Part shown: piece by piece, positions 1 to 38,851 of the stretch | Layout of the letters: each line of letters opens with the position of its first letter | Position numbering within the stretch: position 1 is the stretch's first letter | Assembly (NCBI GenBank): GCA_010672165.1 | Contig: JAAHHN010000038.1 | Span: 1-38,851 of the forward strand | Length of the DNA stretch: 38,851 nt | Origin: Spirulina sp. SIO3F2 | GTDB taxonomy: Bacteria > Cyanobacteriota > Cyanobacteriia > Cyanobacteriales > Spirulinaceae | Direction of reading: 5' to 3' | Notes under the pieces: generated by a model | What the model was told of the DNA's origin: nothing | The model's input: the letters and a program-made list of their open reading frames with translations, nothing else | The model's database searches: none | Position numbers and translations under genes: made by a program

Positions 1-796
1 TGCGCTAGCGCATCTCAAGTTCGGCGATGTTCAGGGTGCAAAACTGGTGATTGATACCATTAATAGCGAATGGATATATACCGAAGCGCAAGGTGACTTA
101 GCTGCCTATTTAGCTGCTCAAGGTGCTTTTGAGCAAGCCTGGACTCTAGCCCATCAGGTGCAGAATGTGACGGTTTATCACGGTCATGTTGTTGATTGGG
201 ATACCACAACCCTCGCCCAACTGGATGCCTTTGTTAAGATTAGCCGCGCCTATGTGGAAGCCGGAGCGGGCGCTCGCGCTCGGCAGCTTCTTGAGCAGAT
301 CGTTACAGCAGCCCTTGAAGCACAATATATCCGCTATCTACCTGATGTTGCTCAACTTTATCTTCAGCTTGAGGCGCCCGAAAAAGCCAGAGAAGTTCTA
401 GAGTTAGCCACCCAGCCTGTATTCCATTCCAAGCCAGATTTTGATCGGTCTTGGGTTATTCGTGATATTGCGCTCGCCTATTGGCAACTTGGAGATATTG
501 AGGCGTCTCAAACTTGGTTTGAACTCGTCTTTGACCGCCTTAATCTGGGTGATAATAACGGCACTCAATATAATCCTGAGCAACTCCAACGCGAAATTAT
601 TGACTTTTATATTGAAACAGAACAGTTTGAGGCAGCCTATCAACTCGCCCTCAAGTCTCTTGAACGGGTGGCCAATGCCCAACGAGTTTGGTTAGCTGCC
701 CTAGCTGTGGGTGAATATGCCTTGCCCAGACAACTCTTGGCTGATTGCTCCGTTGAAGTGATGCATCAAGGGTTTGAACGTTTGAGCGACGATTAA
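1..796 (+). CDS. TPR-like repeat protein, 5' end outside window (partial)
   Basis: The reading frame is open from base 2, so this is the 3' part of a longer gene; the GTG at 47 is only an internal codon. The protein is made of amphipathic helical pairs of TPR type, with recurring patterns such as AYWQLGDIEAS and QLYLQLEAPEKA. It resembles the complete 520-residue secreted protein at 5145-6707 in composition and in motifs (compare LYWRLGETERY there), so the two are probably paralogues. No catalytic motif is visible; a protein-interaction role is inferred. Its stop codon (794-796) overlaps the stop of the convergent gene (793-795) within the palindrome TTAA. No terminator is seen. Confidence 0.7.
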   Translation, partial: ALAHLKFGDVQGAKLVIDTINSEWIYTEAQGDLAAYLAAQGAFEQAWTLAHQVQNVTVYHGHVVDWDTTTLAQLDAFVKISRAYVEAGAGARARQLLEQIVTAALEAQYIRYLPDVAQLYLQLEAPEKAREVLELATQPVFHSKPDFDRSWVIRDIALAYWQLGDIEASQTWFELVFDRLNLGDNNGTQYNPEQLQREIIDFYIETEQFEAAYQLALKSLERVANAQRVWLAALAVGEYALPRQLLADCSVEVMHQGFERLSDD

Positions 797-1248
797 CTCT
801 CCAACGCGATCGCCTCTCCCGACACATCCAACACTACCCCATCCCCATACCTCACCCCCTCAACCCAAGGTGCTACCACCTCCAACGTTGAGCGATCCTG
901 AAAATGGGCAGGCTTGGTTTCTGGATGGGGATAATAAATCCAGCCCGCAACCGTTTGCTCTCGTACTGTAAGCCGAACCTGTACAAACGAAAAATCCTCT
1001 GGTGGCGTCTCGCTAAACCACTCCACCTGCCGAAACGTGTAGTCCGGTTGACGCAGCGTAAACTGCTGGGGCGCAATATCCACATTCAGAGTCCCCCCGA
1101 AACAATCTGATAAATCCAGGCCCAACGCCTTAAAGAATGGCATCTGCATCACCACCGAACCCTCAGGATAAGGGCTATCCGCTGCACGACCTGAAGCCAC
1201 TTGATATCCTGGTTTAATGATTCCCGGTATGGTCAAGATTGATGACAT
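793..1248 (-). CDS. DUF120 / CTP-dependent riboflavin-kinase-like protein
   Basis: A protein of about 151 residues. The start at 1248 is chosen over an upstream in-frame start at 1284 because GAGGAG lies 6 nt before the ATG. The layout matches the archaeal CTP-dependent riboflavin kinase fold (DUF120, RibK of Methanocaldococcus): an N-terminal G-x-x-V-A-S-G-R-A stretch, a central LGLDLS then GGTLNVDI signature, and a C-terminal STLEVVAPWVEGVRYGDGV block resembling the family's E-x-I-A-P-v-x-L-R-e-x-x-x-L-x-D-G-D end. Cyanobacteria normally make FMN with bifunctional RibF, so the substrate here is uncertain; an FMN/flavin-related or orphan role is inference. The gene faces the Rieske gene head to head, and their start regions overlap by 7 bp. 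Family assignment is from pattern memory only. Confidence 0.6.
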   Translation of the reverse strand: MSSILTIPGIIKPGYQVASGRAADSPYPEGSVVMQMPFFKALGLDLSDCFGGTLNVDIAPQQFTLRQPDYTFRQVEWFSETPPEDFSFVQVRLTVREQTVAGWIYYPHPETKPAHFQDRSTLEVVAPWVEGVRYGDGVVLDVSGEAIALES

Positions 1249-2342
1249 CTTCTGCTCCTCTCGCAACGCCCAAAACACCAACACACAATCTTACGCCTCG
1301 CGCAATTCGCACCTGTGGCATCAATTTTAACCACTGGTATGTCGTCGCCAGTAGCACCGAAGTCACCGATCAGCCCTATCCTGTGACCCTCTGGAAACAG
1401 GCGATCGTTCTGTTTCGAGACCAAGCAGGTCAAGTTCACACGATCGAAGATCGCTGTCCCCATCGTCAGGTGCTGCTCAGCGAAGGCAAAGTGGTGGGCA
1501 ATCATCTCGTCTGCGCCTATCACGGTTGGGAATTTGCAGCCGACGGTCGGTGTGCGGCTATCCCCTATCTTGCCGAAAACCAGAAACTCCCCAACTGCCA
1601 GCTCCAGATTTATCCAGTGCGTGAGCAAGATGGCTTTATCTGGCTATTTCCCGGCGAAGCTGACCCGGAGACCGTGCCCCTGATGGGCTTACCAGAATGG
1701 GAGCACCTTAACTACATTGGTTCATTTACCACGATCGACTGTCCAGGACATTATTCCTTTCTGATTGAGAACCTGATGGATATGTACCACGGGCATCTCC
1801 ATGACAATTACCAAGCTTGGGCATCGGCTCAGTTGCAAGCGCTAGAAACCAGCGCGACCCGTGTCGATGCCCATTACGAAGCCCAGAGCTACTACCGCAT
1901 TGATAAGATTTGGTCGGTTTCGCAGCTCTTTATCCCCGTCCTACGCCAACTCCACCCGGAACCCTTGGATGTGAGCTATGTTTATCCCCATTGGGCATCA
2001 CGGCTGGGGGATGATTTCAAGATTTATTGTCTCTTTTGCCCGGTGGATGAGACTCGCACCCGTGCTTATTTGATCCATTTCACCTCATTGCAACGGTTTT
2101 GGCGGTTGCACAAGTTGCCGATCGCGTTTCGGCGGGGGGTGAAGAATTTGCTCTTCAATGCTGCCAAAGGGCTACTCGATAACCTGGTTCGGCAAGATGT
2201 GGCGATGATTGAGCAGGAACAAGCGGCTTTTAATGAGAATCCTCAACAACGGGGTTATGAGTTAAATCGAGCGATCGCGGCAGTGCAGAAGCTCATTTGG
2301 CAGCAAGCCCAAGCAGAATCTGAGGAGGCGCGATCGCAATGA
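1242..2342 (+). CDS. Rieske [2Fe-2S] ring-hydroxylating oxygenase, PaO/CAO-like
   Basis: A soluble Rieske non-haem iron oxygenase of about 366 residues. The Rieske cluster motif is DRCPHR (Cys72, His74) followed by CAYHGW (Cys91, His94). The mononuclear iron site is in ENLMDMYHGHLH (Asp179, His182, His186), with a likely acidic third ligand in RQDVAMIEQEQ. Such enzymes hydroxylate or open aromatic rings or pigments using electrons from a separate reductase or ferredoxin; the substrate cannot be read from sequence. The ATG at 1242 (or TTG 1239) is the only start before conserved sequence and has no Shine-Dalgarno, unlike the opposing gene. The next gene, a methyltransferase, overlaps by ATGA, so the two products probably act together. 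Confidence 0.85.
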   Translation: MTSSAPLATPKTPTHNLTPRAIRTCGINFNHWYVVASSTEVTDQPYPVTLWKQAIVLFRDQAGQVHTIEDRCPHRQVLLSEGKVVGNHLVCAYHGWEFAADGRCAAIPYLAENQKLPNCQLQIYPVREQDGFIWLFPGEADPETVPLMGLPEWEHLNYIGSFTTIDCPGHYSFLIENLMDMYHGHLHDNYQAWASAQLQALETSATRVDAHYEAQSYYRIDKIWSVSQLFIPVLRQLHPEPLDVSYVYPHWASRLGDDFKIYCLFCPVDETRTRAYLIHFTSLQRFWRLHKLPIAFRRGVKNLLFNAAKGLLDNLVRQDVAMIEQEQAAFNENPQQRGYELNRAIAAVQKLIWQQAQAESEEARSQ

Positions 2343-3148
2343 CCAACCCCACAACAGCATCCTATGCCTTTGCCCCCATCGATCCAGCTTTTGAACAGGC
2401 CCGCCTCAGGGCACTCGAAGCGGCGTTTGACCCCACCACACACCAGTGGCTCCAACAAGCGGGATTAGCCCCTGGTCAAACCTGCTTGGAACTTGGCCCT
2501 GGCGCAGGCTCGATTGCCCAATGGCTGAGTAATGCGGTCACAGCGACCGGCCGAGTGGTGGCGATCGACCGTGACCCTACCCATTGGCAGGAGATTCAGG
2601 CTCCGAATTTAGAAAAAGTCATTACAGATCTCAGCCAATGGGATTGGCCGATCGCACAGTTTGACTTGATCCATGCCCGCTACGTTTTAGTGCATATTCC
2701 CCAAGCGATAACGCTCTTGCCACAATTGTGGGCAGCGCTTAAGCCAGGGGGAACGCTCGTGCTCGAAGAACCGGATTTTAGTCTGGCTCGCTTTGTTCAC
2801 GGCCCTGCTGATATGGAACCAGCCGTTCAACAGGTCAACCGGGCGATCGCAGCCATGTTTACCCAAAAAGGTCTTGATCCAGCCTGGGCTTTGCAGATGC
2901 CTGCCCAACTCGCAGCGGCTAATTTCAGCCTTGAGTCTAGCCAGGTGGAGGCGCACCTCTGCCCAGGTCACGCTCCAATCGCCCGCCTGATGGAACAGTC
3001 CGCGCAGGTTTTGGCCGCACAATATTTAGCCACAGGTGAAGCGACTCCAGAAGCCCTAGATGCCTACTGCGCAGCAGCCCATAACCCTAAAGTTTGGGCG
3101 ATCTATTACACGACTGTGCGCGCGATCGCCCGTCGTTCTCCTGGCTGA
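2339..3148 (+). CDS. Class I SAM-dependent methyltransferase
   Basis: A 269-residue protein with the SAM-binding motif I LELGPGAGSIAQWL at about residues 44-57, followed by the acidic VVAIDRDP that ends strand beta-2, then FDLIHARYVLVHIP and LKPGGTLVLEEPDF (motifs II and III region). This is a small-molecule methyltransferase fold similar to UbiE/Methyltransf_11 relatives; the acceptor is unknown. The start ATG overlaps the Rieske stop (ATGA), and AGGAGG at 2323-2328 lies 10 nt upstream, with a HIP1 octamer filling the spacer. Coupling to the oxygenase suggests hydroxylation followed by methylation of the same ring compound; this is inference. Confidence 0.85.
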   Translation: MTNPTTASYAFAPIDPAFEQARLRALEAAFDPTTHQWLQQAGLAPGQTCLELGPGAGSIAQWLSNAVTATGRVVAIDRDPTHWQEIQAPNLEKVITDLSQWDWPIAQFDLIHARYVLVHIPQAITLLPQLWAALKPGGTLVLEEPDFSLARFVHGPADMEPAVQQVNRAIAAMFTQKGLDPAWALQMPAQLAAANFSLESSQVEAHLCPGHAPIARLMEQSAQVLAAQYLATGEATPEALDAYCAAAHNPKVWAIYYTTVRAIARRSPG

Positions 3149-3213
3149 TCCCGTCGCACCGTAGAATGAAAGGACTTTAGAACACGTTTTAAACAAAATC
3201 CGCTTAAAAACCG

Positions 3214-4083
3214 ATGGGTAAGACAGTTTGGGAACTCGATTTCTACTCCCGACCGATTTTCGATGAAAACAAGAAAAAGGTTTGGGAACTGTTAATCTGC
3301 GAAAGTCCGCTTTCGGTGGCGCGATCGCCCGAGAGTCTGTTTCGGTTCTCGAAGTTCACCAGCAGCAAGTCGGTTAACTCCATCTGGCTCAAAGGTGCAA
3401 TTGAGGAGGCGATCGCTGAGGCTCCAGCCCCGCCCCAGCGGATTCGTTTTTTCCGCCGCCCGATGAACAATATGATTATCAAAGCCTGTGAGGATGCTGG
3501 GCTAGTCGCTCTCCCTAGTCGGCGCACCTATGCCCTCAATGCTTGGCTAGCTGAGCGACTCCGGGATGTTTATCCGCAGCAGGAGGGTTATGATGAGGCG
3601 GCGGCGAACAATGCATCGGTGCAATACCCCGCACTGAATGCGATCGCGTTACCGGATGCGGTGCGGGGCGATAAGGGCGATCGCTGGGCGCTCGTTAACC
3701 TCGACGCCGCAGCGCTACAAGAAATGACGGAATGGGAGATTGCCTTTGGTGAGGGTTTCCCGTTGGAGTTGGCAGACATCAAACCCGAGACCCAAATCCC
3801 TGGTTTGCTGATGTTTTCGCCTCGCGCCATGCCCCTGAGTGGTTGGATGGCGGGTCTAGAACTCGGTTATCTCCATCTCCAAACCAACCCGTTGCCCCGA
3901 ATCTGCCTAGAAACAGGCAGCAGCGACAGTTGGATTGTGGCAGATTTGAAGTCGGATGCGACAGTGGCAGAGGCCAAGCGGTTTGAAGCGGCGAAGCAGC
4001 AGAGTGATGGGGTTCACTTTTTGGCGATTCAGGCGCGTCAGGAGGATGAGTCGTTTGCAGGATTTTGGCTGTTGAAACAATAG
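3214..4083 (+). CDS. Tab2/Atab2 family RNA-binding protein
   Basis: A 289-residue protein starting MGKTVWELDFYSRPIFDENKK, the characteristic opening of the Tab2/Atab2 family (DUF1092), and ending with the family's FWLL signature (GFWLLKQ). In Chlamydomonas and Arabidopsis the homologues bind RNA and are needed for translation of photosystem I and II reaction-centre mRNAs; a related role in photosystem biogenesis is expected in cyanobacteria. Internal family blocks are visible, such as the FFRRPMNNMI region and the GLLMFSPRAMPLSGWMAGLEL region near residue 200. It is a single gene separated from its upstream neighbour by 65 bp. A MITE-like repeat begins 3 bp after its stop codon. Confidence 0.9.
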   Translation: MGKTVWELDFYSRPIFDENKKKVWELLICESPLSVARSPESLFRFSKFTSSKSVNSIWLKGAIEEAIAEAPAPPQRIRFFRRPMNNMIIKACEDAGLVALPSRRTYALNAWLAERLRDVYPQQEGYDEAAANNASVQYPALNAIALPDAVRGDKGDRWALVNLDAAALQEMTEWEIAFGEGFPLELADIKPETQIPGLLMFSPRAMPLSGWMAGLELGYLHLQTNPLPRICLETGSSDSWIVADLKSDATVAEAKRFEAAKQQSDGVHFLAIQARQEDESFAGFWLLKQ

Positions 4084-4085
4084 TC

Positions 4086-4215
4086 TAGGGGCTGTTGTCA
4101 GTTAGATTTTAAACTCCGGCTATGACTGACTTAAAGCCCCTTTTCCTGTTTTTGGGGTCGGGCGCTCTATCCCTTGTCCCATCAGACTTCTGATGTTAAC
4201 TGACGACACGCCCTA
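4086..4215 (+). mobile_element. MITE-like repeat, copy 1 (TA-flanked, 130 bp)
   Basis: The element is bounded by TA and has imperfect terminal inverted repeats: the left end reads TAGGGGCTGTTGTCAGTTAG and the complement of the right end reads TAGGGCGTGTCGTCAGTTAA. It has no coding capacity. Two further copies in the same orientation lie at 16236-16366 and 17509-17638, sharing the internal core GTCGGGCGCTCTATC and GACTTCTG. The TA flanks fit target duplication by an IS630/Tc1-like or IS5-type transposase acting in trans; which one is inference. The copy starts 3 bp after the Tab2 stop codon, so it may also work as the transcript end. Confidence 0.8.
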
Positions 4216-4219
4216 AGAT

Positions 4220-4235
4220 TTACATAATAATGTAA
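4220..4235. promoter_or_regulatory. Perfect 16-bp dyad upstream of glbN
   Basis: TTACAT-AATA-ATGTAA is a perfect palindrome (6-bp arms, 4-bp centre), about 160 bp before the glbN start and 5 bp from the right end of MITE copy 1. It looks like the operator of a dimeric regulator. The spacing TAC-N8-GTA is the reverse of the NtcA half-sites, so NtcA is not supported. The regulator is unknown. Confidence 0.35.
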
Positions 4236-4395
4236 GGGACAAGATTTCCTCCTTCGAGGACACTACATAGATATGCCTCAATTCAACTCGCAACCCCAAC
4301 AAAAAGCTTAAAATTCTGGTTATCTCACCGAAGATAGTTTAGCGTCAGACAGGTGGTTTGCCACCACTTGCATTACAGAAGTTGGAGACAATTGC

Positions 4396-4770
4396 ATGTC
4401 AACTTTATTTGAGAAACTCGGTGGTACCGATGCCGTTCATGCTGCTGTTGATAAGTTTTATGAACGTGTTTTAAATGACGATCGCGTTAAACATTTTTTT
4501 GAAGGGGTTGATATGGTCAAGCAGAAAGGCCATCAACGGGCATTTCTGACCTATGCTTTTGGCGGTGCGCCTCAATATGATGGCCGCACGATGCGTGCAG
4601 CTCACAAAACCTTAGTTGAAGAGCAGGGCTTAAAGGGTGAGCATTTTGACGCGATCGCAGAAGATCTGGTGCTGACGCTGCAAGAGATGGGGGTTTCTCA
4701 AGATTTAATTGATGAAGTTGTCGCTATTGCAGGTGCGCCTCAGCATCGCAGTGATGTTCTCAATGAATAG
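4396..4770 (+). CDS. glbN: Group I truncated haemoglobin (cyanoglobin)
   Basis: A 124-residue 2/2 haemoglobin, the same length and nearly the same framework as Synechocystis GlbN. The haem-ligand histidines fall at the known numbers: distal His46 (KGHQRAF) and proximal His70 (RAAHKTL). His117 (PQHRSD) is also present, the residue that in Synechocystis GlbN bonds covalently to the haem 2-vinyl group. The protein binds haem in the cytoplasm and is linked to protection from reactive nitrogen species (established for Synechococcus 7002 GlbN). The ATG at 4396 follows GGAGA at 4384-4388. A GGTGG/CCACC hairpin lies at about 4351-4364 in the leader, and a perfect dyad lies further upstream. It is monocistronic and followed by a strong hairpin. 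Confidence 0.95.
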   Translation: MSTLFEKLGGTDAVHAAVDKFYERVLNDDRVKHFFEGVDMVKQKGHQRAFLTYAFGGAPQYDGRTMRAAHKTLVEEQGLKGEHFDAIAEDLVLTLQEMGVSQDLIDEVVAIAGAPQHRSDVLNE

Positions 4771-4818
4771 TCCCATCAGTCGATCGGTTTGAGACCTGTT
4801 TGTGTAGTAATTCTTAAG

Positions 4819-4858
4819 AAGATAGCCCAGCACAGTAGAGTTTGTGTTGGGCTATCTT
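4819..4858 (+). terminator. Hairpin downstream of glbN
   Basis: Left arm AAGATAGCCCAGCACA (4819-4834) pairs with TGTGTTGGGCTATCTT (4843-4858): a 16-bp stem with a single G-T wobble and an 8-nt loop. There is no long U tract after it, but stem strength and position 48 bp after the glbN stop fit transcription termination. Confidence 0.65.
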
Positions 4859-4924
4859 CTGATCAAGATAACTAAAAATCTACTCATACCGAATCCGGTC
4901 ATTAAAACCAAAGAATTTTCCTGA

Positions 4925-4985
4925 TGTAGGGGCTGGGTCTCTCTGCCCTACGGGGTATTTATTCTCGGTGCATACAAAGCGGATT
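4925..4985. repeat. Fragment of a TGTAGGGG-type palindromic repeat in a gene-free stretch
   Basis: The gene-free stretch 4859-5144 contains TGTAGGGGCTGGGTCTC followed by TGCCCTACGGGG. The first part matches the left end of the better-preserved repeat at 36202-36316 (TGTAGGGGTTTGGGTCTC). It appears to be a degraded copy of a dispersed palindromic element of the kind common in cyanobacteria. Nothing else recognisable is seen in this stretch. Confidence 0.45.
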
Positions 4986-5144
4986 TCGTATCACTGTGTA
5001 TTGGAACTCCTGGAGGTTTCTTGAGCAGGGTAAGTGCAAGAAAAAGATGTTGATTTTTGCCTTTCAGTAGGATAGATGCATCTAATTTAGGTCAATTCAT
5101 ATGAACCATTCAAAACTTCTGGGTCAGAAATCATTGAATCAATA

Positions 5145-6707
5145 TTAATGTGAGCGATAGCAATCTATGAACTCAAGCCAGTATTCACGTTTAACTTCAA
5201 AAAAGCTCACTGTAGAGAATCTGTCATTCCAACTCTCTATACTTTCCCTGGCCTGTTGATATTCACGTTGCTCAACCAACTCACCCAAGAATGAAAGCTC
5301 TTGTATTAAGTCATGGCGGTTCCAATGGTAAAACTCGGAATCCTCGATCTCATGAGCTGCGATCAAAGCGCTCTCATAGTCCTCTTTTGCCAAAAAATCT
5401 TCAATTATTTTGACGAGGAGTATGTTTTTCGCTGGCCGGTAAAAATCACCGAATCTCAAAAATTCTAAGGCTAATTCAAACTCTTCGATCTCAATCATAA
5501 ATTCGGCAACCCATTGATTTTGGTTACGGTCTGCAACTACTAATCGATTACCCCAGACAATATCCACCTTCAGAATATCCTCCAAAATTCGCTGATAGCG
5601 TTCAGTCTCCCCTAGCCGCCAGTAGAGTTTTGCAACGTCAAGAAGAACGAAATAACGATGTTCCCAGACCAAGCTAAACTCATACTGCTCCCGTCGGGGT
5701 AGATAATCTTCTTGCTGAAGATCTGATAAATGTTCTTCAAATGTCCGTTGCTCATTTTGAGCTTGAATTTGTGTGAGGAGATCTTTGGCTTGATCGATAT
5801 CATTGAGATCAATATAGACATCCGCTATATCGAGTAGTACAGCAACATAAAAAGGGTTAATAATGCCTCGCATTTCCGAGTTAACAATATCCAACGTTTG
5901 TCGAGCAAGGTGAGGTTGTTCGGCTGCGACATAGGCTTTACTGAGCCTCGTCAAAGTAGACCAGCGTTGCCGTTGTTTGATTGTAGGGGATTGGGAACGC
6001 CCAATGCTATACGCAAAATCACTTGCATGACTTAGATTTCCTTGGGCAATTAAATATTCAATCAGTAATATTTTTCCTTCTACATATCGACGGTGTTCAG
6101 AGTCGATCGATTCAACGGCGACTTCAGCCTGCTTAAGGTCATGATTATCTAAATGAAATTGGGCTGTATTCAGAAAAACTAACGCTTGACCATCATTCCA
6201 ATCGGCATCAACAGCACGACCTGGAGGTAATGGTGTATTCATCAAAGTCCAAGCCTGTTCAAATTCACCCGCCCGAGCATACAACTCGGCAGCCTGTGAC
6301 ACAATTTGGAATGGAATAGCATAACGTGACTCTAGAGATTGTTCAAGGGCGGACTCTAACAAAATAAAAGCAGGCTCAGAATGCTGGATTTCAATATAAG
6401 CTTTGGCAAGCTGTAATTGGAAATAAGCACCGAGAATCTGCTCTGCTGGCTCTGCGGTGTTAGCATCAAGTTCTCGCAAATAAGCCAGGAGTGTATCAAG
6501 CGTCTGAGCTGCGGCTTCACCTTGACCTGACTGATATTGTTCCTGGGCAGTGGCGATCGCCCTATCACTCATCCGATAGGGATCGGCATAAGCAAGCTCT
6601 CGGGGATCAAGGGTTTCACAGGCAGCAGGAACATCTAATGCTTGAGCTGGCGATGTGATGCTGGAAAAACTTAAACACCCAGCCAAAACAATGGTCAGAC
6701 TTTTCAT
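5145..6707 (-). CDS. Secreted TPR-like repeat protein
   Basis: A 520-residue protein with an N-terminal signal peptide (MKSLTIVLAGCLSFSSITSP, likely cut after AQA near residue 23), so it is probably periplasmic. The rest is a chain of helical pairs of degenerate TPR type (for example AKAYIEIQHSEPAF, ELYARAGEFEQAW, DVAKLYWRLGETE) from about residue 60 to the C terminus. There is no enzymatic motif. It resembles the truncated protein at the window start. It lies 33 bp after the GT39-type gene on the same strand and could be cotranscribed with it, possibly as a scaffold for envelope assembly; that is inference. Specific function is unknown. Confidence 0.75.
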   Translation of the reverse strand: MKSLTIVLAGCLSFSSITSPAQALDVPAACETLDPRELAYADPYRMSDRAIATAQEQYQSGQGEAAAQTLDTLLAYLRELDANTAEPAEQILGAYFQLQLAKAYIEIQHSEPAFILLESALEQSLESRYAIPFQIVSQAAELYARAGEFEQAWTLMNTPLPPGRAVDADWNDGQALVFLNTAQFHLDNHDLKQAEVAVESIDSEHRRYVEGKILLIEYLIAQGNLSHASDFAYSIGRSQSPTIKQRQRWSTLTRLSKAYVAAEQPHLARQTLDIVNSEMRGIINPFYVAVLLDIADVYIDLNDIDQAKDLLTQIQAQNEQRTFEEHLSDLQQEDYLPRREQYEFSLVWEHRYFVLLDVAKLYWRLGETERYQRILEDILKVDIVWGNRLVVADRNQNQWVAEFMIEIEEFELALEFLRFGDFYRPAKNILLVKIIEDFLAKEDYESALIAAHEIEDSEFYHWNRHDLIQELSFLGELVEQREYQQARESIESWNDRFSTVSFFEVKREYWLEFIDCYRSH

Positions 6708-6740
6708 GGACTGTGCGGTATGAAATACAGCATAGTCAGA

Positions 6741-8090
6741 TTATAGGAAATTACAGTCCTCCATAATCGGTGTCGGGAACTCTGTCTGAAACCGATAGGA
6801 CACGCCATACCCATCCCCACAAGCAGGCATTCCCCCTGTGCGATGGACAAAGGTCAAAAAGTTGACACTAATAAAGAGCTGTAAAACTGCGATCGCCACC
6901 AACACCTTCACCCGATGTTGATACAAGGTTGCTAACCAAAAATAAATAAATGGAAAGACAATCACAATGTAATAGGGATGGATATTCACCCGTGAGAGGG
7001 TATATGCGCCGCCCGTGCCGATCGCCATCGCCTTGAGATAAAACCCGAGGCGGGTGGGTTCGGACTTGGGACGCTGACAACGATATTTACGCGTCTTCCA
7101 CCAGCGATAGGCGGGGTAGGCTCCAGCCATAACCAGACCGAGGTGCGCGATCGCTACACCATAGGTGGGCAGACCCAAGAACTTTGGCTCTTGCAACAGC
7201 CCCCCCCAGAAAAATTCCTTGAGTGTGTAGCTCAGATTTGTACCTAATGCAGCGGTGATCCATTGAGCGTAAAACTTCGGAAACAGCAGCGCTACAATCG
7301 ACTTCCGGTAGCTCTCCATCTGGGGAACAATTTCCATCAGCCAAGGAACGAGGGGAATAAACGCAATTACGCTCCCAGTAGCCCAACCCACCCAGGTTTG
7401 CCAGCGAAAGGTTTTCTCTCGCCAGTCTGTCCAAGCTGTCCACACCGCTAGCCCAAAGGCAAAAAAGAAGCCCCCCATCTGCACCTGGCCACTCGCTAAA
7501 CTCGCCAACCCCCAGAAAAATGCGCCCCAGAAGCGATGGCGAAACCAATGGCCCACTAACGTCACAAACACAAACGGACTTAGAATATCCGGTGTCCAAA
7601 TCCGCCGCGAAAAGAGCACCGCAAACGGGTTGACGGCCATAATTGCCATGCCCCAAAGCCAGGGGGTTTGCTCTTGCTTGGGCACTTGCCAGAGGATGAA
7701 CCCCGTAAACAGCAGCAGCATTGCGCCATTGAGCCATTGGATAAATTGCGCCATCTGCACAGGTGTATCCACAAACAAGCGAATAAAGGCGAAGCTCCAA
7801 ACACTCATCCCTGGATTGTTTACTAGCACTGAGCTTTTCATGCCCAACAGTGGCAGGGGCATCTCACCATTAACAATTTTGCTAGCCTGGTCAAACATCC
7901 AGCGTTCTTCCCATTTCCATTCCATATCGGTGGGCCAAATTACCCGCAGGAGGATGCCGAGGGCGAGGAAGGTGAAGATGAGGGCGAGTTGGAGGGCGCG
8001 ATCGGTTTGGAGATGGTTAAAGCGTTGCCAGGGGGGATTGCGCATAAAGCCAGTGAGATGGTGAGAAGAGCTGTTATCGTTAAACGTCAA
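6741..8090 (-). CDS. GT39/ArnT-type polytopic membrane glycosyltransferase
   Basis: About 449 residues with some 10 hydrophobic segments. After the first one, the luminal loop WPTDMEWKWEERWMFDQA carries the acidic Asp-x-Glu pattern expected of GT-C/PMT-family enzymes that use polyprenyl-phosphate sugar donors. Further family-like loops are SRRIWTPDILSPF and the LSRVNIHPYYIVIVFPF segment near the C terminus. It probably transfers a sugar to an envelope protein or lipid; donor and acceptor are unknown. The start is uncertain: TTG at 8090 gives 15 extra hydrophilic residues, and ATG at 8045 (MRNPPWQ) is equally possible; neither has a clear ribosome site. The secreted TPR gene follows. Confidence 0.75.
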   Translation of the reverse strand: MTFNDNSSSHHLTGFMRNPPWQRFNHLQTDRALQLALIFTFLALGILLRVIWPTDMEWKWEERWMFDQASKIVNGEMPLPLLGMKSSVLVNNPGMSVWSFAFIRLFVDTPVQMAQFIQWLNGAMLLLFTGFILWQVPKQEQTPWLWGMAIMAVNPFAVLFSRRIWTPDILSPFVFVTLVGHWFRHRFWGAFFWGLASLASGQVQMGGFFFAFGLAVWTAWTDWREKTFRWQTWVGWATGSVIAFIPLVPWLMEIVPQMESYRKSIVALLFPKFYAQWITAALGTNLSYTLKEFFWGGLLQEPKFLGLPTYGVAIAHLGLVMAGAYPAYRWWKTRKYRCQRPKSEPTRLGFYLKAMAIGTGGAYTLSRVNIHPYYIVIVFPFIYFWLATLYQHRVKVLVAIAVLQLFISVNFLTFVHRTGGMPACGDGYGVSYRFQTEFPTPIMEDCNFL

Positions 8091-8141
8091 TGTATTACCA
8101 TAGTCAACCTACAGCCCCTAGTTTATGTCTGGAATTGGGTC

Positions 8142-8480
8142 TATTATTGTTCATCTCACCGTCAGCGCTTAGCCATTGACCTGAACCTGATTCCTTAACT
8201 ATGGTTCTCCCACAGCAACAGCAGCGCCCTATGTCTATCGCTCTGAGGCCAAAGCGGGAACCACACAATTTTTTGCCTATACGACTCTCTAGGTCATTCG
8301 GGCTCACCAGCGGGTGACCCTGGCCGTTCATGCGATTCCCCACCGGGAAACCTGAGTTGCAACGCTGACGGCTCTGCTGTTCAAACTTGAACCCCTCAAG
8401 GTCAAAATCAACCGTCCTTATCTAGAGCGTGGCTTTTACACTGTGCCCGTCATCCGCTATTCAATATCATGTCTGCTACA
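8142..8480 (+). pseudogene. Decayed ISH3/IS4-type transposase fragment
   Basis: Translated pieces read HRQRLAIDLNLIP, then, after a frameshift near 8197, YGSPTATAAPYVYRSEAKAG and QFFAYTTL-stop-VIRAHQRVTLAVHAIP-stop-VATLTALL, ending KINRPYLERGFYTVPVIRY. These match the core of cyanobacterial ISH3/IS4-type DDE transposases, where AID supplies the first catalytic Asp and YLDRGFY the second. Two in-frame stops (8290-8292, 8353-8355), the frameshift, and Asp to Glu in YLERGFY show it is dead. Both ends of the element are lost. It lies between the GT39-type gene and tyrS. Family identification is from recalled motifs. Confidence 0.7.
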
Positions 8481-8561
8481 CTCAAGCTTTTTGGGGAGCC
8501 ATGATCTGACTGATACAGATTACTAATAATCCCGATGCACTTTTCCTTGCGAAACATACGA

Positions 8562-9782
8562 TCAACCCACCAACCGTACAAACTTCTTCTTGCCCACTTG
8601 CAACACCTTCCCGTCTAGATCCGCAAGTGCAGCAAACTCCGTATTCACATCGGTAATGCGATCGCCCTCCAAGCGCACCGCCCCCCCTTGAATCTGACGT
8701 CGCCCCTCGCCACTGCTCTTGCAGAGACCACTGGCCCCCAAAATAAAGAAAAGCTTCGCGGGGAACTCAACACCACTGAGAGAAAACTCCGGCACTGCTT
8801 CACTGCTTACTGACTTGCGACTCATCAAATCCAGCGCCGCTTGCTGAGCTGCTTGGGCCGCTGCCTCGCCGTGATATTGGCCCACTACATCTAGCGCCAG
8901 AAGCTTCTGGCGCTCCCGAGGGTTCTCAGGTAGCGAATTTAAATCCTGCTGGGTCAACAACTCAAAATATTGATTGAGAAGATTATCTGGTGTTTTTTCC
9001 AGCTTGGAATACATCGAGAGGGCATCTTCAGTCAGACCCACATAATTATCTAGAGACTTAGACATTTTGTTGACGCCATCAAAACCCAACAGCAGCGGCA
9101 GCAACAGACAAAACTGCTGGGGTTGGCCAAAGTGCTTTTGTAAGTCCCGCCCGACCAAAAGATTGAACTTCTGATCCATCCCGCCCAACTCCACATCGGC
9201 CTGCACTGCCACTGAGTCATAACCCTGCATCAACGGATACATAAACTCATGCAGATAGATTGGGTTTTCTTCTCTGTATCGCTTCGCAAAGCCCTCCTTT
9301 GCAAGCATTTGCCCCACGGTCATGGTGCCCAACAGTTTCAGAATTGCTTCGAGATCTAGCCCCCTCAACCATTCAGAGTTATAGCAAATTTCCAGACGGC
9401 CCGGCGTCTCAAAATCCAGCACAGGACGGAGCTGATCAAGATAGGTTTGGGCGTTCACCTTAACCTGCTCAGGTGTGAGCTGTTTGCGTACTTCCGACTT
9501 ACCTGTCGGGTCACCAATCTGGGCAGTGAAGTCCCCGATAATCACCACAGCCGTATGGCCCGCATCCTGAAAGTTGCGTAGCTTCCGAAACGGGATGCTA
9601 TGCCCCAGATGCAAATCTGACCCCGTCGGATCAATGCCGAGCTTGACACGGAGGGGGCGATCGCAGTCTTTCAGAAAAGCCAATAGGTTTTCTGTGGGAT
9701 CAGTAGATTCTGCTTGGTCAGGGAAGATTTCGCTTGTGCCCCGGTTAAGCCAGGCAAAGTCAGAAGATACAGCCGAAGTCAT
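8562..9782 (-). CDS. tyrS: Tyrosyl-tRNA synthetase
   Basis: A 406-residue class Ic aminoacyl-tRNA synthetase that charges tRNA-Tyr. The HIGH-type motif is DLHLGHS (about residues 56-62), the KMSKS loop is present intact ([12 protein letters not shown], near residue 240), and the tyrosine pocket signature [16 protein letters not shown] precedes it. The C terminus is an S4 RNA-binding domain ([21 protein letters not shown]). Length and the variant HIGH spacing fit the TyrZ-type group found in cyanobacteria. The gene stands alone, divergent from the penicillin-binding protein gene. No T-box is seen upstream. Confidence 0.95.
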
Positions 9783-10179
9783 AAGGTTTCAGTTAAGTCA
9801 GGGATAATCAAGCTAGTACCGCGAGGCGGAGTTCAGAGTTCAAAGTGCTTGTACAACAAGCATTCTGTGAATTTTGAATGGATGGCTTATTTCTGCCGTT
9901 CTGTACTAGGGGAACTTCATTTGGTAGAACGTTAATGACAATTTCAATAACCCTCAAACGCCGAACAATGGCGTGGGTCAGCAACCATCAAGACGTTTAT
10001 CCAAACCAACGATAGAATAGATTGGAAGTGCGAGACAGCCTTGAAAAAGGTTGTCTGTTGTGATACCGAGTCAAGTCATTATGGGTGAATGTACCCAGAA
10101 TTGAGCCTTTCACGTTAAGGTTATCTGAAGGTTTATCTGTGGAAAAACACGCGCGATCGGTTTTGAGGGAGTGGAATCT
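9783..10179. other. Divergent intergenic region tyrS / pbp1A with small hairpin
   Basis: About 400 bp without a supported gene. It contains a perfect 7-bp hairpin TGCTTGT-ACA-ACAAGCA at 9846-9862 and a TAGAAT hexamer near 10013 that could be a -10 box for the penicillin-binding protein gene. No riboswitch or RNA gene was recognised. Confidence 0.4.
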
Positions 10180-12099
10180 GTGGCAACGAGTACAGTTCGG
10201 CAAAAGGAAGATACAACAGCACAACCCAAACCCTGGCGTGACTTTGGTCTGGGGATCGCCAAGTCTGCGGGAGGCACGATTTTAGCCATCACTATGCTAA
10301 CCAGCTCTGTGGTTGCTGGTGGTTTAGTGGGGCTGGCAATTAGTTTTCGGAATCTCCCTGATGTGCGAGTGCTCAAAAACTATGTTCCGACTGAAACGAG
10401 CTATATCTACGATGTAAAGGGCAAGATACTTGATAGCCTCCACGGCGAGCACAACCGCGAAGTGGTTAAACTCCACAAGATCTCGCCTGAACTCAAGCGA
10501 GCTGTTCTTGCGATTGAAGACAGTCATTTCTACCTCCACGAAGGGATTAACCCCACCAGTGTGGGGCGGGCAATGCTTGTCAATTGGCGGAGTGGCGCAG
10601 TGGTGGAAGGGGGGTCAACCGTCACCATGCAGCTGGTTAAAAATTTGTTCCTCTCCCGCGATCGCACCGTAAGCAGGAAACTGGCTGAAGCGGTTTTAGC
10701 CATTCGGGTTGAGCAGATTTTTACCAAAGATCAGATTCTGGAGATGTATCTCAACAGCATCTACTGGGGCCACAATAGCTATGGGGTTGAGACCGCAGCC
10801 CAAAGCTATTTCAACAAATCTGCGGATGAGTTGACCCTCGGCGAAGCCTCCATGATGGCTGGCCTGATCCAGGCACCGGAAGATTACAGCCCCTACATCG
10901 ACTATCAGGAAACTAAGCGGCGGCAAACGTTGGTGCTCAACCGCATGAAAGATATCGGTTGGATCACGGTAGAAGAAGCTGAGGCGGCGAAAAAAGAGCC
11001 CCTGAAGGTCACTGGCCAAGCCACGGCTTGGAAGACCAGTGAGCTTCCTTATATTACTGAAGCGGTGATTGGTGAGTTGGAAAATCGCTTTGGTGAAGAT
11101 GCCCTGCTTAAGGGGGGAATGCGAATTCAGACCACGGTGGACTACAACTTCCAGAAGATGGCTGAGGAGAAAGTCGCTGAGGCCCATCGACGGTTGCGGG
11201 CTCGGGGTTTGTATGCGGATCAAGTTGCATTAGTTGCGGTGGATTCTCGCACCCATTATGTTAAAGCACTGGTAGGTGGGGTCAACTATAAAGAAAGTCA
11301 GTTTAACCGAGCAATCCAGTCGTTGCGCCAACCGGGTTCATCATTTAAGCCCTTTGTCTATTACACCGCCTTCGCTAGCGGGAAGTATACTCCCTATTCT
11401 GTGGTGGATGACTCGCCTGTGAAATACCGGGATGGGTCAGCCTATTATGAGCCTCAGAACTATGGTGGTAGCTTTTCTGGACCCATCTCCATCCATGCCG
11501 CATTGGTGCAGTCCCGAAACGTACCGGCTGTGAAGATTGGCCAGGCGATCGGCTTGGATCAAGTGATTGAAATCTGTCGCACCCTGGGGATTGCAAGCCC
11601 CCTTGACCCAGTGATTTCCCTGCCGTTGGGATCGAAGGGCATTACGCCAATGGAGATGGCTGGCGCCTATGCTACTTTTGCTAGCAATGGCTGGCATTCT
11701 GAACCCACAATTATTGTGCGGGTCACCGATAGTAGTGGGAATGTGATTCTCGACAATACCCCCAAGCCTCGCTTGGTGCTTGATCCTTGGGCAACTGCAT
11801 CTTTAACCAATGTGCTTAAGGGGGTGATTAACGGCGGGACAGCACCAGCGGCAAATATCGGCCGCCCTGCCGCAGGCAAAACCGGAACAACAAGCGATGA
11901 GCGGGATGTTTGGTTTGTGGGCTATGTGCCACAAATGTCTGCTGCCGTTTGGATTGGTAATGATAACTATCGTCCCTTAGGTGCAGGGGTTACGGGGGGC
12001 GGTTATGCTGCACCGATTTGGCGGGACTTCATGCGAGAAGCGCTTAAGAATGAACCGGTGGCTCAATTTCCAGCTCCTAGTAAGTTCCCCCGTCCCTAG
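10180..12099 (+). CDS. Class A penicillin-binding protein (PBP1A-type transglycosylase/transpeptidase)
   Basis: A bifunctional peptidoglycan synthase of about 639 residues. A short cytoplasmic tail and one membrane segment (about residues 25-55) precede the GT51 glycosyltransferase domain, with catalytic Glu in IEDSHFYLHEG and the GGSTVTMQLVKN and RKLAEAVLAIRVEQ motifs. The transpeptidase domain has SSFK (Ser387-Lys390), SRN (445-447) and KTGTT (567-571). Start choice: GAGGGA at 10165-10170 abuts the GTG at 10171 but lies 9 nt before the GTG at 10180, so 10180 is preferred. It polymerises glycan strands and cross-links them on the outer face of the plasma membrane. The HAD gene follows after 20 bp. 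Confidence 0.93.
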   Translation: MATSTVRQKEDTTAQPKPWRDFGLGIAKSAGGTILAITMLTSSVVAGGLVGLAISFRNLPDVRVLKNYVPTETSYIYDVKGKILDSLHGEHNREVVKLHKISPELKRAVLAIEDSHFYLHEGINPTSVGRAMLVNWRSGAVVEGGSTVTMQLVKNLFLSRDRTVSRKLAEAVLAIRVEQIFTKDQILEMYLNSIYWGHNSYGVETAAQSYFNKSADELTLGEASMMAGLIQAPEDYSPYIDYQETKRRQTLVLNRMKDIGWITVEEAEAAKKEPLKVTGQATAWKTSELPYITEAVIGELENRFGEDALLKGGMRIQTTVDYNFQKMAEEKVAEAHRRLRARGLYADQVALVAVDSRTHYVKALVGGVNYKESQFNRAIQSLRQPGSSFKPFVYYTAFASGKYTPYSVVDDSPVKYRDGSAYYEPQNYGGSFSGPISIHAALVQSRNVPAVKIGQAIGLDQVIEICRTLGIASPLDPVISLPLGSKGITPMEMAGAYATFASNGWHSEPTIIVRVTDSSGNVILDNTPKPRLVLDPWATASLTNVLKGVINGGTAPAANIGRPAAGKTGTTSDERDVWFVGYVPQMSAAVWIGNDNYRPLGAGVTGGGYAAPIWRDFMREALKNEPVAQFPAPSKFPRP

Positions 12100-12119
12100 T
12101 TGGCTTGATTCAACGCCTA

Positions 12120-12866
12120 ATGCCCCTAAATGCCCTAATTTTTGATGTGGATGGCACGATCGCCGAAACCGAGCGAGATGGTCATCGGGTGGCCTTTAAT
12201 CAGGCTTTTGCAGAAGCGGGTTTGGATTGGCAATGGTCGGTGGCGCTCTATGGTAAGTTGCTGCTAGTTCCAGGAGGTAAGGAACGGATTGAGCATTATT
12301 GGCAGCAGTACCAGCCTCAATTTAAGCCGCCTGCTCCGGCTGCTGCTTGGATCGCCCACCTCCATCAGCGCAAAACTTTGTATTACCGCGATCGCGTCAC
12401 CCAAGGCTTAATTCCCCTGCGTCCAGGGATCAAACGTCTGATCACCGAGGCGCGGGCAGCAGGGCTACGGCTAGCGATCGCCACCACCAGTGCTTTGCCC
12501 AATGCAATGGCTTTGATCGAGCGAAGTCTTGAACCCGATTGGTTTGAGGTGATTGCAGCAGGGGACATTGTGCCCCAGAAAAAACCTGCGCCAGATATCT
12601 ACACCTATGTGTTGCAACAGATGCAACTGGCCCCGGAAGATTGCTTGGTGTTTGAGGACTCTGAGCCCGGTTTAATCGCAGCTCATCAGGCTGGCTTGCG
12701 CACAGTGGTGACGGTACATAACTATACCCAAACCCAGGATTTCAGTACCGCGCAATTGGTGCTGGATCATTTGGGGGAGCCGGAGCAGCCAATGCAGGTG
12801 CTGCAAGGCCAAGCAGTCGATACGCCGTACTTTACGTTGGAAACGGCGCGATCGCTTTTTGCATAG
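12120..12866 (+). CDS. HAD-superfamily phosphatase, CbbY/beta-PGM-like
   Basis: About 248 residues. Motif I is LIFDVDGTIAE (nucleophile Asp), motif II is AIATTSA, the lysine is in PQKKPAPDIY, and the motif IV acidic pair is VFEDSEPGL. A helical cap is inserted after motif I. This arrangement fits CbbY-type sugar-phosphate phosphatases; CbbY proteins remove the Rubisco inhibitor xylulose-1,5-bisphosphate in some phototrophs, but that activity is only a possibility here. The ATG at 12120 is preferred to TTG at 12105 because it lies directly before the conserved first strand. It lies 20 bp after the PBP1A gene and may be cotranscribed. Confidence 0.85.
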   Translation: MPLNALIFDVDGTIAETERDGHRVAFNQAFAEAGLDWQWSVALYGKLLLVPGGKERIEHYWQQYQPQFKPPAPAAAWIAHLHQRKTLYYRDRVTQGLIPLRPGIKRLITEARAAGLRLAIATTSALPNAMALIERSLEPDWFEVIAAGDIVPQKKPAPDIYTYVLQQMQLAPEDCLVFEDSEPGLIAAHQAGLRTVVTVHNYTQTQDFSTAQLVLDHLGEPEQPMQVLQGQAVDTPYFTLETARSLFA

Positions 12867-12867
12867 T

Positions 12868-12929
12868 TCGTAGTACGTACTTTAGTCTGCCCACAACCAT
12901 CTCCCACAGCATTAAAGTGCTGACTACGA
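12868..12929. repeat. Imperfect inverted repeat after the HAD gene
   Basis: TCGTAGTACGTACTTTAGT (12868-12886) faces CATTAAAGTGCTGACTACGA (ending at 12929), whose complement is TCGTAGTCAGCACTTTAATG. The arms of about 19 nt are separated by a 22-nt spacer. It could fold as a transcript-end hairpin or be a dispersed palindromic repeat of the TCGTAGT/CTTTA type seen in cyanobacteria. Confidence 0.5.
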
Positions 12930-13000
12930 GCGCAAATTCTAAAACCCCTGATTGGGTGGACAATGCTCATTCTGCATACCTCTGAACGGAACTCTAAACT

Positions 13001-13507
13001 TTGAACCCTGAAACCCATCCCCCACACCAAACCGCCACCTTCGGGGCAGGCTGCTTTTGGCATACCGAAGCCGCCTTCCAACACCTACCAGGGGTGAGTC
13101 AAACTTCGGTGGGCTATATGGGTGGGCATTTCCCCAACCCGTGTTATCTCGATGTGCTCTCTCGCATTACGGGACACGCGGAAGTCGCGCAGATTGTTTA
13201 TGACCCAGTTCACTTGAGTTATGACCAACTGCTAGAAAAGTTTTGGGCAATCCATGACCCTACAAGCTTGAATCGCCAAGGGGCCGATCGCGGTGAGCAA
13301 TACCGCTCCGTGATTTTTTACCATACTCCAGCGCAAGAACGTCTGGCCCGCCAAGCCAAGCAGCAGTTGGATTGCTCCGGACGCTACGATCGCGCGATCG
13401 TAACTCAAATACAAGCGGCCAGCAATTACTACTTAGCAACACCAGACCATCAACAGTATTTTGCTCGGCAGCACAGCCATAATAGAGAACGAAGCGTTCC
13501 AGGATAA
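13001..13507 (+). CDS. msrA: Peptide-methionine (S)-S-oxide reductase
   Basis: A 168-residue MsrA. The catalytic motif ATFGAGCFWHTEAAF lies near residues 12-26, with the nucleophilic Cys in GCFW. Family blocks follow: VGYMGG, YLDVLSRITGHAEVAQIVYDP, FWAIHDPTSLNRQGADRGEQYRSVIF and the C-terminal NYYLATPDHQQYFAR. It reduces methionine-S-sulfoxide in oxidised proteins with thioredoxin as reductant; trxA is in this window. The only start that keeps the N terminus is TTG at 13001, with no good ribosome site, so it is uncertain by a few residues. The cupin gene begins 2 bp after its stop, implying an operon. Confidence 0.93.
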   Translation: MNPETHPPHQTATFGAGCFWHTEAAFQHLPGVSQTSVGYMGGHFPNPCYLDVLSRITGHAEVAQIVYDPVHLSYDQLLEKFWAIHDPTSLNRQGADRGEQYRSVIFYHTPAQERLARQAKQQLDCSGRYDRAIVTQIQAASNYYLATPDHQQYFARQHSHNRERSVPG

Positions 13508-13509
13508 CT

Positions 13510-13908
13510 ATGAGCAAAAAATCCCCCCCCGCCAATGCAGCACCTACAGATGCGGCTGAACCCAGACAACCCATTCGGGTGGAGGAACGCCTTTGGGGCA
13601 CAGTTGCTGTTCTCGAAGAGGGGGCCACCTATCGCATTAATCGCATTGCAGTAAATCCGGGGGCTCATATTAGCACGCAACTGCACTACCATCGCAGTGA
13701 GCATTGGGTTGTAGTCGCAGGTACGGCGAAAGTAGTTTTCAACGGTGAAGAAAGGCTACTGATGCAAAAGCAGTCTACCTATGTGCCGATGAATACAACC
13801 CATCGTGTCGAGAATCCAGGCGTAATTCCGCTGGTAATGATTGAGATACAGAATGGTCAGTATCTCGGTGATGAAGATATTATCCGTCTGCCGGAAGAAT
13901 CGGCATAG
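13510..13908 (+). CDS. Cupin, phosphomannose-isomerase type II C-terminal-like
   Basis: A 132-residue single-domain cupin matching the C-terminal isomerase domain of ManC/AlgA-type bifunctional enzymes: VEERLWGTVAVLEEG, the metal-site block QLHYHRSEHWVVVAGTAKV (His-x-His...Glu replaced by the local HYHRSEH arrangement), YVPMNTTHRVENPG and IEIQNGQYLGDEDIIRL. The nucleotidyltransferase half is absent, a stand-alone form common in cyanobacteria. The likely substrate is a sugar phosphate, but isomerase activity is not proven. It starts 2 bp after msrA and ends 11 bp before the histidine kinase gene, so it is probably cotranscribed with both. Confidence 0.85.
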   Translation: MSKKSPPANAAPTDAAEPRQPIRVEERLWGTVAVLEEGATYRINRIAVNPGAHISTQLHYHRSEHWVVVAGTAKVVFNGEERLLMQKQSTYVPMNTTHRVENPGVIPLVMIEIQNGQYLGDEDIIRLPEESA

Positions 13909-13919
13909 TCCACATTACG

Positions 13920-15401
13920 ATGGTTCATGGTGTTACGCTCTTCCTGATTTTTGGCGGGGCACTGGTTATGTTTTTGGCGATTTTGGAAACTCGCCGCTTG
14001 TTGGTTTTAACCCGTGAGAACCAATATCATCGGGTATGGTTAATCCTGCGCAACTTTATGATCAGCTTCTTGGCAGGCTATAGTTGCGTGGGTTTTTTAC
14101 TCTTTTTGCAGATTGAGAACTTTCTCAAAATTCTGACCGGAGTCATTTTTTTCTTTGGTGCTGTATTTGTGTTTGTTGTGGTCAAGACGGGAGTTTTGAC
14201 CTTTCAAGATTTTCTCCGCTTCACTCACGAACGTCATGCACTCGAAAAATCAAAAGCCACCGCTGAGGCGATCGCAAAAGTTCGCTCAGATTTTTTGACG
14301 GTTATGAGTCATGAAATGCGCACGCCCCTCAATGGCATTCTTGGCTTTGTCGAACTTTTAATGCGCACGGCTCTAACAGTCCAGCAGCAAGATTATATTA
14401 ACGATATTCGACAGAGTGGTACAACGCTCTTAACCCTGATCAATAAGATTCTGCAATTAGTGCAGTTAGATCAAGATAACTCAGTTGTTCTAACCCCCAC
14501 AACCTGCGATATTGCTCAGCTCTTAGAGCAAGTACTAGCGATCGCCCGTCCAACGGCTCAAGCGAAACAATTGCATTTGGGCTACTGTGTAGCGAATAAT
14601 GTTCCTCCCAAAATTTGGGTTGATGTGCAATGCCTACAGGCGGTGCTGGAGCAACTAATTGATAACGCCATTAAATTCACGAACACAGGTGAAGTTCAGA
14701 TAACCGTGACGGCTCCTGAACTGGAGACAGTCCAGTTTACGGTTAAAGACAGTGGCCCAGGGATTGCGCCTGAAAACCTCACTGAGATTTTTGCACCCTT
14801 TGCCCAGAGAGATGCCAATCTGAATCGGCAACAAGCTGGCAGCGGTTTAGGTTTAAGTCTGGCTCAAAAACAAGTAACTCAACTTGGGGGTGAGCTTTGG
14901 GTTCAAAGCACCATTAATGGAGGGGCTACATTTGGCTTTTCCCTGACGGCAAAGCTGCCGCCGACAGTGGCGCAGAATCCTCAACAGGATGTGTTGCCTG
15001 TAGCCACGTCCCAACCCGAGAAAGCCCATAACATTCAGATTCTGGTTGCTGAGGATAACCCTGTGAATCAAAAATTGATCCAACAGATGCTGAAAACCTT
15101 AGGTTATACGTTTGAAGTTGTAGCGAATGGGCGACTGGCTTTTGAAGCGGTGCAACAGCACTCCTATGAGCTAGTGTTGATGGATGTGCAAATGCCAGAG
15201 ATGGATGGCTTAGAAGCCACTCAGCAGATTCGCCGCGTCTATCCCACGCCTCCCCCCTATATTGTGGCCCTGACTGCCCAATCCTTGGAGCGCGATCGCC
15301 AGGCCTGTTTTGAAGCAGGTATGGATGATTATTTGAGCAAACCAGTCAAATTACAAACGTTGGATATTATGCTCAAGCGGTGGTTAAACCTAAAACATTA
15401 G
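13920..15401 (+). CDS. Membrane hybrid histidine kinase (HisKA-HATPase-REC)
   Basis: A 493-residue protein with three hydrophobic segments (about residues 5-21, 40-63, 70-95) and no large extracytoplasmic sensor. A coiled linker leads to HisKA with phospho-acceptor His131 in VMSHEMRTPLNGI. The HATPase_c domain has the N box (LIDNAIKFTN), the G1 box (DSGPGIAPENL) and the G2 box (GSGLGLSLA). A C-terminal receiver domain carries ILVAEDNPVNQ and the phospho-acceptor Asp in LVLMDVQMPEMDG, with conserved Lys in YLSKPVK. It should autophosphorylate and pass phosphate to its own receiver and then to an unlinked HPt protein. The signal is unknown; it could sense membrane state. It lies 11 bp downstream of the cupin gene. 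Confidence 0.93.
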   Translation: MVHGVTLFLIFGGALVMFLAILETRRLLVLTRENQYHRVWLILRNFMISFLAGYSCVGFLLFLQIENFLKILTGVIFFFGAVFVFVVVKTGVLTFQDFLRFTHERHALEKSKATAEAIAKVRSDFLTVMSHEMRTPLNGILGFVELLMRTALTVQQQDYINDIRQSGTTLLTLINKILQLVQLDQDNSVVLTPTTCDIAQLLEQVLAIARPTAQAKQLHLGYCVANNVPPKIWVDVQCLQAVLEQLIDNAIKFTNTGEVQITVTAPELETVQFTVKDSGPGIAPENLTEIFAPFAQRDANLNRQQAGSGLGLSLAQKQVTQLGGELWVQSTINGGATFGFSLTAKLPPTVAQNPQQDVLPVATSQPEKAHNIQILVAEDNPVNQKLIQQMLKTLGYTFEVVANGRLAFEAVQQHSYELVLMDVQMPEMDGLEATQQIRRVYPTPPPYIVALTAQSLERDRQACFEAGMDDYLSKPVKLQTLDIMLKRWLNLKH

Positions 15402-15423
15402 CTAACATCAATCCATCCATATA

Positions 15424-15660
15424 TTGGCTCTGAGCTGTGATGAAAGTCATCGGTCACTCCAATTGGCGATCGCGCATCATTGCGAGTCGATCGCCTTCCC
15501 TTGCATCAGCACCGGGATCTATCGCTATCCCAAGCAGCAGGCAGCGGAGATTGCGATCGCAACCTGCCAGACAGTTGCGCAACGACAGGCCAGTTTACAC
15601 ATTTGTTTCTGTTGCTATGATTCTGAGAATTTAGCAATCTATCAGCAGACACTCAGATGA
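15424..15660 (+). pseudogene. C-terminal fragment of a macro-domain protein
   Basis: The 78-residue frame contains the second half of an Appr-1''-p-processing (macro) domain: SLQLAIAHHCESIAFPCIST, GIYRYPKQQAAEIAI and ICFCCYDSENLAIYQQTL. The N-terminal half with the NAAN/GGGGVDGAIH ADP-ribose-binding region is missing: upstream is only 22 bp of spacer after the kinase gene. So the gene is truncated and cannot bind ADP-ribose in the normal way. The frame is otherwise free of stops, and its TGA overlaps the next gene's ATG (ATGA), so it may still be translated and couple ribosomes into the CPBP gene. A reduced but functional peptide is the alternative. Confidence 0.75.
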
Positions 15661-16238
15661 AATCAAGCTTACACTTAATATGTCGCGTCTATGGATCAAT
15701 GCATCGTCTCCAACAACGCCTCTATAGAAGTCTGCGCATTCCAACTCGCCAGGATTGGCGACAAACCTTGATTGTTTTGGTTGTTTACGGCGCGATCGCG
15801 CTCCCGATTGCGATTCATTTCCAGCTCTTCACCTGGTCGCCCTGGCCTGCCGCTCAATTCTGGAGTGGCTCAGGTCTGAAGCTCATTCTCGGAACCTTGT
15901 TTTTACCTGCTCTGGCAGAAGAAATCATCTTTCGTGTTCTGCTCTTACCTCACCCCAGTGAAACCATCCGTTTACGCATTGTGCTGCTTTGGATTGGTAT
16001 GAGCCTGGGCTTGTTTATGGTCTATCATCCCCTCAACGCCCTGACCCTGTTTCCGCATGGGAATCCCACGTTTTTCCAGCCAGTGTTCCTGAGCCTGGCA
16101 GGGCTATTGGGATTTGCTTGTACAATGCTGTATCGCCAGACGGGTTCTTTGTGGACGATTGTCTTGGTTCATTGGTTCGTCGTTGTGATTTGGTTGGGTT
16201 TAGGAGCAGGTGCCGCACTACTGAATTGGGCGAATTAG
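15657..16238 (+). CDS. CPBP-family intramembrane metal/glutamic protease
   Basis: A 193-residue polytopic membrane protein (about four hydrophobic segments). It has the CPBP/Abi family motif EExxxR in PALAEEIIFRVLL, a second motif FMVYHPLNAL with the conserved His, and a third with HWFVVV. Members include CAAX prenyl proteases and many bacterial self-immunity or envelope proteins; the substrate here is unknown. Start alternatives are ATG 15657 (overlapping the macro fragment) or ATG at about 15699 (MHRLQQ). Its TAG stop is formed by the TA target site and first G of MITE copy 2; before the insertion the stop would have been TAA. Confidence 0.82.
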   Translation: MKSSLHLICRVYGSMHRLQQRLYRSLRIPTRQDWRQTLIVLVVYGAIALPIAIHFQLFTWSPWPAAQFWSGSGLKLILGTLFLPALAEEIIFRVLLLPHPSETIRLRIVLLWIGMSLGLFMVYHPLNALTLFPHGNPTFFQPVFLSLAGLLGFACTMLYRQTGSLWTIVLVHWFVVVIWLGLGAGAALLNWAN

Positions 16239-16366
16239 GAGCTGTCGCCAGTTAGATGTCAAACTCTTACTTTGATTGACTTACAGCCCCTCTTCTTTGT
16301 TTTTAAGGTCGGGCGCTCTATCCCTTGTCCCGTAAGACTTCTGGTGCTAATTGACGACACACTCTA
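16236..16366 (+). mobile_element. MITE-like repeat, copy 2 (between convergent stop codons)
   Basis: The 131-bp element starts TAGGAGCTGTCGCCAGTTAG and its complement starts TAGAGTGTGTCGTCAATTAG, with the same internal core as copies 1 and 3. Its terminal TA-G triplets are the TAG stop codons of both flanking convergent genes (16236-16238 on + and 16364-16366 on -). Removing the element and one TA restores AATTAATC, in which TTAA served as overlapping TAA stops for both genes. That reconstruction supports insertion at TA with TA duplication. Confidence 0.85.
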
Positions 16367-17191
16367 ATCTGAGAGCAAAAACTTTTCTACTGCCACTACA
16401 ACGCCATCCGCCTCAACAGATTTCGTGACCCAATCTGCTTGCTCTTTCACCCCGATGGGAGCATTACCCATTGCCACGCCAATACCAACAGCCTGAAGCA
16501 TTTCGAGGTCATTGAAGTTATCACCAATTGCCATAATCTGTTCAAGCGGCCAATGGTAGTGCTTTTGAGCTAAATAAGCCAGCGCTGTGCCTTTATTAGT
16601 GTTGCTTTGGGTAAATTCAAGATAAGTTTCGGTGGATTGGGTGATATGCAGTTCTTGGGGATTATAGCGATCGCGGAACACGGCCATTAGCTCGGTAATC
16701 ACATCTGGGTCGGCTGAAGAGAGTAAGACTTTCGTTAAGTCCCGATCGAGCAAACTCCGCATATCTGTTAGGGTTTGAGCGGGCACACCAGACCGATCGA
16801 GATAGGCTTCAGCTTGGGGGGTTGTCTTAGATAAAAAAAGCTGGTCTTCGGCGTAGAGATGAATTTCAACACGTGTCTGCCAAGCTTCAGACTGCTCCAC
16901 AAAATCGATAATCTCCGCCACCCGCTTAGAAGGAACTGTACGATGGAGCAATGGCTGCGCAGTACCTGGCTGTTGAATCCAAGCACCGTTGTAGGCAATA
17001 AGTGGCTCTGTAGATCTAATTGCTTGGTGGAACCGATAGGCTGAACAATACATTCGCCCAGTGGCGATCGCCACCTTAATGCCCTGGGCTTTGACCTGTT
17101 TTAAAACCTGTAAAACGCCAGGGGAAACTTGGTTTGAAGGCCCTGCGATCGTGCCATCCACATCCAGCACCAACAAACGAATATTCGTCAT
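16364..17191 (-). CDS. Cof-type HAD-IIB phosphatase
   Basis: A 275-residue HAD-superfamily hydrolase of the Cof/HAD-IIB type. Motif I is LVLDVDGTIAG, motif II is AIATGRMYCSAYRF, and motifs III/IV are the conserved AIGDNFNDLEML followed by GVAMGNAPIGVKEQADWVT, with a large C2-type cap between. Such enzymes dephosphorylate small sugar or nucleotide phosphates, including FMN or pyridoxal phosphate in E. coli relatives; the substrate here is unknown. The start ATG overlaps the stop of the upstream small membrane protein gene (ATGA), so translation is coupled. The TAG stop is provided by MITE copy 2. Confidence 0.92.
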   Translation of the reverse strand: MTNIRLLVLDVDGTIAGPSNQVSPGVLQVLKQVKAQGIKVAIATGRMYCSAYRFHQAIRSTEPLIAYNGAWIQQPGTAQPLLHRTVPSKRVAEIIDFVEQSEAWQTRVEIHLYAEDQLFLSKTTPQAEAYLDRSGVPAQTLTDMRSLLDRDLTKVLLSSADPDVITELMAVFRDRYNPQELHITQSTETYLEFTQSNTNKGTALAYLAQKHYHWPLEQIMAIGDNFNDLEMLQAVGIGVAMGNAPIGVKEQADWVTKSVEADGVVVAVEKFLLSD

Positions 17192-17445
17192 GACTGCTCT
17201 GGTGGTGTATTTTGCTCTAGACGCCGATTGATTTTCTTGATCAGCCAGCTCAAGAAAGCCCCTAGGAATAAAATTCCAATCGCAGGATTAAATACAGGTT
17301 GCCAGAGCCGATACCACACCTGCCAACCTAGGTTAACCCCTGTTGATTCGCCCACTACGGCGACGGCAAACCATCCGAAGCCCAGCAACACTAAAAACAC
17401 ATCTGCAATCAAAAGTTTATCAAGCCAGTTCAGCCAAGTTTTCAT
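17188..17445 (-). CDS. Small two-TM membrane protein
   Basis: An 85-residue protein with two hydrophobic helices (ADVFLVLLGFGWFAVAVVG at about residues 14-32 and IGILFLGAFLSWLI at about 55-70) and a basic then polar C-terminal tail (KKINRRLEQNTPPEQS). It is a conserved-type cyanobacterial hypothetical protein with no known function. Its stop overlaps the start of the Cof phosphatase gene by ATGA, so the two are made together; a functional link is inferred only from this. Confidence 0.75.
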   Translation of the reverse strand: MKTWLNWLDKLLIADVFLVLLGFGWFAVAVVGESTGVNLGWQVWYRLWQPVFNPAIGILFLGAFLSWLIKKINRRLEQNTPPEQS

Positions 17446-17508
17446 GTTGGAACATTCCTAGGGTAAGGGGAACTACAGCGCCAAACAGCCCTCATTAGTA
17501 TAGCAATC

Positions 17509-17638
17509 TAGAGGCTGCCGTCAGCTAGATGCCAAACTGTTGCTGTGACTAACTTACAACCCTTTTCTTGCTTTTTGAGGTCGGGCGCTCTATCACTTGT
17601 TCCATCAGACTTCTGGTGTTAACTGATAACACGCCCTA
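17509..17638 (+). mobile_element. MITE-like repeat, copy 3
   Basis: The 130-bp element starts TAGAGGCTGCCGTCAGCTAG and its complement starts TAGGGCGTGTTATCAGTTAA, TA at both ends, same orientation and core as copies 1 and 2. It ends 16 bp from the stop codon of the secreted CAP/PPC gene (17654), so all three copies lie immediately behind a stop codon. Confidence 0.8.
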
Positions 17639-17653
17639 AAAATCAAGAGATTT

Positions 17654-19264
17654 TCACTTAATTGAGATGGCATAACTACCGAGGTCACTTTCGTTGTAGC
17701 CATTGACGAAAATCCGATACAAACCATCATAGGGTAGGGTCATAGTTACACTGGAGTTGCTACTACCGCCGGCATCATCGTTTTGGGCAAGAACCTGCTG
17801 ACCATTGGCGTCGAATACGGCCAAGAATGTATCAAACTCATTACTACTGAGATTAATCGTAATCGATTGGCCTTGCCCCCCTTGGAATAGGTGTTCGTCA
17901 TAAAAACTGCCATCTTCATAGCGTTGATCATTGGGTTCAAGGGCTCCTTCGCTTAAGAGCAAATAGCCTTGGGCTAAGGTTTGGGGATCAGGATTCAACA
18001 AACTGACAATTTGCGGATTCGGCTCAGGAATGGGGGTGGTTAATTCTGGAAGTGGGTCTTCTGGGATAGGGGTGGATATTTCAGGTGTTGTGGGTTCAAC
18101 CGCCACTTCAATAGGTGGGGGGAGAGTTTCAGGTGGGTTTGTAACTGTTGTTTCTGGTGTTGGCTCAATTGTGGTTTCTGGAGTGAGTTCAACAGCCGTT
18201 TCTGGGGTAACTTCAGTCGGGAGCGTTGCAATCGGTTCAGCCGTTGCCTCTGGGGTAGGTTCAACGACTACCTCAGGGCTGGGCTCGACTGTGACTTCTG
18301 GAATGGGTTCAAGCGTTATTTCTGGTTGAATCTCAGGCGAAATGGGCTCAATACTAACTTCAGAGGGCAGAGTAGAAGATGGGGGATCGGTCGGTTCAAC
18401 CGTTACTTCTGGCGTTGTTGGGTTTAGGGGGTCAGCCGTCACTTCTGGCGTCGTAATTGCAGGCAAGGTTGTTGCAGTAATTTCGGAGGGGGTTGGCTCA
18501 ACTGTTGCTGCCGATATGGGTGAAGTTTCGGGTATGGGTTCAACTGCCACTTCGGGGGCAACAGCATTGGGTGGTTCAACCGTCTCAGGGATAGAGGCAA
18601 CGGGAATGGGTTCAACCGCGATCGGCACTACAGGTATGGGCTCGGCAGGAGCAACTGCCGTTGGCGCTGAGACTGAGACGCTATCATAACTCAACGAACA
18701 AAGGTTACCACTGGTATCACAAGCGACCCCGGTACTCCGATGGGCAATTGAGAGCAGATTATGACGAGCGGTGCGATCGCGCTGACCATCGGCCACCACA
18801 AGGTGCATCACTGCCCATATGGGTACGGTGCTGTTTTCTAAACGGGCACTATTCCCACTTGGAGCGCTACTTGTCAGCGCACTCTGAGCTTGACGACTCA
18901 GTGGGTCTGAGGCAACCAGTGGTAACACTGGGCGACGTTGACGTAGCTCATTAATTGCTTCATCCAGCGCCCCAACGCCTTCCTGAGTTTCTAGGGGGGG
19001 TTGACCCGGCAGTGATAAGGTCATGCCATTGTAATATTGACGCAGACTTTCGAGCCAAATAGCATAACGTGCTGGATTAGTTCGCACTCGATTGACTTCA
19101 TGGAGAATCTTCGCCTCTAGCTGTGAAGAGGATACTTGAGCCAGCTGCTGTGGACTGTTGGTCTCAATAACTTGAGCTTGAGTCGGAACAATTCCTGACA
19201 CAGCGGCTATTGCAGCTAGGGTGAAGGGAGACGAAATCAAGACGAAGGGACGAATCAATGACAT
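17654..19264 (-). CDS. Secreted CAP-like / Pro-Glu-Thr-rich / PPC-domain protein
   Basis: A 536-residue exported protein. Residues 1-30 form a signal peptide (cut near TQAQ). Residues about 45-200 look like a diverged CAP (SCP/PR1-like) domain: ILHEVNRVRTNPARYAIWL, then VMHLVVADGQRDRTARHNLL and STGVACDTSGNLC. Residues about 205-420 are a low-complexity Val-Glu-Pro-Thr-rich linker with variants of VEPTPE and VEPIPE. The C terminus is a PPC-type beta-sandwich (EDGSFYDEHLFQGGQGQSI, FDTFLAVFDANGQQVLAQND, YRIFVNGYNESDLGSYAI). It is probably a surface or extracellular protein; the linker should span the envelope. Activity is unknown. MITE copy 3 lies just downstream. Confidence 0.82.
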   Translation of the reverse strand: MSLIRPFVLISSPFTLAAIAAVSGIVPTQAQVIETNSPQQLAQVSSSQLEAKILHEVNRVRTNPARYAIWLESLRQYYNGMTLSLPGQPPLETQEGVGALDEAINELRQRRPVLPLVASDPLSRQAQSALTSSAPSGNSARLENSTVPIWAVMHLVVADGQRDRTARHNLLSIAHRSTGVACDTSGNLCSLSYDSVSVSAPTAVAPAEPIPVVPIAVEPIPVASIPETVEPPNAVAPEVAVEPIPETSPISAATVEPTPSEITATTLPAITTPEVTADPLNPTTPEVTVEPTDPPSSTLPSEVSIEPISPEIQPEITLEPIPEVTVEPSPEVVVEPTPEATAEPIATLPTEVTPETAVELTPETTIEPTPETTVTNPPETLPPPIEVAVEPTTPEISTPIPEDPLPELTTPIPEPNPQIVSLLNPDPQTLAQGYLLLSEGALEPNDQRYEDGSFYDEHLFQGGQGQSITINLSSNEFDTFLAVFDANGQQVLAQNDDAGGSSNSSVTMTLPYDGLYRIFVNGYNESDLGSYAISIK

Positions 19265-19484
19265 GGATATTGCACTAGAAATTTAGCGAAAAGGGAGTCT
19301 CAGCTTTACTTTAACGCAAGAATGCGAGAGACGATACAAATCTCTTATCTGGCTCCTATGAGTGGTGATTGATGGGACTCTTACGGACAAACATTGGCAG
19401 GAGGGTACGCCTGCTGGAAGGGAGTGATAGAATCGTGGGGATTTATTCATACAGTTGCTTTTTTGGCAACATAGCGAAGCTCAT

Positions 19485-20450
19485 ATGGGAGAAATGATGG
19501 TAGAACAACCTAATCTATTTTGGTTTGGTTTAGTTCTCTGGGTTAGCGGCAGTGCCTTCCTGCTCATTTTGCTCAGTGGTAGAACAGCCATCAAACCAGA
19601 CTTAACCCAGCAGTATGAATTTGACTCTGTTTTGAGCGATCGCCTCCATCAGGTTGGCATTAATAGTTGGCTTGGATTCCAACGCCAGGCCAGGTTGACC
19701 CCTGGTGGTATTAAACAAATCCGACAAGGGAGTTTGGCGAAACTGAGTTTTCAGGAACTTGATCATCTGGCTCAAACCCTCGATTGGACGCTAGAAGAAC
19801 TGTTACAGACCTATGGTGTGCCGTTCCCCTCTTTAGAAAAGGTCTTTCAAGAAGTGGCGAAACTGCATCAGAAAGGTCAAGCCGTTGATCAGGAAAACCT
19901 ACAACTCCAAACCCAGTTACAGGCCACCCAAACCCAGCTTGAAGCGGCGATCGTTCAAACTCAGCAACTCCAAGAACGGATGACGCTCCTAGAAGGTGAA
20001 ATGCAACGGCGCGAGAATCTTTGGCAAACTAATCTTGAGGATGCCAACAATCAGGTGCTTCAGCTTCAACAACAATGTCGTCGTCTGCGTACTGAGGCAC
20101 AGCAGCAAGCAACTATAACGACTCAAGAAGTCATTGAGTCTTCCTTTGTGGTGTTGCAGACGCTGTTGATGAATTTTCCTACGGCTCGAGTAATGGTTGC
20201 AGCTAAGCCTAATTTACCCGCGCGCAATTTTATTCCGCTGTTTATGCCCTTGGATAATCTGTTGCAAACTTGGGGTTATGAGCCCATTGGCACAGCTTGG
20301 GATAAAGTTGTCTTTGATCCCCGTCTTCACCAATCAGATGAGCCGAATGTGCTGGAGGGGGAGTTGGTTTATGTGCGTTTTGTGGGATATCGAGAGGGTG
20401 ATCGCGTTCTTTGCCCAGCTAAGGTCAGTCGAACGTTGCCTTTACCCTGA
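19485..20450 (+). CDS. Membrane-anchored HTH/coiled-coil protein with GrpE-like C-terminus
   Basis: About 321 residues. One membrane segment (LFWFGLVLWVSGSAFLLILL) near the N terminus is followed by an XRE-like helix-turn-helix stretch (LTPGGIKQIRQGSLAKLSFQELDHLAQTLDW), a long Gln-rich coiled coil (about residues 125-220) and a C-terminal block (YEPIGTAWDKVVFDPRLHQ, ELVYVRFVGYREGDRVLCPAKVSR) resembling the GrpE beta-domain. Cyanobacterial relatives are often annotated GrpE-like, but canonical DnaK-exchange function is not established. Start options are ATG 19485, 19494 or 19497 (GGGAG at 19488-19492 favours the last), or TTG 19455. It is convergent with the PatA-type gene. Confidence 0.62.
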   Translation: MGEMMVEQPNLFWFGLVLWVSGSAFLLILLSGRTAIKPDLTQQYEFDSVLSDRLHQVGINSWLGFQRQARLTPGGIKQIRQGSLAKLSFQELDHLAQTLDWTLEELLQTYGVPFPSLEKVFQEVAKLHQKGQAVDQENLQLQTQLQATQTQLEAAIVQTQQLQERMTLLEGEMQRRENLWQTNLEDANNQVLQLQQQCRRLRTEAQQQATITTQEVIESSFVVLQTLLMNFPTARVMVAAKPNLPARNFIPLFMPLDNLLQTWGYEPIGTAWDKVVFDPRLHQSDEPNVLEGELVYVRFVGYREGDRVLCPAKVSRTLPLP

Positions 20451-20466
20451 GCTCTACGCCATAACC

Positions 20467-20481
20467 GCAGGATTAGCCTGC
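20467..20481. terminator. Small hairpin between convergent genes
   Basis: GCAGG-ATTAG-CCTGC lies in the 41-bp gap between two convergent genes. The stem is only 5 bp and no U tract follows, so it is a weak candidate for a bidirectional transcript end. Confidence 0.3.
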
Positions 20482-20491
20482 CATCGTCTAT

Positions 20492-21829
20492 TCATCGCTC
20501 AACAGTGACATGCTTAGCTAAAGTTGCTAAGATTCGTTCCGCTTCGATCGGTTTGGGCAAAAAATCGGTTGCTCCAACCATCTTTGCGCGTACCCGATCG
20601 ACAAGACCATCATTGCTGGTGAGAATGACCACAGGTAATGACTTAAATTGAGCAATACGCCGGATTTGACTACAGATTTCGTAGCCATTGGCAACCGGCA
20701 TCATTAAATCCAGAAAAACCAAAATCGGTTTCTGCTTCAGCAGTTCTGGAATCGCCTGCACTGCATCTGCAACCCAAACTGATTTGTAGCCAGCGCCCTG
20801 GAGGATTTCTTCTAACGTTTCAGAAATTTGAGGATTATCATCAATGCAAACCACCACACCTTTGTTATTATTCGTATTTCCAGGGATTAGCGGTTGAGCA
20901 TTCAAATCAATCACACTATCAACAGTAGATGATTGGGGTTGGCGAATGGGAATAGGCAAGTCGGGAATTTCTTTTAATTCCATCCAACCTTGACGAATGT
21001 AAGGCAGTAGCGATCGCGTGACTGCCAATACATCTTTCTTCAGCAATGTCGCTAAATCATTAAGCGTCCGTTTCCCGTTAACCAGTTCCCTTAGGGAACG
21101 ATAATGCTTTACAGATGTTTTTTGCTTTAATACCTCACTTTGCTTGATCAAGGGAGCTAAATTTGGTGAGTACAGGGCTAAACCTGCTTGGTTCCACGTT
21201 TCCCAGGTCTGCCAAGCTATCTTGAGGGTGCTGGACATTTCTAATGTCCAAGTACGGGGCCAAATTCCCGTATCTGATGTGGAGGGACGAATCCCCAGAT
21301 TCGGTCGCAGTTCAAAAGGTAAGGTCTGTTCGTGGGGAGCACTACTGATGATGGTTCCCAATGCAGCGAGTTGAGTTGCCTGGGCCATCTCAAAGAGTAC
21401 TTCGTGAACGATGCCACGAATGACCTCAATCACAATTTCTGTAGAGGCGACACGCCGTCTTGCCAAGAGGGTTAATATTTGGTAGTCCCAGCATTCAAAG
21501 CGATCGGTTGCCCGAACTTGAATCGTCTTCGCTGGCCCTAAAAGTTGATTATTTAGAAGTTGACGACGCCAACGGCGGGCAGGATGTTCACCTCCTGAGG
21601 CCCAAGCAAAACGACCCAAGACTAAATACAAACTCCAACGGATTTTACTCGCAACTCTTATATCAATACGGCCAGTGAACTGCTGTTCTTGAAACAATGT
21701 TAGTTGGGTATGCAGCGAATTTTCTTCTTGATGTGGGAGCTGTGGTGTAACCACGGGTTGTTTTGTCCCCAATTGCCTCCGGGTAGATAATGGTGGAGCT
21801 TGCGGATCTACCTGCACTGCGTTTAACAC
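20492..21829 (-). CDS. PatA/PixG-type response regulator (PATAN + REC)
   Basis: A 445-residue regulator. The N-terminal PATAN (DUF4388) region (about residues 38-270) includes FQEQQFTGRIDI, LYLVLGRFAWASGG and ARRWRRQLL, the family's diagnostic stretch. A C-terminal receiver (about 325-440) has VVCIDDNPQISETL, phospho-acceptor Asp in LVFLDLMMPVANGYEIC, and LTSNDGLVDRVRAK with FLPKPIE. PATAN-REC proteins control phototaxis/type IV pili (PixG, PilG) and heterocyst pattern (PatA). No CheY or CheA partners are adjacent, so the pathway is unknown. GTG start at 21829 follows AGGTGAG. It is convergent with the GrpE-like gene. Confidence 0.9.
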   Translation of the reverse strand: MLNAVQVDPQAPPLSTRRQLGTKQPVVTPQLPHQEENSLHTQLTLFQEQQFTGRIDIRVASKIRWSLYLVLGRFAWASGGEHPARRWRRQLLNNQLLGPAKTIQVRATDRFECWDYQILTLLARRRVASTEIVIEVIRGIVHEVLFEMAQATQLAALGTIISSAPHEQTLPFELRPNLGIRPSTSDTGIWPRTWTLEMSSTLKIAWQTWETWNQAGLALYSPNLAPLIKQSEVLKQKTSVKHYRSLRELVNGKRTLNDLATLLKKDVLAVTRSLLPYIRQGWMELKEIPDLPIPIRQPQSSTVDSVIDLNAQPLIPGNTNNNKGVVVCIDDNPQISETLEEILQGAGYKSVWVADAVQAIPELLKQKPILVFLDLMMPVANGYEICSQIRRIAQFKSLPVVILTSNDGLVDRVRAKMVGATDFLPKPIEAERILATLAKHVTVER

Positions 21830-22526
21830 TGTCTCACCTTGCTTGCAACCGTTCTATATACCTAATAGTATGGCGGAATAAAGAAAAAATATCAAGTTAG
21901 AAAAACAATTGTAAAGATAGATGCCCTAAACACAAAGAAATATTACTATCGCCAGTGTGAAGTTCGCATTGGCTAAAATTGACTCTCTCAATATTGTTTT
22001 CAGGGAGAATGGGCAGCTCCACAATAGTAAAGTTTATTAATGGAACCACTGCTGTTAGAAGCTTTGCGCAAATTGCTGTGAATTTTGGTGAGCGCCAAAT
22101 CACAAGTTAATGATACTTCTTAATCGCGTGTTTTCTTTATATTCTCTTCACAAAATAAACATCAGCTTTATCCCACCTTTAAAAAGTGAGTATTCACCCC
22201 TATTGAATTCCAAAACCCATGCTTGCTCAAGGAAGGAGTAGGTATTTTTACCTATTTTCATTCGGTGCAATTACCGAAGTGATTTTGCCAGTTTAGAGTG
22301 TGCATAGGATGCCAATTTCATATCCAATCTCAATTATCTATATTGTTGAGAAGAATACGATTAATATATAGATAACGACTTCCTATCTGGCTTCCGAATC
22401 GACTAATAAGCAACATTCGCTTAGCCCAGACGTTAGATACGTATTTAAGGTTCCGACTTAGGCAAACAAATACAAAATTCTTAATAATTATCAAGAGGAT
22501 TGACTCCAATGACGTCTTGAATTCAG
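21830..22526. other. 697-bp AT-rich gene-free region with three dyads
   Basis: No ORF here has a ribosome site or recognisable product. It holds TAGGTA-TTTT-TACCTA (22239-22254), TTCGGT-GCAATT-ACCGAA (22261-22278), and a perfect 10-bp inverted repeat TTATCTATAT / ATATAGATAA (22334-22343 and 22366-22375) with a 22-nt spacer. The last lies downstream of the LOG gene and could end its transcript; the first two look like tandem operators for an unmarked transcript or the PatA-type gene 400 bp away. Confidence 0.45.
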
Positions 22527-23594
22527 TCATTTCCACTCAGGATGCTCTTGTCCTAGAGCGAATGCCCCCAGTTCATTAATTTTGTTGATCATTTGGAGCA
22601 AGCGGGCTGCATCTTTCTGATTAAATTCCAGCACTAGACGTGGTAGTGCTTCGGTTTCATCCCCAAGTTCTTCGGGTAGGGCCTGACTGGGCGTTATCTC
22701 CCCTTGGGTAAGCAAATCATTAAATTCACGGTTGAGAAATTCAATAACTGTCGGAGGCAAAGCGGTTTTTAGACGTAAGACCAACTGATTACCCACATAA
22801 CGACTGGAGTGATAGACCCGATAAAATCGATGGATCACGGCGCAAGCCAAATCCAGATCATCGGTGATGGTGTAAATGCTGGGATCATCAGGACTGATCA
22901 AACCCTCTCGTAAAAGGTGTTCCCGAATATGGGCATCCAGAGAGTGCCAATAGTCACTCCCTGACTCATTAATAAATACGATCGGTGCGGGCCCATATTT
23001 ACCCGTTTGAGAGAGGGTCAAGCTTTCAAAAGCTTCATCTAATGTACCAAACCCACCTGGAAAGAGGGCGATCGCATCACTTTCCCGCAAAAAAAACAGC
23101 TTACGGGTAAAAAAATACTTAAACGAAATGAGTTTTTCGTCCCCTTCAATAAAGGCATTTGCCCCTTGCTCAAAAGGCAGTTGAATATTCAACCCGAAGG
23201 AGCGTTCACAACCAGCCCCCTCGTTACCCGCAGCCATAATACCGTCGCCTGCACCGGTAATAACCATAAAGCCGCGTTGGGCCATCCGTTGGGCAAAGTC
23301 CATTGCCATTTGATAAATGGGCTTATCAGCCGGGGTACGGGCTGACCCAAAAATACTGACCTTACGAATATGTCGATAGGGGTGAAACAATCGAATCCCT
23401 CTTTCCATATCTTCAAGGGATGCGGTGAGAATCTTCCAGTCAAGGCGTTCAATATCGGCGGGGGCCAAACGCATCAAAACTGCGATTGCTCGCTCCAAAT
23501 ACTTACGGTGGGGAAGCCCAGACACTTTATCCAATACCTCAGCTAAATCAATCACAAGCTGTTGATGGTCAGAAGCAGAAGACGGAGAAACCAT
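22527..23594 (-). CDS. LOG-family protein (lysine-decarboxylase-like fold)
   Basis: A 355-residue protein with the LOG signature: VSIFGSART, the MVITGAGDGIMAAGNEGA loop, FFTRKLFFLRESDAIALFPGGFGTLDEAFE containing PGGxGTxxE and the catalytic Arg/Glu pair. LOG proteins are nucleoside 5'-monophosphate phosphoribohydrolases (cytokinin-activating in plants; nucleotide turnover in bacteria). N-terminal (about 80 residues) and C-terminal helical extensions go beyond the about 190-residue minimal LOG form, as in the long cyanobacterial type. It is separated from trxA upstream by a strong hairpin, so it probably has its own promoter. Confidence 0.88.
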   Translation of the reverse strand: MVSPSSASDHQQLVIDLAEVLDKVSGLPHRKYLERAIAVLMRLAPADIERLDWKILTASLEDMERGIRLFHPYRHIRKVSIFGSARTPADKPIYQMAMDFAQRMAQRGFMVITGAGDGIMAAGNEGAGCERSFGLNIQLPFEQGANAFIEGDEKLISFKYFFTRKLFFLRESDAIALFPGGFGTLDEAFESLTLSQTGKYGPAPIVFINESGSDYWHSLDAHIREHLLREGLISPDDPSIYTITDDLDLACAVIHRFYRVYHSSRYVGNQLVLRLKTALPPTVIEFLNREFNDLLTQGEITPSQALPEELGDETEALPRLVLEFNQKDAARLLQMINKINELGAFALGQEHPEWK

Positions 23595-23649
23595 GAGGAT
23601 AAAGAGCCATGAAGGGGCGATCTCAATTTTATAGTACTGCGCTAGCCAA

Positions 23650-23689
23650 AGCTAAACCCCATCTCCTTCGATAGAAATGGGGTTTAGCT
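23650..23689 (-). terminator. trxA terminator hairpin
   Basis: AGCTAAACCCCAT (23650-23662) and ATGGGGTTTAGCT (23677-23689) form a perfect 13-bp stem with a 14-nt loop, 40 bp after the trxA stop on the minus strand. Only a short U run follows, so it may also protect the 3' end. Confidence 0.7.
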
Positions 23690-23729
23690 CAAAAAGCAAT
23701 AAACTTGCAAGGCAAGCACTGAGTCAAGC

Positions 23730-24050
23730 TCAAATATATTTTTCTAGAGTGTTAGCAAGGGTGGTCTTCGGCACAGCGCCAACAACCATATCTACCCTCT
23801 GACCCCCCTTAAAAAGCATAAGAGTGGGAATACTGCGAATTCCATACTGGCTGGCAACACCCGGATTCTCATCAGTGTTAATCTTAACAACTTTAACCTG
23901 ACCCTCATACTGCTGTGAAATTTCATCAACAACAGGAGCAACCATCCGACAAGGACCACACCAAGGTGCCCAAAAATCCACCAAAACTGGAACTTGGCTC
24001 TCGATCACTTCTGCCTTAAATGTACTATCTGTAACGGGTGTTGCGGCCAT
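23730..24050 (-). CDS. trxA: Thioredoxin
   Basis: A 106-residue m-type thioredoxin with the redox motif [11 protein letters not shown] (WCGPC, near residues 28-36), conserved cis-Pro in [13 protein letters not shown] and the buried Asp in VLVDFWAPW. It passes electrons from thioredoxin reductases to targets such as MsrA, peroxiredoxins and Calvin-cycle enzymes. It has its own terminator downstream and the small RNA gene yfr1 upstream, a neighbourhood known in other cyanobacteria. Confidence 0.96.
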
Positions 24051-24220
24051 AAGATGGGCTTCCTTGTTCTGTCAGTGATTTTTACTTTACCGTAAGCAAT
24101 ACTACAATAGCAAAAACTCTTACCCTCCGAAGCTAAAGTATATAATCAGACATAAATTTTGGGTGAGGTAATGACTTTATGGCAATGGGTAACTCAAACA
24201 ACTAACTATTATCCAATAAT

Positions 24221-24298
24221 AAAAGGAAACCGCCCAAGGCTCTTGAGCGGAATAGTGGTGTGAGGAGTGAGTAAAAACATACTTTGTATGCCTTTACC
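24221..24298 (-). ncRNA. yfr1: Yfr1 small regulatory RNA
   Basis: Read on the minus strand, the region has the three hallmarks of Yfr1: a short 5' hairpin CATAC-AAA-GTATG (24290 to 24278), an unpaired stretch containing the conserved ACTCCTCACAC (complement of 24258-24268), and an intrinsic terminator CCGCTCAAG-AGC-CTTGGGCGG (24250 to 24230) followed by TTTCCTTTT. A -10-like TACAAT (24311 to 24306) places the 5' end near 24292-24299. Yfr1 is known in nearly all cyanobacteria, often next to trxA; its unpaired motif base-pairs with mRNAs, for example those of outer-membrane proteins. The terminator also closes off the upstream photolyase gene. Confidence 0.93.
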
Positions 24299-24355
24299 AC
24301 CTTCTATTGTAAGATAACAGATTATTTTTTTTGAGTTGCGTTTATGATAATCTCC

Positions 24356-25810
24356 TTAAACATTAACGCTAGCCATCATGTATAGCGACTTAAAGCGGCT
24401 CCGCTGGTTCGAGTGTACCACAATCGGTTCGGGGTAATGGCGATATTGGCTTTCAAGGGGAGTAATGTTGCCAGTAAGCAACTCGGTATTATCGAGTGAG
24501 GTGAGTTCAGGCAGCCAGTGACGAATGTATTGAGCCTCAACATCAAATTTCTGTGCTTGACGAGTGGGGTTGAAAATTCGGAGGGGTTTCGGATCCATGC
24601 CACTAGAGGCACTCCACTGCCAGCCGCCATTGTTAGAGGCTAAGTCTCCATCCACTAAATTTTGCATAAAGTAGCGCTCACCCCAACGCCAGTCGATGAT
24701 CAAGTCTTTGGTTAAAAAGCTCGCTACGATCATGCGGCAGCGGTTGTGCATCCAGCCGGTCTCGTTCAGTTGACGCATAGCTGCATCCACAATCGGATAT
24801 CCTGTGCGCCCCCTACACCAAGCTTGAAAATGGTCTGGGTTGTTTTCCCAAGGAAATTGCTTAAATTGCTTGCGGTAGGGGCCATCTGCCAATTCTGGAA
24901 AAAAATAGAGCGCATGCTGGTAGAATTCTCGCCAGGCTAATTCTTTTTGCCAAACGGTGATGCTGTGGCAAGCTTCATCAGAATTCTGGCTTGCGATCGC
25001 TTCTTCGGTAGCCTGCCAAATTGTGCGTACACCAATCGCCCCAAATCGTAGGGCAGCACTGAGCCGAGATGTGCCCAATTGTTCTGGATAATCTCGTGCT
25101 TCAGCGTAATTGAGCAGCGGGCGATCGCAAAATCCGGTAAGGTGCTCAAGCGCAGACGACTCACCCGGTTCAAGGGGAAAGCCATTGCGCCAGTGATAAC
25201 CAAATTCGTCAGCCATCGGCAATTGCGGTAAACATCCGACCCGTTGAGCACTAGCTTGTTCGGATTCAGTTAAACCCTGGAGTTGCACGGGGCACGGAAT
25301 GGGTGTGAGCTTGGGCTGCCGAGACCAGTTTTTCCAGAAGGGGCCATAGACGGTGTAGGGTTTTCCGGTTTTGGTCAGCACCTGACCGGGTTCACAGAGC
25401 AATTGATCCCAAACCGTATGCACCTGAATATTGACCGATTCAAGGGCGGCTTTCACTTGGCGATCGCGTTCTCTAGCTCTGGGCTCAACATCCTTTGTCC
25501 ACACCACATGCTGAGCGCCAATGGCTTGAGCGAGTTGCACAATGCCAGTTTCAGGAGTAGTGTGCAACAGCAAGAGTTCACTGCCCAATTGGCGATAGCT
25601 TTCTGTCAAAGAGTTCAGACAGCCCACCATAAAAGCAACCCGTGCTGGAGCAATATCGTCTCGCTTCAGAATCTGGGGGTCAAAGCAGAACACACCAACC
25701 ACATTGAGTCCCAATTGTTCACGAGCGATCAGCTCAAAGGCACGATGATCGCTTAAGCGCAGGTCACGGCGATGCCAGAGCAGAATTCGATTTGAGATGG
25801 AGTGAGTCAC
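24356..25810 (-). CDS. phrA: Class I CPD photolyase (8-HDF type)
   Basis: A 484-residue photolyase/cryptochrome-family protein. The N-terminal alpha/beta antenna domain begins LLWHRRDLRLSDH; the helical FAD domain contains WQKELAWREFYQHALYFFP, GRTGYPIVDAAMRQLNETGWMHNRCRMIVASFL and the DLASNNGGWQWSASSGMDP signature. This matches the CPD photolyase group typified by Synechococcus elongatus, which uses 8-HDF antenna and repairs cyclobutane pyrimidine dimers with blue light. The start is GTG at 25810, only 7 bp after the adenylate cyclase stop, so the gene is probably cotranscribed with it. The yfr1 terminator lies downstream. Confidence 0.92.
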   Translation of the reverse strand: MTHSISNRILLWHRRDLRLSDHRAFELIAREQLGLNVVGVFCFDPQILKRDDIAPARVAFMVGCLNSLTESYRQLGSELLLLHTTPETGIVQLAQAIGAQHVVWTKDVEPRARERDRQVKAALESVNIQVHTVWDQLLCEPGQVLTKTGKPYTVYGPFWKNWSRQPKLTPIPCPVQLQGLTESEQASAQRVGCLPQLPMADEFGYHWRNGFPLEPGESSALEHLTGFCDRPLLNYAEARDYPEQLGTSRLSAALRFGAIGVRTIWQATEEAIASQNSDEACHSITVWQKELAWREFYQHALYFFPELADGPYRKQFKQFPWENNPDHFQAWCRGRTGYPIVDAAMRQLNETGWMHNRCRMIVASFLTKDLIIDWRWGERYFMQNLVDGDLASNNGGWQWSASSGMDPKPLRIFNPTRQAQKFDVEAQYIRHWLPELTSLDNTELLTGNITPLESQYRHYPEPIVVHSNQRSRFKSLYMMASVNV

Positions 25811-25817
25811 AAACAGA

Positions 25818-28490
25818 TCACTTACTGGTCATTGTCCAAACCCCATCCCAACTCTTTTTGGGAGGGTTCTTGATCAGTTGCTGGCAACGATCGATGTGTA
25901 GCCAAGCGGCTTTATCATTGCGATCGAGTTCAAGGATTGTGCCGAAGGTGGAAATGGCTTTGGCGAAATCTTGATGGGTGTAGAGCTTGCGGGCCTTGTT
26001 ATACAGTTCAATAATCTGCTCCTTGCCCTCAGGGTAGCCATTCTTGGTTTCTTCGAGCAACTCGTAGACCCCCACGGGTTGGGTTTTCCCTTTCACGCGG
26101 ATACAGTCTAGCTCCCGCACCAAAAGCTGTCCTTCACATTGATGGTAGGTGTTCTCGCTAATGACGATATCACAGCCATATTGCTTACTCGCCCCTTCTA
26201 GACGAGAACTTAGGTTCACCCCATCCCCGATCGCGGTAAACTCCATTCGCTTACTCGAGCCAATGTTGCCGCTGATCACAAAGTCCGAGTTAATCCCAAT
26301 CCCAATCCGAATCGTTTGTTCACCCCGACTGGCGCGATCGGCGTTATAAGCCGCGAGGCGACGGCGCATATCTAAGGCACTCTGACAAGATTTCAGGGCA
26401 TGATCGGGCAGTGGGAAGGGCGTGCCAAACACCGCCATAATCGCATCACCGATATACTTATCGAGAATCCCTTTATGCTCAAAAATCGACTCCACCATAC
26501 TCTCAAAGTAGGTGTTGAGCATCTCTACCACTTCTTCAGCTTGGAGTTTCTCCGTGAGGCTAGTGTAGCTCCGGATATCAGAGAAGAGCACCGAAACTTC
26601 CTTGCGATCGCCCCCTAGACCAATATCCCCGCCTTCGAGCAACTGTTCCGCTAGCTCCTGGTTCATATAGCGATACATGGTGCTCTTCAGCCGCTTCTCA
26701 TCGCTGATATCATCCATAACGACCAGCGATCCATAGACATTCATCAGGTCGCGGGCATCGGTGATGGAATTGATCGAGAGATTGATGCTACGCTCTTCGC
26801 CACCGGCGGAAACAATGGTTTGATCTGGGTAATATTGCTCCCGCTCCTTAGTGTCTTCCGGGTTAAGGGATTTTTGGAACCAGCCGGTGAATTCCTCATC
26901 CTGATCGGCTTGAACCTCATCATCGCTTTTGCCTTTCTTGATGGCAATGAGGTCTTTCATCAACAGGCCTTCGATGGTTTTATCTCCAAAACCTAGCAAC
27001 TCCTTGGCTTTTTCATTCGCCGCCAAAATGTAACCGTGTTTATCCGTGGAGATAACACCATTGGTTAGACTGCGCAAAATATCCCGCTGCATCTGTTCCT
27101 GCTGGCGCACCTTGGCAAAAAGTTTGGCATTTTGCAACGCCACCCCTGCTTGAATATTGAATGCCTCCATAAACTCCTGGTCACTGCGGTTGAAGCTCGC
27201 TTTCCAACATTCTGGTGCTTCAGGCCAATTCTCTGGATTGTAGGGAGGATGGTCGCCTTGCCGAATTTTGTTAATGAGCTGAGTGACACCAATGAGTTCC
27301 TTATCGGAATTGAAGACAGGCATACAGAGCAAACTACAAGTACGGTACTTTGTCTTTTCGTCTGTGTTCTTAGCGGTCTCCGCATCCTCGCGATTGTAGA
27401 GATCAAAACCAATATTCAGTGGTTCTCCTTCCTGAGCAACTTGACCCGCAAAGCCGACCCCCACCGGAACCCGAAACTCTTTCACTTCCCCATTGGGTAG
27501 GGGAATCTTAGTCCAGAGGTCATTTTTGTCATGGTCAATTAGCCACAGGGTGGAGCGATCGGCATTCATCAGCTTCTTCGCTGCATCCATCACAGTGCGT
27601 AGGGTGGCATCGAGATCCAAATTGCCCCGACTCAATGAGTTGGTGGCTTCGATGAGCGCATTGGCGGCGCGCTGACGCTGAGTTGCTTTGTAGAAAGAGC
27701 GCGACGACTCCAGAATCAAGCGGATCGATGGGGCAAAATTCTCAAAGACTTCGAGATCGGTGTTGGTAAAGCCTTCATGAGAAATGCGTTGGTCTAAGGG
27801 GATATCTCGGCTAACATTTTGCTCAAGTTTGTTGATGAGCTGCACGACCGCCACAAGCTCATCTCCCTCCTCCGTTTCTTTGAGTAGCGGCAACGCCAAC
27901 ATGGAGTATGTGCGATAGTTGTTGAGCTTATCGAACTTCTTTGCCGATTCCGAACGTGGATCATCATAAAAGTCAAAGGGAATATTAATCACCTTTTTGA
28001 ACTGCGCAACTTCCCCAGCGATCCCCTGACCTACAGAGATACGGATTTCAATGGGCTTACCGTCATTGCCCTTAGCGACAATTGACCAGAGTTGATCCTG
28101 TTCTTCATCAAGTAAGTAAATAGTTGTGCGATCAGCACCCAGCAGCTCCCCTGTTTTAAGGGTGATCGAGCGCAGCATCTCATCTAAGATTGCATCAAAA
28201 CCATCGCTATCAATAATGTTGTCGAGCAGACCCAAGGTTTGATTAACAACCTTGAGCTTGTCTTCAACATCAATAACAACCTGCTGGAAGGTTTCCTTGT
28301 TGAGGGGAGCAAGGAAATTTGAGAAGGTTCCTTTGGCGGTCACCAACGAACTTGAAGACGCATCGGGCGCAGGCTTTGTTGTGCCATTGCTGTGCTGACC
28401 ATTGTTGTTTTGCCTGTTCGTCGCAACTTCAACATCAATGGTTTGGCCGGTATATTCCAATTTCGTGGGTGGCTGAGATGCAGCAGTCAT
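25818..28490 (-). CDS. CyaB-type adenylate cyclase (GAF-GAF-PAS-cyclase-TPR-like)
   Basis: An 890-residue cytosolic class III adenylate cyclase with the domain order of Anabaena CyaB1/CyaB2: GAF-A (about 85-260), GAF-B (about 285-465), PAS (about 475-600), cyclase (about 630-810), short C-terminal helical repeat. The cyclase has both metal-binding Asp residues (VLFSDIRSYTS and IGDAIMAVFG), the adenine-selecting Lys in SKRMEFTAIGDG and the Asn/Arg pair in VNLSSRLEG, so it should be active on ATP. Both GAFs carry LINK followed later by F-x3-D, the NKFDE-type motif, though the last Glu is Leu in GAF-A and Gln in GAF-B. In Anabaena, GAF binding of cAMP stimulates synthesis. The photolyase gene is 7 bp downstream. 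Confidence 0.93.
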   Translation of the reverse strand: MTAASQPPTKLEYTGQTIDVEVATNRQNNNGQHSNGTTKPAPDASSSSLVTAKGTFSNFLAPLNKETFQQVVIDVEDKLKVVNQTLGLLDNIIDSDGFDAILDEMLRSITLKTGELLGADRTTIYLLDEEQDQLWSIVAKGNDGKPIEIRISVGQGIAGEVAQFKKVINIPFDFYDDPRSESAKKFDKLNNYRTYSMLALPLLKETEEGDELVAVVQLINKLEQNVSRDIPLDQRISHEGFTNTDLEVFENFAPSIRLILESSRSFYKATQRQRAANALIEATNSLSRGNLDLDATLRTVMDAAKKLMNADRSTLWLIDHDKNDLWTKIPLPNGEVKEFRVPVGVGFAGQVAQEGEPLNIGFDLYNREDAETAKNTDEKTKYRTCSLLCMPVFNSDKELIGVTQLINKIRQGDHPPYNPENWPEAPECWKASFNRSDQEFMEAFNIQAGVALQNAKLFAKVRQQEQMQRDILRSLTNGVISTDKHGYILAANEKAKELLGFGDKTIEGLLMKDLIAIKKGKSDDEVQADQDEEFTGWFQKSLNPEDTKEREQYYPDQTIVSAGGEERSINLSINSITDARDLMNVYGSLVVMDDISDEKRLKSTMYRYMNQELAEQLLEGGDIGLGGDRKEVSVLFSDIRSYTSLTEKLQAEEVVEMLNTYFESMVESIFEHKGILDKYIGDAIMAVFGTPFPLPDHALKSCQSALDMRRRLAAYNADRASRGEQTIRIGIGINSDFVISGNIGSSKRMEFTAIGDGVNLSSRLEGASKQYGCDIVISENTYHQCEGQLLVRELDCIRVKGKTQPVGVYELLEETKNGYPEGKEQIIELYNKARKLYTHQDFAKAISTFGTILELDRNDKAAWLHIDRCQQLIKNPPKKSWDGVWTMTSK

Positions 28491-28651
28491 ACGCTGTATG
28501 GTTGGAGGATGATGGACGTGCTGGATGTATTCTAACGATTAAACTCTGGGCACAGGATAAAACTGGCGAAAAGCGCAGTAGATTTACCCCCCAGTTTACC
28601 TATGGAAGCTAGTTTAAACATTAATGAATCTTTAACAACCTTATAATTAAG

Positions 28652-30376
28652 TTATTTTTCGCGCAGGGTTTGGGCTTGTGCCAATAAAGATTGAGCAAAG
28701 GCGATCGCGTCTGTTGCCGCGTGCCCCCCAGCCAGTTGAGCAAGTTCTGTTGCCCGGCTGTCCTGGGTTTCCAGCGAGGTAACATTCACAATTGTGCGGG
28801 GATCTTGTCCGCGGGGTTTAACGGCAGTCTTATCCACCCGAAAATGGCGATCGGCCAAGGCAGCAATCAAGGGTTGATGGGTCACACAGAGAATTTGATG
28901 GGGCTGACTCAGTTGATTGAGTTTTTCAGCAATCGCCTGGGCAACTTTGCCTGAAACTCCGGTATCAATCTCATCAAATATCAAGGTTCTCTGATGTTGA
29001 CTGGCAGTGCCTTGGGTGAGACAACTCTTGAGCGCTAGCAAAAAGCGACTCATTTCTCCGCCTGATGCAGTTTCAGCCAGAGATTGGAGCGGTTCACCGG
29101 GATTAGGGCTAAACCAAAAGTTGATCTGTTCAGCGCCTGCACTGGTGGGTTCAATGGGCCGCAAACGACAGTCAAATTGCACTTTCGCCATCGCTAGCGG
29201 TTTAAGCTCACGGATCAGTTGCTTCTGGAGCTTCTGGGCTGCGGTTTGGCGATGCTGAGTCAGGGTTTGACAAGCATCAAGGAGAATCTGGTGAGTACGA
29301 TCGCGCTCAGCTACCAATTCCTCTAGCGACTGACCCGCTCCAGTGAGATCATCCAATTCAGTTTGCAACGCCTGCCAAAGGGCGATCGCGTCTTTGAGCT
29401 CCGGGCCATATTTGCGACAAATTTGCTTGAGTGTGCCCAGACGGTTTTCTACCTCTTGCAAGCGTTCGGGGTCAGCTTCGAGCAAATCCCCATAGCGATT
29501 GAGTTGCTGTCCTGCCTCCACGACTTGATTAAGCGCACCCAGCACCATCTCTAAAACCGGAGTTAGGCTGGAGTCGTAATTAACCATATTCTTGACCATC
29601 CCCTCCACATTCCCAAGCTGATCTGCGATCGCCAGTCCCCCCTGCTCATTCTGATAGAGCAACTGGTAGCTTTGATAGCTTAGGTTCTGTAATTCCACCA
29701 CATGAGCGAGGCGTTCAAGTTCTTGTTCGAGTTCCGTCAGTTCTTCTGGCGCGTCTAACTCTGCCTCATTGAGTTCCCTAAGCTGGAATTCCAATACATC
29801 AAGGCGCTGAAGACGGTCTTGCTGTTGTTTTTCTCGGGTTTCTAGGGCTTGTACTGCTGCCCGATAATCACCATAAGCTTGGGCAACCCGTTGTTTGGCT
29901 TTGAGGAGGGTCTTGCCCCCATAGGTGTCGAGTAAATCCCGCTGACGATTGGGCAGGAGAAGTTGCACCGTTTGACCTTGGGCAGTGACTTCGATTAGCA
30001 GTTCGCGCAGTTCTTGGATCACCTGACGATTGACAAGAACACCATTGATCCGCGATCGCGATCGCACCGTTTCGCCTGAGGCCGTTAGATCCCGGCTACA
30101 AATCAGTTCTGGTTCATCAAGGGCATCAATGTCTTGCTGCTGGAGCCATTGGGCGATCGCATCTGTAAGCTGAAATGTTGCCTCTACTTTACCCCGCTGG
30201 GTTCCGGTACGCAGCAGACGACCATTAACCTTACCGCCAAGGGCAGCATCGATCGCATCCAAGATAATTGACTTACCGGCTCCCGTTTCCCCCGTTAAAA
30301 CATTTAAACCCTGACCAAACGAAAGCGTCAGGGCATCCACAAGGGCAAAGTTTTCAATGTGCAAGGCCAGCAGCAT
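28652..30376 (-). CDS. recN: DNA repair protein RecN
   Basis: A 574-residue SMC-like ATPase. Walker A is LTGETGAGKSIILDAI near residue 30, the central third is coiled coil (about 160-360), and the C-terminal head has the ABC signature ETASGGEMSRFLLALK, Walker B TLIFDEIDTGVSG and the His switch CVTHQPLIAALAD. RecN holds DNA ends during double-strand-break repair by recombination. The N-terminal methionine lies directly before the conserved LLALHIENFALVD. Gene order sodC-recN-cyaB-phr runs on one strand; the sodC-recN gap is 55 bp. Confidence 0.95.
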   Translation of the reverse strand: MLLALHIENFALVDALTLSFGQGLNVLTGETGAGKSIILDAIDAALGGKVNGRLLRTGTQRGKVEATFQLTDAIAQWLQQQDIDALDEPELICSRDLTASGETVRSRSRINGVLVNRQVIQELRELLIEVTAQGQTVQLLLPNRQRDLLDTYGGKTLLKAKQRVAQAYGDYRAAVQALETREKQQQDRLQRLDVLEFQLRELNEAELDAPEELTELEQELERLAHVVELQNLSYQSYQLLYQNEQGGLAIADQLGNVEGMVKNMVNYDSSLTPVLEMVLGALNQVVEAGQQLNRYGDLLEADPERLQEVENRLGTLKQICRKYGPELKDAIALWQALQTELDDLTGAGQSLEELVAERDRTHQILLDACQTLTQHRQTAAQKLQKQLIRELKPLAMAKVQFDCRLRPIEPTSAGAEQINFWFSPNPGEPLQSLAETASGGEMSRFLLALKSCLTQGTASQHQRTLIFDEIDTGVSGKVAQAIAEKLNQLSQPHQILCVTHQPLIAALADRHFRVDKTAVKPRGQDPRTIVNVTSLETQDSRATELAQLAGGHAATDAIAFAQSLLAQAQTLREK

Positions 30377-30431
30377 GGCGGGAAAAAAGCTCAGATGTTG
30401 TAATCAGAGCGTAGCGTAGTTTGGGCGATCG

Positions 30432-31016
30432 CTACTCAATGATTCCGCAAGCCAAGCGGGCCCCACCCCCCCCTAACGGTGCCGGATCATCAGAAAAGTT
30501 ATCCCCATGCAAATGTACCATTAAGGAACGACCGTGAATAAACGCTGTTTCTAAGCGTGGAGCCAGGACAGGAATCGTGGCGGTGCCATCGGCTTCGACA
30601 AACAAGGGGGGTAAATCTCCCAAATGTCCTTCCTCGCTATAGGGACCCTCATGACTTCCCGTATTAAACGGGTCAAAATGGCCACCTGCGGCTAATCCGG
30701 GCACAATCTTGCCATTTTTCTTAGCAGGGCCACAATCAGGATTGGTGTGGATATGGAAACCATGAGCACCAGCGGGAAGACCGGATAAATCCGGAATCAA
30801 TAGCAAACCATATTCAGTGTCGGTCAATGTCACCGTTCCTACGGTTGCCCCAAGACCCTCTGCACTGGTGAAAGTGAGCGTAATAACCTGATCTCCTTCA
30901 TCGGTCACATCGGCGTCATGGCCATCGGCTTGGGCAGCGAAGGGAATAAAGGCAGTTATAACGGATAAGCCCAGCGCAATAATGGAGGATTTAAGCATTT
31001 CAGAAATAATCATCAA
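30432..31016 (-). CDS. sodC: Cu/Zn superoxide dismutase (exported)
   Basis: A 194-residue protein with a signal peptide (MLKSSIIALGLSVITAF then AAQA; ATG at 30998 is an alternative start to 31016). Metal ligands are visible: HGFHIHTNPDC (two Cu His), GGHFDP, the SHEGPYSEEGHLGDLPP block with bridging and Zn ligands and Asp, and SLMVHLHGDNF (last Cu His). The disulfide pair is Cys in PDCGP and Cys in LACGI. It converts superoxide to hydrogen peroxide in the periplasm. Cu/Zn SODs are uncommon in cyanobacteria compared with Fe, Mn or Ni forms. It lies 55 bp upstream of recN and divergent from the ABC1 gene. Confidence 0.95.
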   Translation of the reverse strand: MMIISEMLKSSIIALGLSVITAFIPFAAQADGHDADVTDEGDQVITLTFTSAEGLGATVGTVTLTDTEYGLLLIPDLSGLPAGAHGFHIHTNPDCGPAKKNGKIVPGLAAGGHFDPFNTGSHEGPYSEEGHLGDLPPLFVEADGTATIPVLAPRLETAFIHGRSLMVHLHGDNFSDDPAPLGGGGARLACGIIE

Positions 31017-31242
31017 TATTTTGAGGGTGAACAGGGAAGGTTAAACCACAATTGGCAGTACCTATTCTGTTCTGGCTGGACAAGAGATATCGCAATAGCG
31101 CTAAACTCTGCCTGAGAAGAAGCTGAGAGCCAGGTGAGCCAAATCCAAACTGACTCGATAGGGTTCGAGACTAGACAAGAGCGGAACCCCCTCATCTATT
31201 GTTACAATTGCTTTACAAATCTTCTCTGCTCCTCACCAGTTC

Positions 31243-33168
31243 ATGGCTGATCCTGCTATTCCTGTTCTCGACCCGACCACTGAAGTCACTGTCGATGTGA
31301 ATGCCACTGAGACGGTTAGTGATTATGACCCTGACGCGATCATGGCTCATTATCGCTCACGCCTCTGGCAAGTTTGGGGACGTTTGATTGTGATTGTGCT
31401 GGCATTTGGGCGTTTTGCCTTGGGTCTGGGGTGCGATCGCTTCTTTGGGACTATCGAACAGAATCAACGCCAACGCGCTGGGCAACTGCGGGAACTGATT
31501 ACTAGCCTTGGTCCCACCTATATCAAGATTGGTCAAGCACTCTCCACCCGTCCAGATTTGTTGCCTGCCGTGTATATGGAAGAGCTGTCTCGTCTCCAAG
31601 ACCAGATTCCGGCTTTTGATAATGAAATTGCCTACAGTCTGATTCAGGAAGAGTTAGGGCGTCCCCCCCATCAGGTTTATGCTGAGCTTTCTGCCAATCC
31701 CGTGGCGGCAGCTTCCCTGGGGCAGGTTTATAAAGGCAAACTTAAAACCGGCGAGACGGTGGCGGTGAAAGTTCAACGTCCGGATCTGCTCGATCGCATT
31801 ACCCTTGATATTTACATTGCTCGTAGTTTAGCGATCTTCGCCAAGCAAAAGGTGAAGCGTATTCGCAGTGATTTGGTCGCCATTATTGACGAGTTTGCTG
31901 GGCGCATTTTTGAAGAATTAGATTATGCCCAGGAAGGCCGCAACGCAGAGTTGTTTGCCGAACTCTATGGTTACCTCCCCGAGATCTACATCCCACGCAT
32001 CCATTGGGATTACAGCGGTCGACGGGTGCTGACGATGGAATGGATTGAGGGCACGAAGCTGACTCAACTCGAAGCCGTACAAGCCCAGGGCATTGACGCC
32101 ACTTATCTGGTGGAAGTGGGCGTGGCTTGTTCCTTACGGCAGTTGCTTGAACATGGCTTTTTCCACGCCGATCCCCATCCAGGCAACCTCCTGGCCACAC
32201 CAGACGGGAAACTAGCATATCTGGATTTTGGCATGATGAGCCGGATCAAGCCTTACCAACGCTATGGCTTAATCGAGGCGGTGGTACATTTGGTAAATCG
32301 GGACTTCGAGGCGCTAGCCCAGGACTATGTGAACCTGGAATTTTTGACCCCAGAAACAGATTTAGAGCCGATCGTACCTGCTTTAACCAAGGTGTTTGGC
32401 AATGCTCTGGGAGCCAGTGTAGCCCAGCTCAATTTCAAGAGCATCACGGATCAAATGTCAGAGATGATGTATGAGTTTCCCTTTCGGGTTCCGGCTTACT
32501 ATGCTCTGATCATTCGCTCACTGGTGACGCTGGAGGGGATTGCGATCGGTGTGGAGCCAGACTTTAAGGTGCTCAGCAAGGCCTATCCCTACATTGCCAA
32601 GCGTCTGCTCACTGACCCCGCCCCCCAGTTGCGAGCATCATTGCGGGATCTGCTGTTTAAGGAAGGGAGTTTCCGCTGGAATCGATTAGAGAACTTGCTG
32701 CGTAATGCCCGCAATTCTCAAGATTATGATTTTGAGCGGGTATTGAATCAGACGTTAGAGTTTATTTTTTCAGAACGAGGAGCGCTAATCCGCGATCGCC
32801 TCGTACAAGAAATTGTCCAAGCGGTTGATCTCTTTGGCCAGCGATCGCTGTTCAATTTTTCAGCCCTCATGCGTCAGCAGTTCGGTCTCGCTGCCGTAGA
32901 AATGCCCGCCGAGCTTGAGCCTGCACCCAATAGTGCTAATAATCTGGCCCATATCCAAAACATCTGGGATATTTTGCAGCAAACCCAAGGCTTTGACCCA
33001 ATATTGTTGGTTTCAACAGTACCGAAGTTATTGCTTAAACCCGAGCTGCAAGAGATGAGTGAACATATTGCCAATGGTTTGGCTCAGCGGGTGATGGCTC
33101 GGCTGATTCGTCAATGGTTAATGGCAGATGAGGCTGATTTATCTCAGCCCGCCCTGCCTTCAGCTTGA
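31243..33168 (+). CDS. ABC1/UbiB (AarF) atypical kinase-like protein
   Basis: A 641-residue protein of the ABC1K/UbiB family. The family motifs are in order: KxGQ as TYIKIGQALSTRPDLLP (about residues 92-108), the Ala-rich nucleotide loop AAASLGQVYKG, Lys in VAVKVQRPD, the catalytic HADPHPGNLL and the metal-binding YLDFGMM. A hydrophobic segment near residues 47-65 and the C-terminal helices suggest membrane association. These ATPases support quinone and isoprenoid metabolism; cyanobacterial and plastid members affect plastoquinone and tocopherol handling under high light. The target is not identifiable. Single gene, start ATG 31243. Confidence 0.92.
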   Translation: MADPAIPVLDPTTEVTVDVNATETVSDYDPDAIMAHYRSRLWQVWGRLIVIVLAFGRFALGLGCDRFFGTIEQNQRQRAGQLRELITSLGPTYIKIGQALSTRPDLLPAVYMEELSRLQDQIPAFDNEIAYSLIQEELGRPPHQVYAELSANPVAAASLGQVYKGKLKTGETVAVKVQRPDLLDRITLDIYIARSLAIFAKQKVKRIRSDLVAIIDEFAGRIFEELDYAQEGRNAELFAELYGYLPEIYIPRIHWDYSGRRVLTMEWIEGTKLTQLEAVQAQGIDATYLVEVGVACSLRQLLEHGFFHADPHPGNLLATPDGKLAYLDFGMMSRIKPYQRYGLIEAVVHLVNRDFEALAQDYVNLEFLTPETDLEPIVPALTKVFGNALGASVAQLNFKSITDQMSEMMYEFPFRVPAYYALIIRSLVTLEGIAIGVEPDFKVLSKAYPYIAKRLLTDPAPQLRASLRDLLFKEGSFRWNRLENLLRNARNSQDYDFERVLNQTLEFIFSERGALIRDRLVQEIVQAVDLFGQRSLFNFSALMRQQFGLAAVEMPAELEPAPNSANNLAHIQNIWDILQQTQGFDPILLVSTVPKLLLKPELQEMSEHIANGLAQRVMARLIRQWLMADEADLSQPALPSA

Positions 33169-33427
33169 AGGGTATTGCAACCCTGAGTACAGGACAAAAA
33201 ATCAGAAATCGCCTGAAACCCTTCTGAATTCGTAGGTTGAGTGTAGGCGTAGCTCGTACAGGGCATGTTTAAGCGCAACTTGCTTTTCGCAGAGTTACCC
33301 AACGCGATCGCCGTAAGTCTTGCTGCTTTTCAGCTTCCTACATTACCCCAACCGACAATCCTCACCTTTCAGCCGATATTGAGCATCGCATTAGATGAGT
33401 ATTTCTACTCATTGATCTATTTTTAAA

Positions 33428-33442
33428 TCAGAATTATTCTTA
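33428..33442 (+). promoter_or_regulatory. Fur/PerR-like 7-1-7 box upstream of katG
   Basis: TCAGAATTATTCTTA has a perfect AGAAT-T-ATTCT core and differs from the ideal 7-1-7 dyad TTAGAATTATTCTAA at two outer positions. It lies 107 bp before the katG ATG in an AT-rich region that also contains GAAAT-GAAT-ATTTC (33443-33456). PerR control of katG/peroxidase genes is established in several bacteria; binding here is inference. The gene-free stretch 33169-33548 shows nothing else recognisable. Confidence 0.5.
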
Positions 33443-33449
33443 GAAATGA

Positions 33450-35777
<2,328 letters not shown>

Positions 35778-35869
35778 AGATTCTGTACAAATCTTTAAAT
35801 CTGGCCAATGAGGATACCTACGCTACGGTTTTTCTATTTATTGATCAGTAAGATAAGGCCGTAGTGTGG

Positions 35870-35895
35870 GTCGCTTGCCCACCCTCAATGAACAT
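35870..35895. repeat. Short GTGGGT/GCCCAC palindrome
   Basis: GTGTGGGTCGCTTGCCCACC contains GTGGG and CCCAC arms. It resembles the dispersed palindromes (GTGGGC-N-GCCCAC) frequent in cyanobacterial intergenic DNA. About 100 bp after the katG stop, it may also serve as that gene's transcript end. Confidence 0.35.
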
Positions 35896-36009
35896 TATTA
35901 CGGGTTTATTTCTACCAACAATTATCGTGCCCAACTCAACCCGTTTAGTTCAGATTCCAGAAGTTGTCATGAAGACAATGATGACAGTTATTAAGAATGG
36001 AGATATAGG

Positions 36010-36138
36010 ATGAACGAATCGACGCTTCACTTCTTTCGCGGTATTCTCCTTGTTTTGGATGTATGTGAATCCCTAACTGACCCCTGGCTTTGGCTGGCTG
36101 CGACGTTTCTCTGGGTATATGAAATGTCTGTTTTTTAG
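36010..36138 (+). CDS. Candidate 42-residue hydrophobic small protein
   Basis: An ORF too short for usual gene calling, in the 777-bp gap between katG and pgk. It starts MNESTLHFFRGILLVLDVCE and ends TFLWVYEMSVF, with a Trp-rich hydrophobic middle (DPWLWLAA). GGAG at 35999-36002 lies 7 nt before the ATG, an excellent ribosome site. Residues about 8-18 and 25-38 could form short membrane helices. No family was recognised. It might be a real small membrane protein or the 3' remnant of a larger gene. Confidence 0.4.
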   Translation: MNESTLHFFRGILLVLDVCESLTDPWLWLAATFLWVYEMSVF

Positions 36139-36201
36139 CTCTGTTTTTTGGCTAGGTCTGATTCTATAACCAGAGACATCAAAACAAATCAATCGATTAA
36201 C

Positions 36202-36316
36202 TGTAGGGGTTTGGGTCTCCCAACCCTTCGCCAGCCCAATAAATACATCTTGCAATTCATTACCCGTTGGCTGGTTTATCTCCCAATGGGTTGGGCGTGG
36301 AAACCACGCCCCTACA
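36202..36316. repeat. 115-bp palindromic interspersed repeat (TGTAGGGG ends)
   Basis: The left end reads TGTAGGGGTTTGGGTCTCCC then AACCC; the complement of the right end reads TGTAGGGGCGTGGTTTCCAC then GCCCAACCC. These terminal inverted repeats of about 27 nt enclose a non-coding centre. A degraded relative lies at 4925. Elements with TGTAGGGGCG ends are common dispersed repeats in cyanobacteria and are thought to be non-autonomous mobile elements. The rest of the katG-pgk gap holds the candidate small gene and a GAGTAA/TTACTC hairpin (36509-36526) near the pgk end. Confidence 0.65.
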
Positions 36317-36554
36317 AGAGATCTAAAATTCCTCTTCGTTTGTTTAATAAATCTACTTGTCTAATAAATCTACCCCCCCTTAAATGAAGATCAAAAAATT
36401 GGTTCTGTAATAACGAGCGCTTAATCAGCCTGGGGCAGGCAAGATGCTCGCGCTACGGAATTACCGACTTATTTTCTTAAGTTCCATATAAGGGGGGGAG
36501 GAAAGAACGAGTAAACTATGTTACTCAGTGCATTCCATTTAAACAAACGCCAGC

Positions 36555-37760
36555 TTACGCTTCATCCAATGCCTCAATGCCGGGGAGCACTTTGCCTTCG
36601 AGTAGCTCAAGACTTGCACCACCACCAGTGGAGATGTGGCTCATCTTATCCGCCACTTGGGCTTTCTCGACTGCTGCGACGGAATCACCACCACCGATGA
36701 TCGTGATTGCACCCTTGGGAGTGAGTTCGGCTAGGGTTTCAGCGATCGCCTCAGTTCCCTTCGCAAATGCATCAAATTCAAATACACCCATCGGGCCATT
36801 CCAAATTACACACTTGCAATCTGCTAAAGCCGCTTGGAAAACTTTTGCAGAGTCAGGGCCAATATCCAAACCCATCCAGCCGTCGGGAATCGCCTCAATG
36901 CTCACGGTTTGGGACTTTGCATCGGGGGCGAAGTTGTCAGCAACTACCACATCGGTGGGGAGAAGCAATTCAACCCCTTTCTCCTTAGCTTTGGCTTCGA
37001 GTTCTTTAGCCAGTTCCAGCTTATCTTCTTCCACCAAAGACTTACCCACGCTCAAGCCGCGAGCTTTGTAGAAGGTGAAGATCATGCCACCGCCGATCAG
37101 GAGTTTGTCGCACTTGTCGAGCAGGGTTTCGATGACGCCGATTTTGCTGGAGACTTTGGAACCACCGATAATCGCCGCCAAAGGACGCTTGGGATCATCG
37201 ATCGCAGTTTGTAAGAATTCCAGTTCTTTCTCGATCAAGTAACCCGCCACACTGGGGCTGAGGTACTTGGTAACACCTTCGGTGGAAGCATGGGCACGGT
37301 GGGCTGTACCAAAGGCTTCGTTCACAAACAGATCAGCATTGGCTGCAAGCTTTTCAGCAAAAGCAGGGTCATTCTTGGTTTCTTCCTTATAGAAGCGAAC
37401 GTTCTCTAGCAGTGCAACATCACCATCATTCATGCCGTTTACCACGCTGGCAACCGCATCACCAATACAGTCATCGCACTTCTTGACTTCTTTACCAAGC
37501 AGCTCAGAAAGACGTGCCGCCACAGGGTTCAGGCGCAAGTCTTCTTTCACTTCACCCTTAGGACGACCCATGTGGCTGGAAAGAATCACCTTGGCCCCTT
37601 TGCTGGTGAGATCATTAATTGTAGGGAGAGCAGCCCGGATGCGAGTATCGTCAGTGATTTTGCCAGCATCGTCGAGGGGGACGTTAAAGTCAGCCCGGAC
37701 TAAGACGCGCTTTCCTTTGAGATCGGCTTCGGTGAGTTTTGCTACAGTTTGCTTCGGCAC
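36555..37760 (-). CDS. pgk: Phosphoglycerate kinase
   Basis: A 401-residue monomeric kinase of glycolysis and the Calvin cycle (3-phosphoglycerate plus ATP to 1,3-bisphosphoglycerate). The N-terminal substrate motif is [15 protein letters not shown], followed by [22 protein letters not shown] and [15 protein letters not shown]. The C-terminal nucleotide domain has [31 protein letters not shown] and the [10 protein letters not shown] loop. Full length. It is divergent from uspA and monocistronic. Confidence 0.97.
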
Positions 37761-37888
37761 TGCTATATCCTCCTGAATCAGGTTTTATTCTATTGGTATA
37801 TCTATCGCTGGGCGGCAGCTTAAGTTTTGTTAAGTTTTGCCACTCAGTGCAGATTGTACCGGAGTATGTGTAACTGGAGATACCATCC

Positions 37889-38290
37889 ATGTTCAAAACT
37901 GTGTTGTTCCCCCTTGATCAAAGCCAGGGAACCCGCCAAGCCGCAGAAATGGTTGTGGCAATGGTGAAGCAATACAACAGCCGTTTGATTTTGCTCTCGG
38001 TTGTCGAACCGCCGAGTGAGGAGGGAGCCAGCAATATGAGTTCAGCCGAAGCGGTTGAAAAGCTCTTAGCGGGGGCGAAAAAGCTCTTTGCAGAACAGGG
38101 CATTGATGCCGAAGTGGTTGAACAAGAGGGGATGCCCTCGTTTACGATCTGTGATGTGGCAGACGAAAAGAAAGCGGATCTCATTATTATGGGTTCGAGC
38201 GGTTCCGGCATGACAGCTGAAGGTGCTGCCGAGAGCGTCACCAACCGTGTGATTAGCCTGTCCCCTTGCCCGGTATTAGTGGTTCCTTAG
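37889..38290 (+). CDS. Universal stress protein (UspA family)
   Basis: A 133-residue single-domain Usp. It begins MFKTVLFPLDQSQGTRQAAE and has the ATP-binding G-x2-G-x9-G(S/T) signature in IMGSSGSGMTAEGAAESVTNRVI, with SPCPVLVVP at the end. ATP-binding type (MJ0577-like) is therefore likely. GGAGATACC upstream provides the ribosome site at about 37877. Usp proteins respond to starvation and stress; the specific role is unknown. It is divergent from pgk, with tRNA-Gly downstream. Confidence 0.92.
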   Translation: MFKTVLFPLDQSQGTRQAAEMVVAMVKQYNSRLILLSVVEPPSEEGASNMSSAEAVEKLLAGAKKLFAEQGIDAEVVEQEGMPSFTICDVADEKKADLIIMGSSGSGMTAEGAAESVTNRVISLSPCPVLVVP

Positions 38291-38375
38291 AGGTTCCTGA
38301 CACTGCCGTAATATTTCTTATGGCGAGTCATCTGACACAATTTAGACCGATTTCGCTATAATGACGGTCTACCTT

Positions 38376-38446
38376 GCGGGTATAGTTTAGTGGCAAAATG
38401 AAAGCTTCCCAAGCTTTAGTTGCGGGTTCGATTCCCGCTACCCGCT
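38376..38446 (+). tRNA. tRNA-Gly (anticodon CCC)
   Basis: A 71-nt tRNA: acceptor stem GCGGGTA/TACCCGC, anticodon stem AAAGC/GCTTT around loop TTCCCAA (anticodon CCC), T arm GCGGG-TTCGATT-CCCGC, discriminator T. No encoded CCA. It reads GGG glycine codons. A consensus -10 TATAAT lies at 38357-38362, with CTGACA at 38332-38337 as a weak -35 (19-bp spacing). Confidence 0.95.
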
Positions 38447-38670
38447 TAGCATTACATAATCATGCGTTAGTTCTTAACTATCTCTATCTAGCATTTCTAT
38501 AGAGGTTTGACTAAAACCCAAACCGCTAAGGTGTGTTATTAGTTCCCCTCTAACTACAACTAGGCTGTATTGTCTGCATTCTTAAGCCGATCTAAAGCTT
38601 AGAGCAGGCTGAGAAAAGCCGATTAGAATAGAGCCAAAAAGCTCTATCGAAAGGATAATCTCATCGAACC

Positions 38671-38736
38671 ATGCTTAAAACACCTGTTGCTTGGGGTCTG
38701 AGTACCCTTGTTACTGTTACCACCCTGAGAGGGTGA
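38671..38736 (+). pseudogene. Signal-peptide ORF probably cut by an insertion sequence
   Basis: The 21-codon ORF MLKTPVAWGLSTLVTVTTLRG reads like the first part of a signal peptide and then stops. GAAAGGATAA lies upstream as a possible ribosome site. The sequence after about 38727 changes character (see the following feature), suggesting that an insertion separated the start of an exported protein from the rest, outside the window. Confidence 0.4.
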
Positions 38737-38851
38737 CAAAGAGGGTCAAAAGCTTTGTGTAGCAAGGAATATAGACTAAGGAGGCAAAAAAAGATAGGTC
38801 AATATTAGTGCAAGTGACCTATCCAAACAAAATGATAGCTAAAGAGTACCA
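38727..38851 (+). mobile_element. Possible left end of an insertion sequence (runs off window)
   Basis: From about 38727 the DNA contains a perfect 9-bp hairpin GATAGGTCA / TGACCTATC (38793-38801, 38815-38823; 13-nt spacer) right before an ATG at 38832 (MIAKEY...), an arrangement that IS4-group elements use to block transposase translation from outside transcripts. The open frame runs off the window. No transposase domain is visible yet, so this is inference. Confidence 0.35.

Follow-up and report, generated by a model that had tools for sequence, protein, structure and literature searches.

The window analyzed here is the whole 38,851-nt stretch of Spirulina sp. SIO3F2 contig JAAHHN010000038.1 (assembly GCA_010672165.1, positions 1 to 38,851). 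An open reading frame on its minus strand at 793-1248 (ATG at 1248, stop codon at 793-795) encodes a protein of 151 amino acids, referred to below as P0001, and a good ribosome-binding site, AGGAG, lies 6 nt 5′ of the ATG (1255-1259, minus strand). The protein contains the three motifs that a preliminary description had reported for this position, GYQVASGRA, GGTLNVDI, and LEVVAPWVEGVRYGDGV. A gene for a Rieske oxygenase (1239-2342, plus strand; PF00355, E value of 2.8e-24) stands head to head with the P0001 gene, and the 5′ ends of the two genes overlap at 1239-1248 if the Rieske start codon is the one at 1239 or 1242. The redox oxygenase neighbor named in the preliminary description is this divergent Rieske gene, which is followed in the window by a methyltransferase gene.

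Several features fit the cyanobacterial setting, including a Tab2/Atab2 gene that neighbors the P0001 gene, 50 copies of the HIP1 octamer GCGATCGC across the window, and the placement of Symploca proteins as the closest relatives of P0001. The window also encodes two TPR-repeat proteins that resemble each other in style and may be paralogues; their genes are a few kilobases apart and differ in strand (2-796, plus strand; 5145-6707, minus strand). A 17-base repeat in two copies is found at 36340-36373, and a tRNA gene is located at 38376-38446 (plus strand).

A single-query protein scan of one genome per species identified relatives of P0001 at 38 loci, with 39 to 59% identity, in Cyanobacteriota, Chloroflexota, Verrucomicrobiota, Pseudomonadota, Campylobacterota, Actinomycetota, and other phyla. 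Among the sampled genomes, in counts that include the genome chosen as the center, the family is encoded by 46 of 386 Cyanobacteriota, 15 of 251 Chloroflexota, 8 of 240 Verrucomicrobiota, and 5 of 349 Pseudomonadota. This recurrence, together with 21 invariant columns in an alignment of 49 family sequences, shows that the frame at 793-1248 is a real gene and not a chance frame. The P0001 family is a separate, scattered bacterial family present in at least six phyla. Its protein tree intermixes the phyla, with six changes of the Cyanobacteriota label, at least three of them forced, on a topology with unsettled bootstrap values and some possibly contaminated bins. No archaeal member is among the 38 loci of the one-genome-per-species scan, in which archaea had no separate sampling, and at this sampling a recent transfer from archaea was set aside as the origin of the family. 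The view of P0001 as an archaeal enzyme inside a cyanobacterium thus gives way to that of a bacterial, multiphylum family.

PHROGs, PADLOC, and phage records searched for the family returned nothing notable, and the plasmids searched contained one copy, on a Pseudanabaena plasmid, annotated as "hypothetical protein." Most copies from Synechococcus-type picocyanobacteria are extended at the C terminus by about 65 residues that have no Pfam match (LLEFLKFRVLA... in the copy at L056:1480-2127, plus strand); in another picocyanobacterial copy, this extension is a separate small downstream frame (L065:2067-2330, plus strand). A search of literature drawn largely from outside subscription journals found no description of the family, although structural-class databases may already assign it to the riboflavin-kinase superfamily.

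The preliminary description had assigned to P0001 the fold of archaeal RibK, the CTP-dependent riboflavin kinase, with a structural comparison to MJ0056 of Methanocaldococcus jannaschii as the way to check it. The AlphaFold2 model of P0001, built on an alignment of 49 relatives, has a mean pLDDT of 93.7 and a pTM of 0.88. Foldseek searched with this model places five MJ0056 structures on top (E values of 2e-6 to 2e-5), and the next unrelated entry has an E value of 0.04. In VIA-align, the model superposes on MJ0056 with bound CDP and FMN over 127 of 134 residues (Z score of 14.9, 2.1 Å), on RbkR of Thermoplasma over 122 residues (Z score of 12.3, 2.4 Å), and on RibF-type kinases with Z scores of about 5 to 7. 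The MJ0056 sequence used is identical to PDB entry 2p3m over 127 residues. HHalign aligned the P0001 family with eight RibK/DUF120 sequences at full length (probability of 92%, score of 45.3), well above the maximum of 21.6 among 60 block-shuffled versions of the family and the 13.0 of the reversed family. Both the model and the profile alignment show that P0001 has the RibK cradle-loop barrel fold.

Ordinary sequence searches do not reveal this relationship. No Pfam or NCBIfam model matches P0001, and PF01982 in particular gives no match at E values up to 10, so that its curated cutoff is not reached. Across the family, PF01982 weakly matches 15 of the 49 members (best E value of 0.0017), and any other Pfam family matches at most 2 members. 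A PDB search with the single P0001 sequence returned chance matches only (a cystatin and an FrpC operon protein), and a profile search of PDB sequences missed RibK. Only fold and profile-profile comparison reached RibK, which makes the original fold assignment not merely correct but also nonobvious.

The pocket was mapped onto P0001 by sequence alignment alone, with conservation counted over 91 family members. In MJ0056, Thr43 and Asn45 are the Mg ligands and Glu107 is the glutamate on the FMN side, and CDP is held by the GLGEGR segment and by the Arg-bearing MKLR segment after IEIIAP. The GGTLN motif of P0001 (residues 51 to 55; 1084-1098, minus strand) aligns with the GTLN of RibK and supplies the predicted Mg-binding residues Thr53 (90/91) and Asn55 (91/91); the GT-L-N motif of RibK is thus present. 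Glu123 of the LEVVAP segment (880-882, minus strand), the predicted acceptor-side or catalytic glutamate, is found in all 91 members and aligns with Glu107 of MJ0056, within the (I/L)E-I-I-A-P segment whose glutamate (E101) is likewise invariant in our RibK alignment, A2.

Neither of the two segments assigned to CDP is kept. At the place of the GLGEGR loop, P0001 has GYQVASG (residues 14 to 20; 1189-1209, minus strand), with the family pattern G-[HY]-x-V-A-S-G, in which G14, A18, and S19 are present in 91/91 members and position 16 varies (G/Q/R/K/H). In the GLGEGR loop, by comparison, both glycines (G8 and G10 in the numbering of alignment A2) are invariant, and it is the second of these positions that varies in this way in the P0001 family. 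The MKLR arginine is also invariant in alignment A2, and no conserved arginine occurs at positions 128 to 133 of the 91 members, in which the segment after LExxAP is shortened. Of the Mg-CTP and riboflavin pocket, which the preliminary description had named as something to check, the Mg motif and the acceptor-side glutamate are kept and both CDP-holding segments are not. That the family conserves metal and acceptor residues and has lost the usual CDP loops is well supported by these alignments. It also possesses invariant features of its own, namely, Trp77 (1018-1020, minus strand; 91/91), the family-specific EDFSF (residues 84 to 88; 985-999, minus strand; E84, F86, S87, and F88 each 91/91), Gln35, and the family-specific YYPHPETK loop (residues 105 to 112; 913-936, minus strand), which replaces VPKKTYH of MJ0056 and in which Y105, P107, H108, T111, and K112 are invariant.

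Besides the common barrel, P0001 and MJ0056 (PF01982/DUF120) share, in this order, GTLN, the LExxAP glutamate, and a GD turn at the C terminus. The two are 16% identical, however, and P0001 is below PF01982 detection and lacks the GLGEGR and MKLR segments. Relative to MJ0056, it also has an insert ahead of the helix, 3 additional residues in front of GTLN, 5 more in the loop that follows Pro107, and 4 fewer after LExxAP. Its kinase domain superposes on that of RbkR (Ta1064; PDB 5trd/3cta), an archaeal HTH-RibK regulator/kinase, but P0001 has no HTH domain and its family has the invariant motifs described above. The barrel of the RibF kinase module (PF01687) is distantly similar, and its T-x-N motif and catalytic glutamate serve as an analogy; P0001 has no PF01687 match and carries GGTLN instead of PTAN. 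RibF-type kinases use PTAN as their substrate-binding motif (PMC2972280), and an invariant glutamate has been proposed as their catalytic base (PMC5428420).

Bacterial DUF120 proteins share the superfamily with P0001. A protein from another cyanobacterium (L105) reaches the PF01982 cutoff, and one of Azoarcus pAZKH is annotated as DUF120, which shows that DUF120 in bacteria is not unheard of. Both retain the L/I-R segment, whereas the P0001 family does not. P0001 is not filed here in PF01982, since tests for the curated match and for the two nucleotide-loop features found none of the three. The P0001 family is a relative of the bacterial DUF120 proteins and not one of them, and of the earlier label "archaeal-type DUF120 protein" the fold is retained and the family name is dropped. 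The Azoarcus DUF120 gene (L070, 3378-4976) belongs to a phenylphosphate carboxylase cluster, where it is flanked by ubiX and a NUDIX gene and has ubiD nearby; its product may be a source of FMN, or of another phosphate, for making prenyl-FMN. On a plasmid of the archaeon Natrinema gelatinilyticum (L075), a frame inspected by eye apparently joins DUF120 to a HAD-type phosphatase-like domain.

We favor, with somewhat better than even confidence, a reading of P0001 as a Mg2+-dependent small-molecule kinase with RibK-type chemistry, which probably does not act on riboflavin and possibly does not use CTP. Judging from conservation and from the riboflavin kinases, Thr53 and Asn55 of GTLN would hold the metal and the nucleoside triphosphate by its phosphates, whereas Glu123 would activate a primary hydroxyl on a small acceptor molecule. 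Since an intact RibF is encoded in the genome and the family has invariant motifs of its own (YYPHPETK, EDFSF, and Trp77), this acceptor is probably not riboflavin. The remodeling in P0001 of both CDP-holding segments of MJ0056 suggests that a nucleotide other than CTP may be the donor. The earlier suggestion of a new substrate is the likelier one.

A divergent but true riboflavin kinase, dependent on CTP or ATP and serving as a second source of FMN besides RibF, is in our judgment unlikely. It would explain the shared fold and the retention of the Mg motif and the flavin-side glutamate, and Thr111 could tentatively be matched with Thr99 of MJ0056, a residue in contact with the flavin. However, the co-occurrence with RibF anticipated in the preliminary description is real, the genome of the window encoding an intact RibF with PTAN, and the CDP-holding loops are not kept. 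Flavin genes are also nearly absent nearby: among the loci examined, a flavin-biosynthesis gene adjoins a family member only at L018. This gene, ribD, would suit a flavin role, and as a single case it was not accepted as support for one. The other immediate neighbors include ScpB, QueF, UbiA, GST, ChpXY, ABC-2, MFS, and histidine kinases, and no conserved gene neighborhood was found for the family among these loci. Fusions of family members with glycoside hydrolase, GDSL, and glycerol-phosphate enzymes likewise argue against riboflavin as the acceptor.

It is quite improbable that P0001 is instead a regulator or sensor that binds a nucleotide or metabolite in a RibK barrel without catalysis. 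The remodeled nucleotide loops would be in keeping with such a role, the invariant threonine, asparagine, and glutamate could serve binding alone, and a histidine-kinase gene lies directly 5′ of the family gene, with overlapping ends, at three loci in two phyla (L014, L027, and L045). This arrangement does not recur at other loci, though, and no DNA-binding domain is fused to the family. The conservation pattern, in which N55, E123, H108, T111, K112, W77, and E84 are invariant and T53 nearly so over 91 sequences, also resembles that of an active site.

Joint action with the divergent Rieske oxygenase, such as in a shared pathway for a secondary metabolite or a lipid, has a very small probability: a Rieske homologue (61 to 72% identity) is close to the family gene in four cyanobacterial loci (L001, L041, L042, and L050), and the methyltransferase gene follows in the window, but the linkage is absent at the remaining loci, many with flanks of only 1.5 kb, and all four loci lie in a single region of the tree with weak support (the clade of L041, L042, and L050 is the weakly supported sister group of P0001 plus two Symploca copies), so that the gene order may have been inherited.

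For the kinase reading that we favor, the rare fusions offer a weak indication of the acceptor. In two cyanobacteria, a cpYpsA (circularly permuted YpsA) SLOG domain is fused upstream of the RibK-like domain, at L048:1057-1971 (plus strand; by sequence and Pfam match) and at L044:1495-2355 (minus strand; by sequence). SLOG proteins are associated with nucleotide ligands, which makes a nucleoside substrate conceivable. Fusions to a G3P dehydrogenase-GDPD, a GH2, or a GDSL hydrolase occur at L106:4918-7353 (plus strand), at L107:5271-8042 (plus strand), and in a frame of L038 that ends near 6477; they fall into one clade of the tree, and their genomes either were drawn with Verrucomicrobiota or are those of rumen bacteria. 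Fusions occur in a small number of lineages, the partner differs from one to the next, and they do not agree on a substrate; they weakly suggest that the acceptor is a sugar, a polyol, a glycerol-type compound, or a nucleoside.

To our knowledge, the RibK fold has so far been tied to one reaction, archaeal FMN synthesis, plus a regulator form. We give about even chances to the broader proposal that P0001 represents a widespread, undescribed family of bacterial kinases, in which a RibK barrel would phosphorylate a sugar-, polyol-, glycerol-, or nucleoside-type alcohol other than riboflavin from a changed nucleotide donor. If this is true, the retention of the metal and acceptor residues and the replacement of the nucleotide loops would mean that the RibK fold has been reused for another phosphorylation. 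It would also provide a testable function for an unnamed gene of Synechococcus-type picocyanobacteria, many filamentous cyanobacteria, Chloroflexota, and Verrucomicrobiota.
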